DNA of 64,000 nucleotides, taken from assembly GCF_000255455.1 (NCBI RefSeq), contig NZ_JH621261.1, positions 35,451 through 99,450 on the forward strand, given 5' to 3'. This stretch comes from Aquimarina agarilytica ZC1. GTDB lineage: Bacteria > Bacteroidota > Bacteroidia > Flavobacteriales > Flavobacteriaceae. Positions 1 through 64,000 of the stretch are shown here, one piece after another. A model generated the notes under the pieces. That model saw only the letters and a list, made by a program, of their open reading frames with translations, had not been told where the DNA came from and made no database searches. Positions within the stretch are counted from its first letter, which is position 1, and each line of letters starts with the position of its first letter. Made by a program: the position numbers and the translations under genes.

Positions 1-31
1 TTTCATAAGTGAGTTTGGTCTCTACTATTTT

Positions 32-1441
32 TTAGCGTAATTCTAATAAAACTACATTTTCTACGTGATGTGTTTGTGGAAACATATCAACGGCTTGAGT
101 TTTACTTACTTTATAACTTTCATCTAATAACGCTAAATCTCGTGCTTGTGTGGCACTATTACAACTTACATATACAATTTTTTTAGGAGCTATACTCAAA
201 ATTTGAGCAACGACATCTTTATGCATTCCATCTCGTGGAGGATCAGTAATAATTACGTCGGGCATTCCATGTTGATCCACAAAACCAGCAGTAAATACTT
301 TTTTCATATCACCTACATAAAACTCTACATTATCAATTTTGTTATGTTCGGCGTTTATTTTAGCGTCGGCAATGGCTTCGGGGACAGACTCAACACCTAT
401 GACATGTTTTGCTTTTTTGGAAACAAATTGAGCAATAGTACCAGTACCTGTGTATAAATCATAGACTAATTCATTTCCGGTTAAACCGGCAAAATCTCTA
501 GTAATTTTATAGAGTTCAAAGGCTTGTTCGGAATTGGTTTGGTAAAATGATTTAGCGTTAATTTTAAAGCGCAAACCTTCCATTTCTTCTTCAATGAAAT
601 CTTTACCATGGAAGCAAATTACTTCTTGATCATATATGGTATCATTTCCTTTTGTGTTTACTACATATTGTAATGAAGTAATTTCAGGAAATTGTTCTTT
701 AATATAGTTAAGTAATAACGTTCGTTTTTCTACATCTTCATAAAAAAATTGTACCAATACCATAATTTGATTGGTAGAAGTTGTACGAATCATTAATGAG
801 CGTAAAAGTCCTTGTTGGTTACGTGCATTAAAAAAAGGAAGCTCGTTTTTAGTAGCAAATTCTTTAACCTTTGTTCTAATAGCGTTACTAGGATCTGCTT
901 GTAAATGACACTTATTTAAATCTAGAATTTTATCCCACATGCCCGGGATGTGAAAACCAAGGGCATTACGATCATTAATTTGCTGATCACTTTTTATTTC
1001 GTCTAATGATAACCAACGACTATCACTAAATGAGAACTCCATTTTATTTCGGTAAAAGTATTTTTTTTCTGAACCTAAAATAGGTGTAATTTCTGGTAGG
1101 TCTACTTTACCAATTCGTTGCAGGTTATTAACAACTTCCTGTTCTTTAAAAAACAGTTGGTGCACATAACTCATATGTTGCCATTTGCAACCACCACAGG
1201 TGCCAAAATGCTCACAAACAGGTGTTGTACGTTTGTCTGAAAGAGACTTGAAATTTGTCGCATTACCTTCGTAATAAGCTTTTCGTTTTTTGAATACTTG
1301 TATGTCAACAACATCACCAGGAATAGCATTTGTTAAAAAAATAACTTTTCCATCAGGCGCTTTGGCAATACTTTTTCCTTTAGCTCCAGCGTCTATCACT
1401 TCAATGTCCTCAAAAAAAGGTTTTGTTTTCTTTCTTCCCAT
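32..1441 (-). CDS. rlmD: 23S rRNA (uracil-5-)-methyltransferase RlmD
   Basis: RumA/TrmA-family enzyme that methylates uracil C5 in 23S rRNA using SAM. The 469-residue protein has an N-terminal TRAM-like stretch (about residues 10-65). Iron-sulfur ligands C76, C82 and C85 lie in CEHFGTCGGC, with a fourth Cys near 178. The C-terminal Rossmann methyltransferase shows DLYTGTGT, and the catalytic Cys is in VYVSCN near residue 428. The length is normal for the family. It stands alone on the minus strand, divergent from the small membrane gene at 1510. The exact uracil modified (RlmD versus RlmC/TrmA-like) cannot be settled from sequence reading; Bacteroidetes members are usually named RlmD. Confidence 0.9.
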   Translation of the reverse strand: MGRKKTKPFFEDIEVIDAGAKGKSIAKAPDGKVIFLTNAIPGDVVDIQVFKKRKAYYEGNATNFKSLSDKRTTPVCEHFGTCGGCKWQHMSYVHQLFFKEQEVVNNLQRIGKVDLPEITPILGSEKKYFYRNKMEFSFSDSRWLSLDEIKSDQQINDRNALGFHIPGMWDKILDLNKCHLQADPSNAIRTKVKEFATKNELPFFNARNQQGLLRSLMIRTTSTNQIMVLVQFFYEDVEKRTLLLNYIKEQFPEITSLQYVVNTKGNDTIYDQEVICFHGKDFIEEEMEGLRFKINAKSFYQTNSEQAFELYKITRDFAGLTGNELVYDLYTGTGTIAQFVSKKAKHVIGVESVPEAIADAKINAEHNKIDNVEFYVGDMKKVFTAGFVDQHGMPDVIITDPPRDGMHKDVVAQILSIAPKKIVYVSCNSATQARDLALLDESYKVSKTQAVDMFPQTHHVENVVLLELR

Positions 1442-1509
1442 CTTGCAAAAATAGGCTTTTTGATAGCAAAATTAATCATGAATTTATTCATTTGTACTAT
1501 TTTTGAAGC

Positions 1510-1701
1510 ATGAATAAGTATTGGCCTTTTATAAGCTTGATTTTTGCAGCTTTTTTATTGTTTTTTAACACAGGAGTAAAAGAGTACACAGTGTATTGTC
1601 AAGTTGTGGGATTGTGTTTGGGGATGTTTTCGTTGTATAAATTATCCAAATCATTGCCGGAAAAACAAGAAGAAAATGAACAAGATAATTTAAAGTTTTA
1701 A
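1510..1701 (+). CDS. small two-helix membrane protein, unknown function
   Basis: A 63-residue protein with two hydrophobic segments (about residues 5-20 and 26-45) and a charged Glu/Lys-rich tail. It starts with ATG and ends 2 nt before the start of the Smr-domain gene at 1704, so the two are almost certainly co-transcribed. No family recognised. A small membrane partner directly upstream of the Smr protein is all that the context shows. The start is the first ATG after the divergent rlmD promoter region. Confidence 0.6.
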   Translation: MNKYWPFISLIFAAFLLFFNTGVKEYTVYCQVVGLCLGMFSLYKLSKSLPEKQEENEQDNLKF

Positions 1702-1703
1702 CC

Positions 1704-2255
1704 ATGTTTGCAGTTGGGGATTATGTAATGGCTATAGATGATGATGTATATGGTCAAATAGTACGCAAGGAAAGTGATCACTATATGGTGCTTACTACTG
1801 ATGGTTTTGAGGTAGCTTATGTTTCCAATGAATTAGTACTTGATAAGAGTAAGCAAGAAGCCTTAGATTTTAGTAGAAATTTTACAGCTTTGGCTAATGA
1901 AAATAGTTCGTTTAAAAAGCGTCCTAAAACGACTATCCAAAAAAAGAAAGAAAAGCAGCAACCTCCAATGGAAGTTGATTTACATATTCATAAGTTGGTG
2001 CCTAATACAAAAGGGATGACTAATTATGATATGATGACGATTCAATTGGATACGGCCAAACGTCAATTAGATTTTGCAATAAACAAACGTATTCCTAGAG
2101 TTGTATTTATACATGGAGTAGGAGCCGGGGTTTTAAAAGCAGAATTAGAATATATGTTTCAGCGCTATGAAAATGTACGAATTAGTGAGGGTGATTATCG
2201 GAAATATGGATTGGGAGCTATGGAAATTTATATTCTTCAAAACTCACGAAATTAG
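1704..2255 (+). CDS. Smr/MutS2 C-terminal domain protein (DUF2027-like)
   Basis: A 183-residue protein. The N-terminal half (about 1-60) is a small beta-rich domain (VGDYVMAIDDDVYGQI) like the DUF2027 part of Bacteroidetes Smr proteins. A Lys-rich linker (about 72-88) follows, then the Smr domain (about 92-180) with its VDLHIH motif and the HGVGAGVLK signature. Smr domains in MutS2 and stand-alone proteins bind or nick nucleic acid, in recombination control or mRNA/ribosome rescue; which of these applies here is unknown. It overlaps the end of the convergent lipoprotein gene by 4 nt (2252-2255) and follows the small membrane gene by 2 nt. Confidence 0.85.
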   Translation: MFAVGDYVMAIDDDVYGQIVRKESDHYMVLTTDGFEVAYVSNELVLDKSKQEALDFSRNFTALANENSSFKKRPKTTIQKKKEKQQPPMEVDLHIHKLVPNTKGMTNYDMMTIQLDTAKRQLDFAINKRIPRVVFIHGVGAGVLKAELEYMFQRYENVRISEGDYRKYGLGAMEIYILQNSRN

Positions 2256-3226
2256 GGAGTCGTAGTAACAGGTGTTACTGGAGTATTTATAGGTACTACA
2301 TTAGTCATTTGTCCAGATCTAGTAAAAACCCCAAAAACAAAATTATCTCTAATTATGGTGGTGTCTCCATTTGGATCAGATAGTCCTAAATTTTCGGATA
2401 CAATAGTTGTTCGGTAAACGTTGGTAATTACATTATCAAGTAATTCATCCGCCTCAGTATTACTGGATGTATCTTCGGGGTCTAAATATTTAGCTATCCC
2501 ATTCACACCATTAACAATAGCAGGATTTCTATTTTTTATAACCACTTCATTTCGAGTTAAAATACTATCATTATCATCATCTGGATCAAGGTGGTCATTA
2601 ATGGAATCTCCATCGGTATCCCTTGCTACTCTTATCATAGAGTTATCATTTTTATCGGGATCGTCAACTAGAGCTAATTCATCTAATGTTCTTACATTAT
2701 CATTATCATCATCAATGTCTCTGTAATCGGGAATACCATCATTATCGGAATCTCTTAAATCTTCATCGTTCATATCAGCTATAAAACCTTCTTCCGTATT
2801 AGGAATACCATCCTTGTCAATATCGTCATCGGCTACAATAGCCGTTCTAATAATAATTTGTCCCTGGTTGTCGCCAATTAATTCATTAACTATAGTATTG
2901 GTATTATCGGGTACTGGAGAACAAAAGTAATCAGATCCATTTAATCTATCCGAAAATTTTCGGTATACTACTTGAGCAGCACTACCAATTTGAATACGTC
3001 TACCATTTTCATCTGTCTCGGTTAGCCCTGTAAAAACTTCGTTAAGTTCTATAGATATCACTTCATTAGAACTGTTTATGTTATATAAAACAGTTCTGTT
3101 CGTGGTATTACAAAAGGTTAATTGGTTGTCCTGAAATTCAAAATTATTAATTACAATATCTCCATCATCACATGAAAATAATAGCGATAACGAAGTAAAA
3201 AGACTAATATATTTTAGGAATTTCAT
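2252..3226 (-). CDS. lipoprotein with thrombospondin type-3 (Ca-binding) repeats
   Basis: Secreted lipoprotein with lipobox LLFSC near residue 19 of the ATG-started protein. The ATG at 3226 gives a clean signal peptide (MKFLKYISLF); an upstream in-frame TTG at 3235 is less likely. From about residue 135 to 225 it carries repeated Asp-rich loops (DKDGIPNTEEG, DSDNDGIPDYRDIDDDNDN, DTDGDSINDHLDPDDDND), the calcium-binding pattern of thrombospondin type-3/OmpA-linker repeats. The N- and C-terminal parts are not recognised. Such proteins usually sit on the outer membrane surface, where Ca2+ stiffens the repeat rod. Ligand or function unknown. It converges with the Smr gene. Confidence 0.75.
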   Translation of the reverse strand: MKFLKYISLFTSLSLLFSCDDGDIVINNFEFQDNQLTFCNTTNRTVLYNINSSNEVISIELNEVFTGLTETDENGRRIQIGSAAQVVYRKFSDRLNGSDYFCSPVPDNTNTIVNELIGDNQGQIIIRTAIVADDDIDKDGIPNTEEGFIADMNDEDLRDSDNDGIPDYRDIDDDNDNVRTLDELALVDDPDKNDNSMIRVARDTDGDSINDHLDPDDDNDSILTRNEVVIKNRNPAIVNGVNGIAKYLDPEDTSSNTEADELLDNVITNVYRTTIVSENLGLSDPNGDTTIIRDNFVFGVFTRSGQMTNVVPINTPVTPVTTTP

Positions 3227-3322
3227 GGAAAACAATTTTGATGGCTAATTTCTGAAAAAATAATAGGTTCTACAATACAAACGCTATGTAATATATATAA
3301 GTTGCATACTATTTTGTTTTTA

Positions 3323-3359
3323 AAAAAAAGACGCTTCTTTTTTTAAGGAAGCGTCTTTT
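3323..3359 (-). terminator. rho-independent terminator
   Basis: Inverted repeat AAAAGACGCTTC / GAAGCGTCTTTT around a short loop. Read on the minus strand the stem is followed by a run of eight T. It lies just past the stop of the thioesterase gene at 3406, so it probably ends that transcript. Confidence 0.7.
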
Positions 3360-3405
3360 GGTATGAGAATAGGACTTGTTAGTTATGAATTTATAGTAGT
3401 CAATT

Positions 3406-3954
3406 CTATTTGTCTAATTCTAGTTTAACGTTGTAATTAGTTAATTTTTCCAAATGTTCTTCCACTTTAAAACTCGAGGATTTAAATTTAGCTCTTCTAA
3501 GCTTGCCTTCCTCTTGTCTGTGTGCACTACGTACAAAACGACGTACCGCAGAAACACTATTTAAAATAAGTCCAGGGACTGCAACAGATTTACCATTTGT
3601 ATCTCTTGCAACCATGGTAAAATAAGAAGAATTACAATGCTTTTTTTCGCCAGTAGTAATGTTTTCGGCTTCGACACGAACACCTACAACCATTGATGAA
3701 CGTCCAACAAAGTTTACAGAAGCTTTCATGGTAACTAATTCACCAACTTCAACAGGTTGTAAAAAATCAACTTTATCAACACTTGCAGTTACGGCATAAT
3801 AACCAGAGTATTTGGCAGCACAAGCAAATGCAATTTGATCCATTAACGATAAAATATAACCTCCATGTATTTTTCCACTAAAATTTGAGTGGGAGGGAAG
3901 CATTAATTCTGAAATTGTAATATGCGATTCTTCGCTATGTTTAAATTGGGACAT
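3406..3954 (-). CDS. acyl-CoA thioesterase, hotdog fold (YciA/ACOT type)
   Basis: A 182-residue hotdog-fold thioesterase that hydrolyses acyl-CoA to free fatty acid and CoA in the cytosol. The central helix motif HGGYILSLMDQIAFACA (about 31-47) and the following strand (AVTASVDKVDFLQPVEVGELV) are typical of the YciA/BACH group. The C-terminal 50 residues are basic (RRFVRSAHRQEEGKLRRAKF) and extend beyond the minimal domain. Starts at ATG 3954. A terminator follows at 3323-3359. The natural acyl chain length cannot be predicted. Confidence 0.85.
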   Translation of the reverse strand: MSQFKHSEESHITISELMLPSHSNFSGKIHGGYILSLMDQIAFACAAKYSGYYAVTASVDKVDFLQPVEVGELVTMKASVNFVGRSSMVVGVRVEAENITTGEKKHCNSSYFTMVARDTNGKSVAVPGLILNSVSAVRRFVRSAHRQEEGKLRRAKFKSSSFKVEEHLEKLTNYNVKLELDK

Positions 3955-4033
3955 TATTTGTATTAATTGAGGGTTGTTCGTTGGGAGTTATCTGTTTTGT
4001 AGAACCAAAAACTAATTTCCAAAATTGGTCAAT

Positions 4034-4402
4034 CTAGTTTTTGTTAAAGTGTGGGGAACTTTCAAGCTCTGCATTTATAATAAAATACTTTGTATCACCC
4101 AACCAAGCAAAGGTTCCAAAACGTTCTTTATAAGTTAACTTTACATATTTTCCTTGGTAAGCATCCAATTTATCAATGACTTCGGTGTTTTTATCTTCGA
4201 CAGAAAAACTGAAAATTTGTGCTCCAGATATCCCTTGACTAATCTCACCTTCGTAGGTTTTAAAAAGTACTCCTTTTTTACTGAATTTAATTAATTCACC
4301 ACTACGGGTACCTTCACTATATGATGCAAAATATACAACAGCAAAGTAGCCCGCATAAATTAAACTAATACCAGCTATGATCAGGAATAATATCTTTTTC
4401 AT
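4034..4402 (-). CDS. conserved flavobacterial single-pass membrane protein
   Basis: A 122-residue protein with one N-terminal membrane helix (about 3-25), followed by a soluble beta-rich domain (YSEGTRSGELIKFSKKG, FKTYEGE). The motif YSEGxRxGxLIKFSxKG is familiar from a widespread small Bacteroidetes family. Database members sometimes carry a spurious 6-phosphogluconate dehydrogenase label, which the sequence does not support because there is no Rossmann motif. The domain most likely faces the periplasm. It lies between the thioesterase and rmuC with about 50 nt to the latter; co-transcription with rmuC is possible. Confidence 0.6.
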   Translation of the reverse strand: MKKILFLIIAGISLIYAGYFAVVYFASYSEGTRSGELIKFSKKGVLFKTYEGEISQGISGAQIFSFSVEDKNTEVIDKLDAYQGKYVKLTYKERFGTFAWLGDTKYFIINAELESSPHFNKN

Positions 4403-4454
4403 TTTTGTAAAATTTGAGATTCAAAATTAATGATTTTTTAAGTCATAAGAACTA

Positions 4455-5879
4455 TTAAATATCCTCATCATTTGCACGCGCAATAATATTTTCGGGAAGC
4501 GCCTTTTTAGCTTTTGCCCCCATTTTTTTAAGTTTTTCAACACTTGTAATTAAATTACCACGACCAGTTACTAATTTATTCATAGCCGCACTATAATCTC
4601 TTTTGGTATCGTCAATTTTTTTACCAATTCCTGTTAAATCCTTTATTAAGCCTTCAAACTTATCATAAAGTGATCCAGCTTGTTTGGCAATATCTAAAGC
4701 ATTTCGTTGTTGCTTTTCATTACTCCACATGGTATCAATAGTACGTAATGTAGCTAATAAAGTGGAAGGGGTAACAATCACAATGTTTTTTTCAAAAGCC
4801 TGATTGTACAAAGAGTTTTCTTTGTTTATAGCCACCGAAAAAGCAGTTTCGATAGGTACAAATAATAACACAAAATCTAAAGATTCAATATCATATAAGT
4901 CTTGGTAATTTTTAGCAGATAATTGATCCACATGTTTTTTAAGCGAATTAATATGCTCTTTTAAGTACACCTCTTTAAGCTCTTGCTCATCTTCGTTTAT
5001 AAAGCGCTCATAGGCAATCAAGGTAACTTTTGAATCTATAATAATTCGTTTGCCATCGGGTAATAAAATGATCACATCGGGTAAGGCTCTAGTCCCATCT
5101 TCGCGCGTAAAGTTTTGTTGTACAAAGTATTCTCGATCTTTTTCTAATCCGGATTTTTCTAGGACACGTTCCAAAACTAGTTCCCCCCAATTTCCTTGCA
5201 CTTTATTATCTCCTTTTAAGGCTTTGGTAAGGTTAGTGGCCTCCTTACTCATTTGGGCATTTAAATCTTTTAGTCCTAAAATTTGTTCTTTTAATGAAGC
5301 ATTTGTGATAATATTTTCTTTGTGAGTTTCTTCAACCTTTTTTTCAAAAGTAGTAATACGCTCTTGTAAGGGCGTTAGGATATTTTTTATATTTTCTTTG
5401 TTTTGCTCTGTAAATTTACTGGACTTTTCGTCTAAAATTTTATTAGCAAGGTTTTCAAATTCTTTAGTAAATTTTTCTTGAAGTTGTTCTGTTTCCTTTT
5501 TTTGTTCTTGGTTTCTAAGAGCTAAATTATCAAATTCAGCATTTTTACGTGTTAATTCGGTATTCAGGAATTCTTTTTGTCTTCTAATAGCTTCGCGTTC
5601 TTCAATAAGTTCACGTTTTTCAGTATTAAATTTTTCATCTAAACTGTGTAATATATGCGTATGTTTTTCTTCTAAATCAGCTATGGCGTTAGTGTGTTTT
5701 TTTTCCGCTTCCGCTAGAAGTAACTGCTCTGATGCTAATTGTTGCTGTATTATTTTTAATTGATTTTCGGATGCTGATTGCCAATTTTTCTGGCGTAAGC
5801 CACTTGTGTATTTACCAATAAAAAAGCCCACAATTAGCGCTAAAAAAATACCAATAAGTAAAATGATTTCTTGTTGCAT
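4455..5879 (-). CDS. rmuC: DNA recombination protein RmuC
   Basis: A 474-residue RmuC-family protein, proposed to limit inversions at short repeats through a PD-(D/E)XK-type nuclease domain. It has an N-terminal membrane anchor (about 4-22), a long coiled coil rich in Glu/Lys/Gln (about 25-215), then the conserved RmuC core. The core shows QGNWGELVLERVLE, YFVQQNF, PDVIILLPDGKRIIIDSKV (acidic and Lys residues of the nuclease fold) and YQDLYDIESLDFVLLFVPIE. Length is normal for the family. It is monocistronic or loosely linked to the membrane gene downstream. A hairpin at about 5978-6013 separates it from the amylase gene. Confidence 0.88.
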   Translation of the reverse strand: MQQEIILLIGIFLALIVGFFIGKYTSGLRQKNWQSASENQLKIIQQQLASEQLLLAEAEKKHTNAIADLEEKHTHILHSLDEKFNTEKRELIEEREAIRRQKEFLNTELTRKNAEFDNLALRNQEQKKETEQLQEKFTKEFENLANKILDEKSSKFTEQNKENIKNILTPLQERITTFEKKVEETHKENIITNASLKEQILGLKDLNAQMSKEATNLTKALKGDNKVQGNWGELVLERVLEKSGLEKDREYFVQQNFTREDGTRALPDVIILLPDGKRIIIDSKVTLIAYERFINEDEQELKEVYLKEHINSLKKHVDQLSAKNYQDLYDIESLDFVLLFVPIETAFSVAINKENSLYNQAFEKNIVIVTPSTLLATLRTIDTMWSNEKQQRNALDIAKQAGSLYDKFEGLIKDLTGIGKKIDDTKRDYSAAMNKLVTGRGNLITSVEKLKKMGAKAKKALPENIIARANDEDI

Positions 5880-5977
5880 TTAGTATAAAGAATTAGAAAG
5901 TCAAAGATACATTTTTGCGTTTTTAATTCCTTAAAGTGTGAATGTTTTCCTGAGTAATTATTTTAGTAGATAGATAA

Positions 5978-6018
5978 AAGAACAGCTACTCATTGTTGAA
6001 TAGCTGTTTTTAATGCTC
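5978..6018 (-). terminator. terminator after the alpha-amylase gene
   Basis: Stem AACAGCTA / TAGCTGTT with a 12-nt loop just downstream of the amylase stop codon (minus strand). A T-rich stretch follows the stem on the minus strand and another runs on the plus strand. It separates the amylase transcript from rmuC. Confidence 0.55.
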
Positions 6019-6032
6019 ATATAATGTATGAA

Positions 6033-8723
6033 TTATGGTTTTACTATTTTTTTTAGATATTCCTTTTGTCCGATGTTTACTTTAATAAAATAGATTCCGC
6101 TGTCCCTATATTTTAAATAATTAAGATGATGAGAATTTGAATTACGATTCTCGGTTGTATTATACGTTTTTAGTGTTTTTCCATTGATATCTATAATAGA
6201 TATTTCAATATCATTTTTTTCGTTGTCGGTATTCCATGCAATTACAGCATCTATGGACCATGGATTAGGGTAAATAGCAACTTCTTTTTTTAGAGTTGTA
6301 TTTAATTTTTTTGCCGAATTTTGTTCGGGATCAAAATCAAACCAAACTCCGTTGTAGTACCAGCTATCATTACATCTAAATAAATCTTCGGTTTGATTAT
6401 TGCCGTTAGTACTAAAAATCAAATTAGTACAAGTAACTCCCTCTAGGGTGATTTTATACCAATCATTAGCTTCACTTTCCATTGGAATTCCTGGCCAATT
6501 TGTAGTTAATGTAGTGGGCTCTGTATTCCAATAATATAAGCTAGGAGTAGCTAAAGTACCCTTATAATGAATAGTCATTGAATTCGATGTATCGTTGTTT
6601 TGAGTTGGATATTCATCATACCAAATATCATCAATGTACCAGCCATCTTGATTTCTAAAAAGATCTACTGTTTTATTAGCTCCAGCATCACTAAAAATAA
6701 GGTTTGTGGCAGTTGTTCCATCAAAAATATATTCGAAAATATCATTTTCTTGTGTATCATACATTAATGGTCCGGGCCAATTTACAGCAGGTAATCCACT
6801 AGGCGAAGGATTCCAATAATATACATTTACTTGTGTCCAATTGGATGGTTTTTTAAAATAAACATGCAAACCATTACCGGTTGGCTTTGTGGGAGGTGTA
6901 ATCACTACTGGGCTTGATGAGCCATCACAAGGTTCAAAAAAGCCTGCATTACAGTTTCCAATCATTCCTGGACCATTACGCACATAAATTCCAGCGGAAC
7001 CGGAGGTTACATTAAAATTAAGTGTCCCATTGGTGACATTTATTTCTCTGCCAGTTACGGCATCTCTGTAAATTCCATTTGACATTCCATTAATTGAAAA
7101 TGAAGCGCCTCCATCTTTAGCTAACCCAACAGCAACTTCACTATTTTGAAATATTCTTTTATATGCAACTGCATTACCAGGGGCATCTTTCCATGTCCAA
7201 GTTCCTTTTTGTAAGGCAGGAACAGCTTTTCTAATTGCATTTAGTTTTTTGATATGTTGGTATATTTTATTTTCCGGTGCTTGAAGCATGCTGTTACCAT
7301 AGTAAGCACGACCAGTTTTGTCAATGGATTGTCGAATGCCTGAAGCATCATGAATGTCGGCAAATTCACCAGCTTTAAACCTCATTTCGGTTCCATAATA
7401 TACACTAGGAATCCCACGCCATGTAAACATAAAATTCATACAAGCAGCTAAGTTTTCATCGGTTCCTCCATAGCGTCTATTCCAATCGTTATTGGGGCCA
7501 AAGTCATGATTATCGAGCCAAGTTACTAATGTAGATGGGTCACTATACAGGTAATCATATCTGGCAGCAGCTTTTACGGTTGGAAATGATTGTCCCTCTT
7601 CAAAAGTTCCATGAAATGTAGCCTCGGCATAAAAATCAATGACAGCCATATCCAAAGGAGCAGAGTTATTTACGGCTCCTCGCCAAGTGTAATAATGAGG
7701 GTTGGTTTCTTCGACAGGGTGTAATTCATGTCGCTTTTGTGCTACCTCACCAAAAATGAATAAATCTGGGTTTATAGCTTTAAAGGCATCAAAAAAATAG
7801 ATAACATCTTCTTTACTCATATGTTTAATGGTATCCCACCTAAAGGCATCAACCCCCATATTTATATATTTAGCGTAAGCACTAACTAAATACTCTCTTA
7901 CTTTAGAGCTGCTAGTGTTTAAGTCTGGAGTATCACCGGCTAAAGCTCTATTTTGTAAATTTTCGGTATCATCAAAACCTTGTGCAAAACCATTACCTGA
8001 ATGATGATACCATTCGGGATCTGTAGTGTCTACATAGTTTTGTTTACTAGGAAAGTTGTAATTCGCTAGGTTTTGATTAAAAGGAGCGGGCATTTTAGCT
8101 AAATTGGCTCTACTCCATAGTAAGCCATCATCTGGGTTTGGAGTAATCCCATCATATTCCCAATTGGGATTATCAATAGCAAACCAAGGTTTGGTAGGAT
8201 CTGTGTTGTATTTTATTTCGGCTACATCTTTAATACCATATCTTCCAGAATGATTCGTTACCACATCAAGGACAATTTTCATTCCTTTGGCGTGGACTTC
8301 GTTAATCAAATCTTGAAAAGTAGCACCAGGAGATTCTAATCTAGGATCTACTTTTGTAAAATCCCATGCATGGTAGCCATGGTAATCCAAAGGACTTCTA
8401 TTATGAACAATTGGTGTTATCCAAATTGCGGTAAACCCTAAATCCTTAATGTAGTCCAATCTTTCAATAAGTCCTTTGAAATCTCCCCTCCATGTAACAT
8501 CATTAGGATCAGTAATACTAGGATTAATTTCGGGATCTACATTGTATGATGACCATTCTGTAGGAGCATTATTGGTAGGATCTCCATCGTTAAATCGGGA
8601 GGTTAATAGGAAATAGATAGTTTCTTCTCTAAAATCTACTTGGGCTACTCCCATAAGCGGGACTAAGTATAGGAAAAATAAGAGATTTGCATGTACGAGT
8701 AATTTAACTTTATTTTTTTTCAT
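6033..8723 (-). CDS. secreted alpha-amylase (GH13) with two starch-binding modules and T9SS sorting domain
   Basis: An 896-residue protein. Signal peptide 1-27 (ending MGVAQ), then a GH13 (beta/alpha)8 domain with the three catalytic acids: nucleophile D297 (VDAFRWD), acid/base E326 (FIFGEV) and D407 (LDNHD). The Ca/active-site motif DVVTNH is at about 153-158. Near 560-615 there is an all-beta C domain. Two related modules at about 642-730 and 748-815 (YFKKPSNWTQVNVYYW..., IHYKGTLATPSLYYW...) resemble CBM26 starch-binding repeats. The last 70 residues (AIYPNP... to YLKKIVKP) form a type-A T9SS C-terminal sorting domain. The enzyme should be exported and act on starch or glycogen outside the cell. 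No SusCD pair is adjacent. A LacI-type operator candidate lies upstream. Confidence 0.92.
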   Translation of the reverse strand: MKKNKVKLLVHANLLFFLYLVPLMGVAQVDFREETIYFLLTSRFNDGDPTNNAPTEWSSYNVDPEINPSITDPNDVTWRGDFKGLIERLDYIKDLGFTAIWITPIVHNRSPLDYHGYHAWDFTKVDPRLESPGATFQDLINEVHAKGMKIVLDVVTNHSGRYGIKDVAEIKYNTDPTKPWFAIDNPNWEYDGITPNPDDGLLWSRANLAKMPAPFNQNLANYNFPSKQNYVDTTDPEWYHHSGNGFAQGFDDTENLQNRALAGDTPDLNTSSSKVREYLVSAYAKYINMGVDAFRWDTIKHMSKEDVIYFFDAFKAINPDLFIFGEVAQKRHELHPVEETNPHYYTWRGAVNNSAPLDMAVIDFYAEATFHGTFEEGQSFPTVKAAARYDYLYSDPSTLVTWLDNHDFGPNNDWNRRYGGTDENLAACMNFMFTWRGIPSVYYGTEMRFKAGEFADIHDASGIRQSIDKTGRAYYGNSMLQAPENKIYQHIKKLNAIRKAVPALQKGTWTWKDAPGNAVAYKRIFQNSEVAVGLAKDGGASFSINGMSNGIYRDAVTGREINVTNGTLNFNVTSGSAGIYVRNGPGMIGNCNAGFFEPCDGSSSPVVITPPTKPTGNGLHVYFKKPSNWTQVNVYYWNPSPSGLPAVNWPGPLMYDTQENDIFEYIFDGTTATNLIFSDAGANKTVDLFRNQDGWYIDDIWYDEYPTQNNDTSNSMTIHYKGTLATPSLYYWNTEPTTLTTNWPGIPMESEANDWYKITLEGVTCTNLIFSTNGNNQTEDLFRCNDSWYYNGVWFDFDPEQNSAKKLNTTLKKEVAIYPNPWSIDAVIAWNTDNEKNDIEISIIDINGKTLKTYNTTENRNSNSHHLNYLKYRDSGIYFIKVNIGQKEYLKKIVKP

Positions 8724-8827
8724 CGCTATTGAGTTGAGTTAATTTCAAAAAACCTTTTGTTTTTTTGAGAAATTTGTATTTAAAGCAATGATATATAATT
8801 ATTTGATATTAAGTTGAATAGGGTGAA

Positions 8828-8845
8828 AATGCAAACGTTTTCGTG
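8828..8845. promoter_or_regulatory. candidate LacI-family operator upstream of the amylase gene
   Basis: The sequence GCAAACGTTTTCG is centred on AAACGTTT, a perfect 8-bp palindrome with the central CG pair typical of LacI-family operators. It lies about 110 bp upstream of the amylase start, in the divergent interval with the acetyltransferase gene. Flavobacterial maltose/starch genes are known to use LacI-type regulators; the regulator itself is not in this window. The assignment is by pattern only. Confidence 0.4.
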
Positions 8846-8963
8846 TTGATAAGTTTTTGTATATTAGAATTTTACAAGATCAATTAGCCTTATAGTTCAC
8901 CTGCCGAAGGAATTATTTTTTTCAATTTATTGGGTGGATTTAATAGCATTAAATGTGTATTGC

Positions 8964-9413
8964 ATGATCAAATTAATAAGAACGAATTCTAGTAATTCTG
9001 ATTTTAGTAAACTAGTAAAACATCTTGATGCTTATTTAGCTAAAATTGATGGAGATGAGCATGATTTTTATGCGCAGTTTAATAAAATTAACGCTTTACA
9101 GTATGTGGTGGTTGCTTATGAGAATGATCAACCCATTAGTTGTGGTGCCATAAAGCAAGTTGGTAATGGTAGTATGGAAGTAAAGCGGATGTATACGCTA
9201 CCAGAATACAGAGGAAAAGGAATAGCTACAAGAGTATTACTCGAACTGGAACAATGGGCAAAAGAATTATCATATGATCAATGTGTATTGGAAACAGGAA
9301 AACGACAACCAGAAGCTATTCGGTTGTATGAAAAAAATGGCTATCAATTGATTCCTAATTATGGACAATATGTAGGTGTTGAAAATAGTCTTTGTTTTGG
9401 GAAGTGGTTGTGA
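8964..9413 (+). CDS. GNAT-family N-acetyltransferase
   Basis: A GNAT acetyltransferase of about 149 residues that moves an acetyl group from acetyl-CoA to an unknown amine. The acetyl-CoA-binding motif A is YRGKGIATRVLLELEQWA, preceded by the beta4 strand VKRMYTLPE and followed by YEKNGYQLIPNYGQY. The ATG at 8964 (MIKLIRTNSS) begins directly at the first beta strand and is preferred. An upstream ATG at 8934 would add ten residues with no domain role. It is divergent from the amylase and followed by a small lipoprotein gene with its own promoter. Substrate unknown. Confidence 0.82.
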   Translation: MIKLIRTNSSNSDFSKLVKHLDAYLAKIDGDEHDFYAQFNKINALQYVVVAYENDQPISCGAIKQVGNGSMEVKRMYTLPEYRGKGIATRVLLELEQWAKELSYDQCVLETGKRQPEAIRLYEKNGYQLIPNYGQYVGVENSLCFGKWL

Positions 9414-9438
9414 TTTTAATACCTAATTTTTAGGATAA

Positions 9439-9446
9439 TAGTTTTG
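9439..9446 (+). promoter_or_regulatory. Bacteroidetes -7 promoter element (TAGTTTTG)
   Basis: TAGTTTTG matches the Bacteroidetes -7 consensus TAnnTTTG. Transcription would begin near 9453, just before the perfect hairpin at 9458-9495 and 46 nt before the lipoprotein ATG at 9499. No clear -33 TTTG was found at the ideal distance. Confidence 0.45.
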
Positions 9447-9457
9447 TAATACCATTA

Positions 9458-9495
9458 ATATGTATGTATAATTGCAAAAAATTATACATACATAT
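9458..9495 (+). promoter_or_regulatory. perfect 16-bp inverted repeat in the 5' leader of a small lipoprotein gene
   Basis: ATATGTATGTATAATT, a 6-nt loop GCAAAA, then its exact reverse complement, ending 3 nt before the ATG at 9499. In RNA this would be a 16-bp stem covering almost the whole leader downstream of the predicted start of transcription. It lacks the long T-run of a terminator. It could be a protein operator or a translation-blocking hairpin. Confidence 0.6.
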
Positions 9496-9498
9496 TTT

Positions 9499-9807
9499 AT
9501 GAAATTATTACCAACTATTTTAGTATCAAGTTTATTTTTATTTTCCTGCAGTGATGATGATGATAGTAACGGATTCCAAGAAGGATGGAATGATCAATTG
9601 GTTGAACAGTTTGCGTTAGCATGTAATTCCGAAGAAGTAGAAGAGACTATCAATGAAGAAGAAGGAATTGATGTTGAATTGGATTGCGATTGTGTAGCAA
9701 AAGAATCCGCTAAATTTGCTCCTTTATCCAAATTTATTAATGACTCGTTTACGCAAAAAGAAGAAACAGAATATGGACTTATTTTAATTAGAAATTGTAC
9801 TAAATAA
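9499..9807 (+). CDS. small acidic lipoprotein, unknown function
   Basis: A lipoprotein of about 102 residues. The signal MKLLPTILVSSLFLFSC ends in lipobox LFSC, followed by SDDDDS, an acidic run after the lipid Cys that resembles the Bacteroidetes lipoprotein export signal and so suggests surface exposure. The mature part is acidic, with conserved-looking Cys residues (ALACNSEE, DCDCVAKES, IRNCTK) that could form disulfides. The ATG at 9499 is chosen because it begins the signal peptide and follows the hairpin. A longer start at 9472 would lie inside the hairpin. No family recognised. A terminator follows at 9813. Confidence 0.6.
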   Translation: MKLLPTILVSSLFLFSCSDDDDSNGFQEGWNDQLVEQFALACNSEEVEETINEEEGIDVELDCDCVAKESAKFAPLSKFINDSFTQKEETEYGLILIRNCTK

Positions 9808-9812
9808 CGAAA

Positions 9813-9856
9813 AAACAAAAAAATCGAGTAGATACAACTATTCGATTTTTTTGTTT
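9813..9856. terminator. bidirectional terminator
   Basis: Stem AAACAAAAAAATCGA / TCGATTTTTTTGTTT with T-runs on both strands. It lies between the convergent small lipoprotein gene and btuD, touching the btuD stop codon. Confidence 0.75.
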
Positions 9857-10643
9857 AATTTTTTTTAAACAAAAACTTACCCAATTGTTTATCAAAATGA
9901 ACTTTTGAATTTTTAAAAAGTTCATTTAATAAGTTACTTTCAACAAGCTCTTTTGGTGTGTGTAATGCTACTTTTTTACTAGAAATACTAAGTACTTGAT
10001 CACAAACTTGGAGTGAAAGCTCAATTTCGTGCGATGAATACACAATGGTTTTATTAAACTGCTTGCATAAACGTTGTAACAAAGTAAGTGTTTCCACTTT
10101 ATGGTGTAAATCTAAATGTGTGGTAGGTTCATCTAAAAAAATGAGTGGTGTATTTTGAGCAATAGCTCTGGCAATAAAAACACGTTGTAATTGTCCATCA
10201 CTAAGGGTATTACATTTTTTATACTTTAAATGATCTAAATCGGTAAGTTGTAAAGCCTTTTCAATTTCATTACGATCAATATTAGTAAGAGTATCTAGCC
10301 AATTGGTATAGGGTTGTCTTCCCAGGCTTACTAGTTCATGTACACTTAAACTACTTGGAATCATCGTTTCGGTATGCACCCAACTTACTTGTTTAGCCCA
10401 TTGGTTTATAGCGTAGCTTTCTATAGGCATGTTACCAATACGTATGTTTCCCGAAATTTTGGGTTGCTGGTGTGCCAGGGTACGTAATAAAGTAGATTTC
10501 CCTGTTCCATTAGCACCAATAATACTCACTAAATTTCCTTTGGGAATGGCAAATGAAATATCGGTTAGAATTTCCTCATGTTTTTTTCCTTGGAAATACC
10601 CAATGCTTAGGTGTTCAACAAATATACTTTTATCCCTTTTCAT
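9855..10643 (-). CDS. btuD: cobalamin-type ABC transporter ATP-binding protein (BtuD-like)
   Basis: ATPase of a FecCD/BtuCD-type importer, 262 residues. Walker A is GANGTGKST (about 43-51), the ABC signature is LSDGQLQRV (Asp in place of the second Gly of LSGGQ), Walker B is LIFLDEPT, and the switch His is in VYSSHE. It is the last gene of the minus-strand cobamide operon and abuts btuC, sharing position 10643. Sequence alone cannot tell a vitamin B12 importer from a ferric-siderophore or heme importer. The setting among cobU, cobT, cobS and cobC makes corrinoid import the best reading. Confidence 0.85.
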   Translation of the reverse strand: MKRDKSIFVEHLSIGYFQGKKHEEILTDISFAIPKGNLVSIIGANGTGKSTLLRTLAHQQPKISGNIRIGNMPIESYAINQWAKQVSWVHTETMIPSSLSVHELVSLGRQPYTNWLDTLTNIDRNEIEKALQLTDLDHLKYKKCNTLSDGQLQRVFIARAIAQNTPLIFLDEPTTHLDLHHKVETLTLLQRLCKQFNKTIVYSSHEIELSLQVCDQVLSISSKKVALHTPKELVESNLLNELFKNSKVHFDKQLGKFLFKKN

Positions 10644-11674
10644 TAAAACACTATTTTTCGATTACGAATTAACAAAGTAATAATCACTGGAGCACCAATA
10701 AGTGCGGTAATGGCATTAATGGGTAACATTAATTCGCTACTAGGTAGTTGCGAAATGGTATCGCAAATAAGCATTAATATACTTCCCAAAAGGATAACAG
10801 CAGGCAATAGTATTTTATGATTAGAGGTTTTAAACAATTGTCGTGTTAAATGTGGAATGGCTAAGCCAATAAAAGCAATGGGGCCAGCAAAGGCAGTGAT
10901 CACCCCACATAATAAGCTAGTCCCTAGAATAATTAAAAAACGACTTTGTTGAATATTTTGCCCCATACTTTTGGCATAAGCTTCTCCTAATTGTAAACTA
11001 TTTAAAGCTTTAATAGCGGTTAAACTAACAAGGATTCCCATGCTATAAAAACCCAAAAACCAATAAAGTTCATGCCATGATAGGTTTCCTAAACTTCCAA
11101 ACCCCCAAAATATATATTGTTGTAAAGCTTCCGCAGAAGCGAAAAAAGAAAGGACACTCACTATACCAGCGGTAATACTGGCAAACATAAGTCCGATAAT
11201 AAGTATGGCCATGTGATCTTTTACTCTAGTAGATAATAATAAAACACATAATAAAACTAAAAAACTCCCTAGACTAGCAGCAATAGCATAACTCCATTTT
11301 TGCGAAAAAATAAATTCAAGTCCACCAAATAAACTAGCGCCCATAATGCATAAAGCTACGCCCAAACTAGCACCAGAACTTAGGCCCAGTACATAAGGAC
11401 CAGCTAAAGGATTTCGGAATAAAGTTTGCATGAGTAGGCCTGCAACTCCTAAGCCACTACCGACCAAAATAGCGGTTATGGATTTGGGTAAACGATATAT
11501 CCAAAGAATGTGTTCCCAACTTTCTTTTATAGTTCCGGTACCTGTAATACTATGGATTATTTTGCTAAAAGGAATAGCCACCGAACCCAAACTAAGGTTA
11601 AGTAACCAAGTAAAGACTAATCCTATGATTAGTGCTACAAAAGTAGTGCTATATGAAATTGTAGGCTTGCTAAT
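10643..11674 (-). CDS. btuC: FecCD-family corrinoid ABC permease (BtuC-like), non-canonical start
   Basis: Inner-membrane permease with about ten helices; motifs include LPKSITAILVGSGLGVAG, RNPLAGPYVLGLSSGA and GPIAFIGLAIPHLTR. No normal start gives a whole protein. The first standard start codon in frame is TTG at 11590, but it lies inside the conserved sequence LNLSLGSVAIPF and would cut off helix 1. In-frame codons upstream of it (VALIIGLVFTWLLNLSLGS) clearly encode that helix. No ATG, GTG or TTG exists between the in-frame stop near 11724 and 11590. The placed start is ATT at 11674, right after the btuF stop (TAA 11677-11679); ATA or ATC beside it are equally possible. Translational coupling to btuF is likely. 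A sequencing error is an alternative. Confidence 0.75.
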   Translation of the reverse strand: MSKPTISYSTTFVALIIGLVFTWLLNLSLGSVAIPFSKIIHSITGTGTIKESWEHILWIYRLPKSITAILVGSGLGVAGLLMQTLFRNPLAGPYVLGLSSGASLGVALCIMGASLFGGLEFIFSQKWSYAIAASLGSFLVLLCVLLLSTRVKDHMAILIIGLMFASITAGIVSVLSFFASAEALQQYIFWGFGSLGNLSWHELYWFLGFYSMGILVSLTAIKALNSLQLGEAYAKSMGQNIQQSRFLIILGTSLLCGVITAFAGPIAFIGLAIPHLTRQLFKTSNHKILLPAVILLGSILMLICDTISQLPSSELMLPINAITALIGAPVIITLLIRNRKIVF

Positions 11675-11676
11675 GA

Positions 11677-12819
11677 TTATTCTAGTTTTTGATAAAAATG
11701 AAATTGGTGATTGGGGACTAAGTTAGGGTGAAAAATTTTGATAAGATCCAGTAACACCCAGTCAGCTCTAAGTGAGCCTTGCTCATAGTAAAGTATGCCT
11801 CCTGTAGCCCCTTTTTTTATATCCTTTGAAAATATTTGTTGTTGAGAGTAGGCATCAAATAAGGTGTATTTTTCTTCAAAATTACCTAGAGCTTTGGTGC
11901 TTGTAAAATTACCGCCTCCAATCCAAATAGCTGCATGTTGCGCTTTATCATAAACGGATTCAAAATTTAAAGCTAAACTCCCTGTGTTGGTATCTGTTTT
12001 CCATAAATAATCACCTCCAGCATCATGGATTAATTTTGCAGCGTAGCTATTTCCACCAGGGACGTACCAAACATCCTTATACATGTTACCCGATAAAATA
12101 GTAGGCTTTTGTGTAATTGCTTGGGCTAATTTTTTTCCTTCTAAATAATTTTTTTCGATACTATTAAAATAGCTAATAGCTTCCTTTTCTTTATCAAATA
12201 AATACCCAAATACTTTAATCCATTCGGCTCTTCCTAAAGGATGTGATTCTAACCAAGAACCATTCATTACGGTAGTAATACCTGAGCGTTCAAACAAATC
12301 AAATGCTTTAACATTAGCATTAGAACTAAAACCAACAATAAGTTCGGGTTGTAAGTCAAGAATCAATTCAGTGTTTAAATTGAGTAGATTCCCTACATTT
12401 TTAATTTGCCCCGCATCAATACGTTTTCTGGTTTTTTTGGCAGAAATATATTTAGGTTCAGGGAATCCTACTAAGGTACGCTCCACGCCAAGAGCTTCCA
12501 ATAAAGGGATATCGGTAGTTGAGGTCACTAAAACTCGTTCAACTGGGGTTCGAATTATTTTTTGGTTTTTAATGGTTTCTGGAATTACTTTATTTTTTGG
12601 CACAAAGTAATAGGTGAGTGTATCCACTGCATTTGGCCAAGGTTTATTAACTTGTAATTTTGTATAGTTTTCGCTTTTGTATATTACAAAGCCATCAGCA
12701 TAACTTATTTTTTCAGCACTATGGTGTAATGCTATTTTCGCTTTCGCTGAAGTTTGTTTTTTACAACTAACTAAAGAAGAAACTAGGCAAAAAATAAAAA
12801 GTATAGGTATAAGCTTCAT
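11677..12819 (-). CDS. btuF: corrinoid ABC transporter substrate-binding lipoprotein (BtuF-like)
   Basis: A 380-residue lipoprotein: signal MKLIPILFIFCLVSSLVSC with lipobox LVSC. It has two periplasmic-binding-protein class III lobes, with RVLVTSTTDIPLLEALGV and the LNTELILDLQPELIVGF helix region typical of BtuF/FepB folds. It is longer than E. coli BtuF (about 266 residues), with an N-terminal extension of about 80 residues after the lipid Cys, as is common in Bacteroidetes. It lies 12 nt after cobC and directly before btuC. Expected to hand corrinoids to BtuCD in the inner membrane. Confidence 0.85.
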   Translation of the reverse strand: MKLIPILFIFCLVSSLVSCKKQTSAKAKIALHHSAEKISYADGFVIYKSENYTKLQVNKPWPNAVDTLTYYFVPKNKVIPETIKNQKIIRTPVERVLVTSTTDIPLLEALGVERTLVGFPEPKYISAKKTRKRIDAGQIKNVGNLLNLNTELILDLQPELIVGFSSNANVKAFDLFERSGITTVMNGSWLESHPLGRAEWIKVFGYLFDKEKEAISYFNSIEKNYLEGKKLAQAITQKPTILSGNMYKDVWYVPGGNSYAAKLIHDAGGDYLWKTDTNTGSLALNFESVYDKAQHAAIWIGGGNFTSTKALGNFEEKYTLFDAYSQQQIFSKDIKKGATGGILYYEQGSLRADWVLLDLIKIFHPNLVPNHQFHFYQKLE

Positions 12820-12831
12820 AAATAGAAAATA

Positions 12832-13407
12832 TTAAAAGGCAATAGGAGTTTCCAGACCAGCAGTTACAGTAAATTTATTATTGATATATGTTAATCGAAT
12901 TACTTGTCCATAATCCAATTTAATACTAAAAGAGTCTTTTAAAGGAATATCCAGTACACTTGCCAAAAAAGCACGCATAGGGCCTGCATGACTTACAATA
13001 ATTATAGGGGTTTCGGTAGGTATTTTTGTTAACTTATCAAAAAAAGTGAGCACACGTTTGTTTAATTCTAAATAAGATTCGCCACAAGGCGGTTTTTCGG
13101 TAACAAAATTAGCCATCCAAGGATCAATTTCACTGCTAGGTATAGCATTCCATGGAATATTTTCCCATGTGCCAAAATTAAGTTCTTTTAATTCGCTACG
13201 TAGTGAAATTGGATTACCTAATTGACAAGCTAGTTTGTAACAACGTAAAAGAGGACTCGAATATAGTTCTGCTTCTTTTACAGGAAGTTGTTTTTTGATC
13301 AAAGCTACTTCATCCACAAAACTATCGGTAACATCCAAATTGAGTTGCCCGTAACAAATTCCTTTGTCTATTTTAGGTGTGGTATGCCTAACTAAATAAA
13401 TTTCCAT
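12832..13407 (-). CDS. cobC: alpha-ribazole phosphatase (CobC, histidine phosphatase family)
   Basis: A 191-residue histidine phosphatase. The N-terminal LVRHTTP carries the phospho-accepting His, the second catalytic His is in VSHAGPMRAF, and GICYGQLNLDV is the usual CobC-type segment. It removes the phosphate from alpha-ribazole-5'-phosphate (or from cobalamin-5'-phosphate) at the end of nucleotide loop assembly. It overlaps cobS by 16 nt, which supports the pathway assignment over a generic phosphoglycerate-mutase-like phosphatase. Confidence 0.85.
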   Translation of the reverse strand: MEIYLVRHTTPKIDKGICYGQLNLDVTDSFVDEVALIKKQLPVKEAELYSSPLLRCYKLACQLGNPISLRSELKELNFGTWENIPWNAIPSSEIDPWMANFVTEKPPCGESYLELNKRVLTFFDKLTKIPTETPIIIVSHAGPMRAFLASVLDIPLKDSFSIKLDYGQVIRLTYINNKFTVTAGLETPIAF

Positions 13408-14153
13408 AATGCGACTAAACTTAAATAAATAACAACTTCACTTAATTGTTGTACCGCTCCGGCACAATCACCAGTTTGCCCACCAATCCATTTGGTGAAT
13501 TTTTGCCCTAAATACATTTTAGAAATATAAGCAGGAATTACTATTAAAAATACCCAAACATTTTGAAATAGCAGTAATGGAAGTATACCAAATATACCAG
13601 CAATACTTAGTTGTGTAATGGTCATGCTTTGCGCAGAAGGTTTGATTTTACTCTTTTCAATATCCTGAACATAAGAATGGGTAAATAGGAGGGTAGTCGC
13701 CATAAAACGACTCAATGCATGGGCAGATATAATAGCGATACTAATTTGTGTCGAATTCATTTCGCGTAAAGCGGTAAACTTTATACCCAATAACAAAATA
13801 AGTCCGATAACGCCATAGGTCCCCAAACGAGAATCCTTCATAATCATTAAAATCTTTTCCTTAGTCCATCCACCACCAAAGCCATCGCAAACATCGGCAA
13901 AACCGTCTTCGTGAAATCCAGCAGTAATAAAAATAGTACTTGCCATACTAATTAATAGTGAAATTTCGATTGAAAAAATAAGTTGCGCTACATAAAAAAA
14001 GAAGGCGCCAATACCGCCTACGATACTACCAACTAAAGGAAAATATTTACTGCTTTTTTGTAAATAAGTGGGGTCATGATTTACCCATTTAGGACACGGA
14101 ATACGTGTAAAAAACATAAGTGCGGTAAAAAATATATGTATTTCTTTTTTCAA
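13392..14153 (-). CDS. cobS: adenosylcobinamide-GDP ribazoletransferase (cobalamin synthase CobS)
   Basis: A 253-residue polytopic inner-membrane enzyme joining adenosylcobinamide-GDP with alpha-ribazole (phosphate) to give adenosylcobalamin (phosphate). The signature HEDGFADVCDGFGGGWT (about 80-96) carries the metal-binding acids. Several hydrophobic helices follow, and the C-terminal GGQTGDCAGAVQQ motif is present. Length matches the family. It overlaps cobC and lies about 140 nt downstream of the broken DUF2188 gene. Confidence 0.93.
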   Translation of the reverse strand: MKKEIHIFFTALMFFTRIPCPKWVNHDPTYLQKSSKYFPLVGSIVGGIGAFFFYVAQLIFSIEISLLISMASTIFITAGFHEDGFADVCDGFGGGWTKEKILMIMKDSRLGTYGVIGLILLLGIKFTALREMNSTQISIAIISAHALSRFMATTLLFTHSYVQDIEKSKIKPSAQSMTITQLSIAGIFGILPLLLFQNVWVFLIVIPAYISKMYLGQKFTKWIGGQTGDCAGAVQQLSEVVIYLSLVALWKFI

Positions 14154-14294
14154 AAGGAGTTTGTTTTACATACTGCAAACTTAGATCTTTTAATAAATTT
14201 ATAAAGCGTAATTATAAAATTTAAGCTTTAAAATCATTGTCAAAAGGACAATTTATAAAAACGTTAGTTTCAAAAGGCATGAAAAATAGTGTTA

Positions 14295-14584
14295 TTATCC
14301 AGCAAAAGAAATTCGGTTTTCAATTTCTCCAGTTTTTGTATGAATAATTACTTCACCATTTATTTTATGGGCAGTTTGTTTCGCAAATTCAATAACACTT
14401 AATCGAGTACCAAAAACTTTAGTAGCACGCGTATTTCCATCAGCAACTAAAGTCCATTTCCTTTCACCTCCTACTATTACATGATATTTGCTAGATTTTA
14501 GCGGCTTAGCAGAAACAGCAACGCTATTGCCTAGTTTTTTTTGTATAAATTCTTTTTTATAACATAATATTCTATATGCATCAT
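14295..14584 (-). pseudogene. DUF2188-type small protein, frameshifted at an A8 tract
   Basis: On the minus strand, a reading frame from about 14540 to the TAA at 14295-14297 encodes a DUF2188-like protein: KYHVIVGGERKWTLVADG, then NTRATKVFGT, EFAKQTA, GEVIIHTKTGEI and RISFAG. This frame has no start codon before an upstream stop. The only ATGs (14584, 14581) are one frame over and read MMHIEYYVIKKNLYKKN, then stop. The two frames meet at a run of eight A (plus-strand T 14535-14542); nine A would join them into one protein of about 96 residues. It may be a real frameshift mutation, slippage-controlled expression, or a base-calling error. It sits inside the cobamide operon between the methyltransferase gene and cobS. 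Function of DUF2188 proteins is unknown. Confidence 0.65.
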
Positions 14585-14638
14585 TTTAATTGTAAAATAC
14601 AACTATTTTATAGTTTTTTTTAAAGATGATAATTACAA

Positions 14639-15313
14639 TTAGACTTCATACAGAGTAGTTACAATAGCCCCTTTGTTATTTTCTAAATTAATACTTAAAA
14701 GTTGTTTTGCCTGTTTAACTTTAAAATTAAATGGAGGAGCTAACAAATTTAAACCACTGTGTTTTTTTAATCGAATGCCCTGTCCCGAAATGATATCTTT
14801 ATTGGCTATAAAGTTTCCTTTTGGAATATGTTCTGTGAGTATAACATATTTATAATTACCTAATTTTTCAACAACTTCGTGGACTTCATTATTTGATAAA
14901 TGTTGTAATACTTGGCGGAGTATAACACAATCCGCTTTTGGGAGTTTATTTGTAGCAATATCTAAACAAATAAATGCTAAATTTTCAGCTGTAAATTTTA
15001 ACTTGTTCCTTTCAATAAGTGGTGCTACAATATCTACGGCAGTGTATTTTTTAGTGTATTTAACGAGTTCCTTACCAATATTAAAATCACCACAACCTAA
15101 ATCACATACACTAAGTGGATTGTTAAACGACATTAAAAATGACTTTACAATAGTAATATAAGGGTTTATAATGTTTGGATGATGAGAACCATCGCCTGAA
15201 TAAAAATCAAAAGTTTCATCACCACCCCAAAGTTTTAGTTCATAAATCTGTTCCATAGCATCTTTGGTAGGCCATGGTTTTTTGGTTTTATTGGATTCAT
15301 TTTTTTGTGTCAT
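14639..15313 (-). CDS. class I SAM-dependent methyltransferase
   Basis: A methyltransferase of about 224 residues with SAM motif I VCDLGCGDFNIG, the motif II region KYTAVDIVAPLI and ADCVILRQVLQHL as the post-I/III segment. The ATG at 15313 lies just after the cobT stop (TAA 15315-15317) and is preferred over the overlapping GTG at 15325. The tight link to cobT places it in the cobamide operon, but it does not look like a tetrapyrrole ring methyltransferase (CbiF/CobA type). Its substrate is unknown; the LRQVLQHL segment resembles small-molecule methyltransferases more than RNA or protein ones. Confidence 0.8.
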   Translation of the reverse strand: MTQKNESNKTKKPWPTKDAMEQIYELKLWGGDETFDFYSGDGSHHPNIINPYITIVKSFLMSFNNPLSVCDLGCGDFNIGKELVKYTKKYTAVDIVAPLIERNKLKFTAENLAFICLDIATNKLPKADCVILRQVLQHLSNNEVHEVVEKLGNYKYVILTEHIPKGNFIANKDIISGQGIRLKKHSGLNLLAPPFNFKVKQAKQLLSINLENNKGAIVTTLYEV

Positions 15314-15314
15314 G

Positions 15315-16355
15315 TTATGATTCACTTTTACTCACTCCAGCACTTTCAAAACTAGCCATTTCATTTAAAAAATTAACAGCTGATTCAAGTAAAGGATAGG
15401 CTAATGCAACTCCAGTTCCTTCACCTAATCGTAAGCCTAAGTTTAGAATTGTTTTCTTTTCTAAATAGTCAATCATTTTTACGTGTCCTTGTTCATTAGA
15501 CTGGTGACAAATGATACAATAATCCATTACATTTTCATTCATGGCATTGGCAAATAGTAGTGCTGAGGTTACTATAAAACCATCAATGAGTACGGTCATT
15601 TTTAATTCGGCAGCTTTTAAAATACCACCAGCAATCATAGCAATTTCAAAACCGCCAAAAGTTGCCATAATATCAGGAAGTGTGTATGGGAAATGCGTGT
15701 CTAAAACTTTACCTAAAATTTCTCCTTTTTTTATAATCCTTTCTTTGTTTAATCCGGTTCCAGCACCAACGCATTCTTCAATATAAGTATTAGTAAGCGC
15801 AGCCATTAATAGCGCTGCAGCCGAGGTGTTTCCAATACCCATTTCGCCAAAACCAATACTATTACAACCTTTTTTAAATTCATTTTCAACTAATTCTGCC
15901 CCTTTTGCTATGGCTTTATGATATTGATCAATGCTCATTGCAGGGGATTCAAGTACGTTTTTGGTTCCGTAATCAATTTTGGCATCAATTAAGTTAGGGA
16001 GTTCTCCAAAATCATGATTCACACCAGCATCAATAACTTTTAGGTTAATATTATTTTGCTTACTAAACACATTAATTGCAGCACCACCACTTAAAAAATT
16101 ATACACCATTTGTGCGGTTACTTCTTGTGGATAGGCATTAACTTCATTGTCCTTAGCAATACCATGGTCGGCAGCAAAAACTAAGATCGTTGGGTGTGTT
16201 AATTGTGGGGTTAATGATTGTTGTATTAGTCCAATTTTTAAAGCCAAACCTTCTAAATCACCAAGTGCACCAATTGGTTTTGTTTTATTGTCAATTTTAT
16301 GAAGGATTTTTTCTGCTATAGCAGTATCTACTTTAGTTATATTGAAATTGGTCAT
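15315..16355 (-). CDS. cobT: nicotinate-nucleotide--dimethylbenzimidazole phosphoribosyltransferase
   Basis: A 346-residue CobT that activates the lower ligand base (DMB or an analogue) to alpha-ribazole-5'-phosphate using nicotinate mononucleotide. Conserved elements are KPIGALGDLEGLA, HPTILVFAADHGIA, GEMGIGNTSAAALL and, near the C terminus, RLGEGTGVALAYPLL, which includes the catalytic Glu. Length is normal. A 190-nt spacer separates it from cobU upstream, and the methyltransferase gene follows without a gap. No bluB or other DMB synthesis gene is in the window, so the base is probably scavenged or made elsewhere. Confidence 0.94.
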   Translation of the reverse strand: MTNFNITKVDTAIAEKILHKIDNKTKPIGALGDLEGLALKIGLIQQSLTPQLTHPTILVFAADHGIAKDNEVNAYPQEVTAQMVYNFLSGGAAINVFSKQNNINLKVIDAGVNHDFGELPNLIDAKIDYGTKNVLESPAMSIDQYHKAIAKGAELVENEFKKGCNSIGFGEMGIGNTSAAALLMAALTNTYIEECVGAGTGLNKERIIKKGEILGKVLDTHFPYTLPDIMATFGGFEIAMIAGGILKAAELKMTVLIDGFIVTSALLFANAMNENVMDYCIICHQSNEQGHVKMIDYLEKKTILNLGLRLGEGTGVALAYPLLESAVNFLNEMASFESAGVSKSES

Positions 16356-16545
16356 TTTTTTATTGGTTGTTGGTTGAGAGTTGTCAGTTTTCAGTTGTGT
16401 GTTGTTGGTTATTCGTTGATATAAGTTGCGAGTGAAAAATTATAAACGTAAAACGGATGAAAGTATATTTCTTGTACGAAGAATTTAACTTTTTTATCCT
16501 TTAGTCTTTCAACTCCCAACTTATAAGGCTCAACTTTTTATATCT
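16356..16545. repeat. TTG-rich low-complexity spacer between cobU and cobT
   Basis: This 190-nt gap has no reading frame. Next to cobT it is a G/T-biased tract (TTGGTTGTTGGTTGAGAGTT, then TCAGTTTTCAGTTG and GTTGTTGG). Near 16507-16520 there is an opposite-sense tract (CAACTCCCAAC). A similar short tract (GGGTTGTTCGTTGGGAGTTA) occurs at about 3970-3990 between other genes, so this may be a small dispersed repeat. Role unknown. Confidence 0.35.
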
Positions 16546-17049
16546 TTATTTTAACTTCATTGGTAATCCCGAAACCATAAAAGTAGCTTTATTGGCATGT
16601 TTGGCAATATGTTGATTCATCCAACCTTGAAGTTCGGTGAATTTTCTTCCTATTTCGGTTTGAGCATGTACTCCCATACCGATCTCGTTGGAAATGATAA
16701 TAATAGTAGCATCAATGCTTAGTAGTTTACCAAACTCTTTTTTTGCATCTGCTAAAGCTAAATCTACGTTGTTATTATGATCTACAAAAAAATTGGTAAG
16801 CCATAAAGTCATACAATCAACAACATAGGTGTGATTAGGAGTGATCACATTAGCGAGTTGTTTTTCTTCTTCAATGGAAGTCCAACGTTCATCGCGATCA
16901 GATACGTGTCGATCAATACGTTTTTGGTGATCAGCATCCCAAATCCGTGACGTAGCAATATATACAGGAGTATTACTATGTTTTAAAGCTAATTGTTGTG
17001 CAAAACTACTTTTTCCAGAGCGTTCACCGCCAGTAATGTAATGGATCAT
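16546..17049 (-). CDS. cobU: adenosylcobinamide kinase / adenosylcobinamide-phosphate guanylyltransferase
   Basis: A 167-residue bifunctional enzyme that phosphorylates adenosylcobinamide and adds GMP from GTP. The P-loop GGERSGKSS is at the N terminus; VYIATSRIWDADHQKRI, HVSDRDERW and VDCMTLWLTN follow, with IIISNEIGMGV toward the end. The ATG at 17049 puts the P-loop at residue 7, as is usual; an upstream start at 17082 would add eleven residues and is less likely. First gene of the minus-strand cobamide operon, divergent from the riboswitch-controlled btuB. No B12 element was seen upstream of it on its own strand. Confidence 0.92.
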   Translation of the reverse strand: MIHYITGGERSGKSSFAQQLALKHSNTPVYIATSRIWDADHQKRIDRHVSDRDERWTSIEEEKQLANVITPNHTYVVDCMTLWLTNFFVDHNNNVDLALADAKKEFGKLLSIDATIIIISNEIGMGVHAQTEIGRKFTELQGWMNQHIAKHANKATFMVSGLPMKLK

Positions 17050-17163
17050 TTTTGATTTTAATAGCTGTTTATACTTAGGCACATTTGAGAAACAAAGTTA
17101 AGTGAGTTAATTTTGGAAACGAAAGTTTTCTGCTTATATCTTTTTATATCTAAATATTGGGAG

Positions 17164-17171
17164 TACTTTTG
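17164..17171 (+). promoter_or_regulatory. Bacteroidetes -7 element (TACTTTTG) for btuB
   Basis: TACTTTTG fits TAnnTTTG. Transcription would begin near 17178, just ahead of the cobalamin riboswitch. No TTTG was found at the ideal -33 spacing. Confidence 0.5.
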
Positions 17172-17179
17172 CAGCGAAT

Positions 17180-17404
17180 TTGGTTTTTATGCTATTCAAA
17201 TTTATTTGGGAGCTAAAATTAAAAGGGAATCTTGTTAAAATCAAGAACTGTACCCGCAACTGTATGCTTAGCCTTAATAGGTGCTTATTACATTCTGAGA
17301 CCACTATTTTTATCCATATTGCGGATTATTCGTAAGATTAATCTTGAAATATAATAAAAATGGGAAGGTAGTAATAAGACGCAAGTCAGGAGACCTGCCA
17401 TATT
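17180..17404 (+). ncRNA. cobalamin riboswitch
   Basis: The leader shows the conserved cobalamin aptamer blocks in order: AAAAGGGAATC (about 17219), ACTGTACCCGCAACTGTA (about 17246), then a variable arm. Near the 3' end come TGGGAAGG (about 17361) and the B12 box GCAAGTCAGGAGACCTGCC (17381-17399). It ends 36 nt before the btuB start, so it probably acts by hiding the translation start or by a short terminator-like fold when adenosylcobalamin binds. It would turn down the outer-membrane uptake genes btuB and btuG when the vitamin is plentiful. Confidence 0.93.
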
Positions 17405-17439
17405 TGTAATATAAATTCTTTCGGGAGTAAAGGAAATTT

Positions 17440-19317
17440 ATGATGAAAATGTATGTAGCCTCTATACTGGGGATGGTTTGTTATTTAAAATCAGTTGCTC
17501 AAAATGATTCCATACAACGTTTGGAAAAGGTTACTGTACATCATAATAAAGATAAAAGGAAACAAGGTCAAGGTCAAAAATTAGTTAGACTTTCTACAGA
17601 ACAGGTGGTTAGAAACCCAACTAACTTTACGGAAACATTACGATATAATAGCCCTATAGCATTTAGAGATTATGGTAATGGTGGAACTAGTTCAGCTCGG
17701 TTTAGAGGAACTTCGGCAACTAACACGGCAGTATTATGGAATGGCTTAAGTATTAATGCAGTAGGTAATGGACAAACAGATTTTAATGCATTATCAGCCA
17801 GTACTACCGATGAAATTATAATTATTAGTGGAGGATCAAGTACTACATTTGGTTCTGGTGCTATAGGAGGAGTTATTCAATTGAATGATGATTTGCATTT
17901 TAAATCACATCAAAATTTTCAACTTTTTTCGAGTTATGGGAGTTTTAATACATCATCCAATTTTTTTAAAGTAAATGTAGGGGGCCATAAATTAGCTTTA
18001 AAAGTTGCTACCACTATTAATAGGTCAGACAATGATTATGAATATATAGACACACGTTTTAAAGATGAAAATGATAATCTGTTAAAAAATGAGAATGCCA
18101 ATTATAGAAACTATGGTATAAATACCAGTTTAGGATATAAATTTTCAAATACAAATAAGCTGTTTTTTTATACAACGGTTTACAGAAGTAGTAGGTTGTT
18201 TTCTGCGGGATTGCCTAATCCTTCATCGGGAAGTGAACGAAATCAAGATTTTTATCAGAGAAATTTATTAAAATGGGATACTAAATTTTTAAATTTTACA
18301 CAATCATTAAAGTTAGGTTATTTAACAGAGGAATATAGATATTATAGTAATAAAGATGCGATAAATTTTGATTTAGGTAAGTCTAAAAAACAGGTCGTAG
18401 ATTATTCATTAATATACCGTTTATCCAACCAATGGGATATAACATATTTTATGCTTTATGAAAACACTATAGGTAATACAGATACCATAAATAGACGCCG
18501 AGAATCTTTAGGTTTAGGGGGGCTTTTAACATTTGCTCCAAATGAGAAAACCATAGGAACATTAGGGTTTAGAAAAGAATATAATTCTGATTTTTTAGTA
18601 CCTGTTTCAGTAACATTAACAGGTGAAAAATCAATTTTCAATAAGTTTAAATTTAAGACAAGCTTATCTACAAACTATAGAGTGCCTACTTTTAATGAAT
18701 TGTTTTGGCCAGTTGTAGGCAATTCAGAACTGACTCCAGAGCGTTCAAAACAGATAGATTTTGGCTTTAATTTTACTAATAAGCTTTTAACCTTATCGGG
18801 GACTTATTTTTTTATAAATATTAAGGATAAGATTATTTGGAGACCCATAGGAACATCTAATTTGTGGAGGCCTAAAAATTTGGATGATGTAATAAATAAA
18901 GGTTTTGAAATTGCGTTGAAATTTAATTTTAAAGTTTTAAAAGCGCATAAATTTTCGATAAATACAAATTATGTATATACACAAGCAGAAAACACAAAAA
19001 CGGGTAAACCACTTATTTTTGTGCCTTTAAATTTAGTCAATTACAATATTGATTATAATTATAAGAGATTTAACCTTTTTGCACAAGGTTTATATCAAAG
19101 TAAGATATATACAACAGAGGATACTATTGATTTTCACTCGTTAGACGTTGTTAATGTTATGAATATGGGGGTAAATATCTTATTGTATCAAAAGAAAAAT
19201 CACAATTTAGTTCTGGGTAGTAAAGTGAATAATATTTTTAATAAAGTATATTATTTTACCAATTTAAGGCCCATGCCTGGAAGAAATTTAAATGTAAATA
19301 TTAATTATAAATTTTGA
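17440..19317 (+). CDS. btuB: TonB-dependent cobalamin receptor (BtuB-like)
   Basis: A 625-residue outer-membrane receptor: signal peptide 1-21 (ending SVAQN), then an N-terminal TonB-interacting region. The plug domain (about 45-155) includes FRDYGNGGTSSARFRGT, LWNGLSINAVGNGQTDFN and GSGAIGGVIQL. A 22-strand barrel follows, ending MPGRNLNVNINYKF with the usual terminal Phe. The length matches BtuB rather than the much longer SusC type. Substrate assignment rests on the cobalamin riboswitch directly upstream. It is followed by, and slightly overlaps, the BtuG-like lipoprotein gene, forming a two-gene uptake operon. Confidence 0.93.
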   Translation: MMKMYVASILGMVCYLKSVAQNDSIQRLEKVTVHHNKDKRKQGQGQKLVRLSTEQVVRNPTNFTETLRYNSPIAFRDYGNGGTSSARFRGTSATNTAVLWNGLSINAVGNGQTDFNALSASTTDEIIIISGGSSTTFGSGAIGGVIQLNDDLHFKSHQNFQLFSSYGSFNTSSNFFKVNVGGHKLALKVATTINRSDNDYEYIDTRFKDENDNLLKNENANYRNYGINTSLGYKFSNTNKLFFYTTVYRSSRLFSAGLPNPSSGSERNQDFYQRNLLKWDTKFLNFTQSLKLGYLTEEYRYYSNKDAINFDLGKSKKQVVDYSLIYRLSNQWDITYFMLYENTIGNTDTINRRRESLGLGGLLTFAPNEKTIGTLGFRKEYNSDFLVPVSVTLTGEKSIFNKFKFKTSLSTNYRVPTFNELFWPVVGNSELTPERSKQIDFGFNFTNKLLTLSGTYFFINIKDKIIWRPIGTSNLWRPKNLDDVINKGFEIALKFNFKVLKAHKFSINTNYVYTQAENTKTGKPLIFVPLNLVNYNIDYNYKRFNLFAQGLYQSKIYTTEDTIDFHSLDVVNVMNMGVNILLYQKKNHNLVLGSKVNNIFNKVYYFTNLRPMPGRNLNVNINYKF

Positions 19318-19322
19318 ATAAA

Positions 19323-20450
19323 ATGAGAGTTATGAAGTCAATTTTTAAAATGCTTTTAATAAGCGTTTTGATAATATCATGTAGCGGCGATGATACTAAT
19401 ATTATAGAGAAGACAAAAGAAATAGAAGTAATTAAAGAAATAGAAGTTACACCAGACACAAAATTTGATGGCGGTTTCTTTGTTAGCGCCGAAGGGAATT
19501 TTGGAATGAAAGATGGATCAATTTCATATGTAACTAATGATTTAAGTACGACGACTAATTTTATCTACAATAAGGTGAATGGAGTTCAATTGGGAGGTCT
19601 AATTCAATCAATAACTTATAACGGTGATAATGCTTATGTTATTTTAAATGATGCGGCTACATTGGTAATAATTGATAGGGTTACTTTTAAAAGAAAAGCT
19701 GTAGTGACTTCGGGGTTAAAAAATCCAAGATATATGGCTGTCATCGGAACTAAAGGTTATATTACTAATTGGGGTGAAGGTGCAGATGAAAATGATGATT
19801 ATGTAGCTATATTGGATTTAACAACAAATAAATTAGAGACTAATACCATTTCTTTAGCAAATGGAGTGGAACAAATTGTATCTAAGGATGATAAATTATT
19901 TGTGTCTCATAAAGGAGCTTTTTCATCAAATAATATCGTATCGGTAATTGATACATCATCAAATAATAGTGTTTCTACAATAACAGTTAAAGATAATCCA
20001 GACGATATGCTATTTACTGAAGATGGTAGTTTAGTAGTATTGTCTGAGGGTAGGGGGACTGCTTTTGGAGGAGCTCCTTTTTTCGAAGTATTAGAGCGTA
20101 CTACTTCAGCGATTTCATTTATTGATACAGATACCAATGAAATAAAAAAACAATGGGTTTTTGACGAGAATAAAGGCTCGGCATTATTGGCCTATACAAA
20201 AGGGAATCTATATTATGTATTAGGAACTGACGTAATCGAAATAGATGCGGAGGCTACAGATCTATCCGCTTCAAAAGAAGGTATAGCCGTAGGAAATGTT
20301 TATGGGATGAATGCTAAAGAAGATAAGTTGTATACAGTTAGCGCAGCTTTTACGATATTTAGTGAGCTTAAAATATTTGATATTCCTTCAAAATCTGCAA
20401 TTTTTTCAAGTTCTGTAGGATTAGGAGCATCAAAAATCTACTTTGAATAG
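19323..20450 (+). CDS. btuG: BtuG-like surface lipoprotein, beta-propeller (DUF5074/YncE type)
   Basis: A lipoprotein of about 375 residues with lipobox LIISC followed by SGDD. The mature protein has YVTN/YncE-like propeller repeats (LGGLIQSITYNGDNAYVIL, VAILDLTTNKLETNTI, VSVIDTSSNNSVSTITVK, FIDTDTNEIKKQWVF). In Bacteroides, BtuG is a surface propeller lipoprotein that binds B12 very tightly and caps BtuB. Gene order (riboswitch-btuB-this gene) and fold agree with that role. The ATG at 19323 follows the btuB stop; TTG at 19314 would overlap btuB. Identity with Bacteroides BtuG was not measured. Confidence 0.78.
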   Translation: MRVMKSIFKMLLISVLIISCSGDDTNIIEKTKEIEVIKEIEVTPDTKFDGGFFVSAEGNFGMKDGSISYVTNDLSTTTNFIYNKVNGVQLGGLIQSITYNGDNAYVILNDAATLVIIDRVTFKRKAVVTSGLKNPRYMAVIGTKGYITNWGEGADENDDYVAILDLTTNKLETNTISLANGVEQIVSKDDKLFVSHKGAFSSNNIVSVIDTSSNNSVSTITVKDNPDDMLFTEDGSLVVLSEGRGTAFGGAPFFEVLERTTSAISFIDTDTNEIKKQWVFDENKGSALLAYTKGNLYYVLGTDVIEIDAEATDLSASKEGIAVGNVYGMNAKEDKLYTVSAAFTIFSELKIFDIPSKSAIFSSSVGLGASKIYFE

Positions 20451-20487
20451 TCTTTTTTCTATTTTTAATCAAGGAATATTTTGGGGC

Positions 20488-20517
20488 GTTATTTGATTAT
20501 TAAAATGATCAAATAAC
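20488..20517 (+). terminator. hairpin after btuG
   Basis: GTTATTTGAT / ATCAAATAAC with a 10-nt loop, followed 4 nt later by a second, stronger hairpin. Possibly the first part of a tandem terminator. Confidence 0.4.
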
Positions 20518-20520
20518 ATG

Positions 20521-20557
20521 AACTGTCTAAACAATAGTGTTTGTTTAGGCAGTTTTT
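20521..20557 (+). terminator. terminator of the btuB-btuG operon
   Basis: Stem AACTGTCTAAACAA / TTGTTTAGGCAGTT (one G-T pair) followed by TTTTT. It lies 70 nt after the btuG stop and 66 nt before the CLC gene. Confidence 0.75.
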
Positions 20558-20622
20558 GGTTTATATAGTTTTGAATTTAAATAAAAGGAAACAATTATAT
20601 TTGTGCCCATACAAAATGAACT

Positions 20623-21918
20623 ATGCTATTAAACACTATTAAAGGATTACAATACCCAGCTATTTTAGCGTATTTATTAAAATGGTTGCTTATCGCATTA
20701 ATTGTGGGTGTTGCTGTTGGTGGCGCTTCAGCGTTTTTTTTAATTAGTTTAGACTGGTGCACTACTTATAGAGAAGCGCATACTCAACTAATATGGTTAT
20801 TACCAGTAGCAGGTTTTTTAATTGGTGCTTCCTATTATTATTGGGGGAAAAGTGTGGTTCGCGGAAATAATCAGTTATTGGATGAATACCATAAACCAGA
20901 TAAAATGATTCCTTTTAAAATGGCTCCTTTGGTATTATTTGGAACTTTAGGAACACATTTGTTTGGTGGGTCTGCTGGGCGTGAAGGAACAGCAGTACAA
21001 ATGGGAGGCGCTATAGCAGATCAATTATCAAGATTTATATCCATTAATTCATTAGATCGAAAAATCTTATTAATCATGGGGATTAGTGCAGGATTTGCTG
21101 CTGTTTTTGGGACCCCATTAGCCGGTGCTATTTTTGCTTTGGAAGTATTGTTAATTGGTCGTGTTCGCTTTGAAAGTTTAGTGCCTAGTATTTTAGTAGC
21201 GATTATTGCCGATCAAGCTTGTCGTTATTTTGGAGGTACACATACCGAATATTTGGTAAATAATATTCCTAATATGTCCTTACTAAACATTACGTTGTCC
21301 TGTGTTGCAGGTATATGCTTTGGTATAATAGCGCGTCTATTTTCAAAAGGGACACATTTTTGGAGTAGCCAGTTTAAAAAGTTCAATTATCCGCCTTTAC
21401 GCCCAGTTATTGGAGGAATTGTTATTGCTATAGTGGTTTTTTTGATGGGAACTACCAGGTATATAGGTTTGGGTGTTCCAGTAATTGTGGAATCTTTTAC
21501 AGAAGCTATTCCACCTTATGACTTTTTGTTAAAACTACTATTTACCACATTTACATTGGGAGCAGGATTTAAAGGAGGGGAGGTAACTCCATTATTTTTT
21601 GTTGGAGGAGCTTTGGGGAATGCTTTAGTTTGGTTTTTACCTTTACCCATGGATTTATTGGCGGCTATGGGTTTTGTGGCTGTTTTTGCAGGAGCGACTA
21701 ATACTCCTATTGCGTGTACCTTAATGGGAATTGAATTATTTGGTATGGAAACAGGTCAATATGTGGCTGTAGCATGTTTTGTAGCTTATCTTTTTTCGGG
21801 ACATAGTGGTATTTATAGTTCTCAAATTATCGGAAGTTCAAAACATCCAATTTTTGACTTAGAAAAAGGAAAGCTACTTTCCGAGGTGGTTTTGTTCAGA
21901 AAGCAGCCTAAAAAATAA
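20623..21918 (+). CDS. CLC-family anion/proton antiporter, fluoride (CLC-F) type
   Basis: A 431-residue CLC transporter. The gating Glu is E121 in GREGT, and GTPLAGAIFALE follows. Where chloride CLCs have GSGIP this protein has RGNNQLL (80-86), and instead of GxFxP it has GGEVTPLFFVGG (E320, V321, T322). These changes are the hallmarks of the CLC-F subgroup, which expels fluoride in exchange for protons. No CBS domains. No fluoride (crcB) riboswitch was seen in the 66-nt upstream gap. Fluoride specificity is inferred from these residues; a chloride or other anion role is not excluded. Confidence 0.82.
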   Translation: MLLNTIKGLQYPAILAYLLKWLLIALIVGVAVGGASAFFLISLDWCTTYREAHTQLIWLLPVAGFLIGASYYYWGKSVVRGNNQLLDEYHKPDKMIPFKMAPLVLFGTLGTHLFGGSAGREGTAVQMGGAIADQLSRFISINSLDRKILLIMGISAGFAAVFGTPLAGAIFALEVLLIGRVRFESLVPSILVAIIADQACRYFGGTHTEYLVNNIPNMSLLNITLSCVAGICFGIIARLFSKGTHFWSSQFKKFNYPPLRPVIGGIVIAIVVFLMGTTRYIGLGVPVIVESFTEAIPPYDFLLKLLFTTFTLGAGFKGGEVTPLFFVGGALGNALVWFLPLPMDLLAAMGFVAVFAGATNTPIACTLMGIELFGMETGQYVAVACFVAYLFSGHSGIYSSQIIGSSKHPIFDLEKGKLLSEVVLFRKQPKK

Positions 21919-21945
21919 TTTTTTTGGAGTAGTGGTTTTAAAGTT

Positions 21946-24378
21946 TTAGAAGCTTACTTCATTGACTTTATTAAACTCTTTAGAAGTTACTTTTAATATA
22001 GCTTTTTTACTAGTATCTAGTTTTTCTAAAATTACGACACATTTTCCATGGTAAGCTTTTCTGTAATTGGCAACAAAAGGTTCGTGGCTTTTATTATTAC
22101 CATTGCCAACTCCAATGATTTTTGCGTTTTGGGTTTCGAAATTGAGTAAGCTTTGAGCGGTTGGAACAAAATGATTGTTCTTATCTTTTAGTATTACTTC
22201 TACGTAAGTGATATCATTAGAATCCGTAACATTTAAATCAAGGTTAGTTGGCTTTAATGCAGTATGAATGATTTCGGTTTTACTAATTTTTCCATTAGTG
22301 TAGGCTATAGCTTTTAATTCTCCGGGTTGGTATGTGGTTTCCCAAGCTAATAATTCACTTGAATTCATGTTATTTTTCTTTTTTCCTAAAGAAGTACCAT
22401 TAACAAATAATTCCACCTCCGAAGCATTAGAAAAAGCGTTAACAGTTATTTTTTCACCTTCATGACCTTTCCAATTCCAATGAGGAAATATATGAAGCAT
22501 AGGTTTAGCGTTCCATTGAGATTGGTAATAATAAAAACCATCCTTAGGGAAACCGGCTAAATCAATAACTCCAAAAGTTGAAGACCTTGCAGGCCAAGGA
22601 TAGGGAATGGTTTCTCCTAAATAATCCCAACCAGTCCATATGAATTCGCCCATAATATAGGGGCGTTCTTTAACGGCTAACCAAGCTTTCATTCCTATAC
22701 TATAATAGCCTCTGTTTTTTAAAAATTTGTGTGTGTCTTTGTGTTCAATGGGTAAATTAGCTTGTAGGGCTTGCGGTCTATTTAAAAAAGGGTAGTACTC
22801 CCCTCGATTAGCAATCATTTGTGCTGAAGTATGTTCGGTAACTATCATTTTACGATTAGGGTAATTTTTATGTTCCAAATCATAATCTTCGGGATCTGCA
22901 TAATTGTAGCCCGGGACGTCCATTTCGCTTACAGTTTCATTAATAGGCCAGGCATCCCAACCATAGCCATTTACTCCACAAGTTACTGGGCGATTATCAT
23001 ATTTGTGTACCACGTTTACCAGACGTTTGGCAATTTCAATACCGGATTCGTCTTTCATTTGGTCAATTTCATTTCCAACACTCCACATAAAAATACTTGG
23101 ATGGTTACGATCCCTAAGTACAAAATCGCTTAAATCTTTATCACTCCATTTTTTAAATAGATGTGCATAAAAAGTAACAGGAATACGAATTTTTTCACCA
23201 TTTTTTCTAAAAGTAGCAGGTTCTTTAACTACTTCCCATTCATCAAAAGCTTCGTTCATTACTAGCATTCCCATTTTGTCACAGGCATCTAAAAATTCTG
23301 GAGCAAATGGGTTATGAGCTGTACGAACTGCATTTGTGCCCATTTCTTTTAAAATTCGTAATTGACGCTCATAGGTGGTTTTTTTGGTAGCAGCTCCCAA
23401 TGGACCACCACCATGGTGTAGGCAAACTCCTTTTATTTTTAATGGTTTACCGTTTAAAATAAATCCTTTTTCCGAAGAATATTCCATATTTCGGATTCCA
23501 GTACTTATTTTTTTACTATCAATAATCGTATTATTTATAAGTAAAGAAACCTGAGTAGTATAGAGGTGAGGGGTGTCAATATTCCACAATTTGGGGTTTT
23601 GAACATTTAAGAGTAGTTCTTCTTTAAGTTGAGAGTTACTAATTAGTGAAATATCCTTTGTTTTTGTAGCAATGACTTCGTTTTTAGCATTCAAAAGTTC
23701 CACTTTATAAGTTGCATCTATTCCTTTTTTGGAGGTATTTTTAACAGTAGTTTGTACTAAAACATTAGCACTCTTTTCTGTTACTTTAGGAGTAGTTACT
23801 TGTACTCCCCATGTTGGAATGTAGGTTTCGTTTTTTACAATTAAATGCACATTTCGGTAAATTCCATTACCAGAATACCAACGAGAACCAGGTTGTTCGC
23901 TATTATCAAGTTTAACCGTTATTATATTTTCATTATTAAAGTTGATAAATGGTGTTAACTCATATTCAAAAGGAATATAACCAAAGGGACGTTTGCCTAA
24001 ATGATTTCCGTTAATCCATACCTCGGCATTTCGGTAAGCCCCTTCGAAGTGTATAAAAACCTTTTGATCTTTTTTAACTTGCGAAAGGTCAATTTTTTTT
24101 CGGTAATAAGCGATACCAGTAGGTAGCCAAGCACCTCGAGAAAATGAAGGATTGTCTTTTGAAAAAGCACCAGAAATACTCCAGTCATGGGGTAAATTTA
24201 CGGTTTGCCACTCAGCATCGTCATATTCGTTTTTTTGAGCATCTGGAATATCGGCTTGGATGAATTTCCAGTGATTATTTATTATTTTATCAAAACTTTT
24301 TGCGTTTTTTATTTTCTGCCCACAGGCAAAACAAAAAAAACTTAAAAGTATGGGAAGTATGCTGTTTTTTAAGTTCAT
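21946..24378 (-). CDS. GH2-family beta-galactosidase-like lipoprotein
   Basis: An 810-residue glycoside hydrolase with signal plus lipobox (FFCFAC, Cys19), so it is membrane anchored. The N-terminal jelly-roll (about 30-190) has FEGAYRNAEVWINGNHLG. An Ig-like domain follows, then the TIM barrel with GVCLHHGGGPLG, acid/base E437 (WSVGNE) and probable nucleophile E515 (MIVTEHTS), plus GEFIWTGWDYLGE. The C-terminal region is DUF4982-like with a further Ig-like domain (VTDSNDITYVEVILKD). Gene order with the sulfatase upstream (45-nt gap, same strand) suggests a pair acting on a sulfated galactan oligosaccharide. Sugar specificity is inferred. Confidence 0.87.
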   Translation of the reverse strand: MNLKNSILPILLSFFCFACGQKIKNAKSFDKIINNHWKFIQADIPDAQKNEYDDAEWQTVNLPHDWSISGAFSKDNPSFSRGAWLPTGIAYYRKKIDLSQVKKDQKVFIHFEGAYRNAEVWINGNHLGKRPFGYIPFEYELTPFINFNNENIITVKLDNSEQPGSRWYSGNGIYRNVHLIVKNETYIPTWGVQVTTPKVTEKSANVLVQTTVKNTSKKGIDATYKVELLNAKNEVIATKTKDISLISNSQLKEELLLNVQNPKLWNIDTPHLYTTQVSLLINNTIIDSKKISTGIRNMEYSSEKGFILNGKPLKIKGVCLHHGGGPLGAATKKTTYERQLRILKEMGTNAVRTAHNPFAPEFLDACDKMGMLVMNEAFDEWEVVKEPATFRKNGEKIRIPVTFYAHLFKKWSDKDLSDFVLRDRNHPSIFMWSVGNEIDQMKDESGIEIAKRLVNVVHKYDNRPVTCGVNGYGWDAWPINETVSEMDVPGYNYADPEDYDLEHKNYPNRKMIVTEHTSAQMIANRGEYYPFLNRPQALQANLPIEHKDTHKFLKNRGYYSIGMKAWLAVKERPYIMGEFIWTGWDYLGETIPYPWPARSSTFGVIDLAGFPKDGFYYYQSQWNAKPMLHIFPHWNWKGHEGEKITVNAFSNASEVELFVNGTSLGKKKNNMNSSELLAWETTYQPGELKAIAYTNGKISKTEIIHTALKPTNLDLNVTDSNDITYVEVILKDKNNHFVPTAQSLLNFETQNAKIIGVGNGNNKSHEPFVANYRKAYHGKCVVILEKLDTSKKAILKVTSKEFNKVNEVSF

Positions 24379-24422
24379 AATGAATTGGATACTAAGTTAA
24401 CATTGCTTTGTTATGACTATAA

Positions 24423-25943
24423 TTATTGTTGGTAATAATTTAATTGCTTAATGTTTAGTGTATCATTCATTTGTAACTGTAATTCTTTTAAATCCTTAAA
24501 TAAGGAAATAATTTTATTACTATAGTTCGTATTTAACGATAAGTTGTTCATTTCTTCGGGGTCATTATTCAAGTCAAAAAGTTTTATTTTTTTTGCTATA
24601 GGATAAACCAATAACTTAAATCCATCTTTTCGGATCATACGTTGAACATTAAGGTAAGCCCCGTAAATACTTTTGTAATTGCTTTGTTGTTGATTTCCTA
24701 AAGCTAATTTTTTGAAGCTGTTAAAAAATAAGTATTCAGGTTTTTGAATACCCGCTATTTCCAAACTTGTAGCCATAACATCCTGTAGGTATACATCAGC
24801 ATTAACCTTTTTATGTTTAGGAATATCGGGTCCCATAATAATTAATGGAGGACGTAAACTATGGTCATATAAATTTTGTTTCCCTAATAAACCATGTCTT
24901 CCCATAGCTAAGCCATGATCTGCCGTAAAAATGATATACGTGTTTTTGTCTTTTCCCGATGCTTTGAGCGCTTCTAAAATTTTACCAATTTGGGCATCTA
25001 AATGCGTAATACTTGCATAATATTCTTTGATATGAACTTTGGTAGCATATTCTGTTCTAGGAAAAGGGGCAAGGGCTTCATCACGTAAATGATCTCCATT
25101 GGCTATTTGGTGTCTATCCGGATATTCTGGCAACCAGCTTTTTGGTAAACTAATGCGATCCAAATCATACATGTCCTGATATTTTTTTGGTGCCTGTCGT
25201 GGATCATGTGGCGCATTAAAGGCTAAATACATGAAAAAGGGATCTTCCTTTTTTGATGCCATATCTAAAAATGTAGTAGCATCCTGAGTAAGGACTTCGC
25301 TCCAATGTTTTCCTCCTTGCCAAAAACCTCCAAAAGAAGTGTTTGTAGGTGTCCAAGTAGTATCAAGTTTACTTAAGGGCCTGTTGTAACCAACGGGCAT
25401 AATCGTAGCACTTTTGGCATTAGGAATTTTAGAGATTGAATCAAATTTAGCAATCATTTGAGAGTGATTCCATGCATCTTTTGGCATTCCTGGTCGTTCA
25501 TGTACTACTTTTTGAAATACTTTTGAAGCTGGAGCATCCACATGCCATTTTCCTGTCATGTACGTGTTATAGCCAGCAGTTTGCATTAATTTACCCCAAG
25601 TTTTATTTATGGAATCTCCTTTTTTCCAGTGTTGTCTAAATTTGTTGGCATGCCAAACTGATCTGCCAGAAATCATCATAGCTCTTGATGCGGCACAAAC
25701 GGCTCCACTCCAGGACCCCATATTATAAGCATGGGTAAAAGTGGTACCATTAGTAACAAGTTTGTCTAGATTAGGCGTGATAATTTCATTATTCCCTAAA
25801 GCATTAATGGAGGAATACGTCTGATCATCGGTAAAAATGAAAAGTATGTTTGGTTTAGTGTTATTTTTGACTACTTCCTTTTTGTTGTTGCAACTAGTTA
25901 GAAAGAGCGGTAGTATAAAAAGGAGTTTTATAAAATGGTTCAT
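24423..25943 (-). CDS. type I sulfatase lipoprotein
   Basis: A 506-residue S1-family sulfatase with lipobox LTSC (Cys18). The formylglycine motif is C83-A-A-S-R, the metal-binding N-terminal acids are in FTDDQ (D39, D40), and TGKWHVDAPAS and AFNAPHDPRQAP are active-site segments. The Cys-type motif requires a formylglycine-generating maturase, which is not in the window. It is the first gene of a two-gene unit with the GH2 enzyme 45 nt downstream. Its substrate is probably a sulfated algal polysaccharide, but the S1 subfamily was not determined. Confined to periplasm or surface by the lipid anchor. Confidence 0.9.
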   Translation of the reverse strand: MNHFIKLLFILPLFLTSCNNKKEVVKNNTKPNILFIFTDDQTYSSINALGNNEIITPNLDKLVTNGTTFTHAYNMGSWSGAVCAASRAMMISGRSVWHANKFRQHWKKGDSINKTWGKLMQTAGYNTYMTGKWHVDAPASKVFQKVVHERPGMPKDAWNHSQMIAKFDSISKIPNAKSATIMPVGYNRPLSKLDTTWTPTNTSFGGFWQGGKHWSEVLTQDATTFLDMASKKEDPFFMYLAFNAPHDPRQAPKKYQDMYDLDRISLPKSWLPEYPDRHQIANGDHLRDEALAPFPRTEYATKVHIKEYYASITHLDAQIGKILEALKASGKDKNTYIIFTADHGLAMGRHGLLGKQNLYDHSLRPPLIIMGPDIPKHKKVNADVYLQDVMATSLEIAGIQKPEYLFFNSFKKLALGNQQQSNYKSIYGAYLNVQRMIRKDGFKLLVYPIAKKIKLFDLNNDPEEMNNLSLNTNYSNKIISLFKDLKELQLQMNDTLNIKQLNYYQQ

Positions 25944-26071
25944 TATAAATTAGAATATTTGGATGCTTTTATTTTTAAGTGAAATATACTATCAAATAGT
26001 ACTAAATAAAAACAACAAATGACTTATAAATCAGTACAAATGATTTATCTGAACTTGTTTAAGAACCATAA

Positions 26072-26112
26072 AAAAATAAAGGTTCGATGCATAAATTACA
26101 TCGAACCTTTTC
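26072..26112 (-). terminator. terminator after the cupredoxin gene
   Basis: AAAGGTTCGATG / CATCGAACCTTT around a 9-nt loop. On the minus strand it is followed by ATTTTTTT, and it lies just past the stop of the cupredoxin-like gene. Confidence 0.75.
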
Positions 26113-26135
26113 TGAGCTTAATTAGCTGTTATTAA

Positions 26136-26504
26136 TTACTCAACAATAATTGTATACTGTGGAGTTGGGTTTAATGGGCAAAAGTAAGTATACTTTCCTT
26201 TTTTCAATTCAACTTGTTTTGAAGATTGAGTTTCACCTTCTTTTACAGTTTTTTGAACGTAAGCATTTTTAATGTGGTTTTCTGCATTTGATGCATCTTT
26301 ACCAGCTTCGATTAAAACAAATCCAACTTCATGATCAACACCTTTGTTTACAATGTCAAATACATAAGTACCTTCAGATAATTTTAATTCTTTAACAGTA
26401 AAGTCTCCTTTAGTTTGTTCTAGTGTAACTGTTTTAACGTCTTGTGCAAATGCAGCTAATGTGAAAGCGAAAAATAATGTTACTAAACTGATTAATTTTT
26501 TCAT
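26136..26504 (-). CDS. secreted cupredoxin-like protein
   Basis: A 122-residue protein with signal peptide 1-20 (AAFAQ) and a cupredoxin-like beta sandwich: FDIVNKGVDHEVGFVLIEAG holds the first candidate ligand His, and KYTYFCPLNPTPQYTIIVE holds the Cys. In classical type-1 copper sites this Cys is followed by a His and a Met; here the loop CPLNPTPQY has neither. Copper binding is therefore doubtful or unusual. It lies on the same strand directly after the AraC-type regulator gene (93-nt gap) and near cydAB. Confidence 0.75.
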   Translation of the reverse strand: MKKLISLVTLFFAFTLAAFAQDVKTVTLEQTKGDFTVKELKLSEGTYVFDIVNKGVDHEVGFVLIEAGKDASNAENHIKNAYVQKTVKEGETQSSKQVELKKGKYTYFCPLNPTPQYTIIVE

Positions 26505-26597
26505 GTTTTTAAATTTTGAATAATTTTAGATTAATTTTACACTACAAAAGTCGATAGTTTATCTGTATACTTTCGGTGTGTTTTTCCTGTAAACATG

Positions 26598-27440
26598 TCA
26601 ATTTTTCCCGATAGCTTCTTTTTTGAATGCTCTAGGTGAAACACCAACACTTTTTTTAAATAATTTGCTAAGTTGAGAAGCATCATTATAGCCTAAATGG
26701 AAGGCTATTTCTTTAAAAGATTGGTCAGAATAATTTATTAAACGTTTAGTTTCTAATATGATACGTTGCTGTATTATTTGTAATGGGCTAGTTTTTAGTT
26801 GATTAAAGTTATTGGATAATGTTTTTGGGGATTTAAAAAGTTTGTCGGCATAGAATGAAACTTGATGTTCAGTTTTAAAATGTTCTTCAACTAATATGTT
26901 AAATTGACGTAATAAATCTTGTTTTGGTGCACTTTCGTTAGAAGCGGTTTGTTGTGATTTTAATAAACGAGTAGAACGTATAATAAAGTTTTTAATTAGT
27001 ATCCGCAGCATTTCTGCCTGTATTGAGTCAGCGGTAGAGATTTCATCTATAATATCGTTATGTAATGAGTTAAATTTAGAAATTTCTTCTGCGCCAAGCG
27101 AAAAAATAGGATTCACATTGTGAGAAAAGAAAAGTACGCCCATGCAATTCACCTCTTTGTCATGATCCTTGATACAATAAAATTCACGATTAAATTGATA
27201 CATTATTACCTGATCAGTATGATTAATACAACTAAGGTGCTGATTAGGGGTTAAAGAAATAATTTTATCTGGTTCAACGCTTACTTGAATACCATCTATA
27301 GATAATTTTAGGAGGTCTTTAGTTGCTCTTATAAAAGTAAAAGCCTCAAGCTTTTTTTCTGTAGCATACTTTTCCAATAATTGATGATCCCCAACAGTGA
27401 GCTTTGCGTTGGTATGCGGTTCATTAAAACTATATATCAT
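26598..27440 (-). CDS. AraC-family transcriptional regulator
   Basis: A 280-residue regulator. The N-terminal sensor half (about 1-160) looks like a cupin-type ligand domain. The C-terminal double helix-turn-helix (about 180-275) reads FYADKLFKSPKTLSNNF, SFKEIAFHLGYNDASQLSKLF and KKSVGVSPRAFKKE, which is classical AraC/XylS. The ligand is unknown. Its position between cydAB and the cupredoxin gene, all on the minus strand, suggests that it may control one or both, but the 212-nt gap to cydB points to a separate promoter. Confidence 0.88.
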   Translation of the reverse strand: MIYSFNEPHTNAKLTVGDHQLLEKYATEKKLEAFTFIRATKDLLKLSIDGIQVSVEPDKIISLTPNQHLSCINHTDQVIMYQFNREFYCIKDHDKEVNCMGVLFFSHNVNPIFSLGAEEISKFNSLHNDIIDEISTADSIQAEMLRILIKNFIIRSTRLLKSQQTASNESAPKQDLLRQFNILVEEHFKTEHQVSFYADKLFKSPKTLSNNFNQLKTSPLQIIQQRIILETKRLINYSDQSFKEIAFHLGYNDASQLSKLFKKSVGVSPRAFKKEAIGKN

Positions 27441-27652
27441 AAGTTATTTAATTAGTAACCAGATGTACTATTTATTGTGAGTAAAAATGAACTAGTTCGA
27501 TTCGTTGATTTATTTTGGAACATTTTTATTCGTATTTATTTCAAAATAGTTCATATGTCCTATGTTTACGAAGTGATAGTCGTTGGTTAACTAAAACACT
27601 TACTTTGGTATACAGGTAATTAGTATACTATTATATAAAAAAATAATGAGTT

Positions 27653-28672
27653 TTAGCGTTCCAGTATTTTAATCATTTTAAATGATTTTAATAAATGAAA
27701 TAAGCCAGGCAAAATAACGGATCCACCAATAATAAGTGAAATGCCTAATACTTTAATAACACTATTAGGGGCTATTTCATTTAAAATATTTATACTCCCC
27801 GATGTGGTAAATAGCATATTGGGGAAAATAGGCGCTAGTGCTGCAATGAGTATTAATAGTACTTGAATACCTGCAAAAAATCGACTGTAAATACGACGTT
27901 CATTTTTTATACTCATCCACAATGGGTAGAGTAATACTGCAGATATGCTTATGGCGCTGATAGTAATATAATTGTGTAGAAAAATGTTAATAAATGGAAT
28001 ATCCATATAAAAACCATAACAAATAGTTATAAAACCTACGATAACAACAATAACGGTAGCAATAATGGCTTTTCTAACATAAATTTTTCGAGTTTCATTT
28101 TCAGCCTCGCCAATTAAAAGTACCGATGATAAAAAAGCGCAAAGTGATGCAAAAAATAGACCAGTAAATATGGAAAATCCATTGAGCCATGAGTCTATAT
28201 ACAATGCTTTAAATGAATATGGTATGATAGAGTCAGCAATAATTATTTTTCCACTGAGTAAGGCTCCAAAGGTGATCCCTAAAAAAATAGGAGTAACCAG
28301 GCTTGATATTTTAAACATCCAATCATATATGATTTGAGAATTGTCTTTAAAAGCATCATAATGTCTAAAAACAAAAGCAACACCTCGGAGTGTTATTCCT
28401 AAAAGCATAAGGGTTATTGGGATGTGTAATGAAATCATTAAAATGTTATAAAATGAAGGGAATCCTACCCAAAGGATAACAATCATGATAATAATCCATA
28501 TGTGATTGGCTTCCCAAACAGGACCCATTACACGGTAGACTGTTTTTTTTGTGATGGCTTGATTTTCTTTTGAAGAAAACAATTCAACAATCCCAGCTCC
28601 AAAATCGGCTCCAGCTAATAATACATATAGCAACAATGAAAAAGCTAGAAAAAATAAAACAACGTATATCAT
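27653..28672 (-). CDS. cydB: cytochrome bd ubiquinol/menaquinol oxidase subunit II
   Basis: A 339-residue polytopic subunit of the high-affinity terminal oxidase. The N terminus LLYVLLAGADFGAGIVELF has the typical CydB GADFGAG motif, and GPVWEANHIWIIIMIVILWVGFPSFY is the conserved second segment. It overlaps cydA by 4 nt (ATGA type), so translation is coupled. It pairs with CydA to reduce O2 to water at low oxygen. Confidence 0.94.
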   Translation of the reverse strand: MIYVVLFFLAFSLLLYVLLAGADFGAGIVELFSSKENQAITKKTVYRVMGPVWEANHIWIIIMIVILWVGFPSFYNILMISLHIPITLMLLGITLRGVAFVFRHYDAFKDNSQIIYDWMFKISSLVTPIFLGITFGALLSGKIIIADSIIPYSFKALYIDSWLNGFSIFTGLFFASLCAFLSSVLLIGEAENETRKIYVRKAIIATVIVVIVGFITICYGFYMDIPFINIFLHNYITISAISISAVLLYPLWMSIKNERRIYSRFFAGIQVLLILIAALAPIFPNMLFTTSGSINILNEIAPNSVIKVLGISLIIGGSVILPGLFHLLKSFKMIKILER

Positions 28673-29997
28673 AAGGAAGTAGTGTTAGGAGTGGAGTGAT
28701 CAGTTGAGTTCAATGCTTTTATTTGTCTACTCATTAACCAAGTAACAGCAATTGTGAGTGAGGTATATACCAAAATATACATATAAAAGCTATATATGAT
28801 TCCAGGAACTGGAGTGACAGCATCTTTGGTTTTCATAATTCCATGAATGATCCACGGTTGTCTACCTACTTCGGTAACAATCCAGCCAGCTTCAAGAGCA
28901 ATGAACCCCATAGGAGCTAATAGGCTAAAAAGTAACCAAAAGTATCGTTTGTTAAACCATTCTTTTTTTCGTGAAAGCGTTATAAAAAATAAGATGCCAG
29001 CAAACAATAACAAAGTACCAAGTCCTACCATAATTTGAAATGCATAATGCACAATGGCTACTTTAGGACGTTCATCAGCAGGAAAATCATTTAATCCTTT
29101 TACTTCGGCATCAAAATCACCGAAAGCTAAAAAAGATAAGGCTTTTGGTATAGCAATTTTGTAATTTACCTCTTGCTTTTCTTCATTTACAATACCTCCA
29201 ATATACAAAGGAGCACCTTTTTCTGTATGGTAATGAGCTTCCATAGCGGCTAATTTAGCAGGTTGTCTTTTGGCTATATCCTTAGCAGAAATATCCCCAC
29301 TAATAGGTTGTAAAATAGCTGCGATAGCTCCAAAACTTAGGGCTATTTTAAATGCTTTTTTATGTAAGTCAATATTTCGTTTTTTTAGTATTTGATATGC
29401 ATGAATACCAGCTACTGCAAAACCAGTTGCCGTAAAGGCTGCCAGTGTCATATGCAAAGCTTGAGTAAACCAAGCAGGATTAAATAAAGCACTTATTGGA
29501 TCAATATTTAAAAACTGTCCATCAATGTAATCAAAACCTGATGGAGCATTCATCCAACCATTGGCCGACACTACTAAAATTCCCGATGCAACACCAGAAA
29601 TACCGACAATAATACCTGTAAACCAATGGAATTTTTCGTTAATTTTATCCCATCCATATAAATAAAATCCTAAGGCCAATGCTTCTACAAAAAAGGCTGC
29701 ACCTTCCAATGAAAATGGCATACCAATTATAGGGCCTGCATGCTTCATAAACTCGGGCCAAAGTAATCCAAGTTCAAATGAAAGCGCTGTACCAGAAACT
29801 GCACCAGTAACAAAAAAGATAGCCACTCCCTTTTGCCATGATTTAGTTAATTTTAAGTAGATTGGATCTCGAGTTTTTAGCCATTTTTTATGAGATACAA
29901 CCATGAAAAATGGCATTACCATTCCGATGCAAGCAAACACAATATGAAAGATTAATGTAAAGGCCATTTGTAGTCTTGCTGCATCTAAATTTTCCAT
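28669..29997 (-). CDS. cydA: cytochrome bd oxidase subunit I
   Basis: Subunit I of about 442 residues carrying hemes b558, b595 and d. The start at ATG 29997 (MENLDAARLQMAF) places the heme-ligand His in FTLIFHIVF at the expected position; an upstream in-frame start at 30042 adds a non-conserved tail. GWIVTEVGRQPWIIHG matches the conserved GRQPW region. The quinol-binding Q-loop is of the short type common outside enterobacteria. No cydX-like small subunit was recognised. In the genome shown, cydAB is the only terminal oxidase. Confidence 0.94.
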   Translation of the reverse strand: MENLDAARLQMAFTLIFHIVFACIGMVMPFFMVVSHKKWLKTRDPIYLKLTKSWQKGVAIFFVTGAVSGTALSFELGLLWPEFMKHAGPIIGMPFSLEGAAFFVEALALGFYLYGWDKINEKFHWFTGIIVGISGVASGILVVSANGWMNAPSGFDYIDGQFLNIDPISALFNPAWFTQALHMTLAAFTATGFAVAGIHAYQILKKRNIDLHKKAFKIALSFGAIAAILQPISGDISAKDIAKRQPAKLAAMEAHYHTEKGAPLYIGGIVNEEKQEVNYKIAIPKALSFLAFGDFDAEVKGLNDFPADERPKVAIVHYAFQIMVGLGTLLLFAGILFFITLSRKKEWFNKRYFWLLFSLLAPMGFIALEAGWIVTEVGRQPWIIHGIMKTKDAVTPVPGIIYSFYMYILVYTSLTIAVTWLMSRQIKALNSTDHSTPNTTSL

Positions 29998-30209
29998 ACG
30001 TAAAATTATTTTAAAATTGCTTTGGTAAAGATACATTAGCATGCGATTTTATGTCTTATTTTTGCAGAAATATTGGACCTAAAAACCTATAAATAAAAGT
30101 TAAAAAAATGTCAGTTGAAACTTACTTTTTCGACTATGGTTTTTTATTAGTAAATTAGTAAATGTTTAAGTGTGTTTATCACAGGCTATTAGGTTGAATA
30201 AATAGTAAT

Positions 30210-32585
30210 ATGAAGTATTTAAATGACAATATAGAGTCGCCTTTTATATTAAAAGTAAGTTTTAATAGTTACTTGAATCGTTATGAAGAATTAGCGAAGA
30301 GTAGTGATGCCTTTTTGTCTGCTAAGGCGCAACGAATTTTAGAAGTACAAGCACCTTATCCTATTTTAAGAGAGGGGTTTAGTGATATATCATTGTTAAG
30401 TAAATACGAAAAAGAAATACAATTTATTTTACAAGATGCCTTTAGCGAGGTACTCACTTTGAATGAAATTAAAACGGCTTCGGTTCCTTTTCATAATTAT
30501 ATTTTTAATACATCTCAACGTTTCAAGAATATTTTAGCTGCAGCAGGAGATGATTTCGAACTTACTATTGAAAACATACCCGAAGATGATCGTTATATAA
30601 TTGCTTGTACCATTATATTAAACTTTTGTTATGGCTTTAATATAAATATCAAGCGTCCTTTTTTTTATAAAATACCTGATTCAAATGGAATTATGCGTTA
30701 TTATAAAATTTTGTATAACGCAGATTTTATGGAGATTCATCCTACAGATAAGGCAACACCAATAATGCAAAGTGATTTTGATGAACTTTTAGATAATTAT
30801 GATAATATAGATTTATGGAAAGAAAAATTTCCCGAGAATAGTTATTTATTTAAGGGGTTTGTGATATCAAATATTTTTGATGTTACCGACGATCAATCTA
30901 TTTCTAACATAAAGTCTAATTTAATTGGAAGTGATAAAAAGAAGGATGGAAATTTTATAAACCAATTCGAATCTATATTCCAGTCACTGCTTAATATTAA
31001 GGATTTAAAAGTAGGTTTTTCAATATATAATGATGAAGAACAAACATTTGAGCGTGTTTATGGCACTAAAATGAATAGCTTTTTATTACATAATTCTGAC
31101 ACAAAAAAGTGTAAAACTTGCTTGTGTGATTGGAGTCATAAACGTTTACTAAAAGAAAATAAATATGTGGCGATATCTGATGTGGATAAAATGTATGATA
31201 AATTTGATGATAAAATACCTCAAATAGGCATATTACAGCAACAGCAAATTAAGAGTGCTATTTTAGCACCTGTAGCTAATGAAGAAGGTTTATTTGGTGT
31301 TTTAGAATTGGTTTCGAGCAAATCAAAAGTACTTAATAGTATAAATGCGAATAAATTAATTGATGTAATGCCACATATTATAGCGGCTGTTGAGCATTCA
31401 AAAGAAGAAGAAGAAAATTTAATAGAAGCTATTATACAGAAAGAATGTACATCCATACATCCTAGTGTGCATTGGAAATTTAAGAGTGAAGCTAAAAGAT
31501 ATATCAGAGAACAATTAAATGGAAATCAAGTTTCATTTAATAAATTAGCTTTCAAAGAAGTATATCCTTTATATGGGCAGATAGACATCAAAGGATCTTC
31601 GGAGGCACGTAATTGGGCAACAAAACAAGATTTGTCATTACAGTTACAAAGCGCTAAAGAGGTGCTTAAAAGTGCTTTTAGTTTAGATTCACTACCAGTG
31701 TATGAACAATATTTATTTCAAATTGATACTTTTTTACAGGATTTAGAAAAAGGATTTCAAGTAGATAGCGAACAAAAAATAACTTCTTTTTTAAAGAAAA
31801 GCATTAATAAACTTTTCAAGCATATAAAAAAGACGTCACATTTATCAACACAAATAAAACAATATTTTGACAGTGTTGATAGTGAATTACATGTACATTA
31901 TAATCATAGGAAAAATTATGACGAAACGATTACTTTAGTAAATAAAAGGATGGCTGCTTTATTAGATGTAAAGCAGATAGATGCGCAAAAAATGTATCCT
32001 CATTATTTTGAACGTTATAAGACAGATGGGGTGGAGCATAGCATGTACATAGGGGAGTCAATTACAAAAGAGGATAGTTTCAATTCTTTGTATTTATATA
32101 ATCTAAGGTTATGGCAATTACAAGTAATGTGCGAAATGGAAAATACTTTTTATCAAATGCAACCTAATTTCCCCGTAGCCATGGACGTTGCATCAATGAT
32201 TTTAGTATTTAATACACCATTAACAATCAGTTTCCGAATGGATGAAAAGCAATTTGATGTTGATGGAACTTATAATGCCCGTTATGAAGTTGTTAAAAAG
32301 CGTGTGGATAAAGCCTATGTAAAAGGAACAAATGAGCGCATTACCCAAAAAGGAAAAATCGCCATTGTGTATTCGCACAAAGAAGATGAAAGAGAGTATT
32401 TGAAATACATTAACTTTTTACAATCAAAACAGTATTTAGATACGGATGTTGAAATTGTTGAGCTAGAGGATTTACAAGCGGTAACAGGGTTAAAAGCCAT
32501 TCGTGTTAGTGTATTGTACAAACAGAATCTAACAGACAAACAAGTATATACTTATGATGATTTAATGAAAATAATTAATGAATAA
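30210..32585 (+). CDS. large GAF-domain protein, unknown function
   Basis: A 791-residue cytosolic protein with no signal or membrane segment. An unrecognised N-terminal half is followed by a GAF-like domain (about 245-395: LKVGFSIYND, KYVAISDVDKMYD, IKSAILAPVANEEGLFGVLELVSS). Within it lies a compact Cys cluster C301-K-T-C304-L-C306 followed by DWSHKRLL, which could bind a metal or react to redox state. The long C-terminal part (about 400-791) is mainly helical and unrecognised. Proteins of this size and pattern occur widely in Bacteroidetes as GAF proteins of unknown role. Divergent from cydA; TATTTTTG at 30057-30064 could be its -7 box. Confidence 0.7.
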   Translation: MKYLNDNIESPFILKVSFNSYLNRYEELAKSSDAFLSAKAQRILEVQAPYPILREGFSDISLLSKYEKEIQFILQDAFSEVLTLNEIKTASVPFHNYIFNTSQRFKNILAAAGDDFELTIENIPEDDRYIIACTIILNFCYGFNINIKRPFFYKIPDSNGIMRYYKILYNADFMEIHPTDKATPIMQSDFDELLDNYDNIDLWKEKFPENSYLFKGFVISNIFDVTDDQSISNIKSNLIGSDKKKDGNFINQFESIFQSLLNIKDLKVGFSIYNDEEQTFERVYGTKMNSFLLHNSDTKKCKTCLCDWSHKRLLKENKYVAISDVDKMYDKFDDKIPQIGILQQQQIKSAILAPVANEEGLFGVLELVSSKSKVLNSINANKLIDVMPHIIAAVEHSKEEEENLIEAIIQKECTSIHPSVHWKFKSEAKRYIREQLNGNQVSFNKLAFKEVYPLYGQIDIKGSSEARNWATKQDLSLQLQSAKEVLKSAFSLDSLPVYEQYLFQIDTFLQDLEKGFQVDSEQKITSFLKKSINKLFKHIKKTSHLSTQIKQYFDSVDSELHVHYNHRKNYDETITLVNKRMAALLDVKQIDAQKMYPHYFERYKTDGVEHSMYIGESITKEDSFNSLYLYNLRLWQLQVMCEMENTFYQMQPNFPVAMDVASMILVFNTPLTISFRMDEKQFDVDGTYNARYEVVKKRVDKAYVKGTNERITQKGKIAIVYSHKEDEREYLKYINFLQSKQYLDTDVEIVELEDLQAVTGLKAIRVSVLYKQNLTDKQVYTYDDLMKIINE

Positions 32586-32603
32586 TATAGCTGTCCATTA
32601 TTA

Positions 32604-33797
32604 CTATGCATAATAATGGAAGGCTATTGAAAAGGCACTTGCGCTGATAACAATACCTATAATAAAAAAGGTATAAGTAATTCTTAAAATTTTATATTTT
32701 CGATCAAGTACTTTTCCTAAAAAGTATAAATCTTTCGTCATTGATCCATACAAATAATCCTTGTCGTGCATAAGCTCATTCATAGCCCATTCAAATTCGT
32801 CAAGTTTCATTTTATGAAAATTACCAAAGAAAAGTAAATTCACTTTTTTATTTTTAACATCCTCCTTATTGAATTGCCCACTAGTAACATTAGGACGAGT
32901 AGCCAATACCGAAAGAATCATAGTGATTATAGTAAAAATCACAAAAATAACAGTAGGGTAAATCAAATAAGTATTTGAAGGATTGTCAAGTTTAGGAAGT
33001 AAATTGGCTAGTACAAGTGAAACAATTATGGCATTCACGGAGAGTAAAATATTTGCTTTGGTATCAGCAATATCACTGAGCGAAATATGGTTTCGTAACG
33101 TAACACGAAACATAGTTTCAATTCCTCGTTCGGGTAATATAGCTTTGTTTTGTTTGAATGAAAGTTCGGCTTTTTTTAATGCTGTTTTTTGAGCATCTGC
33201 CTTTAGTTTTTTTAAATCTTTTGTTAATTTAATTAAATTTTTATGTTTTCTTTTTTGCCAATTTTCAATGGCATAATTGGTATAAAATTGATGTTGTTGT
33301 GTTGAAAAATCAATGTTTTCTTGTGTCCATTCAATATCAGATAAATTTTTATTGAGTGTTAATTCCCATTCCGCTCTTAATAAATCACTCTGGTCAAAAA
33401 AATCTTTAGATCCAAAATGTGCACAATCGGCATCTCGAATAATTTTTTCTAAATTATTTTGAGGTTCATGTCCCATTTTAGTTGCTATAATAAGCTGAAG
33501 TATGATGCTTATTTGTGCCGCTGTCAAAAGGCTATCTTTTAAATGTTTTTTAGCAAGACTTACACTAGCTTCTTCATGATTAAGTTTATCTTTAATATAG
33601 CCAATATCGTGTAACCAAGCTGCTAGAGTAATTAGCTGAGTGTCTGTTTCGTTGAGTTGTTCTCCTTCACAAATTTCAATTACACTATTGACCACATTTT
33701 TAGTATGACTAAAACTATGATACAAAAAAGTTTGTGGTAAATTATTTTGCAGTAATTCAGAAACGTATTTTTCTGTTTCAAAGATTAAGCTTTTCAT
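32604..33797 (-). CDS. HD phosphohydrolase fused to a Pycsar-type transmembrane effector domain (PycTM)
   Basis: A 397-residue protein. The N-terminal HD domain (about 15-195) has H27, H31, WLHDIGY (H63-D64), H110 and RDADCAHFG (D122/D124), the metal and phosphoesterase residues. The C-terminal region (about 225-397) matches DUF5706/PycTM: FRVTLRNHISLSDIADTKAN, two helices at about 250-268 and 280-299, a soluble segment with MNELMHDKDYLYGSMTKD, and a final helix at about 372-393. PycTM effectors respond to cCMP/cUMP in the Pycsar anti-phage system. Here no cyclase lies nearby and the fusion occurs among ordinary genes, so a housekeeping second-messenger role is also possible. Faces its convergent GAF neighbour with an 18-nt gap. 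Confidence 0.8.
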   Translation of the reverse strand: MKSLIFETEKYVSELLQNNLPQTFLYHSFSHTKNVVNSVIEICEGEQLNETDTQLITLAAWLHDIGYIKDKLNHEEASVSLAKKHLKDSLLTAAQISIILQLIIATKMGHEPQNNLEKIIRDADCAHFGSKDFFDQSDLLRAEWELTLNKNLSDIEWTQENIDFSTQQHQFYTNYAIENWQKRKHKNLIKLTKDLKKLKADAQKTALKKAELSFKQNKAILPERGIETMFRVTLRNHISLSDIADTKANILLSVNAIIVSLVLANLLPKLDNPSNTYLIYPTVIFVIFTIITMILSVLATRPNVTSGQFNKEDVKNKKVNLLFFGNFHKMKLDEFEWAMNELMHDKDYLYGSMTKDLYFLGKVLDRKYKILRITYTFFIIGIVISASAFSIAFHYYA

Positions 33798-33841
33798 TTA
33801 AAAGAATTATTTTTACTAAAATAGTTAATTAATCTATCATT

Positions 33842-36800
33842 ATGGGATGTCGACAAGGCCTCATCTTTATTTTAGTATCCTTTTTATTGAGTGCTTGTGC
33901 CACTTATGATTTACAATTAAAAGACGAAAACACACAGGTTTCCTATCCATTTGATAAAGAAATTTTACATTCTTTTTATTTAATTGGCGATGCGGGAAAC
34001 TCAAAATTGGGAACCGAAAGTGACGCACTTGGTTTATTTAAAAAACATATAAAAAAAGCAAATAAAAATAGTACAGCTCTTTTTTTGGGAGATAATATTT
34101 ATCCTAAAGGTCTTCCTGCAAAGGGGAGTGAGTTTAGAAACTTTGCTACACACCAATTGAATGTACAAACAGAGGCTGTTCGTGATTTTAAAGGAAACGC
34201 TATCTTTATTCCAGGAAATCATGATTGGTATTCTGGTATAAAAGGAGTAAAAAGGCAAGAAAAGTATATTGAAAATATATTAGGGAAACACTCTTTTCTC
34301 CCACAGAATGGTTGTCCTATAAAAAGAATAAAAATAGGGACAGCTATTGATCTAATTATAGTGGATTCACATTGGTACATCACTAATTGGAATAAACAAC
34401 CAACAATAAATGATGATTGTGATATAAAAACAAGGCAGCAGTTTTTTGATGAATTTGAAAGTTTAATAAAAAAGGCGAGGGGTAAAACCACATTAATAGC
34501 ATTACATCACCCAATATTTACTAACGGCCCTCATGGAGGGCAGTTTTCATTTAAAAGCCATATGAAACCACTCCCTATTTTGGGTAGCTTAAAAAATGTG
34601 TTACGGAATACTAGTGGAATTGCCAATGTTGATCAAATAGGAGTACGTTACATGGAGTTAAAAAAACGTATTGTAACGCTTGCGCAAGAAAATAAGAAAG
34701 TCATTTTTGTATCGGGTCATGAGCATAGTTTGGAATATTCAACTCAAGATAATTTACACCAAATAATTAGTGGATCTGGTGCAAATGAGAGTCCTACTCG
34801 TTTAAGGAAAAACGGTAAATTTTCAATTGGGAGACAAGGTTTTGCAAGGTTGGATGTATTCAAAGATGGTTCTTCTTTTGTAAGATTCTATACCGCAAAT
34901 GATGAGAAATTAGTATATCAAACAGTAGTATTGCCCGAAGATGAAATCATTGGAGGTGTAACTTATAAAGCCGATTTCCCTTCTCAAGTAAAGGCATCTA
35001 TTTATACAGAAAAAGAAATAACAAAAAGTAAGTTTCATAAAGCTACATGGGGTAAACGTTACCGAAAAGATTATGGAGTTGAAGTAAATGTACCTACTGT
35101 AAATTTAGATACATTGTTTGGAGGTTTATCGCCAGTGCGAAGAGGAGGTGGGCACCAATCAAAATCGTTACGTTTAAAAAATAACAAAGGACAAGAATAT
35201 GTGATGCGCGCTATGCATAAAGAGGCATTACAATATTTACAAGCGGTCGCTTTTAAAGAAAAATATATTGAAGGACAATTCAATAACACTTACCCCGAGC
35301 GATTACTTACCGATGTTTTTGCAGGATCTTATCCTTATGCTCCCTATGCTATAGGTAGTTTAGCAGATGCTATTAAGGTGTTTCATACCAATCCCACATT
35401 ATATTTTGTACCCAAACAAAAAGCCTTAGGGCAATATAATGTTGATTATGGAGATGAACTTTATATGATAGAAGAACGAGCAGCCTCTGGTCATGGAGAA
35501 ACTGCTAGCTTTGGTTTTTCTAATGAATTAATTAGTACATACGATTTATTAAAAAAATTATTAAAAAACCAAAAACATCACGTTGATGAATCAGCTTACA
35601 TAAGAGCCCGTTTGTTTGATATGCTTATTGGTGATTGGGATAGGCATGAAGACCAATGGCGTTGGGCAACATTTAAAGAAGAAGATAAAACAATTTATAG
35701 ACCAGTTCCTAGGGATAGAGATCAAGCTTTCTCTATAATGGATGATGGTTTTTTATTAGGAATTTTAACCACAATTATTCCTGATATTCGTTTACTGCGT
35801 AGTTATGAAGAAGAATTAAAGAGTGTAAAATGGTTTAACTTAGAACCTTATCCATTAGATGTTGCTTTAATTAATAGTGCTAATAAAAAGGATTGGGACG
35901 CCGAGGTTACTTTTATACAAACACACTTAACAAAGGATGTCATTGACAAAGCGTTTCAGGCTTTCCCAAAAGAGGTTGATCAGATAACTGTACAAAATAT
36001 TAAAACTAAATTACTGGGCAGAATAAAAAACATACAACAAATTTCAGATGCTTATTATGCTCATATTAATAGATTTTCTGTTGTTAAAGGAACAAATAAA
36101 GATGATCGGTTTGAAATTAAAAGATATCCTAATGGTAAAACAACAATTAAAGGCTATCGAATTATAAAAGGAGAAAAAGGGTTCATGTTTCATGAACGTA
36201 CCTATAGTCATAAAGAAACTAAAGAACTATGGGTTTATGGATTAGATGATACAGATTATTTTGAAGTATCTGGAAAAGGAGATCATTATATACCCATTCG
36301 ATTAATTGGGGGGCAAAATAAGGATACTTACCATATTAAAAATGGGAAAAAAGTTCATTTGTATGATTATAAATCTAAAAAAAGTGAATTTATAACCAAT
36401 AAAGGAAAAAAGAAGCTTACCGATGATTATGATACTAATGTGTATAATTATAAAAAATTAAAAAATAGTTTAAATCAGTTTTTGCCAGTTATTGGTTATA
36501 ATCCGGATGATGGTTTTAGGGTAGGTTTTTCCAACACCTTTACTTTTTATAGATTTGAACGAAATCCATTTACCTCTCAGCATAATATTTCAGCAGATTT
36601 GTATTTTGCAACACAGGGTTTTGATTTGAATTATTCCAGTGAATTTGCTAATGTTTTTGGAAATTGGAATTTCGGTTTTAGTTCACAATTTACAAGTCCT
36701 AATTATAGTATTAACTTTTTTGGTTTTGGAAATGAAACTATAAATCCAAATGTGGAAAATGAAAAACAATTTGATTTAGACTATAACAGAGTTAAGCTAA

Positions 36801-37516
36801 GTAAATTCAAATTTGTGCCTTCATTAATTTGGAAAGGTGATTTAGGGGCAGAATTTACTACTTCGGTTAGTTTTGAAACCATTGAAGTAGAACAAACTAA
36901 TGGTAGGTTTATCAATGATTTTTATTTAAATAACAATATTGAAAATAGGGATAGCTTTTTGGGGGTTGAAGCTGATTATCATTTTGAAAATAAAAATGAT
37001 TGGGTATTCCCAAGCATGGGTATGCATACAAACTTAAAGTTGGGTTACAAACAAAATATAGAAAAGTCTAAAGGTTTTACATACCTAAAGCCAATTTTAG
37101 GTTTTACCTATAAATTAATTCCTAGTGGAAAACTTGTTTTAGCTACTAATATAGGGGCTCATATTAATTTTGGAAATGATTTTGAATTTTATCAAGCGGC
37201 AACAATAGGAGCAGATAATAGTTTAAGAGCTTACAGAAATCAACGTTTTTCAGGTAAACGATCGTTTTATCAGAGTACAGACTTTCGCTGGGATCTAACA
37301 AAGATTAAAACACGATTGATTCCTTTGAAAGTAGGGATGTATTCTGGAGTTGATTATGGAAAAGTATGGGTGGCAAATGATGAAAACAAAAAATGGAATA
37401 ATTCATTAGGGGGAGGTCTTTTTATAAATGCCGCTGATATGTTAATAGGGAATGTATCAGTTTTTACAGCTAAAGATGGAGAGCGATTTAATTTTAAACT
37501 AGGCTTTGGTTTTTAA
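33842..37516 (+). CDS. metallophosphatase / kinase-like / outer-membrane beta-barrel lipoprotein
   Basis: A 1224-residue protein. Lipobox LLSAC (Cys19). Residues about 42-350 form a calcineurin-type phosphoesterase with every metal motif: GDAG (49-52), GDN (83-85), GNHDWY (125-130), HH (222-223) and GHEH (292-295). Residues about 420-720 are not a known domain to me, but show a Gly-rich turn (RRGGGHQSKSLRL), a strand EYVMRAMHKE, YMIEER, then FDMLIGDWDRHEDQW (593-606) and PVPRDRDQAF (621-630). This order resembles a protein-kinase-like fold of the HipA/Fam20/PI-kinase kind. Residues about 880-1224 form a beta-barrel with alternating strands, ending FNFKLGFGF, like surface-antigen/BamA-type barrels. 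Two small genes follow at about 20-nt spacing. Confidence 0.85.
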   Translation: MGCRQGLIFILVSFLLSACATYDLQLKDENTQVSYPFDKEILHSFYLIGDAGNSKLGTESDALGLFKKHIKKANKNSTALFLGDNIYPKGLPAKGSEFRNFATHQLNVQTEAVRDFKGNAIFIPGNHDWYSGIKGVKRQEKYIENILGKHSFLPQNGCPIKRIKIGTAIDLIIVDSHWYITNWNKQPTINDDCDIKTRQQFFDEFESLIKKARGKTTLIALHHPIFTNGPHGGQFSFKSHMKPLPILGSLKNVLRNTSGIANVDQIGVRYMELKKRIVTLAQENKKVIFVSGHEHSLEYSTQDNLHQIISGSGANESPTRLRKNGKFSIGRQGFARLDVFKDGSSFVRFYTANDEKLVYQTVVLPEDEIIGGVTYKADFPSQVKASIYTEKEITKSKFHKATWGKRYRKDYGVEVNVPTVNLDTLFGGLSPVRRGGGHQSKSLRLKNNKGQEYVMRAMHKEALQYLQAVAFKEKYIEGQFNNTYPERLLTDVFAGSYPYAPYAIGSLADAIKVFHTNPTLYFVPKQKALGQYNVDYGDELYMIEERAASGHGETASFGFSNELISTYDLLKKLLKNQKHHVDESAYIRARLFDMLIGDWDRHEDQWRWATFKEEDKTIYRPVPRDRDQAFSIMDDGFLLGILTTIIPDIRLLRSYEEELKSVKWFNLEPYPLDVALINSANKKDWDAEVTFIQTHLTKDVIDKAFQAFPKEVDQITVQNIKTKLLGRIKNIQQISDAYYAHINRFSVVKGTNKDDRFEIKRYPNGKTTIKGYRIIKGEKGFMFHERTYSHKETKELWVYGLDDTDYFEVSGKGDHYIPIRLIGGQNKDTYHIKNGKKVHLYDYKSKKSEFITNKGKKKLTDDYDTNVYNYKKLKNSLNQFLPVIGYNPDDGFRVGFSNTFTFYRFERNPFTSQHNISADLYFATQGFDLNYSSEFANVFGNWNFGFSSQFTSPNYSINFFGFGNETINPNVENEKQFDLDYNRVKLSKFKFVPSLIWKGDLGAEFTTSVSFETIEVEQTNGRFINDFYLNNNIENRDSFLGVEADYHFENKNDWVFPSMGMHTNLKLGYKQNIEKSKGFTYLKPILGFTYKLIPSGKLVLATNIGAHINFGNDFEFYQAATIGADNSLRAYRNQRFSGKRSFYQSTDFRWDLTKIKTRLIPLKVGMYSGVDYGKVWVANDENKKWNNSLGGGLFINAADMLIGNVSVFTAKDGERFNFKLGFGF

Positions 37517-37536
37517 TTTTTTATATAAAAAAATAG

Positions 37537-37827
37537 ATGATTTTAGAGGTAGCTATATTATATGTTAAAAAAGGTTTTGAATCTCAATTTGAAGTAGACT
37601 TTGCTAGGGCAGGAAAATATATTAGTTCTATAAAGGGATATCAATCTCATTCGTTAAAAAAATGTGTGGAACAAAATAATAAATACATTTTATTAGTGAA
37701 ATGGGATACTATTACTTCGCATACTATCGGATTTAGAGCATCGGAAGCTTATTTAAAATGGAAAGAGTTACTGCATCATTATTATGAACCCTTTCCTGTT
37801 GTTGAACATTATGAAACGGTTTTTTAA
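37537..37827 (+). CDS. antibiotic biosynthesis monooxygenase (ABM) family protein
   Basis: A 96-residue dimeric alpha+beta barrel protein. The order of elements (ILEVAILYVKKGFESQFE, ARAGKYISSIKGYQSHSLKK, NKYILLVKWDTITSH, then the C-terminal PFPVVEHYETVF) is characteristic of ABM/YgiN-type proteins, which include small cofactor-free monooxygenases and heme-degrading enzymes. Substrate unknown. It follows the phosphatase/barrel gene by 20 nt and precedes the DUF1287 gene by 21 nt, so the three may share a transcript. Confidence 0.78.
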   Translation: MILEVAILYVKKGFESQFEVDFARAGKYISSIKGYQSHSLKKCVEQNNKYILLVKWDTITSHTIGFRASEAYLKWKELLHHYYEPFPVVEHYETVF

Positions 37828-37848
37828 GCAGTCATAAAAAATAATAAA

Positions 37849-38430
37849 ATGAAAAGGATACTACTAATTTTATACTACTTCATTTTAAATTATAGCTTTT
37901 CACAAGCTCAAATAAGTGAACAAAGTTTTTCGGATTGTGTGTTAGAATTAACAAAGCAACAAGTAGTATATGATCCGAGCTATTTTTCAATCGATTATCC
38001 TAATGGTGATGTGCCTAAAGACAAAGGCGTATGTACAGATGTTGTAATAAGAGCTTATCGAAAAATAGGAATCGATTTACAAAAGTTAGTGCATGAAGAT
38101 ATGAAAGCTAATTTTAACCAGTACCCTAAAATTTGGTCACTTAAAAAAACGGATAAAAATATAGATCATAGGAGAGTACCCAATTTGATGACTTTTTTTA
38201 AAAGAGCAGGTGCCGAAAAAAAAATAACAAAAAAAAACAATGATTATTTACCGGGTGATATCATATGTTGGAATTTGGGTGGAGCAATTACTCACATAGG
38301 AATTGTAGTTAATAAAAAGTCGGAGGATTCAAAAAGATATTTAATAGTCCATAATATTGGTGCAGGTCAAGTTTTAGAGGATTGCTTATTTAATTTTGAA
38401 ATTATTGGGCACTATAGATATAAAGTTTGA
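37849..38430 (+). CDS. DUF1287 family secreted protein (NlpC/P60-like)
   Basis: A 193-residue protein with a signal peptide (about 1-20, ending SFSQAQ) and the DUF1287 pattern: YPNGDVPKDKGVCTDVVIRAYRKIGIDL contains the candidate catalytic Cys (KGVCTDV), and YLPGDIICWNLGGAITHIGIVV contains the GDIICW and His motif. The fold is related to papain-like NlpC/P60 peptidases, so action on cell wall peptides in the periplasm is plausible. The start is the ATG giving a complete signal. Last gene before the ebo region. Confidence 0.8.
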   Translation: MKRILLILYYFILNYSFSQAQISEQSFSDCVLELTKQQVVYDPSYFSIDYPNGDVPKDKGVCTDVVIRAYRKIGIDLQKLVHEDMKANFNQYPKIWSLKKTDKNIDHRRVPNLMTFFKRAGAEKKITKKNNDYLPGDIICWNLGGAITHIGIVVNKKSEDSKRYLIVHNIGAGQVLEDCLFNFEIIGHYRYKV

Positions 38431-38450
38431 TTTTGTTTTTTATGGATGCT

Positions 38451-38515
38451 TTACAAACAATTGAATTCATAAATAGTACCAGTTTTTTTGTTTCTTTTTT
38501 CATAATAATGAATCC
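38451..38515 (-). pseudogene. 3'-end remnant of the beta-propeller lipoprotein gene at 45771
   Basis: Positions 38451-38503 align without gaps to 45771-45823, 46 of 53 bases identical, in the same orientation and with stop codons aligned. The minus-strand codons give EKRNKKTGTIYEFNCL and stop, against EKTNKKTGNIYEFNGL and stop in the intact gene. Similarity fades beyond about 38515. No rest of the gene is present. The two copies sit on either side of the ebo operon. Confidence 0.75.
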
Positions 38516-39217
38516 ATTTTAAGCTTATAACTAGTGCATTAGAAAACGAAAAACACTTAAATAAGACTTTTTAAAGTCTGTTAAATAAAAATAAAGGATT
38601 CAATTAAATTAAAATTTAGTCCATTTATTAATTTTTATTCTTGTTTAAGTGGTTGTAAATAAAATGTTTAAATACGTTTTAGAGGTTGAATTTAAGTAAG
38701 TATTTTATTTTTAATTTTTTTAGATGGAGAAACATTTTTTTATCTAAATTAGGCTTACACAAAAATCAACTTAAAATAATTATATGAAAATCAAACTACT
38801 AGAGGTTGGGAAATACCTGTGCAAAACTGAAGGCTTACCTACAGATACAACAATAATGTATGTATTTTCTTTAAGGATAATAAAGAGGTGAAATAAAATC
38901 ATTTTTGCTAGAGATTTCAATTGATTCTACTGCAATTTTTTTGTTTTATTTCCAAATAAAGTGAAAGTATACGCTGCTCAACCTTCTTTCACTATTTTAC
39001 CTCATTAAAGCACTTTTATTCAGAATACATTAAAAGTTTAAGTAAGTATTTTTTATAAATAATAAGAAATTATTAGAAGGTCATTTACTATAAAGCTTCT
39101 TTAATCCTGTAATGATTAATATAGGAGGAGGTATAAATTAAAAAATGCAGTTGTCATTCAATCTATAGTAATAAGTAGTATGATCAAAACTTGATAGGAT
39201 TATAAAGAAAACTAAAT
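38516..39217. other. intergenic region upstream of the ebo operon, with a 16-bp direct repeat
   Basis: About 700 nt without a convincing gene. TTTAAGTAAGTATTTT occurs exactly twice (38691-38706 and 39037-39052), and a close variant lies past eboF (45741-45754). A 35-codon frame (38784-38891, MKIKLLEVGKYLCKTEGL...) and a 7-codon frame at 39145 (MQLSFNL) are too short to call. The latter is preceded by GGAGGAGG at 39124-39131, an unusually strong Shine-Dalgarno-like run for this phylum. No clear TAnnTTTG promoter for eboA was found. Confidence 0.5.
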
Positions 39218-40051
39218 ATGCCTAATACAATTTCTTCAAAAATGACTTTTAAAGAAATAGTTCATAGTAAGCTATTTCAAGAAGAATTAAACTGGTTGAA
39301 TGCTAATAGTTCACTTATAAAAAAGGATGAGCAGGGAAATCAATTTATTCTTAATTATAGTTTAATTTTTCGTTTTATTTCAAAGGATAAAATTGAATGG
39401 AGTACTAAAGAGCTATTGTTCTTAAAAAAGCAATATCCTTCTTTTTCTGAGGAGGATTGGAATAAACAATCGCTTTGTCGCTCATTACTCATGATTGAAT
39501 TACCTGTTGAAAATAGTAAGGTTATTTTAAAAAAACTGGTTGAAACATGTAGTATAAATGAACAAGAGGATTTTTATAAAAGCCTTTATTTTTTAAAAAT
39601 AGCACCAGAACTTACAAGCCTTGTAGAAGAAGGCATAAGAACTAATGTAGAAAATGTTTTTGATGCAATAGCTTTAAATAATCCTTATGCGGCTAATTAT
39701 CTTTCGGAAGAAGCTTGGAACCAATTAGTTTTGAAAGCCATTTTTATGGGACGTCCACTGTATAAAATTTACAATCTTGTTGTTCGAAATAACGAGAAAC
39801 TAGCAGTAATGCTCAATAATTACATTCAGGAACGATGGTCAGCTGGTCGGAAAGTATCTCCAGAGATTTGGCAGCTGATGTTGGGTTATAAGCATCCCGA
39901 TATCCTAATTACATTAAAAAAAGCAATAGCATCTACTAATGAGTTAGAACATAAAGCGGTTCAAATAATATTACAAGAAACGACCCTAAATAGATCAAGT
40001 AACCTTGCTATTTGGACAGAAATAGGAAAAAAAGTTAATCAAAATAAATAA
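39218..40051 (+). CDS. eboA: EboA domain protein, first gene of the ebo operon
   Basis: A 277-residue helical protein with no signal peptide or membrane helix (NWLNANSSLIKKDEQGNQFIL, RSLLMIELP, FYKSLYFLKIAPEL, AYAANYLSEEAWNQLVLKAIFMGRPLYKI-like region). EboA proteins have no known biochemical function. The name rests on the neighbours: TatD hydrolase, UbiA enzyme, dehydroquinate-synthase-like protein, TIM-barrel EboE and phosphodiesterase EboF follow in canonical order, starting 5 nt downstream. The long upstream gap suggests that the operon promoter is there. Confidence 0.82.
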   Translation: MPNTISSKMTFKEIVHSKLFQEELNWLNANSSLIKKDEQGNQFILNYSLIFRFISKDKIEWSTKELLFLKKQYPSFSEEDWNKQSLCRSLLMIELPVENSKVILKKLVETCSINEQEDFYKSLYFLKIAPELTSLVEEGIRTNVENVFDAIALNNPYAANYLSEEAWNQLVLKAIFMGRPLYKIYNLVVRNNEKLAVMLNNYIQERWSAGRKVSPEIWQLMLGYKHPDILITLKKAIASTNELEHKAVQIILQETTLNRSSNLAIWTEIGKKVNQNK

Positions 40052-40056
40052 AACTT

Positions 40057-40962
40057 ATGCAATATATTGATCCACACATTCATATGGTTTCTCGCACAAC
40101 AGATGATTATGAAGCTATGAGAGCAGCTGGAATAGTTGCTATTATAGAACCTGCTTTTTGGATGGGGCAACCAAGAACCTCTGTAGGTTCTTTTCAAGAC
40201 TATTTTAATAGCTTAGTTAACTGGGAACGGTTTCGTGCTTCTCAATTTGGTATAAAACACTATTGTACTATTGGTTTAAATTCTAAAGAAGCAAATAATG
40301 AAGCTTTAGCAGAACAGGTTATGGATTTATTACCACTGTATGCATCTAAAGAAGGAGTTGTAGCTATTGGAGAAATTGGTTATGATGATCAAACCAAAGC
40401 AGAGGACAAGTATTTTAGAGAGCAGATTGAATTAGCCAAGCAATTAAAGCTTCCTATAATGGTACATACACCACATCGTGATAAAAAAAATGGAACTATA
40501 AGGAGCATGGATGTTATAAAAGAACATGGGGTATCTCCATCTATGGTAGTTATAGATCACAATAATGAAGAAACGGTAAAGGCTGTTTTGGATCGAGGTT
40601 ATTGGACAGCATTTACTATTTACCCCAATACAAAAATGGGTAATAAACGAATGGTAGAAATTGTGAAGCAATACGGATCAGAACGAATCATTGTTGATAG
40701 TTCTGCCGATTGGGGAGTGAGTGATCCTTTGGCAGTGCCTAAAACAGCATCACTTATGAACGAACTAGGGATTTCTAAACAAGATATTCATCTTACATGT
40801 TATAAAAATGCATTAGATGTTTACGGACAAAGTGGACAATTTAATGAGGCTGATTGGATGAAAGAAATAACTATTGAAAACATGGAATTGTTAAATGGCA
40901 ATTCTGTTTTAAGAGGGCAAGAGTTTGTTAAAAAAACATATTCTAATATAATTGAGAATTAG
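40057..40962 (+). CDS. eboB: TatD-family metal-dependent hydrolase EboB
   Basis: A 301-residue TIM-barrel hydrolase. The metal site begins DPHIHMVSRT; VAIGEIGYDD, LPIMVHTPHRDK, VVIDHNNEET and IIVDSSADWG supply the other His, Glu and Asp ligands at TatD positions. TatD proteins include DNases and amidohydrolases; EboB's substrate is unknown. The gene lies 5 nt after eboA and 2 nt before eboC. The sequence is cytosolic, with no signal peptide. Confidence 0.85.
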   Translation: MQYIDPHIHMVSRTTDDYEAMRAAGIVAIIEPAFWMGQPRTSVGSFQDYFNSLVNWERFRASQFGIKHYCTIGLNSKEANNEALAEQVMDLLPLYASKEGVVAIGEIGYDDQTKAEDKYFREQIELAKQLKLPIMVHTPHRDKKNGTIRSMDVIKEHGVSPSMVVIDHNNEETVKAVLDRGYWTAFTIYPNTKMGNKRMVEIVKQYGSERIIVDSSADWGVSDPLAVPKTASLMNELGISKQDIHLTCYKNALDVYGQSGQFNEADWMKEITIENMELLNGNSVLRGQEFVKKTYSNIIEN

Positions 40963-40964
40963 AA

Positions 40965-41852
40965 ATGAGATTGGGTTACTTTTTAAAAATGGCAAGGCCT
41001 GCTAATATTTTAACTGCTATTTCTGATATTATTGCTGGTTTTTCTGTGGCTGGAATTTTTTTATATCCTTTAATGGATACTAAATTTGAATCTATGATTT
41101 TGCTTATAGTTTCTACTATGGGCTTATATGCTGGGGGGATCATATTTAATGATGTTTTTGATTACAAAGCAGATAAACTCAACAGACCCGAAAGGATGTT
41201 ACCTTCAGGTAAAATTTCAATGAATGAAGCTATTATTTTTGGATCAAGCCTATTTGCTATTGGGGTTATTTCTGCTTTTTTAGTTTCTACACAAAGTGGA
41301 ATCATAGCATTTTCCATTTGTATTTTGGCGCTTACTTATGATAAGTATGCAAAACATCACTCAGTTTTAGGCCCAATAAACATGGGGTTATGTAGATCAA
41401 TGAATCTTTTGCTAGGAATGAGTATTATTAATAATGTTATACCGCTCATGTGGTTTTTGGGGTGTATACCTTTAGCATTCATTGCTGCGATTACTTTAGT
41501 TGGACAAAAAGAAGCACATGGGAATAACAAGAATTCAATTATTAAGGCCATAATATTAGATACGTTAGTTGTCTTATTTTTTATCTTTTTAATGCTATAC
41601 GGCTATTTAAAAATATGGACCACTATCCCTTTTCTATTGTTCTGGTTTGGGATTAATTTAATAGCTAAAGCAAGAGCACTAATTCACAACCATCCAAAAC
41701 AAATTCAACAAGCTGTTAAAATAGGAGTATTATCATTGATTCCTTTAAACGCCATTTATGTAGTAGGCTTTGCTAACTGGTATTATGCTCTTTTGCTTAT
41801 CTGTTTATTGCCAATATCTATGTTAGTGGCTAAACACTATGCGGTAACTTAA
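40965..41852 (+). CDS. eboC: UbiA-family prenyltransferase EboC
   Basis: A 295-residue polytopic membrane enzyme with about eight to nine helices. The first Asp-rich motif is NDVFDYKADKLNRPERMLPSG; the second region is LTYDKYAKHHSVLGPINMGLCRSMN. UbiA enzymes move a prenyl chain from a diphosphate to an aromatic or other acceptor in the membrane. In the ebo set the donor and acceptor are not known. It starts 2 nt after eboB, and a 53-nt gap precedes eboD, the largest gap inside the operon. Confidence 0.87.
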   Translation: MRLGYFLKMARPANILTAISDIIAGFSVAGIFLYPLMDTKFESMILLIVSTMGLYAGGIIFNDVFDYKADKLNRPERMLPSGKISMNEAIIFGSSLFAIGVISAFLVSTQSGIIAFSICILALTYDKYAKHHSVLGPINMGLCRSMNLLLGMSIINNVIPLMWFLGCIPLAFIAAITLVGQKEAHGNNKNSIIKAIILDTLVVLFFIFLMLYGYLKIWTTIPFLLFWFGINLIAKARALIHNHPKQIQQAVKIGVLSLIPLNAIYVVGFANWYYALLLICLLPISMLVAKHYAVT

Positions 41853-41905
41853 CTTAATTAATAACGAACATTTGTAAAAAATAGAATAATCTAAGGGGCA
41901 GCATT

Positions 41906-43087
41906 ATGAATAAAATAATACAACAAAATTTTAAAGTAGAATTCAACTATAATATTTCGTTTACCGAAGGTGTTTTTGATGTAAACAATCCGTTATTATC
42001 AAATTTGCTAACTTCCAAAAATAAAAATAGCACTACAAGAGCCGTTGTAATTCTGGATAAGGGAATGTTTTATTATCATTCTTATTTAATTGAACAAATT
42101 CAGACTTATTTCAAAAAATGTTGCCTTAAAATTCAATTAATGGGAGAGCCATTGATGGTTGAAGGGGGTGAAGGGGTAAAAAACAAATGGAGTGTAGTAG
42201 AAAATGTTCTTGATTTAGTAAATAAAAAAAAAATAGATAGACATTCTTTTGTTATAGCTGTAGGAGGTGGTGCAGTTTTGGATATGGTGGGTTTTGCAAG
42301 TGCTATAGCGCACCGGGGTATTCAAATAATTCGTATTCCAACTACGGTTCTTTCTCAAAACGATTCTGGTGTAGGTGTAAAAAATTCTATTAATTATTTT
42401 GACAAGAAAAATTTTTTAGGAACATTTCAACCGCCGTTTGCAGTTATAAATGACCAAACTTTTTTAACTACATTATCTGATCGGCATTGGAGATCCGGAA
42501 TTTCTGAAGCCATAAAAGTAGCATTGATTAAAGATTCTTTATTTTTTAATTGGATAGAAGATCATATCACTTTGTTAAACAATCGTGATCCCGAGACCAT
42601 GAATAATCTCATTTTTAAATGTGCTCAATTACACACAGCGCATATTGGAGGAGGTGACCCGTTTGAAAAAGGTTCGTCAAGGCCTTTAGATTTTGGTCAT
42701 TGGGCTGCTCATAAACTAGAATATTTGACGAATTATGAATTAACTCATGGAGAAGCTGTAGCTATAGGTATTGCTTTGGACTCATGTTATTCTTATTGTA
42801 TAGGATACTTGTCTGAAAATGAATTGAAAAGAATTTTACATTGTTTTAATAACTTAGGATTTGAATTAAGTTGTCCCTTGTTGTTAGATCCGTTGGATAT
42901 TAATAGAATCAATCAAAAACTAATTACTGGCTTAGAGGAGTTTAGGGAGCATTTAGGAGGGGTGTTAACCATAATGTTATTAAGGGGTATTGGTCAAGGC
43001 GAAGAGATTCATGAAATAGAAAAATCAAAATTAGATCAATCTATAGTGCTTATAGCTTCATTTCAAAATAAAAAACTTACGGTATGA
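41906..43087 (+). CDS. eboD: 3-dehydroquinate synthase-like sugar phosphate cyclase EboD
   Basis: A 393-residue protein of the dehydroquinate synthase/sugar phosphate cyclase superfamily. The NAD site GGGAVLDMVGFASAIAHRG, IRIPTTVLSQNDSGVGVKN, EAIKVALIKD and the zinc ligands in DFGHWAAHKLE and LTHGEAVAIGI are present. It is distinct from a normal shikimate-pathway AroB, being embedded in ebo. The likely product is a cyclic polyol precursor, but the substrate is unknown. It overlaps eboE by 4 nt. Confidence 0.86.
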   Translation: MNKIIQQNFKVEFNYNISFTEGVFDVNNPLLSNLLTSKNKNSTTRAVVILDKGMFYYHSYLIEQIQTYFKKCCLKIQLMGEPLMVEGGEGVKNKWSVVENVLDLVNKKKIDRHSFVIAVGGGAVLDMVGFASAIAHRGIQIIRIPTTVLSQNDSGVGVKNSINYFDKKNFLGTFQPPFAVINDQTFLTTLSDRHWRSGISEAIKVALIKDSLFFNWIEDHITLLNNRDPETMNNLIFKCAQLHTAHIGGGDPFEKGSSRPLDFGHWAAHKLEYLTNYELTHGEAVAIGIALDSCYSYCIGYLSENELKRILHCFNNLGFELSCPLLLDPLDINRINQKLITGLEEFREHLGGVLTIMLLRGIGQGEEIHEIEKSKLDQSIVLIASFQNKKLTV

Positions 43088-44301
43088 AAGTTGGAAAATC
43101 AGGGCATTTGAGCTACTGTACTAATATCCATTCAGGAGAATCTTGGTCAGAAACCTTTGATAATCTAAAGCTTTATTTACTTGGAGTAAAAGCACAAATT
43201 TCAAAAAAAAATCCTTTTGGTATTGGTTTAAGACTTTCTAATCAAGCTGCAATTGAACTCAATGAAAAAACTACTTTAGCTTCATTTAAAAAATGGCTTA
43301 AGGAAAATAATTTATATGTATTTACCATCAATGGTTTTCCTTATGGGAATTTTCATGATGAAGTTATTAAGGATAAAGTTCATGTACCAGATTGGAGCAC
43401 TAATTTAAGAAAAGAATATACCTTATTACTGTTTAATATTTTAGCAGTATTAGTACCCGAAAATTTAATTAGTGGAATTTCAACTTCTCCTATAACTTAT
43501 AAATATTGGCATACATCAAAAAGTGAATTAGAAAAAATTAAAAATAGAGCCTGCGAATATTTAATTGATGTTGTAAATCATCTTATAAATATAAAGAATA
43601 CTACTGGGAAAAGTATGCATCTGAATATTGAGCCAGAACCCGATGGCTTGATTGAGAATTCTGAAGAGTTTATAACTTTTTTCAATGATTTTCTTTTAAA
43701 AAGAGGAGGGGAGTTATTGGTGAAAAAAAACAAATGCTCAATTGATGAAGCCCAAAGCGCTATTCGAGAACATATTCAGCTTTGTTATGATGTTTGTCAT
43801 TTTTCGGTGGGGTTCGAAAAGCCTTTGGAAATTATTGAAAAGATGAAAAATAATGGTATTCGAATAGGAAAACTACAAATAAGTGCAGCTTTAAAATGTA
43901 CATTGAATGAGCATACTACTATTGAAGAATTAAAAAGCTATTTAAAACCTTTTCATGAACCTAATTATTTACACCAAGCCGTAATTAAATCAAGAGGTGA
44001 AAACTTTTCAAAATATACAGATTTAGATATGGCTATTAATGCCATGCATAAAAATGAATTTGAAGAACTAAGAACACATTACCACGTTCCTGTATTTCTA
44101 GACGAATATCAGAATTTAAAATCAACACAAGATGATTTAATAGATACACTCCAGCTTTGGAAGGAAGATGAATTTACCCAGCATTTAGAGATAGAAACAT
44201 ATACTTGGGAGGTATTACCTAATAAAATGCAAACAGACATAATAAGTGCTATAACTAGAGAAATTAATTGGGTGAGAACTAAAATTGGGGATATAATATG
44301 A
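43084..44301 (+). CDS. eboE: TIM-barrel protein EboE (sugar phosphate isomerase/epimerase-like)
   Basis: A 405-residue protein of the xylose-isomerase/AP-endonuclease-2-like TIM-barrel superfamily. It begins KVGKSGHLSYCTNIHSGESW; MHLNIEPEPDG, IQLCYDVCHFSVGFEKP and VFLDEYQNLKS hold conserved Glu, Asp and His residues at barrel strand ends, as in metal-dependent sugar isomerases. Called the metabolite traffic protein EboE in annotation practice. It overlaps both eboD and eboF by 4 nt, showing translational coupling. Confidence 0.87.
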   Translation: MKVGKSGHLSYCTNIHSGESWSETFDNLKLYLLGVKAQISKKNPFGIGLRLSNQAAIELNEKTTLASFKKWLKENNLYVFTINGFPYGNFHDEVIKDKVHVPDWSTNLRKEYTLLLFNILAVLVPENLISGISTSPITYKYWHTSKSELEKIKNRACEYLIDVVNHLINIKNTTGKSMHLNIEPEPDGLIENSEEFITFFNDFLLKRGGELLVKKNKCSIDEAQSAIREHIQLCYDVCHFSVGFEKPLEIIEKMKNNGIRIGKLQISAALKCTLNEHTTIEELKSYLKPFHEPNYLHQAVIKSRGENFSKYTDLDMAINAMHKNEFEELRTHYHVPVFLDEYQNLKSTQDDLIDTLQLWKEDEFTQHLEIETYTWEVLPNKMQTDIISAITREINWVRTKIGDII

Positions 44302-45665
44302 AACAGACTGTGGTAATTAATGTCGTTGGGCTTACTTCTAAAATACTTGAAAACAAAGAACTATTTATATCCAAATGGTGTACAGATAATAAAAAAATAG
44401 CGACTATAGATCCTGTTTTACCTGCAGTAACCTGTAGCGTTCAAACTACTTATATTACAGGTCAGTGGCCTTCGAAACATGGAATAATTGGAAATGGTTG
44501 GTATAACAAAGAACAGTCTGAGGTTCAATTTTGGAAACAATCAAATAAGTTGGTTCAAACATCAAGTTTATGGGATGAGGCACGTAACCTAAATCCAAAA
44601 TTTACTTGTGCAAATCTATTTTGGTGGTATAATATGTATTCAAGTGCGGACTACTCAGTAACTCCAAGGCCGCAATACTTGGCCAATGGATTAAAAAAGC
44701 CTGATTGTTATAGTTACCCTAGTGAACTTAGAGATGAGTTACAGCAGGAATTAGGTGTTTTTCCATTATTTGATTTTTGGGGACCAAGAACTACAATAAA
44801 ATCTAGTAAATGGATTGCGGAAGCTTCTAAATATGTTCAACATAAATATAATCCAACTTTACAACTAATATATTTACCACATCTTGATTATTGTTTGCAG
44901 AAATACGATTACAAATCCAATGAAGTACAAAAAGACATCCAAGATTTGGATAAATTGTTAAAGGACTTAATTGAGTTTTATGAACATAAAAATATTACTC
45001 CCATAATATTGTCAGAGTATGGAATTTCTTCAGTATCAAAGCCTATTCACCTTAATCGTATATTAAGAAAGCAAGGTTTACTTAATGTTAGAGTAGAGAA
45101 TGATACCGAATTATTAGATGCAGGAGCAAGTAAAGCATTTGCAGTAGCAGATCATCAAGTAGTGCAAGTATATTGCCAGCCTAATCTTGAAAAAATGCTA
45201 ATGAGTTTATTAAAGGAAGTAAAAGGTGTAGAAGAAGTATTAGATAAAGAAGCACAAATAAAGAGAAATATATGGCATGAACGTTCGGGAAATTTTATGG
45301 TTATTGCTAAAAAAGAATATTGGTTTACGTATTATTATTGGTTAAATGATAAGAGAGCACCAGATTTTTCACGAACGGTTGATATTCACAAAAAGCCAGG
45401 TTATGACCCTGTTGAAATGTTTTTAGACACCCAAAAAAAAGGATTGAAATTAAAAATAGGAGTAAAGCTTTTATTGAAAAAAATGGGTTTTAGAGTCTTG
45501 TTTAATTTTATTCCACTTAACTCGGAATTGATAAAAGGTTCGCACGGAAGAACTAGTGTTGAGGTGTCTGAAAAACCAATTATAGTAGCCGCAGGAAATA
45601 ATAAAAAAAATGTAAAAGCTATTGAAGTTAAAGATATTATTTTGGCGAGTGTTTTTGGGGATTAA
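44298..45665 (+). CDS. eboF: alkaline phosphatase superfamily phosphodiesterase EboF
   Basis: A 455-residue protein of the type I phosphodiesterase/nucleotide pyrophosphatase group. The catalytic Thr region is PAVTCSVQTTYITGQWPSKHGI, followed by GNGWYNKE. YLPHLDYCLQKYD and VADHQVVQV contain the second-metal Asp and His residues, and KGSHGR the last His. No signal peptide was seen, so it is probably cytosolic. Last gene of the ebo operon. No terminator hairpin was recognised before the convergent lipoprotein gene 105 nt away. Confidence 0.87.
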   Translation: MKQTVVINVVGLTSKILENKELFISKWCTDNKKIATIDPVLPAVTCSVQTTYITGQWPSKHGIIGNGWYNKEQSEVQFWKQSNKLVQTSSLWDEARNLNPKFTCANLFWWYNMYSSADYSVTPRPQYLANGLKKPDCYSYPSELRDELQQELGVFPLFDFWGPRTTIKSSKWIAEASKYVQHKYNPTLQLIYLPHLDYCLQKYDYKSNEVQKDIQDLDKLLKDLIEFYEHKNITPIILSEYGISSVSKPIHLNRILRKQGLLNVRVENDTELLDAGASKAFAVADHQVVQVYCQPNLEKMLMSLLKEVKGVEEVLDKEAQIKRNIWHERSGNFMVIAKKEYWFTYYYWLNDKRAPDFSRTVDIHKKPGYDPVEMFLDTQKKGLKLKIGVKLLLKKMGFRVLFNFIPLNSELIKGSHGRTSVEVSEKPIIVAAGNNKKNVKAIEVKDIILASVFGD

Positions 45666-45770
45666 AAAAGGCAACCAATAAATAGTGTAAACCTTATCTA
45701 AATGCATTACGGGTTAAATATAGAATAGTTTACATAGGTATAAGTAAGTTTTTTCAAGGATAGGATTGCA

Positions 45771-46574
45771 TTACAAACCATTAAATTCATAAATATTGCC
45801 CGTTTTTTTATTTGTTTTTTCATCAGTAATATAAACCGCATTATTAGTTTTGAAGCAAATACCTTCTTTTTGTGATGTATGTTCTAAATTAAACTTTTTA
45901 ATAAAACTGTTTGAAAAATCTCCTTCATTAAAATTAGTGAGTGACCAAAATTTATCATGATTAAGTAATAGTATCGTTTTTTTATGATTACTAATATCAG
46001 CAGAAGTTACAGGAGTTTTTTTCCCTTCTAAATTCAGATTACCAATAAACATAGCTTTTTGCTCACCTAGTTGGTTAGGGATTTTAAAAATATTAGTTGT
46101 GTTATCTTCTTTGCTAAAAAGATAAAAATTGTTATTCCACAAAAAGAAAGCTTCAAAATCCTTTGTTCTATATTTTTTTGGAAGCCTAAAAGATATAGTA
46201 AATGGAGTAGTTTTTGACGAGGTATTATCGGGGTTCAAAATTTTATAAATATGGAGTAGTTTTCGTTTTCCATTATTATTTCCAAAATCACCGATGTAAA
46301 TATTTCCCTGATCATCACTAGTTAAATCTTCCCAATCAGTATTTTTAACCCCCGTTAAGGTTATATTTTTTACAATTTCCCCTTTAGTATTTAAGCCATA
46401 TAATATATTTTTATTACCAGAATCTTCAATAGTCCATAAAATGGTTGAAGTATTGGTGGTTTCAATAGCCGAAATTTCTTTTAATTTTTTGGGTAAAGCT
46501 GTAACTACGTTAATTTTACTAGTAGTACATGATAAAAATAAGAGACAAAAAAGATAAGTAATAGAATGATTCAT
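45771..46574 (-). CDS. beta-propeller-like lipoprotein, unknown function
   Basis: A 267-residue lipoprotein with lipobox LFLSC (Cys16). The mature part has short beta repeats (ISAIETTNTSTILWTIEDSGN, DWEDLTSDDQGNIYIGDFGNN, AFFLWNNNFYLFSKEDN), a pattern seen in secreted SdiA-regulated/propeller-like proteins of Bacteroidetes. No catalytic residues identified. The 3' end of this gene is duplicated as a remnant at 38451, on the other side of the ebo operon. Convergent with eboF. Confidence 0.7.
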   Translation of the reverse strand: MNHSITYLFCLLFLSCTTSKINVVTALPKKLKEISAIETTNTSTILWTIEDSGNKNILYGLNTKGEIVKNITLTGVKNTDWEDLTSDDQGNIYIGDFGNNNGKRKLLHIYKILNPDNTSSKTTPFTISFRLPKKYRTKDFEAFFLWNNNFYLFSKEDNTTNIFKIPNQLGEQKAMFIGNLNLEGKKTPVTSADISNHKKTILLLNHDKFWSLTNFNEGDFSNSFIKKFNLEHTSQKEGICFKTNNAVYITDEKTNKKTGNIYEFNGL

Positions 46575-46683
46575 TAGAATTAGGCTTTATCAAATTTAAG
46601 GATTAGCTTATGATTTATATTACCAGAGCTACTTTTTTGATAACAATAATTTTTACTATACAATAAATGAACAACTAAATTTA

Positions 46684-47289
46684 ATGGCAGTCATTGAGGG
46701 TTTTGTAATTGGTTTTAGTATGATCATTTTTATTGGTCCTGTATTTTTTTTACTGTTAAATAGTAGTTTGGAATATGGGATAAAGGCAGGAGTACTAGTT
46801 GCTTTAGGAATAATTTTTAGCGATATAATTTGTGTGCTTTTATGTGTTTACGGACTTTCATCTTTCATAGTAGCCACCGAAAATCAATTTTTGATAGGAA
46901 TACTAAGTGGAGTGCTACTTATGGTATTGGGCTTTTTTTATTTGTTTAAGGAAGTAAAGCTCTCTGTAAAAGTTAAATTAAGCTCAAGTACACTAAGTAC
47001 TTTTTTTATAAAAGGGTTTAGCGTTAACTTTTTTAATCCTTTTGTATTTGTGGTTTGGGTAGGTGTTTTTAATTATGGAAAAACTAAATACGTAACTGTG
47101 AATTCATTAATAATATTCCTTACGTCAGTATTAATAGGTATTCTGGTAACAGATTTATTAAAAGTAATTTTATCAAAAAAGTTAAAAAAAATTATAACAA
47201 AGAAACGTTTAAATTTTTTGTTCAAGGGAACAGGAGTGATTTTAATATTGTTTTCGCTACGTATGATATGGTATGTTTATACTATGTAA
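46684..47289 (+). CDS. LysE-family amino-acid exporter
   Basis: A 201-residue membrane protein with five to six helices. The N terminus EGFVIGFSMIIFIGPVFFLLLN matches the LysE/RhtB GxxPGP-type motif (here IGPVFF), and GFSVNFFNPFVFVVWVGVF matches the conserved NPxxxxW-type second motif. LysE-type proteins export amino acids or related small molecules across the inner membrane; the substrate is unknown. Monocistronic, divergent from the lipoprotein gene. Confidence 0.85.
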   Translation: MAVIEGFVIGFSMIIFIGPVFFLLLNSSLEYGIKAGVLVALGIIFSDIICVLLCVYGLSSFIVATENQFLIGILSGVLLMVLGFFYLFKEVKLSVKVKLSSSTLSTFFIKGFSVNFFNPFVFVVWVGVFNYGKTKYVTVNSLIIFLTSVLIGILVTDLLKVILSKKLKKIITKKRLNFLFKGTGVILILFSLRMIWYVYTM

Positions 47290-47339
47290 GTGCTTAATTT
47301 TTAGTATATTTACTTAAACAAATCACAAACTCTGTTTAA

Positions 47340-47840
47340 ATGAAAATTAATTTTCTAATAGTAGTTTTGACTGCTTTGATACCAATGTTTGTAGGTTTTA
47401 TTTGGTATAATCCAAAAGTGTTTGGTACAGCTTGGATGAAAGCTTGTGGATTTTCTTCCGAAGATTTAAAGGGAAGTAACATGATTTTAATTTTTGTGTT
47501 GTCTTATATTTTTAGTGTTTTACTAGCTGTAATTTTAAATACGATGGTAATACATCAGTTTGGTTTTTTTTCAAGTTTAATGAGTGATCCAGATTGGGAT
47601 AAAGCGGGTACTGAAACCTATAAATTTGCAGAAGCATATATGTCCAAATATGGAGATAATTATCGAACCTTTAAGCATGGAGCTTTTCATGGTGCCATTA
47701 TAAGTTTATTTTTTGTTTTACCCGTATTGGGAACAAATGCATTATTTGAAAAAAAAGGATTTAGGTATATATTAGTCAATGTTGGGTATTGGACAGTTTG
47801 TTTATCTTTAATGGGAGGGGTGCTTTGTCAATTTAACTAA
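47340..47840 (+). CDS. DUF1761 family membrane protein
   Basis: A 166-residue protein with four hydrophobic segments (about 4-24, 48-70, 117-137 and 143-163). VVLTALIPMFVGFIWYNPKVFGTAWMK is the DUF1761 N-terminal pattern. Function unknown. It lies 50 nt after lysE, possibly co-transcribed; a terminator at 47929 separates it from the next, convergent gene. Confidence 0.75.
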   Translation: MKINFLIVVLTALIPMFVGFIWYNPKVFGTAWMKACGFSSEDLKGSNMILIFVLSYIFSVLLAVILNTMVIHQFGFFSSLMSDPDWDKAGTETYKFAEAYMSKYGDNYRTFKHGAFHGAIISLFFVLPVLGTNALFEKKGFRYILVNVGYWTVCLSLMGGVLCQFN

Positions 47841-47928
47841 TAATCAGAACGAGTGATATTGTAGTAATTTATTATCCGTAAATCGCATAATTTAACACAT
47901 ATTGAATTCAAGACCAACTTGAGTATTT

Positions 47929-47966
47929 AGAGGGTTTAGTAAAAAAAGTACTAAACCCTCTTTAGA
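47929..47966. terminator. terminator between convergent genes
   Basis: AGAGGGTTTAGT / ACTAAACCCTCT with a 9-nt A-rich loop. It lies between the DUF1761 gene (plus) and the secreted protein gene at 47995 (minus). T-runs after the stem are short on both strands, so strength is uncertain. Confidence 0.55.
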
Positions 47967-47994
47967 AAGAAGCTCTGTAATATGTTACATTAAG

Positions 47995-48705
47995 CTATTC
48001 TTTAACCACTACAAATTTTGCTTTATAACCAACAGCAATATTGAAAGATTTGTCAAACAATTTGTTATCTAGACCATCAACAACGACTAATTGGCAAGTA
48101 ACAGGTTCACTTACTCCACTGTCAATAGCCAATAGTTCAATTTTGTTAAAGCCTTCTGTTAATGCAACTCTATAGTCAATAAAAGAGCTATGAAAAGTTA
48201 TACGATTAAAAATTACTTTATCATTTAATGAAACTTTAATTTCATCTCCATCCGTAGCCATACTATCTCTTATGATCAAATATAAATGATCCGCTTTGGT
48301 AGTATAGGTTCCTAAATCAATATCACCAAAAAAGAAATCGACACTATCTGTCTTTAAAGGCAGCGGTTCGTATACAACATCTAGATAAGTTTTAGCATCA
48401 CTGGGTTTCCCAAATTTAAGATGATCTTTTTTTTCTTTTCCAAAATTATCAATATCAATAATGGATTTGATGTTAAAAGCGCTAATGGCATTTTGTGATA
48501 AATTAGCTTGTTGTTTTAAAAAACCAATACCTAAAATATCCGTATTTGATATAGATTCTGGTTTGGGTTCCTCGTCAGGAGGTTGCTGGTTTTGAATACC
48601 ACTAAAATCAATAGTATACTTCTTTTTTTCTTGAGGTTCCTGGGCATTTATTTGCCACAAAGGAATGATTACTATCAAGTGAAATATGAAACGTTTAAAA
48701 TTCAT
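47995..48705 (-). CDS. secreted protein, unknown function
   Basis: A 236-residue protein with signal peptide 1-21 (WQINAQ). A Pro/Glu-rich segment (QNQQPPDEEPKPES) precedes a beta-rich domain (VDFFFGDIDLGTYTTKADHLYLIIRDSMATDGDEIKVSLNDKVIF-like region about 118-165, then IDYRVALTEGFNKIELLAID). This looks like a jelly-roll or carbohydrate-binding-like sandwich in which a ligand-holding turn DGDEIKVSLND recurs. No family recognised with certainty. Probably periplasmic or surface. Confidence 0.6.
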   Translation of the reverse strand: MNFKRFIFHLIVIIPLWQINAQEPQEKKKYTIDFSGIQNQQPPDEEPKPESISNTDILGIGFLKQQANLSQNAISAFNIKSIIDIDNFGKEKKDHLKFGKPSDAKTYLDVVYEPLPLKTDSVDFFFGDIDLGTYTTKADHLYLIIRDSMATDGDEIKVSLNDKVIFNRITFHSSFIDYRVALTEGFNKIELLAIDSGVSEPVTCQLVVVDGLDNKLFDKSFNIAVGYKAKFVVVKE

Positions 48706-48841
48706 GAATAATCATTAGGGGATAAAAATAATCAAATTTTGTGCCGTTAAAAAGTAAACAAAACTAAATAGAATTTTCTTTTTGTAGGAAAAGAGATGTA
48801 TATTAGTAATTATTTAACATATATACGTAATTAACTTTGAA

Positions 48842-49234
48842 ATGTTGCAAAGTGTTATTTTTATTGACGATGATTTGCCTACAAATATTGTAAACAGGCG
48901 CTTAGCGATACGTTCTAATTGTTTTGAAGATATTCAGTTTTATAAGAATAGTATGGAAGCTTTAGCATATTTACAGTCATTATCAAATGTGTCAAATTTT
49001 CCTGATTTAATTTTTTTAGATATCAACATGCCTGTTATGGATGGGTGGCAATTTTTGGATCAATTAAAAACAATTGATCAGCATAGTTGTATAAAAATAG
49101 TAATGTTATCAACGGCTTTAAGAGTTTCAGAAGAAGAGAAAAATAAGTATGCAGATATTATCTCTGCTTATGAAAGTAAACCTTTAACTATCGAAAAAAT
49201 TAGGACACATACCAATTACTTAGATGCGGTTTAA
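48842..49234 (+). CDS. stand-alone response regulator receiver protein
   Basis: A 130-residue CheY-like domain with no output domain. Acidic pocket D9-D11 (IDDD), phospho-acceptor D60 (LIFLDINMPVMDGW), conserved Ser/Thr in VMLSTAL, and Lys in YESKPLT. No histidine kinase lies nearby, so its partner is elsewhere. It probably works as a phosphate shuttle or by protein contact. Starts at ATG 48842, 136 nt after the divergent secreted-protein gene. Confidence 0.9.
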   Translation: MLQSVIFIDDDLPTNIVNRRLAIRSNCFEDIQFYKNSMEALAYLQSLSNVSNFPDLIFLDINMPVMDGWQFLDQLKTIDQHSCIKIVMLSTALRVSEEEKNKYADIISAYESKPLTIEKIRTHTNYLDAV

Positions 49235-49288
49235 TTTTTGTGGGAAGTTTTAGGAGTATAAATCTAGGATCATTCTAAAGATAATAGG

Positions 49289-50065
49289 TTAAAATTTCTC
49301 AAAAACTCCCAAACCGAATAGGGCATAATCATATTTTACGGGGTCATTAGCATCCATTTTTCTCAAGGCAGTATCTAATTCCAATAAAGCTTTAGCATCG
49401 TTTTGCTTTCGCAGAAGAATTCCTAGTTTCCGAGCTACATTACCTGAATGTACATCTAAGGGGCAAGAGAGTTGATTTGTATTAATTTTTGTCCACAACC
49501 CAAGGTCCACACCATTAGTATTAGGTCTAACCATCCACCTAAAAAACATGTTTATACGCTTGGCAGCAGAATTTTTAGAAGGATCACTTATGTGTTTAGT
49601 AGTACGTTTAGGGTGTGGTAAACTAAAAAAATCATGTTTAAAATTTGTAATGGCATCGTTAATTCGAGGAAAATTAGAAAACTGATTAAAATAATTTTCC
49701 ATAGTTCCATGTTGGGTGTACAAATGTTGTAATCCTTCAATAAAATAACCTAAATCAATATTATTAAAAGTTCTGTGCACAAAACCATCAAAAAGTGAGC
49801 TGTGTTTTTCGGGAGTATAGTTCATTACAAAATCATAAGGACTGTGTCCCATGATTTCCATAAGCCTGTGCGCGTTAGTTAATATACTTTTTCGGTTCCC
49901 CCATGCAATTGTAGCAGTTAAAAAGCCAGCAATTTCGGCATCCTCTTTTAATGAAAATTGTGCAGGGACTTGAATAGGATCCGTATCCAAAAAAGTGGGA
50001 GTTTCATATAAGGCTGCTTTTTCATCTAAAAACGCTTTAAGTTCCTTTATGGGTAGTTTTTTCAC
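49289..50065 (-). CDS. TIGR02757 family protein
   Basis: A 258-residue protein of a conserved Bacteroidetes/Chlamydiae family without known function. Its pattern is IAWGNRKSILTNAHRLMEIMG, HRTFNNIDLGYFIEGL, NMFFRWMVRPNTNGVDLGLW and CPLDVHSGNVARKLGIL. Parts resemble helix-hairpin-helix DNA glycosylases, but the catalytic Lys/Asp pair was not found. No signal or membrane segment. It lies 6 nt downstream of the LolD-type ATPase gene on the same strand, so it is probably co-transcribed with it. Confidence 0.85.
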   Translation of the reverse strand: MKKLPIKELKAFLDEKAALYETPTFLDTDPIQVPAQFSLKEDAEIAGFLTATIAWGNRKSILTNAHRLMEIMGHSPYDFVMNYTPEKHSSLFDGFVHRTFNNIDLGYFIEGLQHLYTQHGTMENYFNQFSNFPRINDAITNFKHDFFSLPHPKRTTKHISDPSKNSAAKRINMFFRWMVRPNTNGVDLGLWTKINTNQLSCPLDVHSGNVARKLGILLRKQNDAKALLELDTALRKMDANDPVKYDYALFGLGVFEKF

Positions 50066-50071
50066 AGGTAT

Positions 50072-50731
50072 TTATATTAAATTTCCATCACGCATTACTA
50101 GTTTCCTATCAGCCATATCGGCAAATTCATTATTGTGTGTAACAATCACAAAAGTTTGTCCAAAAGTATCACGTAAAGTAAAAAAAAGTTGGTGTAAATT
50201 TTCAGCAGATTCACTATCTAAATTACCCGAAGGTTCATCGGCATAAACCACTTTAGGATCGTTTATTAATGCTCTGGCAACTGCAACTCGTTGTTGTTCT
50301 CCCCCAGAAAGTTGATCGGGTTTGTGATCAAAACGATGTGACAAACCTAAAAATTCTAATAATTTTTCAGCTTTTTGTTCCGCTTCTTTTTTGGAAGTTC
50401 CTTTAATAAAGGCAGGTATACATACATTTTCTAAAGCAGTAAATTCTGGTAATAATTGATGAAATTGAAAAATAAACCCAAGCTGTTCATTCCTAAATTT
50501 AGCCAAAGCTTTGTCTTTTAGTTTACTTATTTCAACATCATTTATGATTAGTTTGCTAGTTGGATTTTTATCCATAGTGTCTAACGAACCTAAAATTTGT
50601 AAAAGAGTAGTTTTTCCAGCACCCGAAGCGCCTACAATTGAAATAATTTCTCCTTGCTTAATATGCAAATCAACGCCTTTAAGAACCTCTAATTTGCCAT
50701 AATGTTTACGTATATTCTCAGCTTTAATCAT
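50072..50731 (-). CDS. ABC transporter ATP-binding protein, LolD/MacB type
   Basis: An ATPase of about 219 residues: Walker [10 protein letters not shown], signature LSGGEQQRV, Walker [14 protein letters not shown] and switch His in IVTHNNEFA. Start at ATG 50731 ([14 protein letters not shown]); five residues upstream are not conserved. The sequence class is that of LolD and FtsE, which pair with FtsX-like permeases to free lipoproteins from the inner membrane or to drive other periplasmic work. The permease is not adjacent, so the partner is unknown. Confidence 0.85.
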
Positions 50732-50831
50732 ATGGTGAAAATACAATTTTATAGAATATTTATATGATGTGTATAGTCACTTTTGTTTGGAATACCACTA
50801 ACTTTATATTAAAATACAATAATTATAAGTT

Positions 50832-51362
50832 ATGAGTGAAAAAGCAATATTTGCTGGAGGTTGTTTTTGGTGTACCGAAGCTGTTTTTCAGCGTATAAAA
50901 GGCGTTTCTCTAGTTCGTTCTGGGTTTTCTGGTGGAAACATAAAAAATCCTGCATATAAAGAGGTAATTACAGAACGCACTGGACATGCAGAGGTAGTTG
51001 AAGTTACTTTTGATTCAACTATAATTTCATATCAAAATTTATTAGAGGTATTTTTTGGAACTCACGATCCTACCACATTAAATAGGCAAGGGGGAGATAA
51101 AGGAACACATTATCGTAGTGCTATTTTTTATACATCCGAGACCCAAAAAGAATTAGCAGAAAATTTTATTGATGTATTAACTGACCAACGAGTATTTGCA
51201 TCACCTATTGTAACAGAAGTAACAAGGTTTGAAAACTTTTACCCTGCAGAGGATTACCATTCCAATTATTTTAACTTAAACCGAGAACAAGGTTTTTGCC
51301 AAGTAGTAATTAACCCTAAGGTGAATAAATTAAGTACTTATTTTAAAGAGTTTTTGAAATAG
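50832..51362 (+). CDS. msrA: peptide-methionine (S)-S-oxide reductase MsrA
   Basis: A 176-residue MsrA: AGGCFWCTEAVF contains the catalytic Cys11 and a second Cys14; RSGFSGGN, TERTGHAEVVEVTFD and GTHDPTTLNRQGGDKGTHYRS are all conserved family blocks; the C-terminal EQGFCQVV holds a resolving Cys. It repairs oxidised methionine in proteins. No signal peptide, so it is cytosolic. Divergent from the LolD-type ATPase gene. Confidence 0.95.
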   Translation: MSEKAIFAGGCFWCTEAVFQRIKGVSLVRSGFSGGNIKNPAYKEVITERTGHAEVVEVTFDSTIISYQNLLEVFFGTHDPTTLNRQGGDKGTHYRSAIFYTSETQKELAENFIDVLTDQRVFASPIVTEVTRFENFYPAEDYHSNYFNLNREQGFCQVVINPKVNKLSTYFKEFLK

Positions 51363-51406
51363 AAAGATTTTTGGAACAACCTTTGCATTCCTATTATTAA
51401 AAAATT

Positions 51407-51679
51407 ATGAATAAATATACGATACTGTTAATTAGTTTATTACTAGATGGTGTTGGAATGTTATCTTATTTGTTTCCAGGAATAGGGGAAGCAACAGATA
51501 TTGTTTGGGCTCCAGTTTCGGGCTGGTTGATGATAAAATTATATAAAGGGAAAGAAGGTAAAATAGCAGGGATTATTACTCTTATTGAAGAAGGTATTCC
51601 TGGTATTGATGTTATTCCAACATTCACCTTAATGTGGATTTATACTTATATAATAACTGGAAAAGCACAAAAAGTTTAA
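51407..51679 (+). CDS. small membrane protein, unknown function
   Basis: A 90-residue protein with two to three hydrophobic stretches (about 5-25, 50-60 and 68-85) and the conserved-looking phrase LDGVGMLSYLFPGIGEATDIVWAP-type N terminus (positions 14-37). Related small proteins are common next to redox or stress genes in Flavobacteriaceae, but no function is known. It lies 44 nt after msrA on the same strand and may share its transcript. Its stop codon overlaps that of the convergent gene at 51676. Confidence 0.6.
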   Translation: MNKYTILLISLLLDGVGMLSYLFPGIGEATDIVWAPVSGWLMIKLYKGKEGKIAGIITLIEEGIPGIDVIPTFTLMWIYTYIITGKAQKV

Positions 51680-51981
51680 TCCTTTAAAAAACGCCCTAAA
51701 CCTAAACGTGTAAGCATTTTCTTTTCCATATTCCAAAAAAAGTTAAATTGACCAAATAGCCAACCAAAAAATACTAAAAGCACCTGATAAATAGGGAAAA
51801 TTAATAGAATACGAATTGGCCAAAAAATATAGCCAGGTGTAGTGGCTTTACTAATTCCGATAAATTCAGTAAGTGGAGCTGCTAATTTTGAAGCAGTAGT
51901 ACCTGTAATAGCAAAAACAATAAAGATGATAATAACTTCCCAGTTGTGTTTGATGCCCCAGCGTTGTTTCAATTTTTCCAT
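51676..51981 (-). CDS. small two-helix membrane protein (DUF6787-like)
   Basis: A 101-residue protein: WGIKHNWEVIIIFIVFAITG begins the first helix (about 15-35), a second helix spans about 60-80, and the basic C terminus reads NMEKKMLTRLGLGRFLKD. It fits a small Bacteroidetes family that I recall as DUF6787; the label was not verified. Function unknown. The stop overlaps the end of the plus-strand gene by 4 nt. Confidence 0.6.
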   Translation of the reverse strand: MEKLKQRWGIKHNWEVIIIFIVFAITGTTASKLAAPLTEFIGISKATTPGYIFWPIRILLIFPIYQVLLVFFGWLFGQFNFFWNMEKKMLTRLGLGRFLKD

Positions 51982-52095
51982 GGCGGCAAATTTACAATTT
52001 AATTTTTCTCTAGAAAAGTATGTAAAAGTTAAATAACATCGCTAGAGGGTACTTTATTATTTTATGTGATTTTATAACCGTGATTTTAAATGATG

Positions 52096-52491
52096 TTACA
52101 AACGTTGGCGGTATTTTTTTTGAAAAAATAAAAAATAATTAAATAAAAGGTAGTTTACTTCGTATCCATAATGTATGTGGTTCTGATAATCAATTTGGGG
52201 TCCATAGATATCGCTATATTGTATAGGATTACTAGCTCTTATATTATATTCAGTCACAAAGAGTATATTTTTATTTTCCAAGTAATTAATTCCATAATAA
52301 CCTCGTGGTTGTGCTTGACTATTTAAAAAGCGGTTAAAGCCAATATCAAATACAATTAGTTCATATTCCAAGCTATCATTTGCAATACGTACGGCCTTTT
52401 CTTTTTCAGTAGTTGAAAAATTGCGCTCTTTTTTTGTGGCACATGCAGACAAAAAAAGAAATAAGATGATATAATAGAATAGTGATCTCAT
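52096..52491 (-). CDS. DUF6146-like lipoprotein
   Basis: A 131-residue lipoprotein: signal MRSLFYYIILFLFLSAC with lipobox LSAC (Cys17). The mature part has SLEYELIVFDIGFNRFL, RGYYGINYLENKNILFVTEYNIR and NHIHYGYEVNYLLFNYFLFFQKKYRQRL-type aromatic C terminus, the pattern of a common flavobacterial lipoprotein family (DUF6146 by memory). Function unknown. A terminator at 52499 lies just upstream and belongs to the preceding gene. Confidence 0.7.
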   Translation of the reverse strand: MRSLFYYIILFLFLSACATKKERNFSTTEKEKAVRIANDSLEYELIVFDIGFNRFLNSQAQPRGYYGINYLENKNILFVTEYNIRASNPIQYSDIYGPQIDYQNHIHYGYEVNYLLFNYFLFFQKKYRQRL

Positions 52492-52527
52492 AAAAAAATG
52501 CCGAAATCATAAGTGAATTCGGCATAT
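52492..52527 (-). terminator. terminator after the DUF937 gene
   Basis: ATGCCGAA / TTCGGCAT with a 12-nt loop. On the minus strand it is followed by seven T, just upstream of the DUF6146-like lipoprotein gene and 53 nt after the DUF937 stop. Confidence 0.75.
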
Positions 52528-52579
52528 GTATATTAAGCACAATATAAAATATTGATGCTTTTGTTGTATGTATTAGTAA

Positions 52580-53212
52580 TTATTTTCCGAATAAACCACC
52601 TAATAATCCGCCTAATCCACCTTTCTTTTTACCCATAGCCATTCCTGCAATATCATCAATAATACTACCATCACCATCAGCATCTAAAATCGAAGTAAGT
52701 ATTGAAGAAGAACCACTATTAGAACTAGCAGAATTCCCCATAAGTCCTCCTAAAAGACTTCCTAATCCATTAGCATCAGAAATACCTGCCGATTGTGTTT
52801 GTTTTCCAACCATACCCATTAATAATGGAGCAGCTACTTTTAAAATATTTCCAACAGCACCAATATCCATTCCAGATTCTTTACTCAAGGCATTCTCTAC
52901 TGCAGGTTGTTTAGATCCTAATAAGTGACCTAAAATTCCAGATCCATCTTGTTGTACACTATCATCAACGCCCCCTTCAAATAAACCTCCAAGATTATCT
53001 AAAATGCCTCCCTGATGCTTGTTTAGAGCGCCAAGTAACCCTTGAGCACCTTCAGGAGTTGAAGCATTTTTTTTCATTGCTCCCATTAATACTGGTAAAG
53101 CCATACTCAATAAACCACTAGTTTTATCAGCTGATTGACCAGTTTGGCCAGCAACACCACTTATAATTTGTTGACCAATAGGTCCTTGTAATAAATCTAA
53201 AATACCAGACAT
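52580..53212 (-). CDS. DUF937 domain protein, glycine-rich
   Basis: A 210-residue protein rich in Gly, Leu and Ser. The N-terminal GILDLLQGPIGQQIISGVAG repeats the DUF937 pattern, later echoed by GILDNLGGLFEGGV and GILGHLLGSKQPAVENAL. A middle segment TSILDADGDGSIIDDIAGMA is a single EF-hand-like loop. The C terminus is a Lys/Gly run (MGKKKGGLGGLLGGLFGK). DUF937 proteins have no proven role. Probably cytosolic. It has its own terminator and an AT-rich 600-nt region upstream. Confidence 0.8.
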   Translation of the reverse strand: MSGILDLLQGPIGQQIISGVAGQTGQSADKTSGLLSMALPVLMGAMKKNASTPEGAQGLLGALNKHQGGILDNLGGLFEGGVDDSVQQDGSGILGHLLGSKQPAVENALSKESGMDIGAVGNILKVAAPLLMGMVGKQTQSAGISDANGLGSLLGGLMGNSASSNSGSSSILTSILDADGDGSIIDDIAGMAMGKKKGGLGGLLGGLFGK

Positions 53213-53817
53213 TTTTATAAAAATTTAAGTTATTTAATAAAATTACGATAATATTTAATCAAATTAATAAAAATTATGATTATTTGTATTCAGTACGATT
53301 ATTTTGTTAGTCCGTAAGAAGTTACATAGTCTTTGTAGCTTGTTTTTTATGAGTAAAAGCTGTAACCAAATTTTACTCGTAAATTAATGATCAATCATTG
53401 GTGTCCGATAAAGATTCAGGATTATCTTGATCAAAGAAACACGATTAGATTCCTATTCCTTTTTAAATTTTACAATAGCTTTTCATCTAAAGAATTAAAG
53501 CTCAGGCATGCTGCTATTGCAAAAAAAACTTTACAATATGTAATTATAAGTGCTATAGAATCTTAATAGGAGACTAATGATAATTAATATATGTTTGTCT
53601 ATAGCTTTATTATTGTCGATATTTTAATTAATAGCGTAAAATTTTATGCAAATGAAATAATTGATTATTTGTTAATGAATATTTTATGAAATGTTTAATT
53701 TAAGTTAAAAAAATGATTTTCAGATGTTTATGTTTTTTTATTGTTGAAAATTAAACTAATTTAACTATTGTCTAGTACAAGATATTTAACACACATCAAC
53801 AATTAAATTTTATAGTA
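53213..53817. other. AT-rich gap with one doubtful short reading frame
   Basis: A stretch of about 600 nt without a convincing gene. The only candidate is a 59-codon plus-strand frame at 53387-53566 (start MINHWCPIKIQDYLDQ, end YVIISAIES). It is not recognised and has no visible promoter or ribosome signal. The rest is very AT-rich and probably holds the promoters of the divergent DUF937 gene and the gene at 53818. It may be decayed sequence. Confidence 0.35.
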
Positions 53818-54282
53818 ATGGGTCAAAATAATATTATTCACCGGATAGTGAAATTAAGTAAAATGCTGGTTTCTGTAAATGAGAACTACGCTAATGTTAG
53901 AAAAAGTTCAAAAGTTGTGTATGCAACTAAAAAATTTGAAAAACTGCAAGAGGAGATCAACCTGTTAAGAACTGAATTATCTAAAAGATTTCCCTGGTAT
54001 TGTGGTTTAGTGCTTTCTAATGAAGAAAAGGAATTTAAGAATGAAAAAATAGATATAAGGGGCGGTGAAAACGTATTATTACAGCATTATAATTCGTTGC
54101 TATTAATTTGTGGACAATTAGAGTATATAAAGAATAATCTTACTGCTAGTGCAGAATTTAAATCTATCTTTTTTCGTCTGGATACTATTTGTCATAACCA
54201 GCTAAATTTATTACAGAAAGATTTTGTTTCTAAAAAAGTGAAAAGAAAACAACTACAAGATACGAGCATGTTAATTGCATAA
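53818..54282 (+). CDS. hypothetical helical protein
   Basis: A 154-residue, mostly helical, basic protein with no signal or membrane segment. Heptad-like stretches (VVYATKKFEKLQEEINLLRTEL, NSLLLICGQLEYIKNNL) suggest a coiled coil or helical bundle. No family recognised. The start at ATG 53818 follows a long AT-rich leader. A strong terminator follows the stop directly, which supports a real, separately expressed gene. Confidence 0.6.
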   Translation: MGQNNIIHRIVKLSKMLVSVNENYANVRKSSKVVYATKKFEKLQEEINLLRTELSKRFPWYCGLVLSNEEKEFKNEKIDIRGGENVLLQHYNSLLLICGQLEYIKNNLTASAEFKSIFFRLDTICHNQLNLLQKDFVSKKVKRKQLQDTSMLIA

Positions 54283-54322
54283 AAAAAAGCGATCAAAATT
54301 TAATATTTTGATCGCTTTTTTT
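54282..54322. terminator. strong bidirectional terminator
   Basis: AAAAAAAGCGATCAAAAT / ATTTTGATCGCTTTTTTT, a near-perfect stem with A- and T-runs on both sides, placed right after the hypothetical gene and before the convergent serA. Confidence 0.85.
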
Positions 54323-54353
54323 GAAAATAAGATGTCCTCTTATTTAATAAATA

Positions 54354-55304
54354 TTATTTCAAAATTTCAGAAATTTGAGTAGCCAACTCTACACCAATAC
54401 GGTCTTGTGCTTCGTTAGTAGCAGCACCAATATGTGGAGTTAATGAAATTTTATCATGCATTAATAATTTAATAGCAGGAGTTGGTTCGTTTTCAAAAGT
54501 ATCTAAGCCTGCAAAAGCTAGTTTACCACTCTCCAAAGCATCAACTAAAGCAACTTCATCAATAACACCTCCACGAGCTGCATTTACTACACCAGCACCA
54601 TCTTTCATCAGATCAAACTCTGCTTTACCAATTACATACTCTTTTTGAGCAGGTACGTGTAAAGTAACAAAATCAGCTTGTTTCAAAACCTCTTCTTTAC
54701 TTACGCTTTTCAAGTTAAAAGTTACAGATTGACCATCAAAAAAACCAACTTCAATAGCAGCCTCTGTTGTAAAAGGATCAAAATAAATTACGTTCATACC
54801 AACACCTAAAGCTATACGAGCTGTTGCTTGACCGATACGTCCAAAACCAATTACACCTAAAGTTTTTCCTTTAAGTTCAACTCCTTTGGCATATGCTTTT
54901 TTTAGTTTCCCAAATTTCGTTTCACCATCTAAAGGCATATTTCTGTTAGCGTCGTATAAAAATCGTACACTACCATAAAGGTGAGCAAAAACTAATTCAG
55001 CTACAGATTCAGAAGAAGCCGCAGGAGTATTAATTACCGATAATCCCTTTTCGCGAGCATATTCAACATCAATATTATCCATACCAACACCACCACGTCC
55101 AATAATTTTTAGACTAGGACAGTTATCAATAATATCTGTACGTACTTTAGTAGCACTACGCACTAATAAAGCTACAATATTATTCTCGTTGATATGATTT
55201 ACAAGTTGTTCTTGAGCAACAGTAGTTGTTGATACTTCAAAACCAGCTTTTTCTAAAGCGTCTATTCCGCTTTGTGAGATTCCGTCGTTTGCTAAGATTT
55301 TCAT
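54354..55304 (-). CDS. serA: D-3-phosphoglycerate dehydrogenase (short, no ACT domain)
   Basis: A 316-residue D-2-hydroxyacid dehydrogenase. NAD site LGVIGFGRIGQATA, catalytic Arg and Glu near VVNAARGGVID and LDTFENEPTP, and catalytic His in LTPHIGAAT. N-terminal VRSATKVRTDIIDNCPSLK is typical. It lacks the C-terminal ACT/ASB regulatory domains of long SerA, so serine feedback is not expected. The gene lies downstream of serC on the same strand, so the pair makes phosphohydroxypyruvate and then phosphoserine. Confidence 0.9.
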   Translation of the reverse strand: MKILANDGISQSGIDALEKAGFEVSTTTVAQEQLVNHINENNIVALLVRSATKVRTDIIDNCPSLKIIGRGGVGMDNIDVEYAREKGLSVINTPAASSESVAELVFAHLYGSVRFLYDANRNMPLDGETKFGKLKKAYAKGVELKGKTLGVIGFGRIGQATARIALGVGMNVIYFDPFTTEAAIEVGFFDGQSVTFNLKSVSKEEVLKQADFVTLHVPAQKEYVIGKAEFDLMKDGAGVVNAARGGVIDEVALVDALESGKLAFAGLDTFENEPTPAIKLLMHDKISLTPHIGAATNEAQDRIGVELATQISEILK

Positions 55305-55372
55305 TTAGGAATATAATTTAATTTGTTCTGCTTAGAGCAGAAATAGATTTATTGTTTTTCTAATCTTTATAT

Positions 55373-55403
55373 AAAAACATATTCCCGCTATAGCGGGAAT
55401 ATG
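55373..55403 (-). terminator. hairpin between serC and serA
   Basis: CATATTCCCGC / GCGGGAATATG, a perfect stem with a 4-nt loop (TATA). On the minus strand it is followed by TTTTTATA. It may weaken rather than stop read-through from serC into serA. Confidence 0.6.
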
Positions 55404-55411
55404 ATGTATAA

Positions 55412-56476
55412 TTAAGCTTTTCTTTCAAGGTCGCTCATAATGTCAACAAGTGCGCCAACACCTTCCATTGTCATAGCGTTATAGATACTTGCACGGTATC
55501 CACCTACACTACGGTGTCCATTAGCACCATTGATTCCACCTTCTTTTAGCATAGTTTCAAAGGTTTCTTTAAGGTCATCATTTGTCAAATTAAAAGTAGC
55601 ATTCATATTCGAACGATCTTCTTTTGCTGCAAATCCTTCAAATAATGGATTTAAATCAATTTCAGAATAGATAAGTTTTGCTTTCTTTTCATTTTCTTCT
55701 TCAATAGCAGCAACACCACCTTTAGCTTTTAACCACTCCATGGTAAGCATAGAAACATATATTGAATACACCGGAGGAGTATTAAACATAGATCCTTTAC
55801 TTAAATGAACCTTATAATCTAGCATAGAAGGAATTTTACGTCCAATTTCCTGTAAAATATCCTCACGAACAACAACTAATGTGGTTCCTGCTGGACCCAT
55901 ATTTTTTTGTGCTCCTGCATAAATTAATCCGAATTTAGAAAAATCTAATACACGAGAAAAAATATCACTACTCATATCACATATTAAAGGTGCATCTGTG
56001 GTAGGGAAATCTTTTATTTGTGTTCCAAAAATGGTATTATTACTTGTCATATGAACATAGTCCAAACCATCTGGAATGTCATAACCTTTAGGGATATATT
56101 TAAAGTTAGCATCTTTTGAAGAAGCTAATTCAACCACTTCTCCAAATAATTTAGCTTCCTTAACTGCTTTATCACTCCATGAACCTGTGTTTACATAACC
56201 AGCTTTTCCTTTAAGTAGATTGTAAGCAACCATTAAAAATTGAGTACTAGCTCCACCTTGTAAAAATAAAGCTTTGTAACCTTTTCCTTGTAAGCCTAGT
56301 AATTCAAGAGCTAATTCTCTTGCATTTTCCATAACATCTACGAAATCCTTACTACGGTGAGAAATTTCTAAAATAGAAAGACCAGAGTTATTAAAATCTA
56401 AAACAGCTTGTGATGCTTTTTGAAAAACTTCTTGCGGTAAAATACAAGGTCCGGCACTAAAATTATGTTTTTTCAT
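55412..56476 (-). CDS. serC: phosphoserine aminotransferase
   Basis: A 354-residue class V PLP aminotransferase: FSAGPCILPQEV at the N terminus, LFLQGGASTQF binding the cofactor phosphate, and YAGAQKNMGPAG with the PLP Lys (near 197). HRSVGGYRASIYNAMTMEGV is the substrate-binding C-terminal block. It converts 3-phosphohydroxypyruvate to phosphoserine, and may also act in pyridoxine synthesis. Followed by serA after a hairpin. Confidence 0.95.
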   Translation of the reverse strand: MKKHNFSAGPCILPQEVFQKASQAVLDFNNSGLSILEISHRSKDFVDVMENARELALELLGLQGKGYKALFLQGGASTQFLMVAYNLLKGKAGYVNTGSWSDKAVKEAKLFGEVVELASSKDANFKYIPKGYDIPDGLDYVHMTSNNTIFGTQIKDFPTTDAPLICDMSSDIFSRVLDFSKFGLIYAGAQKNMGPAGTTLVVVREDILQEIGRKIPSMLDYKVHLSKGSMFNTPPVYSIYVSMLTMEWLKAKGGVAAIEEENEKKAKLIYSEIDLNPLFEGFAAKEDRSNMNATFNLTNDDLKETFETMLKEGGINGANGHRSVGGYRASIYNAMTMEGVGALVDIMSDLERKA

Positions 56477-56607
56477 AAATGTAAACTTAGTAACTATATA
56501 TTGTGTTTAACTGTTTAAAAAAGGTAAACAGTTTATTCTAATTTCTATCAAGCTACAAATGTCTTAATAATCTTTGTTTTTACAATGAATTTAGAGAAAT
56601 TTATATT

Positions 56608-57669
56608 TTAAATTTTTAACAAAAAGTCAATGGTGTCAATACCATCGGCATAGTCACTTAATTGTGGGGTTTGAGTAGCTCCAAAGTCAACATTTTTAGT
56701 GCTTTCAGGATAATTTACAATACACTGTAAATGTTCCTCATCGGAGTTAAACTTTGAGTTTAAAGCATCATAATGTTCATAAAATTCATAAAAAAGGCTA
56801 GAAATTGGGGAACTATAGCTTTGATCTTCTTTTAAAATAAGAAAACCATTATCCAATAAATTGAATTGACTCATTAAATATACAGCCTTGTTGTAATCGT
56901 AATTATTCGTGTATTTTTCTTGTTTTATAAGATCTTGATAGGTAAACATAGCATTAAAAAATAAGTCAAAATCATAATTTTTAGGTACAAATAATTTAGA
57001 AACACTGCGACAACCCAAACCATAATATCTAAAAATATCCTCGCCAAGTGCGATCAATTCGTTTTTGGTTTCATTACCAGTTAATACCGCAACCGAATTT
57101 CTGTTTTTTCGAATAATATGGGGCTTATTTTTAAAGTAATATTCAAAATAACGCGCAGTATTGTTACTACCGGTAGCAATGATTGCATCGTGATTTTCAA
57201 GTTTACCTTCGGTGAATTGAATGAAGTTTTTAAATTCAGGCAATACCCTAATTAGGTAATCACAAATTGTGGTAATTAATTTTGTATCGTTGGATGATGG
57301 CTTAATTAATACCTTATGGCCACTAATTAAAATACAAAGTAGGTCATGAAAACCAACTAAAGGAATATTTCCTGCCATAATGATACCAACTGTTTTTGGT
57401 TCATTATTGTTAGAAAAATTATAACTATCTGTCCAATTAGTTAAATTACTTTTAGTTAATGCCTTTGCCCATTGCGTAGTAGCAAAATAGACTTGTTCTG
57501 GTAAAAACCATCCATTTTTATGTTGCGCTCTTTCACATAGAGATAAAAAAGTATCAAAGAATTGTTCGTTATGTAGTACATCTGTTTTTTGAGAAGTCGA
57601 ATCTTCATTAAATTGACTTAAAAAATTACCTAATTCCGAAAAAGCAATAATTCTATCATTTAAAGTCAT
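56608..57669 (-). CDS. LuxC-family acyl-CoA reductase
   Basis: A protein of about 353 residues. VGIIMAGNIPLVGFHDLLCIL, ISGHKVLIKPSSND and the catalytic-region phrase YYGLGCRSVSKLFVP match the LuxC/acyl-CoA reductase family, which reduces acyl-CoA to an aldehyde with NADPH; the Cys in LGCRSVS is the probable nucleophile. Start at ATG 57669; the earlier TTG at 57675 is less likely. The partner acyl-activating gene luxE is not here, and many Flavobacteriaceae carry this gene next to a ferredoxin and serC. The natural role is unknown. Confidence 0.82.
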   Translation of the reverse strand: MTLNDRIIAFSELGNFLSQFNEDSTSQKTDVLHNEQFFDTFLSLCERAQHKNGWFLPEQVYFATTQWAKALTKSNLTNWTDSYNFSNNNEPKTVGIIMAGNIPLVGFHDLLCILISGHKVLIKPSSNDTKLITTICDYLIRVLPEFKNFIQFTEGKLENHDAIIATGSNNTARYFEYYFKNKPHIIRKNRNSVAVLTGNETKNELIALGEDIFRYYGLGCRSVSKLFVPKNYDFDLFFNAMFTYQDLIKQEKYTNNYDYNKAVYLMSQFNLLDNGFLILKEDQSYSSPISSLFYEFYEHYDALNSKFNSDEEHLQCIVNYPESTKNVDFGATQTPQLSDYADGIDTIDFLLKI

Positions 57670-57675
57670 GCGCAA

Positions 57676-57707
57676 TTTGTTTTTAAAAATGTTTGGCGTT
57701 ATTTTTG
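57676..57707 (+). promoter_or_regulatory. Bacteroidetes-type promoter of the ferredoxin gene
   Basis: TTTG (57676-57679), a 20-nt spacer, then TATTTTTG (57700-57707). Both boxes and their spacing match the Bacteroidetes -33 and -7 consensus (TTTG and TAnnTTTG). The ferredoxin ATG lies 27 nt downstream. Confidence 0.7.
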
Positions 57708-57718
57708 TACAAATTTAG

Positions 57719-58081
<363 letters not shown>

Positions 58082-58115
58082 ACTAGCATGTTTATTTGAT
58101 TTATTTAATATAAAG

Positions 58116-58150
58116 AAAAGGCTATTCAATTTTGAATAGCTTTTTTTGTT
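58116..58150 (+). terminator. terminator of the ferredoxin gene
   Basis: GCTATTCAA / TTGAATAGC with a very short loop, followed by TTTTTTTG. It lies 40 nt after the ferredoxin stop. Confidence 0.8.
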
Positions 58151-58204
58151 TTCAGCTCTTTTATCTATTGATTTAAGGCGTAGAGGATTATATTAATAGG
58201 GGGG

Positions 58205-58939
58205 CTAGAGTAGTGGATTTTGTTTATTTCGAGGGTCTTGTTTAAGTAATGTAACCATGCTATTATAAAGATCCGTTTCTTTTTCATGAAAAATATCAGA
58301 ATTTTCAAAAAATGCTTCGAGACAAACCGAAAAAAGTTCCATAATATTAGTTCCACCATAATCTCGTAGAACCACATTTTTTTTAGCTCTAATTTTGTCC
58401 AGTTTTATTAAAGCATAATGTTTCCAGATGTCAAATGCTTTTACATGTAAGGCTTTTCCAATAAGTAAATTTTTACGACTATCTTCCAACATAATTGCAT
58501 GCTCAAATTCGTGAATAGCTAAATTTAAAGCATCGTCACTAATTTCAAATCCAAGTTTTACTACAGGCCAACATAAGTTAATAGTTTTGGTTGCAAAATT
58601 AGTGTCGCCATTAAAAATTAAATCTGAATGTGAGTAACTATATGGGGCAGGAGTGACATTAATTAGTTCAAAAACATCTAATCTACTTTTATGGAGTCCA
58701 AATGTGATTTGAGCAAATGCGCTCGAAATAAGAATTTTCATTGATTTATCTACTTTGAAATTTCTGTCTGAATCAAAATCAATAGTATTTAAAAAGTAAA
58801 GAGTTTTTATTCGAAATCTTTTTTGATACACTAATGCTAAATCACTGTAATAGGTGTTGTATTCACTCAGCACTTTGTGGCACAACTTATGGGTGCTTTT
58901 AAATATAAAAAGACTATAGATTTTTTGAGAAATAAGCAA
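58205..58939 (-). CDS. MtfA-like zinc metallopeptidase
   Basis: A 244-residue protein with a zinc site HEFEHAI (HExxH form) and, downstream, NIMELFSVCLEAFFENSD, which carries the third-ligand Glu as in MtfA/DUF980 peptidases. The N terminus is hydrophobic-aromatic (MLISQKIYSLFIFK) but not a clear signal. MtfA in E. coli binds the repressor Mlc; no Mlc equivalent is known here. Convergent with the ferredoxin; the stop lies about 55 nt from its terminator. Confidence 0.75.
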   Translation of the reverse strand: MLISQKIYSLFIFKSTHKLCHKVLSEYNTYYSDLALVYQKRFRIKTLYFLNTIDFDSDRNFKVDKSMKILISSAFAQITFGLHKSRLDVFELINVTPAPYSYSHSDLIFNGDTNFATKTINLCWPVVKLGFEISDDALNLAIHEFEHAIMLEDSRKNLLIGKALHVKAFDIWKHYALIKLDKIRAKKNVVLRDYGGTNIMELFSVCLEAFFENSDIFHEKETDLYNSMVTLLKQDPRNKQNPLL

Positions 58940-59042
58940 GATGGTATAGATTATAGGTTGGTTACATTTAATGAACTATAAAATCATTAAAATATTTCAC
59001 GGTATTATTATACATCTTAATAGTTTCATTTTTATTAACCAC

Positions 59043-59086
59043 AAAAAAAGCTAAAGCCACCTAATTTTATTTTAGGTGGCTTTAGT
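59043..59086 (-). terminator. terminator of the beta-agarase gene
   Basis: CTAAAGCCACCTAA / TTAGGTGGCTTTAG, a perfect 14-bp stem. On the minus strand it is followed by CTTTTTTTGT. It lies 32 nt after the agarase stop. Confidence 0.85.
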
Positions 59087-59117
59087 AATACAAATAATTA
59101 TTAGTTATTTATATAAG

Positions 59118-60272
59118 TTATTTTTTGATGGGTTTGTATACTCTAATCCAATCTACTTTCATTGTATTTTTGTTAGGGTCTGCTAAATCTTCATCAGATG
59201 GCGTTCTTTTATCTAGAACATGCCAGTTTTGAGACTCCATATTAATTATAATATCCATTTCCTTGTTAAAACCTGTACCTTTTTGGAAATTATAAGGGTC
59301 AATAACATCAACTTTTGATTGAAGACTAGCTTCTTTTAACATTTCAAAAGAATAAGTGTCATTAGATTTTAGATTATTTAATTTTTGATATCCACCATCC
59401 ATATCTAATTTTCCGTCAGTCATAGAAGGGTAGTCATAATCCCATTTTCCATTTATTTTGTTAGCCATGGCTTTATTATAAAGTACACGTACTAATTCTC
59501 CATCAATGTAGTATTCAAAATGATTTGGGCTAATCCAGTTTACGGCTATACGTGTGTATTTACGATTTCCATTATTCCAGCTGTATTCCCCCCAACTAGT
59601 TACACCATCTTTTTTCCACCACGATTTTATATCTCTAGGTTGGTAGTCGGTAAAAGGTTCTCTAATAAATGAGTGGTGACTCAAGTGAATGAATTGAGAA
59701 AAATAAGAATTATTAGGTTCTTTCCCTCCGTAACACTCAATAATATCAATTTCTTGTGTATCATCTGGACTTAACAACCATACATCCGAAGCCAAAGCGA
59801 TATTGGCAACACTAACACTAGCTTCAACAAAAACAGGATATTTAACTTTTTTATTACCAGTAATACATCCAGCATTTACACCAGGTACTCCCATTTTTTC
59901 GGTACTTGGATTTCTTGATGATTTTATAATTAAATGGCTTCCGTCCACTTCAACATGGTCATATTGCCAGTAAGTTGAACCAGGTCCGTTCCAAGCATTA
60001 TGGTAAAAATTATACCATTTACCATTTCCAAAATCAGTTTTTTGATTTACTGGTTTGTGGGTGTAGTTGAAATCATCAGAAGCTTCTTTTTGTAATTCCC
60101 ATTTCATGCTTTCTCCAGCATTGGCAGGGACTTTAATTTTTTCAAACTCTAATACTTCTACGGGTGGTGTGTTTTCTTTTTCCGAGCTGGGTGTATCCTT
60201 TTGTTTAGATTTACCATTACATGCAATCAGCATAGAAACACCTATGCTCACCATTAAGACATTAAATTTCAT
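59118..60272 (-). CDS. GH16 beta-agarase lipoprotein
   Basis: A 384-residue enzyme. Lipobox LIAC (Cys18), a short Lys/Pro-rich linker, then a GH16 jelly roll. The catalytic motif EIDIIE gives nucleophile E174, assisting D176 and acid/base E179. Around it lie WLLSPDDTQ, FYHNAWNGPGSTYWQYDH, MGVPGVNAGCITG and HLSHHSFIREPFTDYQPRD, the pattern of Zobellia-type beta-agarases (GH16_16). It cleaves beta-1,4 bonds of agarose to oligosaccharides at the cell surface. It stands alone with its own terminator; the GH2 and sulfatase genes are 33 kb away. Porphyranase specificity is less likely but not excluded. Confidence 0.9.
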   Translation of the reverse strand: MKFNVLMVSIGVSMLIACNGKSKQKDTPSSEKENTPPVEVLEFEKIKVPANAGESMKWELQKEASDDFNYTHKPVNQKTDFGNGKWYNFYHNAWNGPGSTYWQYDHVEVDGSHLIIKSSRNPSTEKMGVPGVNAGCITGNKKVKYPVFVEASVSVANIALASDVWLLSPDDTQEIDIIECYGGKEPNNSYFSQFIHLSHHSFIREPFTDYQPRDIKSWWKKDGVTSWGEYSWNNGNRKYTRIAVNWISPNHFEYYIDGELVRVLYNKAMANKINGKWDYDYPSMTDGKLDMDGGYQKLNNLKSNDTYSFEMLKEASLQSKVDVIDPYNFQKGTGFNKEMDIIINMESQNWHVLDKRTPSDEDLADPNKNTMKVDWIRVYKPIKK

Positions 60273-60667
60273 AAAGTAGTTTGGTTATTTAATTCTATTT
60301 TTTCTGAAAAATGAAAAAAAAGCTGTTAGTAGAGGTAAAAATACCTTTTTTGTAAGTTTCCTACAAATTATATGAAGCAGAATATGTTAAAAGGCTTTTT
60401 TATCTATTTTGTGTATTAGAATCTCGTTATTATGAGACAATATCATTTATTTATAAGTCATATTCAACTATAAAAATAGGTTTGTTGCCGCATAAAGTAT
60501 ACTTAAGCACTATTTTTTTATGGTCTAAATTAGCTATCTTAGTTAGGTTATCCTTTTTGATATGAGCTTGTGGGTAGGGAATTTGTATAAATAGGTTGAA
60601 CAGGCATTATATATTAGGACTTTGTTATGAATTTTACTTTACTAAAAGTATACTATACTACAAAAAA
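60273..60667. other. intergenic region without genes
   Basis: About 400 nt of AT-rich DNA upstream of the agarase gene and downstream of clpC. A small inverted repeat GGTAAAAATACC lies near 60335-60345, about 65 nt upstream of the agarase start, and may be an operator. No convincing reading frame or RNA was seen. Confidence 0.4.
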
Positions 60668-60692
60668 ACCGCTTAGGTGACTAAGCGGTTAA
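60662..60692 (-). terminator. terminator of clpC
   Basis: AACCGCTTAG / CTAAGCGGTT with loop GTGA; on the minus strand it is followed by seven T. It lies just downstream of the clpC stop. Confidence 0.85.
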
Positions 60693-60718
60693 GTATATTT
60701 TTTAAACTATTCTTATTC

Positions 60719-63271
60719 TTAATTGGTAGCTTCGTCAGGTGTTTTAATGTCTATTTTTAATTCATTATTTTTTTCATCTAAATCCATGAAAATAGAATCA
60801 CCTTCTTTTAAATTTGAGCTAACAATTTGTTCAGCAAGGGCATCTTCAATATATTTTTGAATAGCTCTTTTTAAAGGTCTTGCACCATATTGTTTGTCAA
60901 AGCCTTTATCAGCAATGTAATCTTTGGCCTTTTCACTTAAAGTTAATTCATATCCAAGATCCTTGATACGAGAGAATAATTTTGTTAATTCAATATCAAT
61001 AATTTTGTGAATATCTTCTTTTTCAAGAGCATTAAAGACAACAACATCATCAATACGATTTAAAAATTCAGGAGCAAAAGCCTTTTTTAGAGCTCCTTCA
61101 ATAATACTCTTGGCATTTTCATCGGCTTGTGATTTTTGAGAGGCAGTTCCAAAACCAACACCAGCACCAAAATCTTTAAGTTTTCGTGCACCAATATTAG
61201 AGGTCATGATAACAATAGCATTTCTGAAGTCTATTTTACGTCCTAAACTATCTGTTAAATAACCATCATCTAATACTTGTAAAAGCATATTAAATACATC
61301 GGGATGCGCTTTTTCAATTTCATCGAGTAAAATAACGGCATAGGGTTTACGTCTTACTTTTTCTGTTAGTTGTCCACCTTCTTCGTAACCAACGTATCCC
61401 GGAGGAGCACCAACTAAACGAGAGATAGCAAACTTTTCCATATATTCACTCATATCCACACGGATTAGTGCTTCTTCACTATCAAATAATTCTTTAGCAA
61501 TTACTTTGGCGAGTTGGGTTTTACCAACACCGGTTTGACCTAAAAATATAAAAGAACCAATAGGTTTGTTAGGATCTTTAAGCCCTGCACGATTACGTTG
61601 AATAGCTTTGACTACTTTGGCAACTGCATTATCCTGTCCAATGACTTTACCTTTTATTAACTCAGGTAGTTCAGCAAGTTTGGTAATTTCTTTTTGAGCA
61701 ATCCTATTCACAGGTATGCCTGTCATCATTGAAACTACATCTGCAACATTTTCTTCATTAACTACCTCTTTATGCTCTTTGGCATCTGCTTCCCATTGTT
61801 CTTGAGCTACAGCTAGTTGCTTTTCAATATTTTTTTCATCATCTCGAAGCTTAGCGGCTTCTTCGTATTTTTGCTTTTTAACCACACTATTTTTTAGCTC
61901 CCTAACTTCTTCTAGTTTGCGTTCTAAGTCTAGTATTTTTTTTGGAACATCAATGTTTGTAATATGTACACGAGAACCAGCTTCATCCAAAGCATCAATA
62001 GCTTTGTCTGGTAAAAAGCGATCGGTCATGTATCTATTGGTTAATTTCACACAGGCTTCAATGGCATCATCTGTAAAAATTACGTTGTGATGTTCTTCGT
62101 ATTTACCTTTTATATTGTTTAAGATCTCAATGGTTTCTTCAATATTTGTAGGCTCTACGATTACCTTTTGGAAACGACGTTCTAAGGCGCCATCTTTTTC
62201 AATAGAGTTTCGATATTCATCTAATGTAGTGGCACCAATACATTGAATTTCACCACGAGCAAGCGCAGGTTTGAACATATTCGATGCGTCTAAACTACCA
62301 GTCGCTCCACCAGCACCAACAATAGTATGAATTTCATCAATAAAAAGAATAATATCGTCATTCTTTTCCAGTTCATTCATTACCGCTTTCATTCGTTCTT
62401 CGAATTGACCACGGTATTTTGTACCAGCGACAAGACTTGCTAAATCCAAAGTAACAACACGTTTATCAAAAAGTATACGAGATACTTTTCTTTGAATGAT
62501 TCGTAGTGCTAAACCTTCTGCAATGGCAGATTTACCAACACCTGGTTCACCTATTAAGAGTGGATTGTTTTTTTTACGACGACTTAAAATTTGTGATACA
62601 CGTTCAATTTCTTTAGTACGTCCAACTACAGGGTCCAATTTTCCTTCTTCAGCCATGGCTGTAAGATCTCGACCAAAATTATCAAGTACTGGTGTATTCG
62701 ATTTTTTAGCATTCTTTGTACCGCCAGTTCCAGCGTTTCCGAAAGATTCACGTTCACTTCCTTCTAAATTTTCACTTTCGTCAGAAAATGATTCAGCAGT
62801 AGGTAACTCGTAGTTTTCATCGTCGTTTATAATCATACCTTTAAATTGTTCTTTAACACTATCGTAATCAACTTTTAAACGATTCAACAACTTGGTAGTT
62901 GGGTCGTTGTCATTTCTTAAAATACAGAGTAATAAATGAGCGGTATTAATAGAAGTACTTTGAAATAACTTGGCTTCTAAAAAAGTAGTTTTTAGAGCAC
63001 GTTCAGCTTGCCTAGTTAAATGCAAGTTCTTCTTTTCATTTGATGCTACAGCAACTGTAGTGTTAGCAGGGCTAAGAATTTCTACCTTTCTACGTAAGTG
63101 TGCTAAATCGACTTCTAACGCAAATAAGATATCAATAGCTTTTCCGCTACCATCACGCAATAAACCTAACATCAAGTGTTCCGTTCCTATAAAATCATGC
63201 CCTAAACGTAATGCTTCTTCTTTACTGTAAGCTATTACATCTTTTACTCTAGGCGAAAAATTATCATCCAT
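60719..63271 (-). CDS. clpC: ATP-dependent Clp protease ATPase subunit ClpC
   Basis: An 850-residue AAA+ unfoldase. Clp N-domain repeats ([20 protein letters not shown] and about 80 residues on); first AAA+ module with Walker [10 protein letters not shown] and Walker [13 protein letters not shown]-type coiled segment [17 protein letters not shown]; second AAA+ module with GQTGVGKTQ and ILLDEIEKA. The UVR motif in the middle and the presence of an N-domain mark ClpC rather than ClpB or ClpA. It feeds substrates to ClpP. A Ser/Gly/Asn-rich insert of about 40 residues (about 150-190) joins the N-domain to the first AAA+ module. Confidence 0.95.
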
Positions 63272-63475
63272 AAGCTTTCTTTCTACGTTAAATTTATGAT
63301 TTTTTATGAATTAAATGGCAAAAATTATGCCCTTTAATAAATGTTTTAGTTTTGATGACGATTTTTTAAGTACATAAAAGCATGCTTTTGTATACTTTAA
63401 TGGATTGAATAACTGTGTTATAGTATAACATATATATTCTATAGACTACAGGTATTAAAATTGATGATTTGGCAG

Positions 63476-63483
63476 TATATTTG
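63476..63483 (+). promoter_or_regulatory. Bacteroidetes -7 element (TATATTTG) of rnpB
   Basis: TATATTTG matches TAnnTTTG and lies 6 nt before the 5' end of RNase P RNA. No TTTG at the usual -33 spacing. Confidence 0.6.
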
Positions 63484-63489
63484 CAGCTT

Positions 63490-63803
63490 AGCGAGTCACC
63501 TTATCGCTCCTTATATATTAGGGAGAGGAAAGTCTGGACACCATAGCATGGCATAGCGGGTAACTCCCGTCTGTTCTAATTTTTTAGAATATGGACAAGT
63601 GCAACAGAAAGCAGGTACAGGTAATGCTGTAGTGAAACCAGGTAAACTCTATGTGGTGCAACGTCATGTAAACCAACGTTAAAAGGGTTATGCGCCCAAG
63701 TTGGAGGGTAGGCGGTTATAGTTAATTAGTAATAATTGACATAGATAAATGATAAGGATTCCGATGTACATCGGAATACAGAATCCGGCTTATCGACTCG
63801 CTT
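63490..63803 (+). ncRNA. rnpB: RNase P RNA (class A)
   Basis: About 314 nt. The 5' end AGCGAGTC pairs with the 3' end GACTCGCT (helix P1). The conserved P4/J3-4 block GAGGAAAGTCTGGACACC is at about 63524, ACAGAAAGCAGGTACAGG at about 63605, and AGTGAAACCAGGTAAACTC at about 63632; GGTTATGCGCCCAAGTTGGAGGG follows in the specificity domain. A T-run directly after the P1 strand serves as terminator. It is the catalytic RNA that trims tRNA 5' ends. Length and blocks match Bacteroidetes RNase P. Confidence 0.96.
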
Positions 63804-64000
63804 TTTTTATTCCGTAAATTTTTTTAATGACTATGTTGATTTTTAGTTAAGACAATTAGTCATACTTAGACTATTTCTTTCCATGTAAATTCTACAAGGT
63901 ATTTTATAGTGTTTTTTTGAAGGATATAATCAAACTTCCTAATTATACGATTTTAATTTAATATTTTCGCATAAAAGCATTAATATAATGGTGATTGCTA
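63804..64000. other. window end, no gene seen
   Basis: About 200 nt of AT-rich DNA after rnpB. No reading frame of note on either strand. It probably contains the promoter of the next gene outside the window. Confidence 0.4.

What the first reader, a model, noticed from the sequence alone, without database searches (positions are those of the whole stretch)
33842..37516. Three-part surface protein: metallophosphatase, kinase-like middle region and outer-membrane barrel in one chain
The N-terminal calcineurin-type phosphatase (GDAG, GDN, GNHDWY, HH, GHEH) and the C-terminal beta-barrel are clear. The middle 300 residues have no obvious annotation but carry, in the right order, a Gly-rich turn (435-437), a strand YVMRAM (453-458), YMIEER, then GDWDRHEDQW (597-606) and PRDRDQAF (623-630). 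DxDRHxxxW followed by a second acidic motif is how HipA/Fam20/PI-kinase-like folds present their catalytic and metal-binding residues. A phosphatase and a kinase-like fold joined to an outer-membrane barrel, all lipid anchored, would be a striking cell-surface phosphate-transfer device. It may also be a decayed fold that only binds substrate.
Basis: partly seen in the sequence, partly recalled or inferred. Interest (0 to 1): 0.8.

Follow-up and report, generated by a model that had tools for sequence, protein, structure and literature searches.

The report
Kinase-phosphatase fused to outer-membrane barrel
In a bacterium whose closest relatives found here are flavobacteria, one protein chain carries a phosphatase-type domain, a middle part predicted to fold like a kinase whose active-site-type residues are kept in distant relatives, and a predicted outer-membrane barrel, so it would likely both add and remove phosphate at the outer membrane, probably on the periplasmic side, where no ATP is known.

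Summary

The kinase-like module is widespread (112 of 296 phylum genomes) and modular: alone, with the barrel only, or, in two species of one genus, in a kinase-like/phosphatase/barrel run of three adjacent genes. Activity, donor and substrate are untested, and the Mg-site Asn is Gln in 79 of 80. Verdict: a real, unannotated kinase-fold family inside a published Omp85 class.

The parts
33842..33898 (+). Signal peptide with lipobox LSAC; predicted lipidated Cys19 (residues 1-19)
   Evidence: Read from the sequence; a crude pattern finds a lipobox in 86 of 128 full-length relatives (the window's gene included); some of the 42 it misses visibly have one, some do not.
33959..34921 (+). Purple-acid-phosphatase-type metallophosphoesterase domain (residues 40-360)
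33986..33997 (+). Motif I GDAG (D50)
   Evidence: D50 in 71 of 72 relatives under 70% identity
34088..34102 (+). Motif II GDNIY (D84, Y87; Tyr ligand of purple acid phosphatases, recalled)
   Evidence: D84 72 of 72, Y87 70 of 72
34214..34225 (+). Motif III GNHD (N126)
   Evidence: N126 70 of 72
34505..34510 (+). Motif IV HH (H222, H223)
   Evidence: both 72 of 72
34715..34726 (+). Motif V GHEH (H293, H295)
   Evidence: both 72 of 72
35039..36076 (+). Kinase-like domain (residues about 400-745)
   Evidence: AlphaFold model m1e604703579b; Foldseek and VIA matches span model residues about 43-368, i.e. 418-743
35144..35152 (+). Gly-rich loop GGG 435-437 between two strands
   Evidence: G435 77, G436 78, G437 72 of 80
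35198..35221 (+). Strand YVMRAMHK 453-460 with R456 and K460, candidates for the nucleotide-binding basic residue
   Evidence: R456 78, K460 79 of 80; strand 452-460 in the model
35462..35479 (+). Hinge-like strand YMIEER 541-546 (E544)
   Evidence: E544 78 of 80
35630..35659 (+). Catalytic-loop motif GDWDRHEDQW 597-606 (D600 catalytic candidate, Q605 metal candidate)
   Evidence: aligned with HipA DDH and CotH WDDY in profile comparison
35708..35731 (+). DFG-like metal motif PRDRDQAF 623-630 (D625, D627)
   Evidence: aligned with CotH IPYDYDNSF in profile comparison
36077..36481 (+). Beta-rich linker (residues 746-880) with a conserved GGxxxD stretch (G823, G824, D828) that resembles one RTX-type repeat
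   Evidence: strands; conservation; RTX likeness is by eye, untested
36467..37513 (+). Omp85-type 16-strand barrel (first strand from residue 876 to the C-terminus)
37223..37249 (+). LRAYRNQRF 1128-1136, counterpart of the LRGYRNERF of its relatives (Omp85 loop-6 RGF/Y motif, recalled); Gly is Ala here

Best explanation
The gene encodes one chain with a lipobox, the metal-ligand set of a purple acid phosphatase, a middle domain predicted to fold as a two-lobed atypical kinase of the PI4KII/CotH/HipA kind with its active-site-type residues kept across the family, and a predicted 16-strand Omp85 barrel, and it likely works in the periplasm as a membrane-tethered pair of opposing enzymes, the kinase-like domain adding and the phosphatase domain removing phosphate on a head group at the inner face of the outer membrane. 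Shown: the motifs, their conservation, the order of domains, the modular and split relatives. Predicted: the folds, the lipid anchor, the barrel. Inferred: periplasmic side, catalytic activity, and a lipid or lipid-linked glycan as substrate (from the closeness of the fold to PI4KII and the PlpD precedent). Unknown: the phosphate donor, since ATP is not known in the periplasm; an imported nucleotide or a non-ATP donor would be needed.
Against: No activity data. The Asn that binds Mg in kinases (HipA N314, recalled) is Gln605 here and in 79 of 80. The basic residue of the third strand is Arg456, not Lys. Foldseek target TM-scores are modest (about 0.54 for CtkA, rmsd 7-8.5); hhalign probabilities are only 7-9%. 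Five of 153 members lack part of the core active site. Periplasmic location and substrate are argued by analogy. The kinase-like module also occurs without the phosphatase (27 of 156 ORFs), so a writer-eraser pair is not needed for whatever it does.
Confidence: 0.5

Rival explanations
1. The kinase-like domain is a catalytically silent nucleotide or phosphate sensor that binds a ligand and controls the phosphatase or the barrel.
For: Asn to Gln at the metal site and Arg for Lys; no ATP known in the periplasm (recalled); degenerate relatives lie beside intact ones in L118 and L119.
Against: The catalytic-Asp candidate D600 is kept in 77 of 80 and D625 in 77 of 80, which a pure binding site would not require; active-site losses are rare (core kept in 148 of 153) and mostly joint. 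Another PKL family with Arg at the Lys position has been described as having a conserved active site (Lani_1194, PMC9758233 passages).
Confidence: 0.2
2. The protein is a cell-surface device: the enzyme domains are carried through or flipped outside the barrel, as the first reader and earlier type Vd models suggest, and act on environmental phosphate compounds.
For: Heinz and Lithgow considered translocation for the 'Metallo' class (PMC4104836 section 10); extracellular ATP would solve the donor problem.
Against: Even-stranded barrel with N-terminal domains; no acidic export signal after the lipid Cys in 86 of 86 recognised; PlpD enzyme domain shown to be periplasmic (PMC11116518 abstract and passages).
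Confidence: 0.15
3. The domain keeps the fold but does other nucleotide chemistry (AMPylation, polyglutamylation or similar), with the phosphatase clearing by-products.
For: Kinase folds with altered active sites do this: SidJ polyglutamylation (PMC6858067, title and abstract start in a search listing) and SelO AMPylation (recalled).
Against: No sequence sign of an inverted nucleotide site was tested; the motif order is canonical.
Confidence: 0.12

Closest known systems
'Metallo' Omp85 subfamily (Heinz and Lithgow 2014, PMC4104836; passages, section 10)
   Same: PF00149 domain N-terminal to an Omp85 barrel, no POTRA found; almost certainly the same protein class.
   Different: That paper calls PF00149 a metalloprotease domain and the word kinase does not occur in its main text; the kinase-like domain, the split genes and the phosphatase-free forms are not in the parts seen.
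PI4K type II, CotH, CtkA, HipA/HipT and Fam20 atypical kinases
   Same: Predicted fold, order of Gly loop, hinge Glu, catalytic Asp and DFG-like Asp.
   Different: No HipA_C, CotH, PI3_PI4_kinase or Fam20C Pfam match at E<=10; Gln for the metal-site Asn; fused to phosphatase and barrel; extracytoplasmic by signal peptide, lipobox or membrane anchor.
Purple acid phosphatase type 5 (TRAP, uteroferrin)
   Different: Fused to a kinase-like domain and an outer-membrane barrel; activity unknown.
PlpD patatin-Omp85 protein of Pseudomonas aeruginosa (PMC11116518, abstract and passages)
   Same: Enzyme domain in front of an Omp85 barrel in one chain.
   Different: PlpD has a patatin lipase and one POTRA domain; here two phosphate-chemistry domains, a beta-rich linker and a lipobox, no POTRA match.

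Membership tests
Protein-kinase-like (PKL) superfamily, atypical kinases | Two-lobed kinase fold | tested here: met
   Predicted model; prediction, not a solved structure
Protein-kinase-like (PKL) superfamily, atypical kinases | Catalytic Asp and DFG-type metal Asp in the right order | tested here: met
   D600 77 of 80, D625 77 of 80; matched to HipA and CotH motifs
Protein-kinase-like (PKL) superfamily, atypical kinases | Lys of the third strand that binds the nucleotide | tested here: inconclusive
   R456 (78 of 80) in the strand and K460 (79 of 80) at its end; which one serves was not determined
Protein-kinase-like (PKL) superfamily, atypical kinases | Phosphotransfer activity | not testable with these tools
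   needs an assay
HipA family (PF07804) | Match to the HipA_C profile | tested here: not met
   none at E<=10; the profile found two other genes in this genome, not this one. One standalone relative, P0189, is labelled HipA domain-containing by NCBI but has no Pfam match
CotH family (PF08757) | Match to the CotH profile | tested here: not met
   none at E<=10; one search found one other place in this genome
HipA, CotH and PI4KII kinases | Asn at catalytic Asp +5 (recalled) | tested here: not met
   Gln in 79 of 80, Asn in 1
Purple acid phosphatases | Seven metal ligands, including the Tyr (set recalled) | tested here: met
   D50 71, D84 72, Y87 70, N126 70, H222/H223 72, H293 72, H295 72 of 72
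Purple acid phosphatases | Fold | tested here: met
Omp85 superfamily | 16-strand barrel of BamA/TamA type | tested here: met
   Pfam on the window protein itself gives only ShlB just under cut-off, PF01103 over cut-off in relatives
Omp85 superfamily | RGF/Y motif in loop 6 (recalled) | tested here: inconclusive
   LRGY in relatives, LRAY in the window protein
'Metallo' Omp85 subfamily | PF00149 in front of an Omp85 barrel, no POTRA | tested here: met
   no POTRA match; identity with the paper's own sequences not tested
Type Vd patatin-Omp85 (PlpD) | Patatin domain and POTRA | tested here: not met
   no such match at E<=10

The most novel reading that the evidence does not exclude
A phylum-wide, so far unannotated family of extracytoplasmic kinases works at the inner face of the Bacteroidota outer membrane, drawing phosphate from a donor other than cytoplasmic ATP, and in most Flavobacteriaceae is wired in one chain to an opposing purple acid phosphatase and an Omp85 barrel: a self-contained writer and eraser of phosphate on outer-membrane lipids or glycans.
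Probability: 0.3. Interest if true: 0.9.

Novelty: new variant of a known kind. Interest (0 to 1): 0.75.

Why it matters
Thousands of proteins (5952 matches at E<=0.001 among the 7994 candidates scored) carry this domain, and databases name them after the phosphatase or the barrel only. If active, they would put phosphorylation into a compartment where no ATP is known and raise a testable question about the donor. It gives a function lead for one of the uncharacterised Omp85 classes, and the three-gene form in two species lets the parts be studied separately.

Tried and rejected
Sequence routes that failed: phmmer of the whole protein against PDB sequences gave nothing at E<=10; a profile of the middle domain (A3, 38 sequences) gave three chance-level, non-kinase matches, best E 0.13. 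hhalign against HipA and CotH gave low probabilities (8.8%, 7.0%) though E 0.0038 and 0.0051 and sensible motif pairing; HipA against CotH gave 51.6%. PADLOC gave a weak PDC-M03A match at 570-621, E 0.0012; not interpreted.

Considered and rejected: membership in HipA or CotH (no profile match); surface display (see rivals); chance motif (conservation). The HD-PycTM neighbour was considered as a functional partner; it is near in 60 of 80 loci, but shared gene order in related genomes could explain that.

Literature: ten searches, seen as listings with abstract starts; in them I saw no paper that reports a kinase-like domain in an Omp85 protein. The library holds only open-licence papers, so absence in print is not established. 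Seen further: PMC4104836 passages and section 10; PMC11116518 abstract and passages; PMC9758233 passages; PMC10281475 passages; PMC8262856, a term search with no hits. A Riemerella anatipestifer metallophosphoesterase paper (Niu et al. 2021) was seen only as a reference; it is not held, so whether it concerns this family is unknown.

Full report
The ORF and motifs. Window 33842-37516 (+) encodes 1224 aa with a lipobox at C19. Pfam and NCBIfam recognise the metallophosphoesterase and, weakly, the barrel, and nothing in 400-760.

How far it reaches. With residues 370-900 as query, 5952 of the 7994 candidates scored match at E<=0.001, the candidate list being capped. The window's own genome has a second copy, 44% identical and with the same layout. 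The nearest named relative fetched is an uncultured Aquimarina, 79% (L110), so the source is likely a Bacteroidota flavobacterium.

Modularity. Of 156 ORFs with the middle domain in the fetched loci, 128 have phosphatase, middle, linker and barrel (the window's gene counted twice), 12 middle, linker and barrel, 8 middle and linker, 5 middle alone (423-425 aa), 2 middle and barrel, and 1 is phosphatase and middle only. In L121 and L122, two species of one genus, three adjacent same-strand genes encode a middle-plus-linker protein with a lipobox, a PF00149 protein with a lipobox and an Omp85 barrel protein; the last two genes overlap by 4 bases (Pfam was run on L121 only, L122 rests on local profiles). 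Searches of 99 phylum genomes with the phosphatase part gave 30 matches: 25 in ORFs of 1202 codons or more and 5 in ORFs of 331-426; none had the length of a phosphatase-barrel fusion lacking the middle (judged by length alone). With the barrel part, barrel-only ORFs also occur.

Conservation of the middle. From 153 sequences, 80 remained under 70% identity. Kept: D598 80, R601 80, Q605 79 with N in one, K460 79, R456 78, E544 78, D627 78, G436 78, D600 77, D625 77, G435 77, H602 75, G437 72. All 13 tested positions are kept in 145 of 153, the four core ones in 148. Three proteins (L130, L131, L152) lose five to seven positions together; two (L118:7439, L119:4433) lose D600 and H602 together and lie next to intact paralogues, a pattern that recalls pseudokinase-kinase pairs.

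Where it works. Sixteen strands put both barrel ends in the periplasm; the lipobox sequence has no acidic run (75 of 86 relatives with no acidic residue at +2 to +6, 11 with one; the export-signal rule is recalled); PlpD's enzyme domain is periplasmic. I therefore place the enzymes in the periplasm, as an inference.

What is published. Heinz and Lithgow described PF00149 plus Omp85 as 'Metallo' and called the domain a metalloprotease; kinase is not mentioned in the main text. The PlpD paper lists such proteins as not well characterised. I found no report of the kinase-like domain in ten searches of an open-licence library.

Verdict. The new element is the kinase-like family and its pairing with a phosphatase and an Omp85 barrel; the barrel-phosphatase pairing is known. 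Mechanism, donor and substrate remain to be tested.

Noticed in passing
window 32604-33797 (-): Divergent neighbour with an HD domain and a PycTM (Pycsar effector) domain; a homologue lies near the target gene in 60 of 80 fetched loci.
   Followed up: partly
window 30210-32585 (+): 791-aa protein without a Pfam match at E<=0.01; a homologue lies near in 44 of 80 loci.
   Followed up: partly
L002 1483-5199: Second full-length copy in the same genome, 44% identical, active-site motifs intact.
   Followed up: partly
L118 4126-9151; L119 4433-7778: Middle-domain proteins with DWSRRE in place of DWDRHE beside intact paralogues: possible pseudoenzyme-enzyme pairs.
   Followed up: partly
L121 4051-8097; L122 1838-5793: Kinase-like, phosphatase and barrel parts as three adjacent genes.
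   Followed up: yes
L113-L117: Standalone middle-domain proteins of 423-425 aa with what looks like one N-terminal membrane helix.
   Followed up: partly
G019:C15 and G070:C10: A CotH-family gene lies about 1.5-2.2 kb from a middle-plus-barrel gene in two genomes of one family.
   Followed up: no
P0001 residues 570-621: Weak PADLOC match to candidate defence protein PDC-M03A, E 0.0012, over the catalytic-loop region.
   Followed up: no
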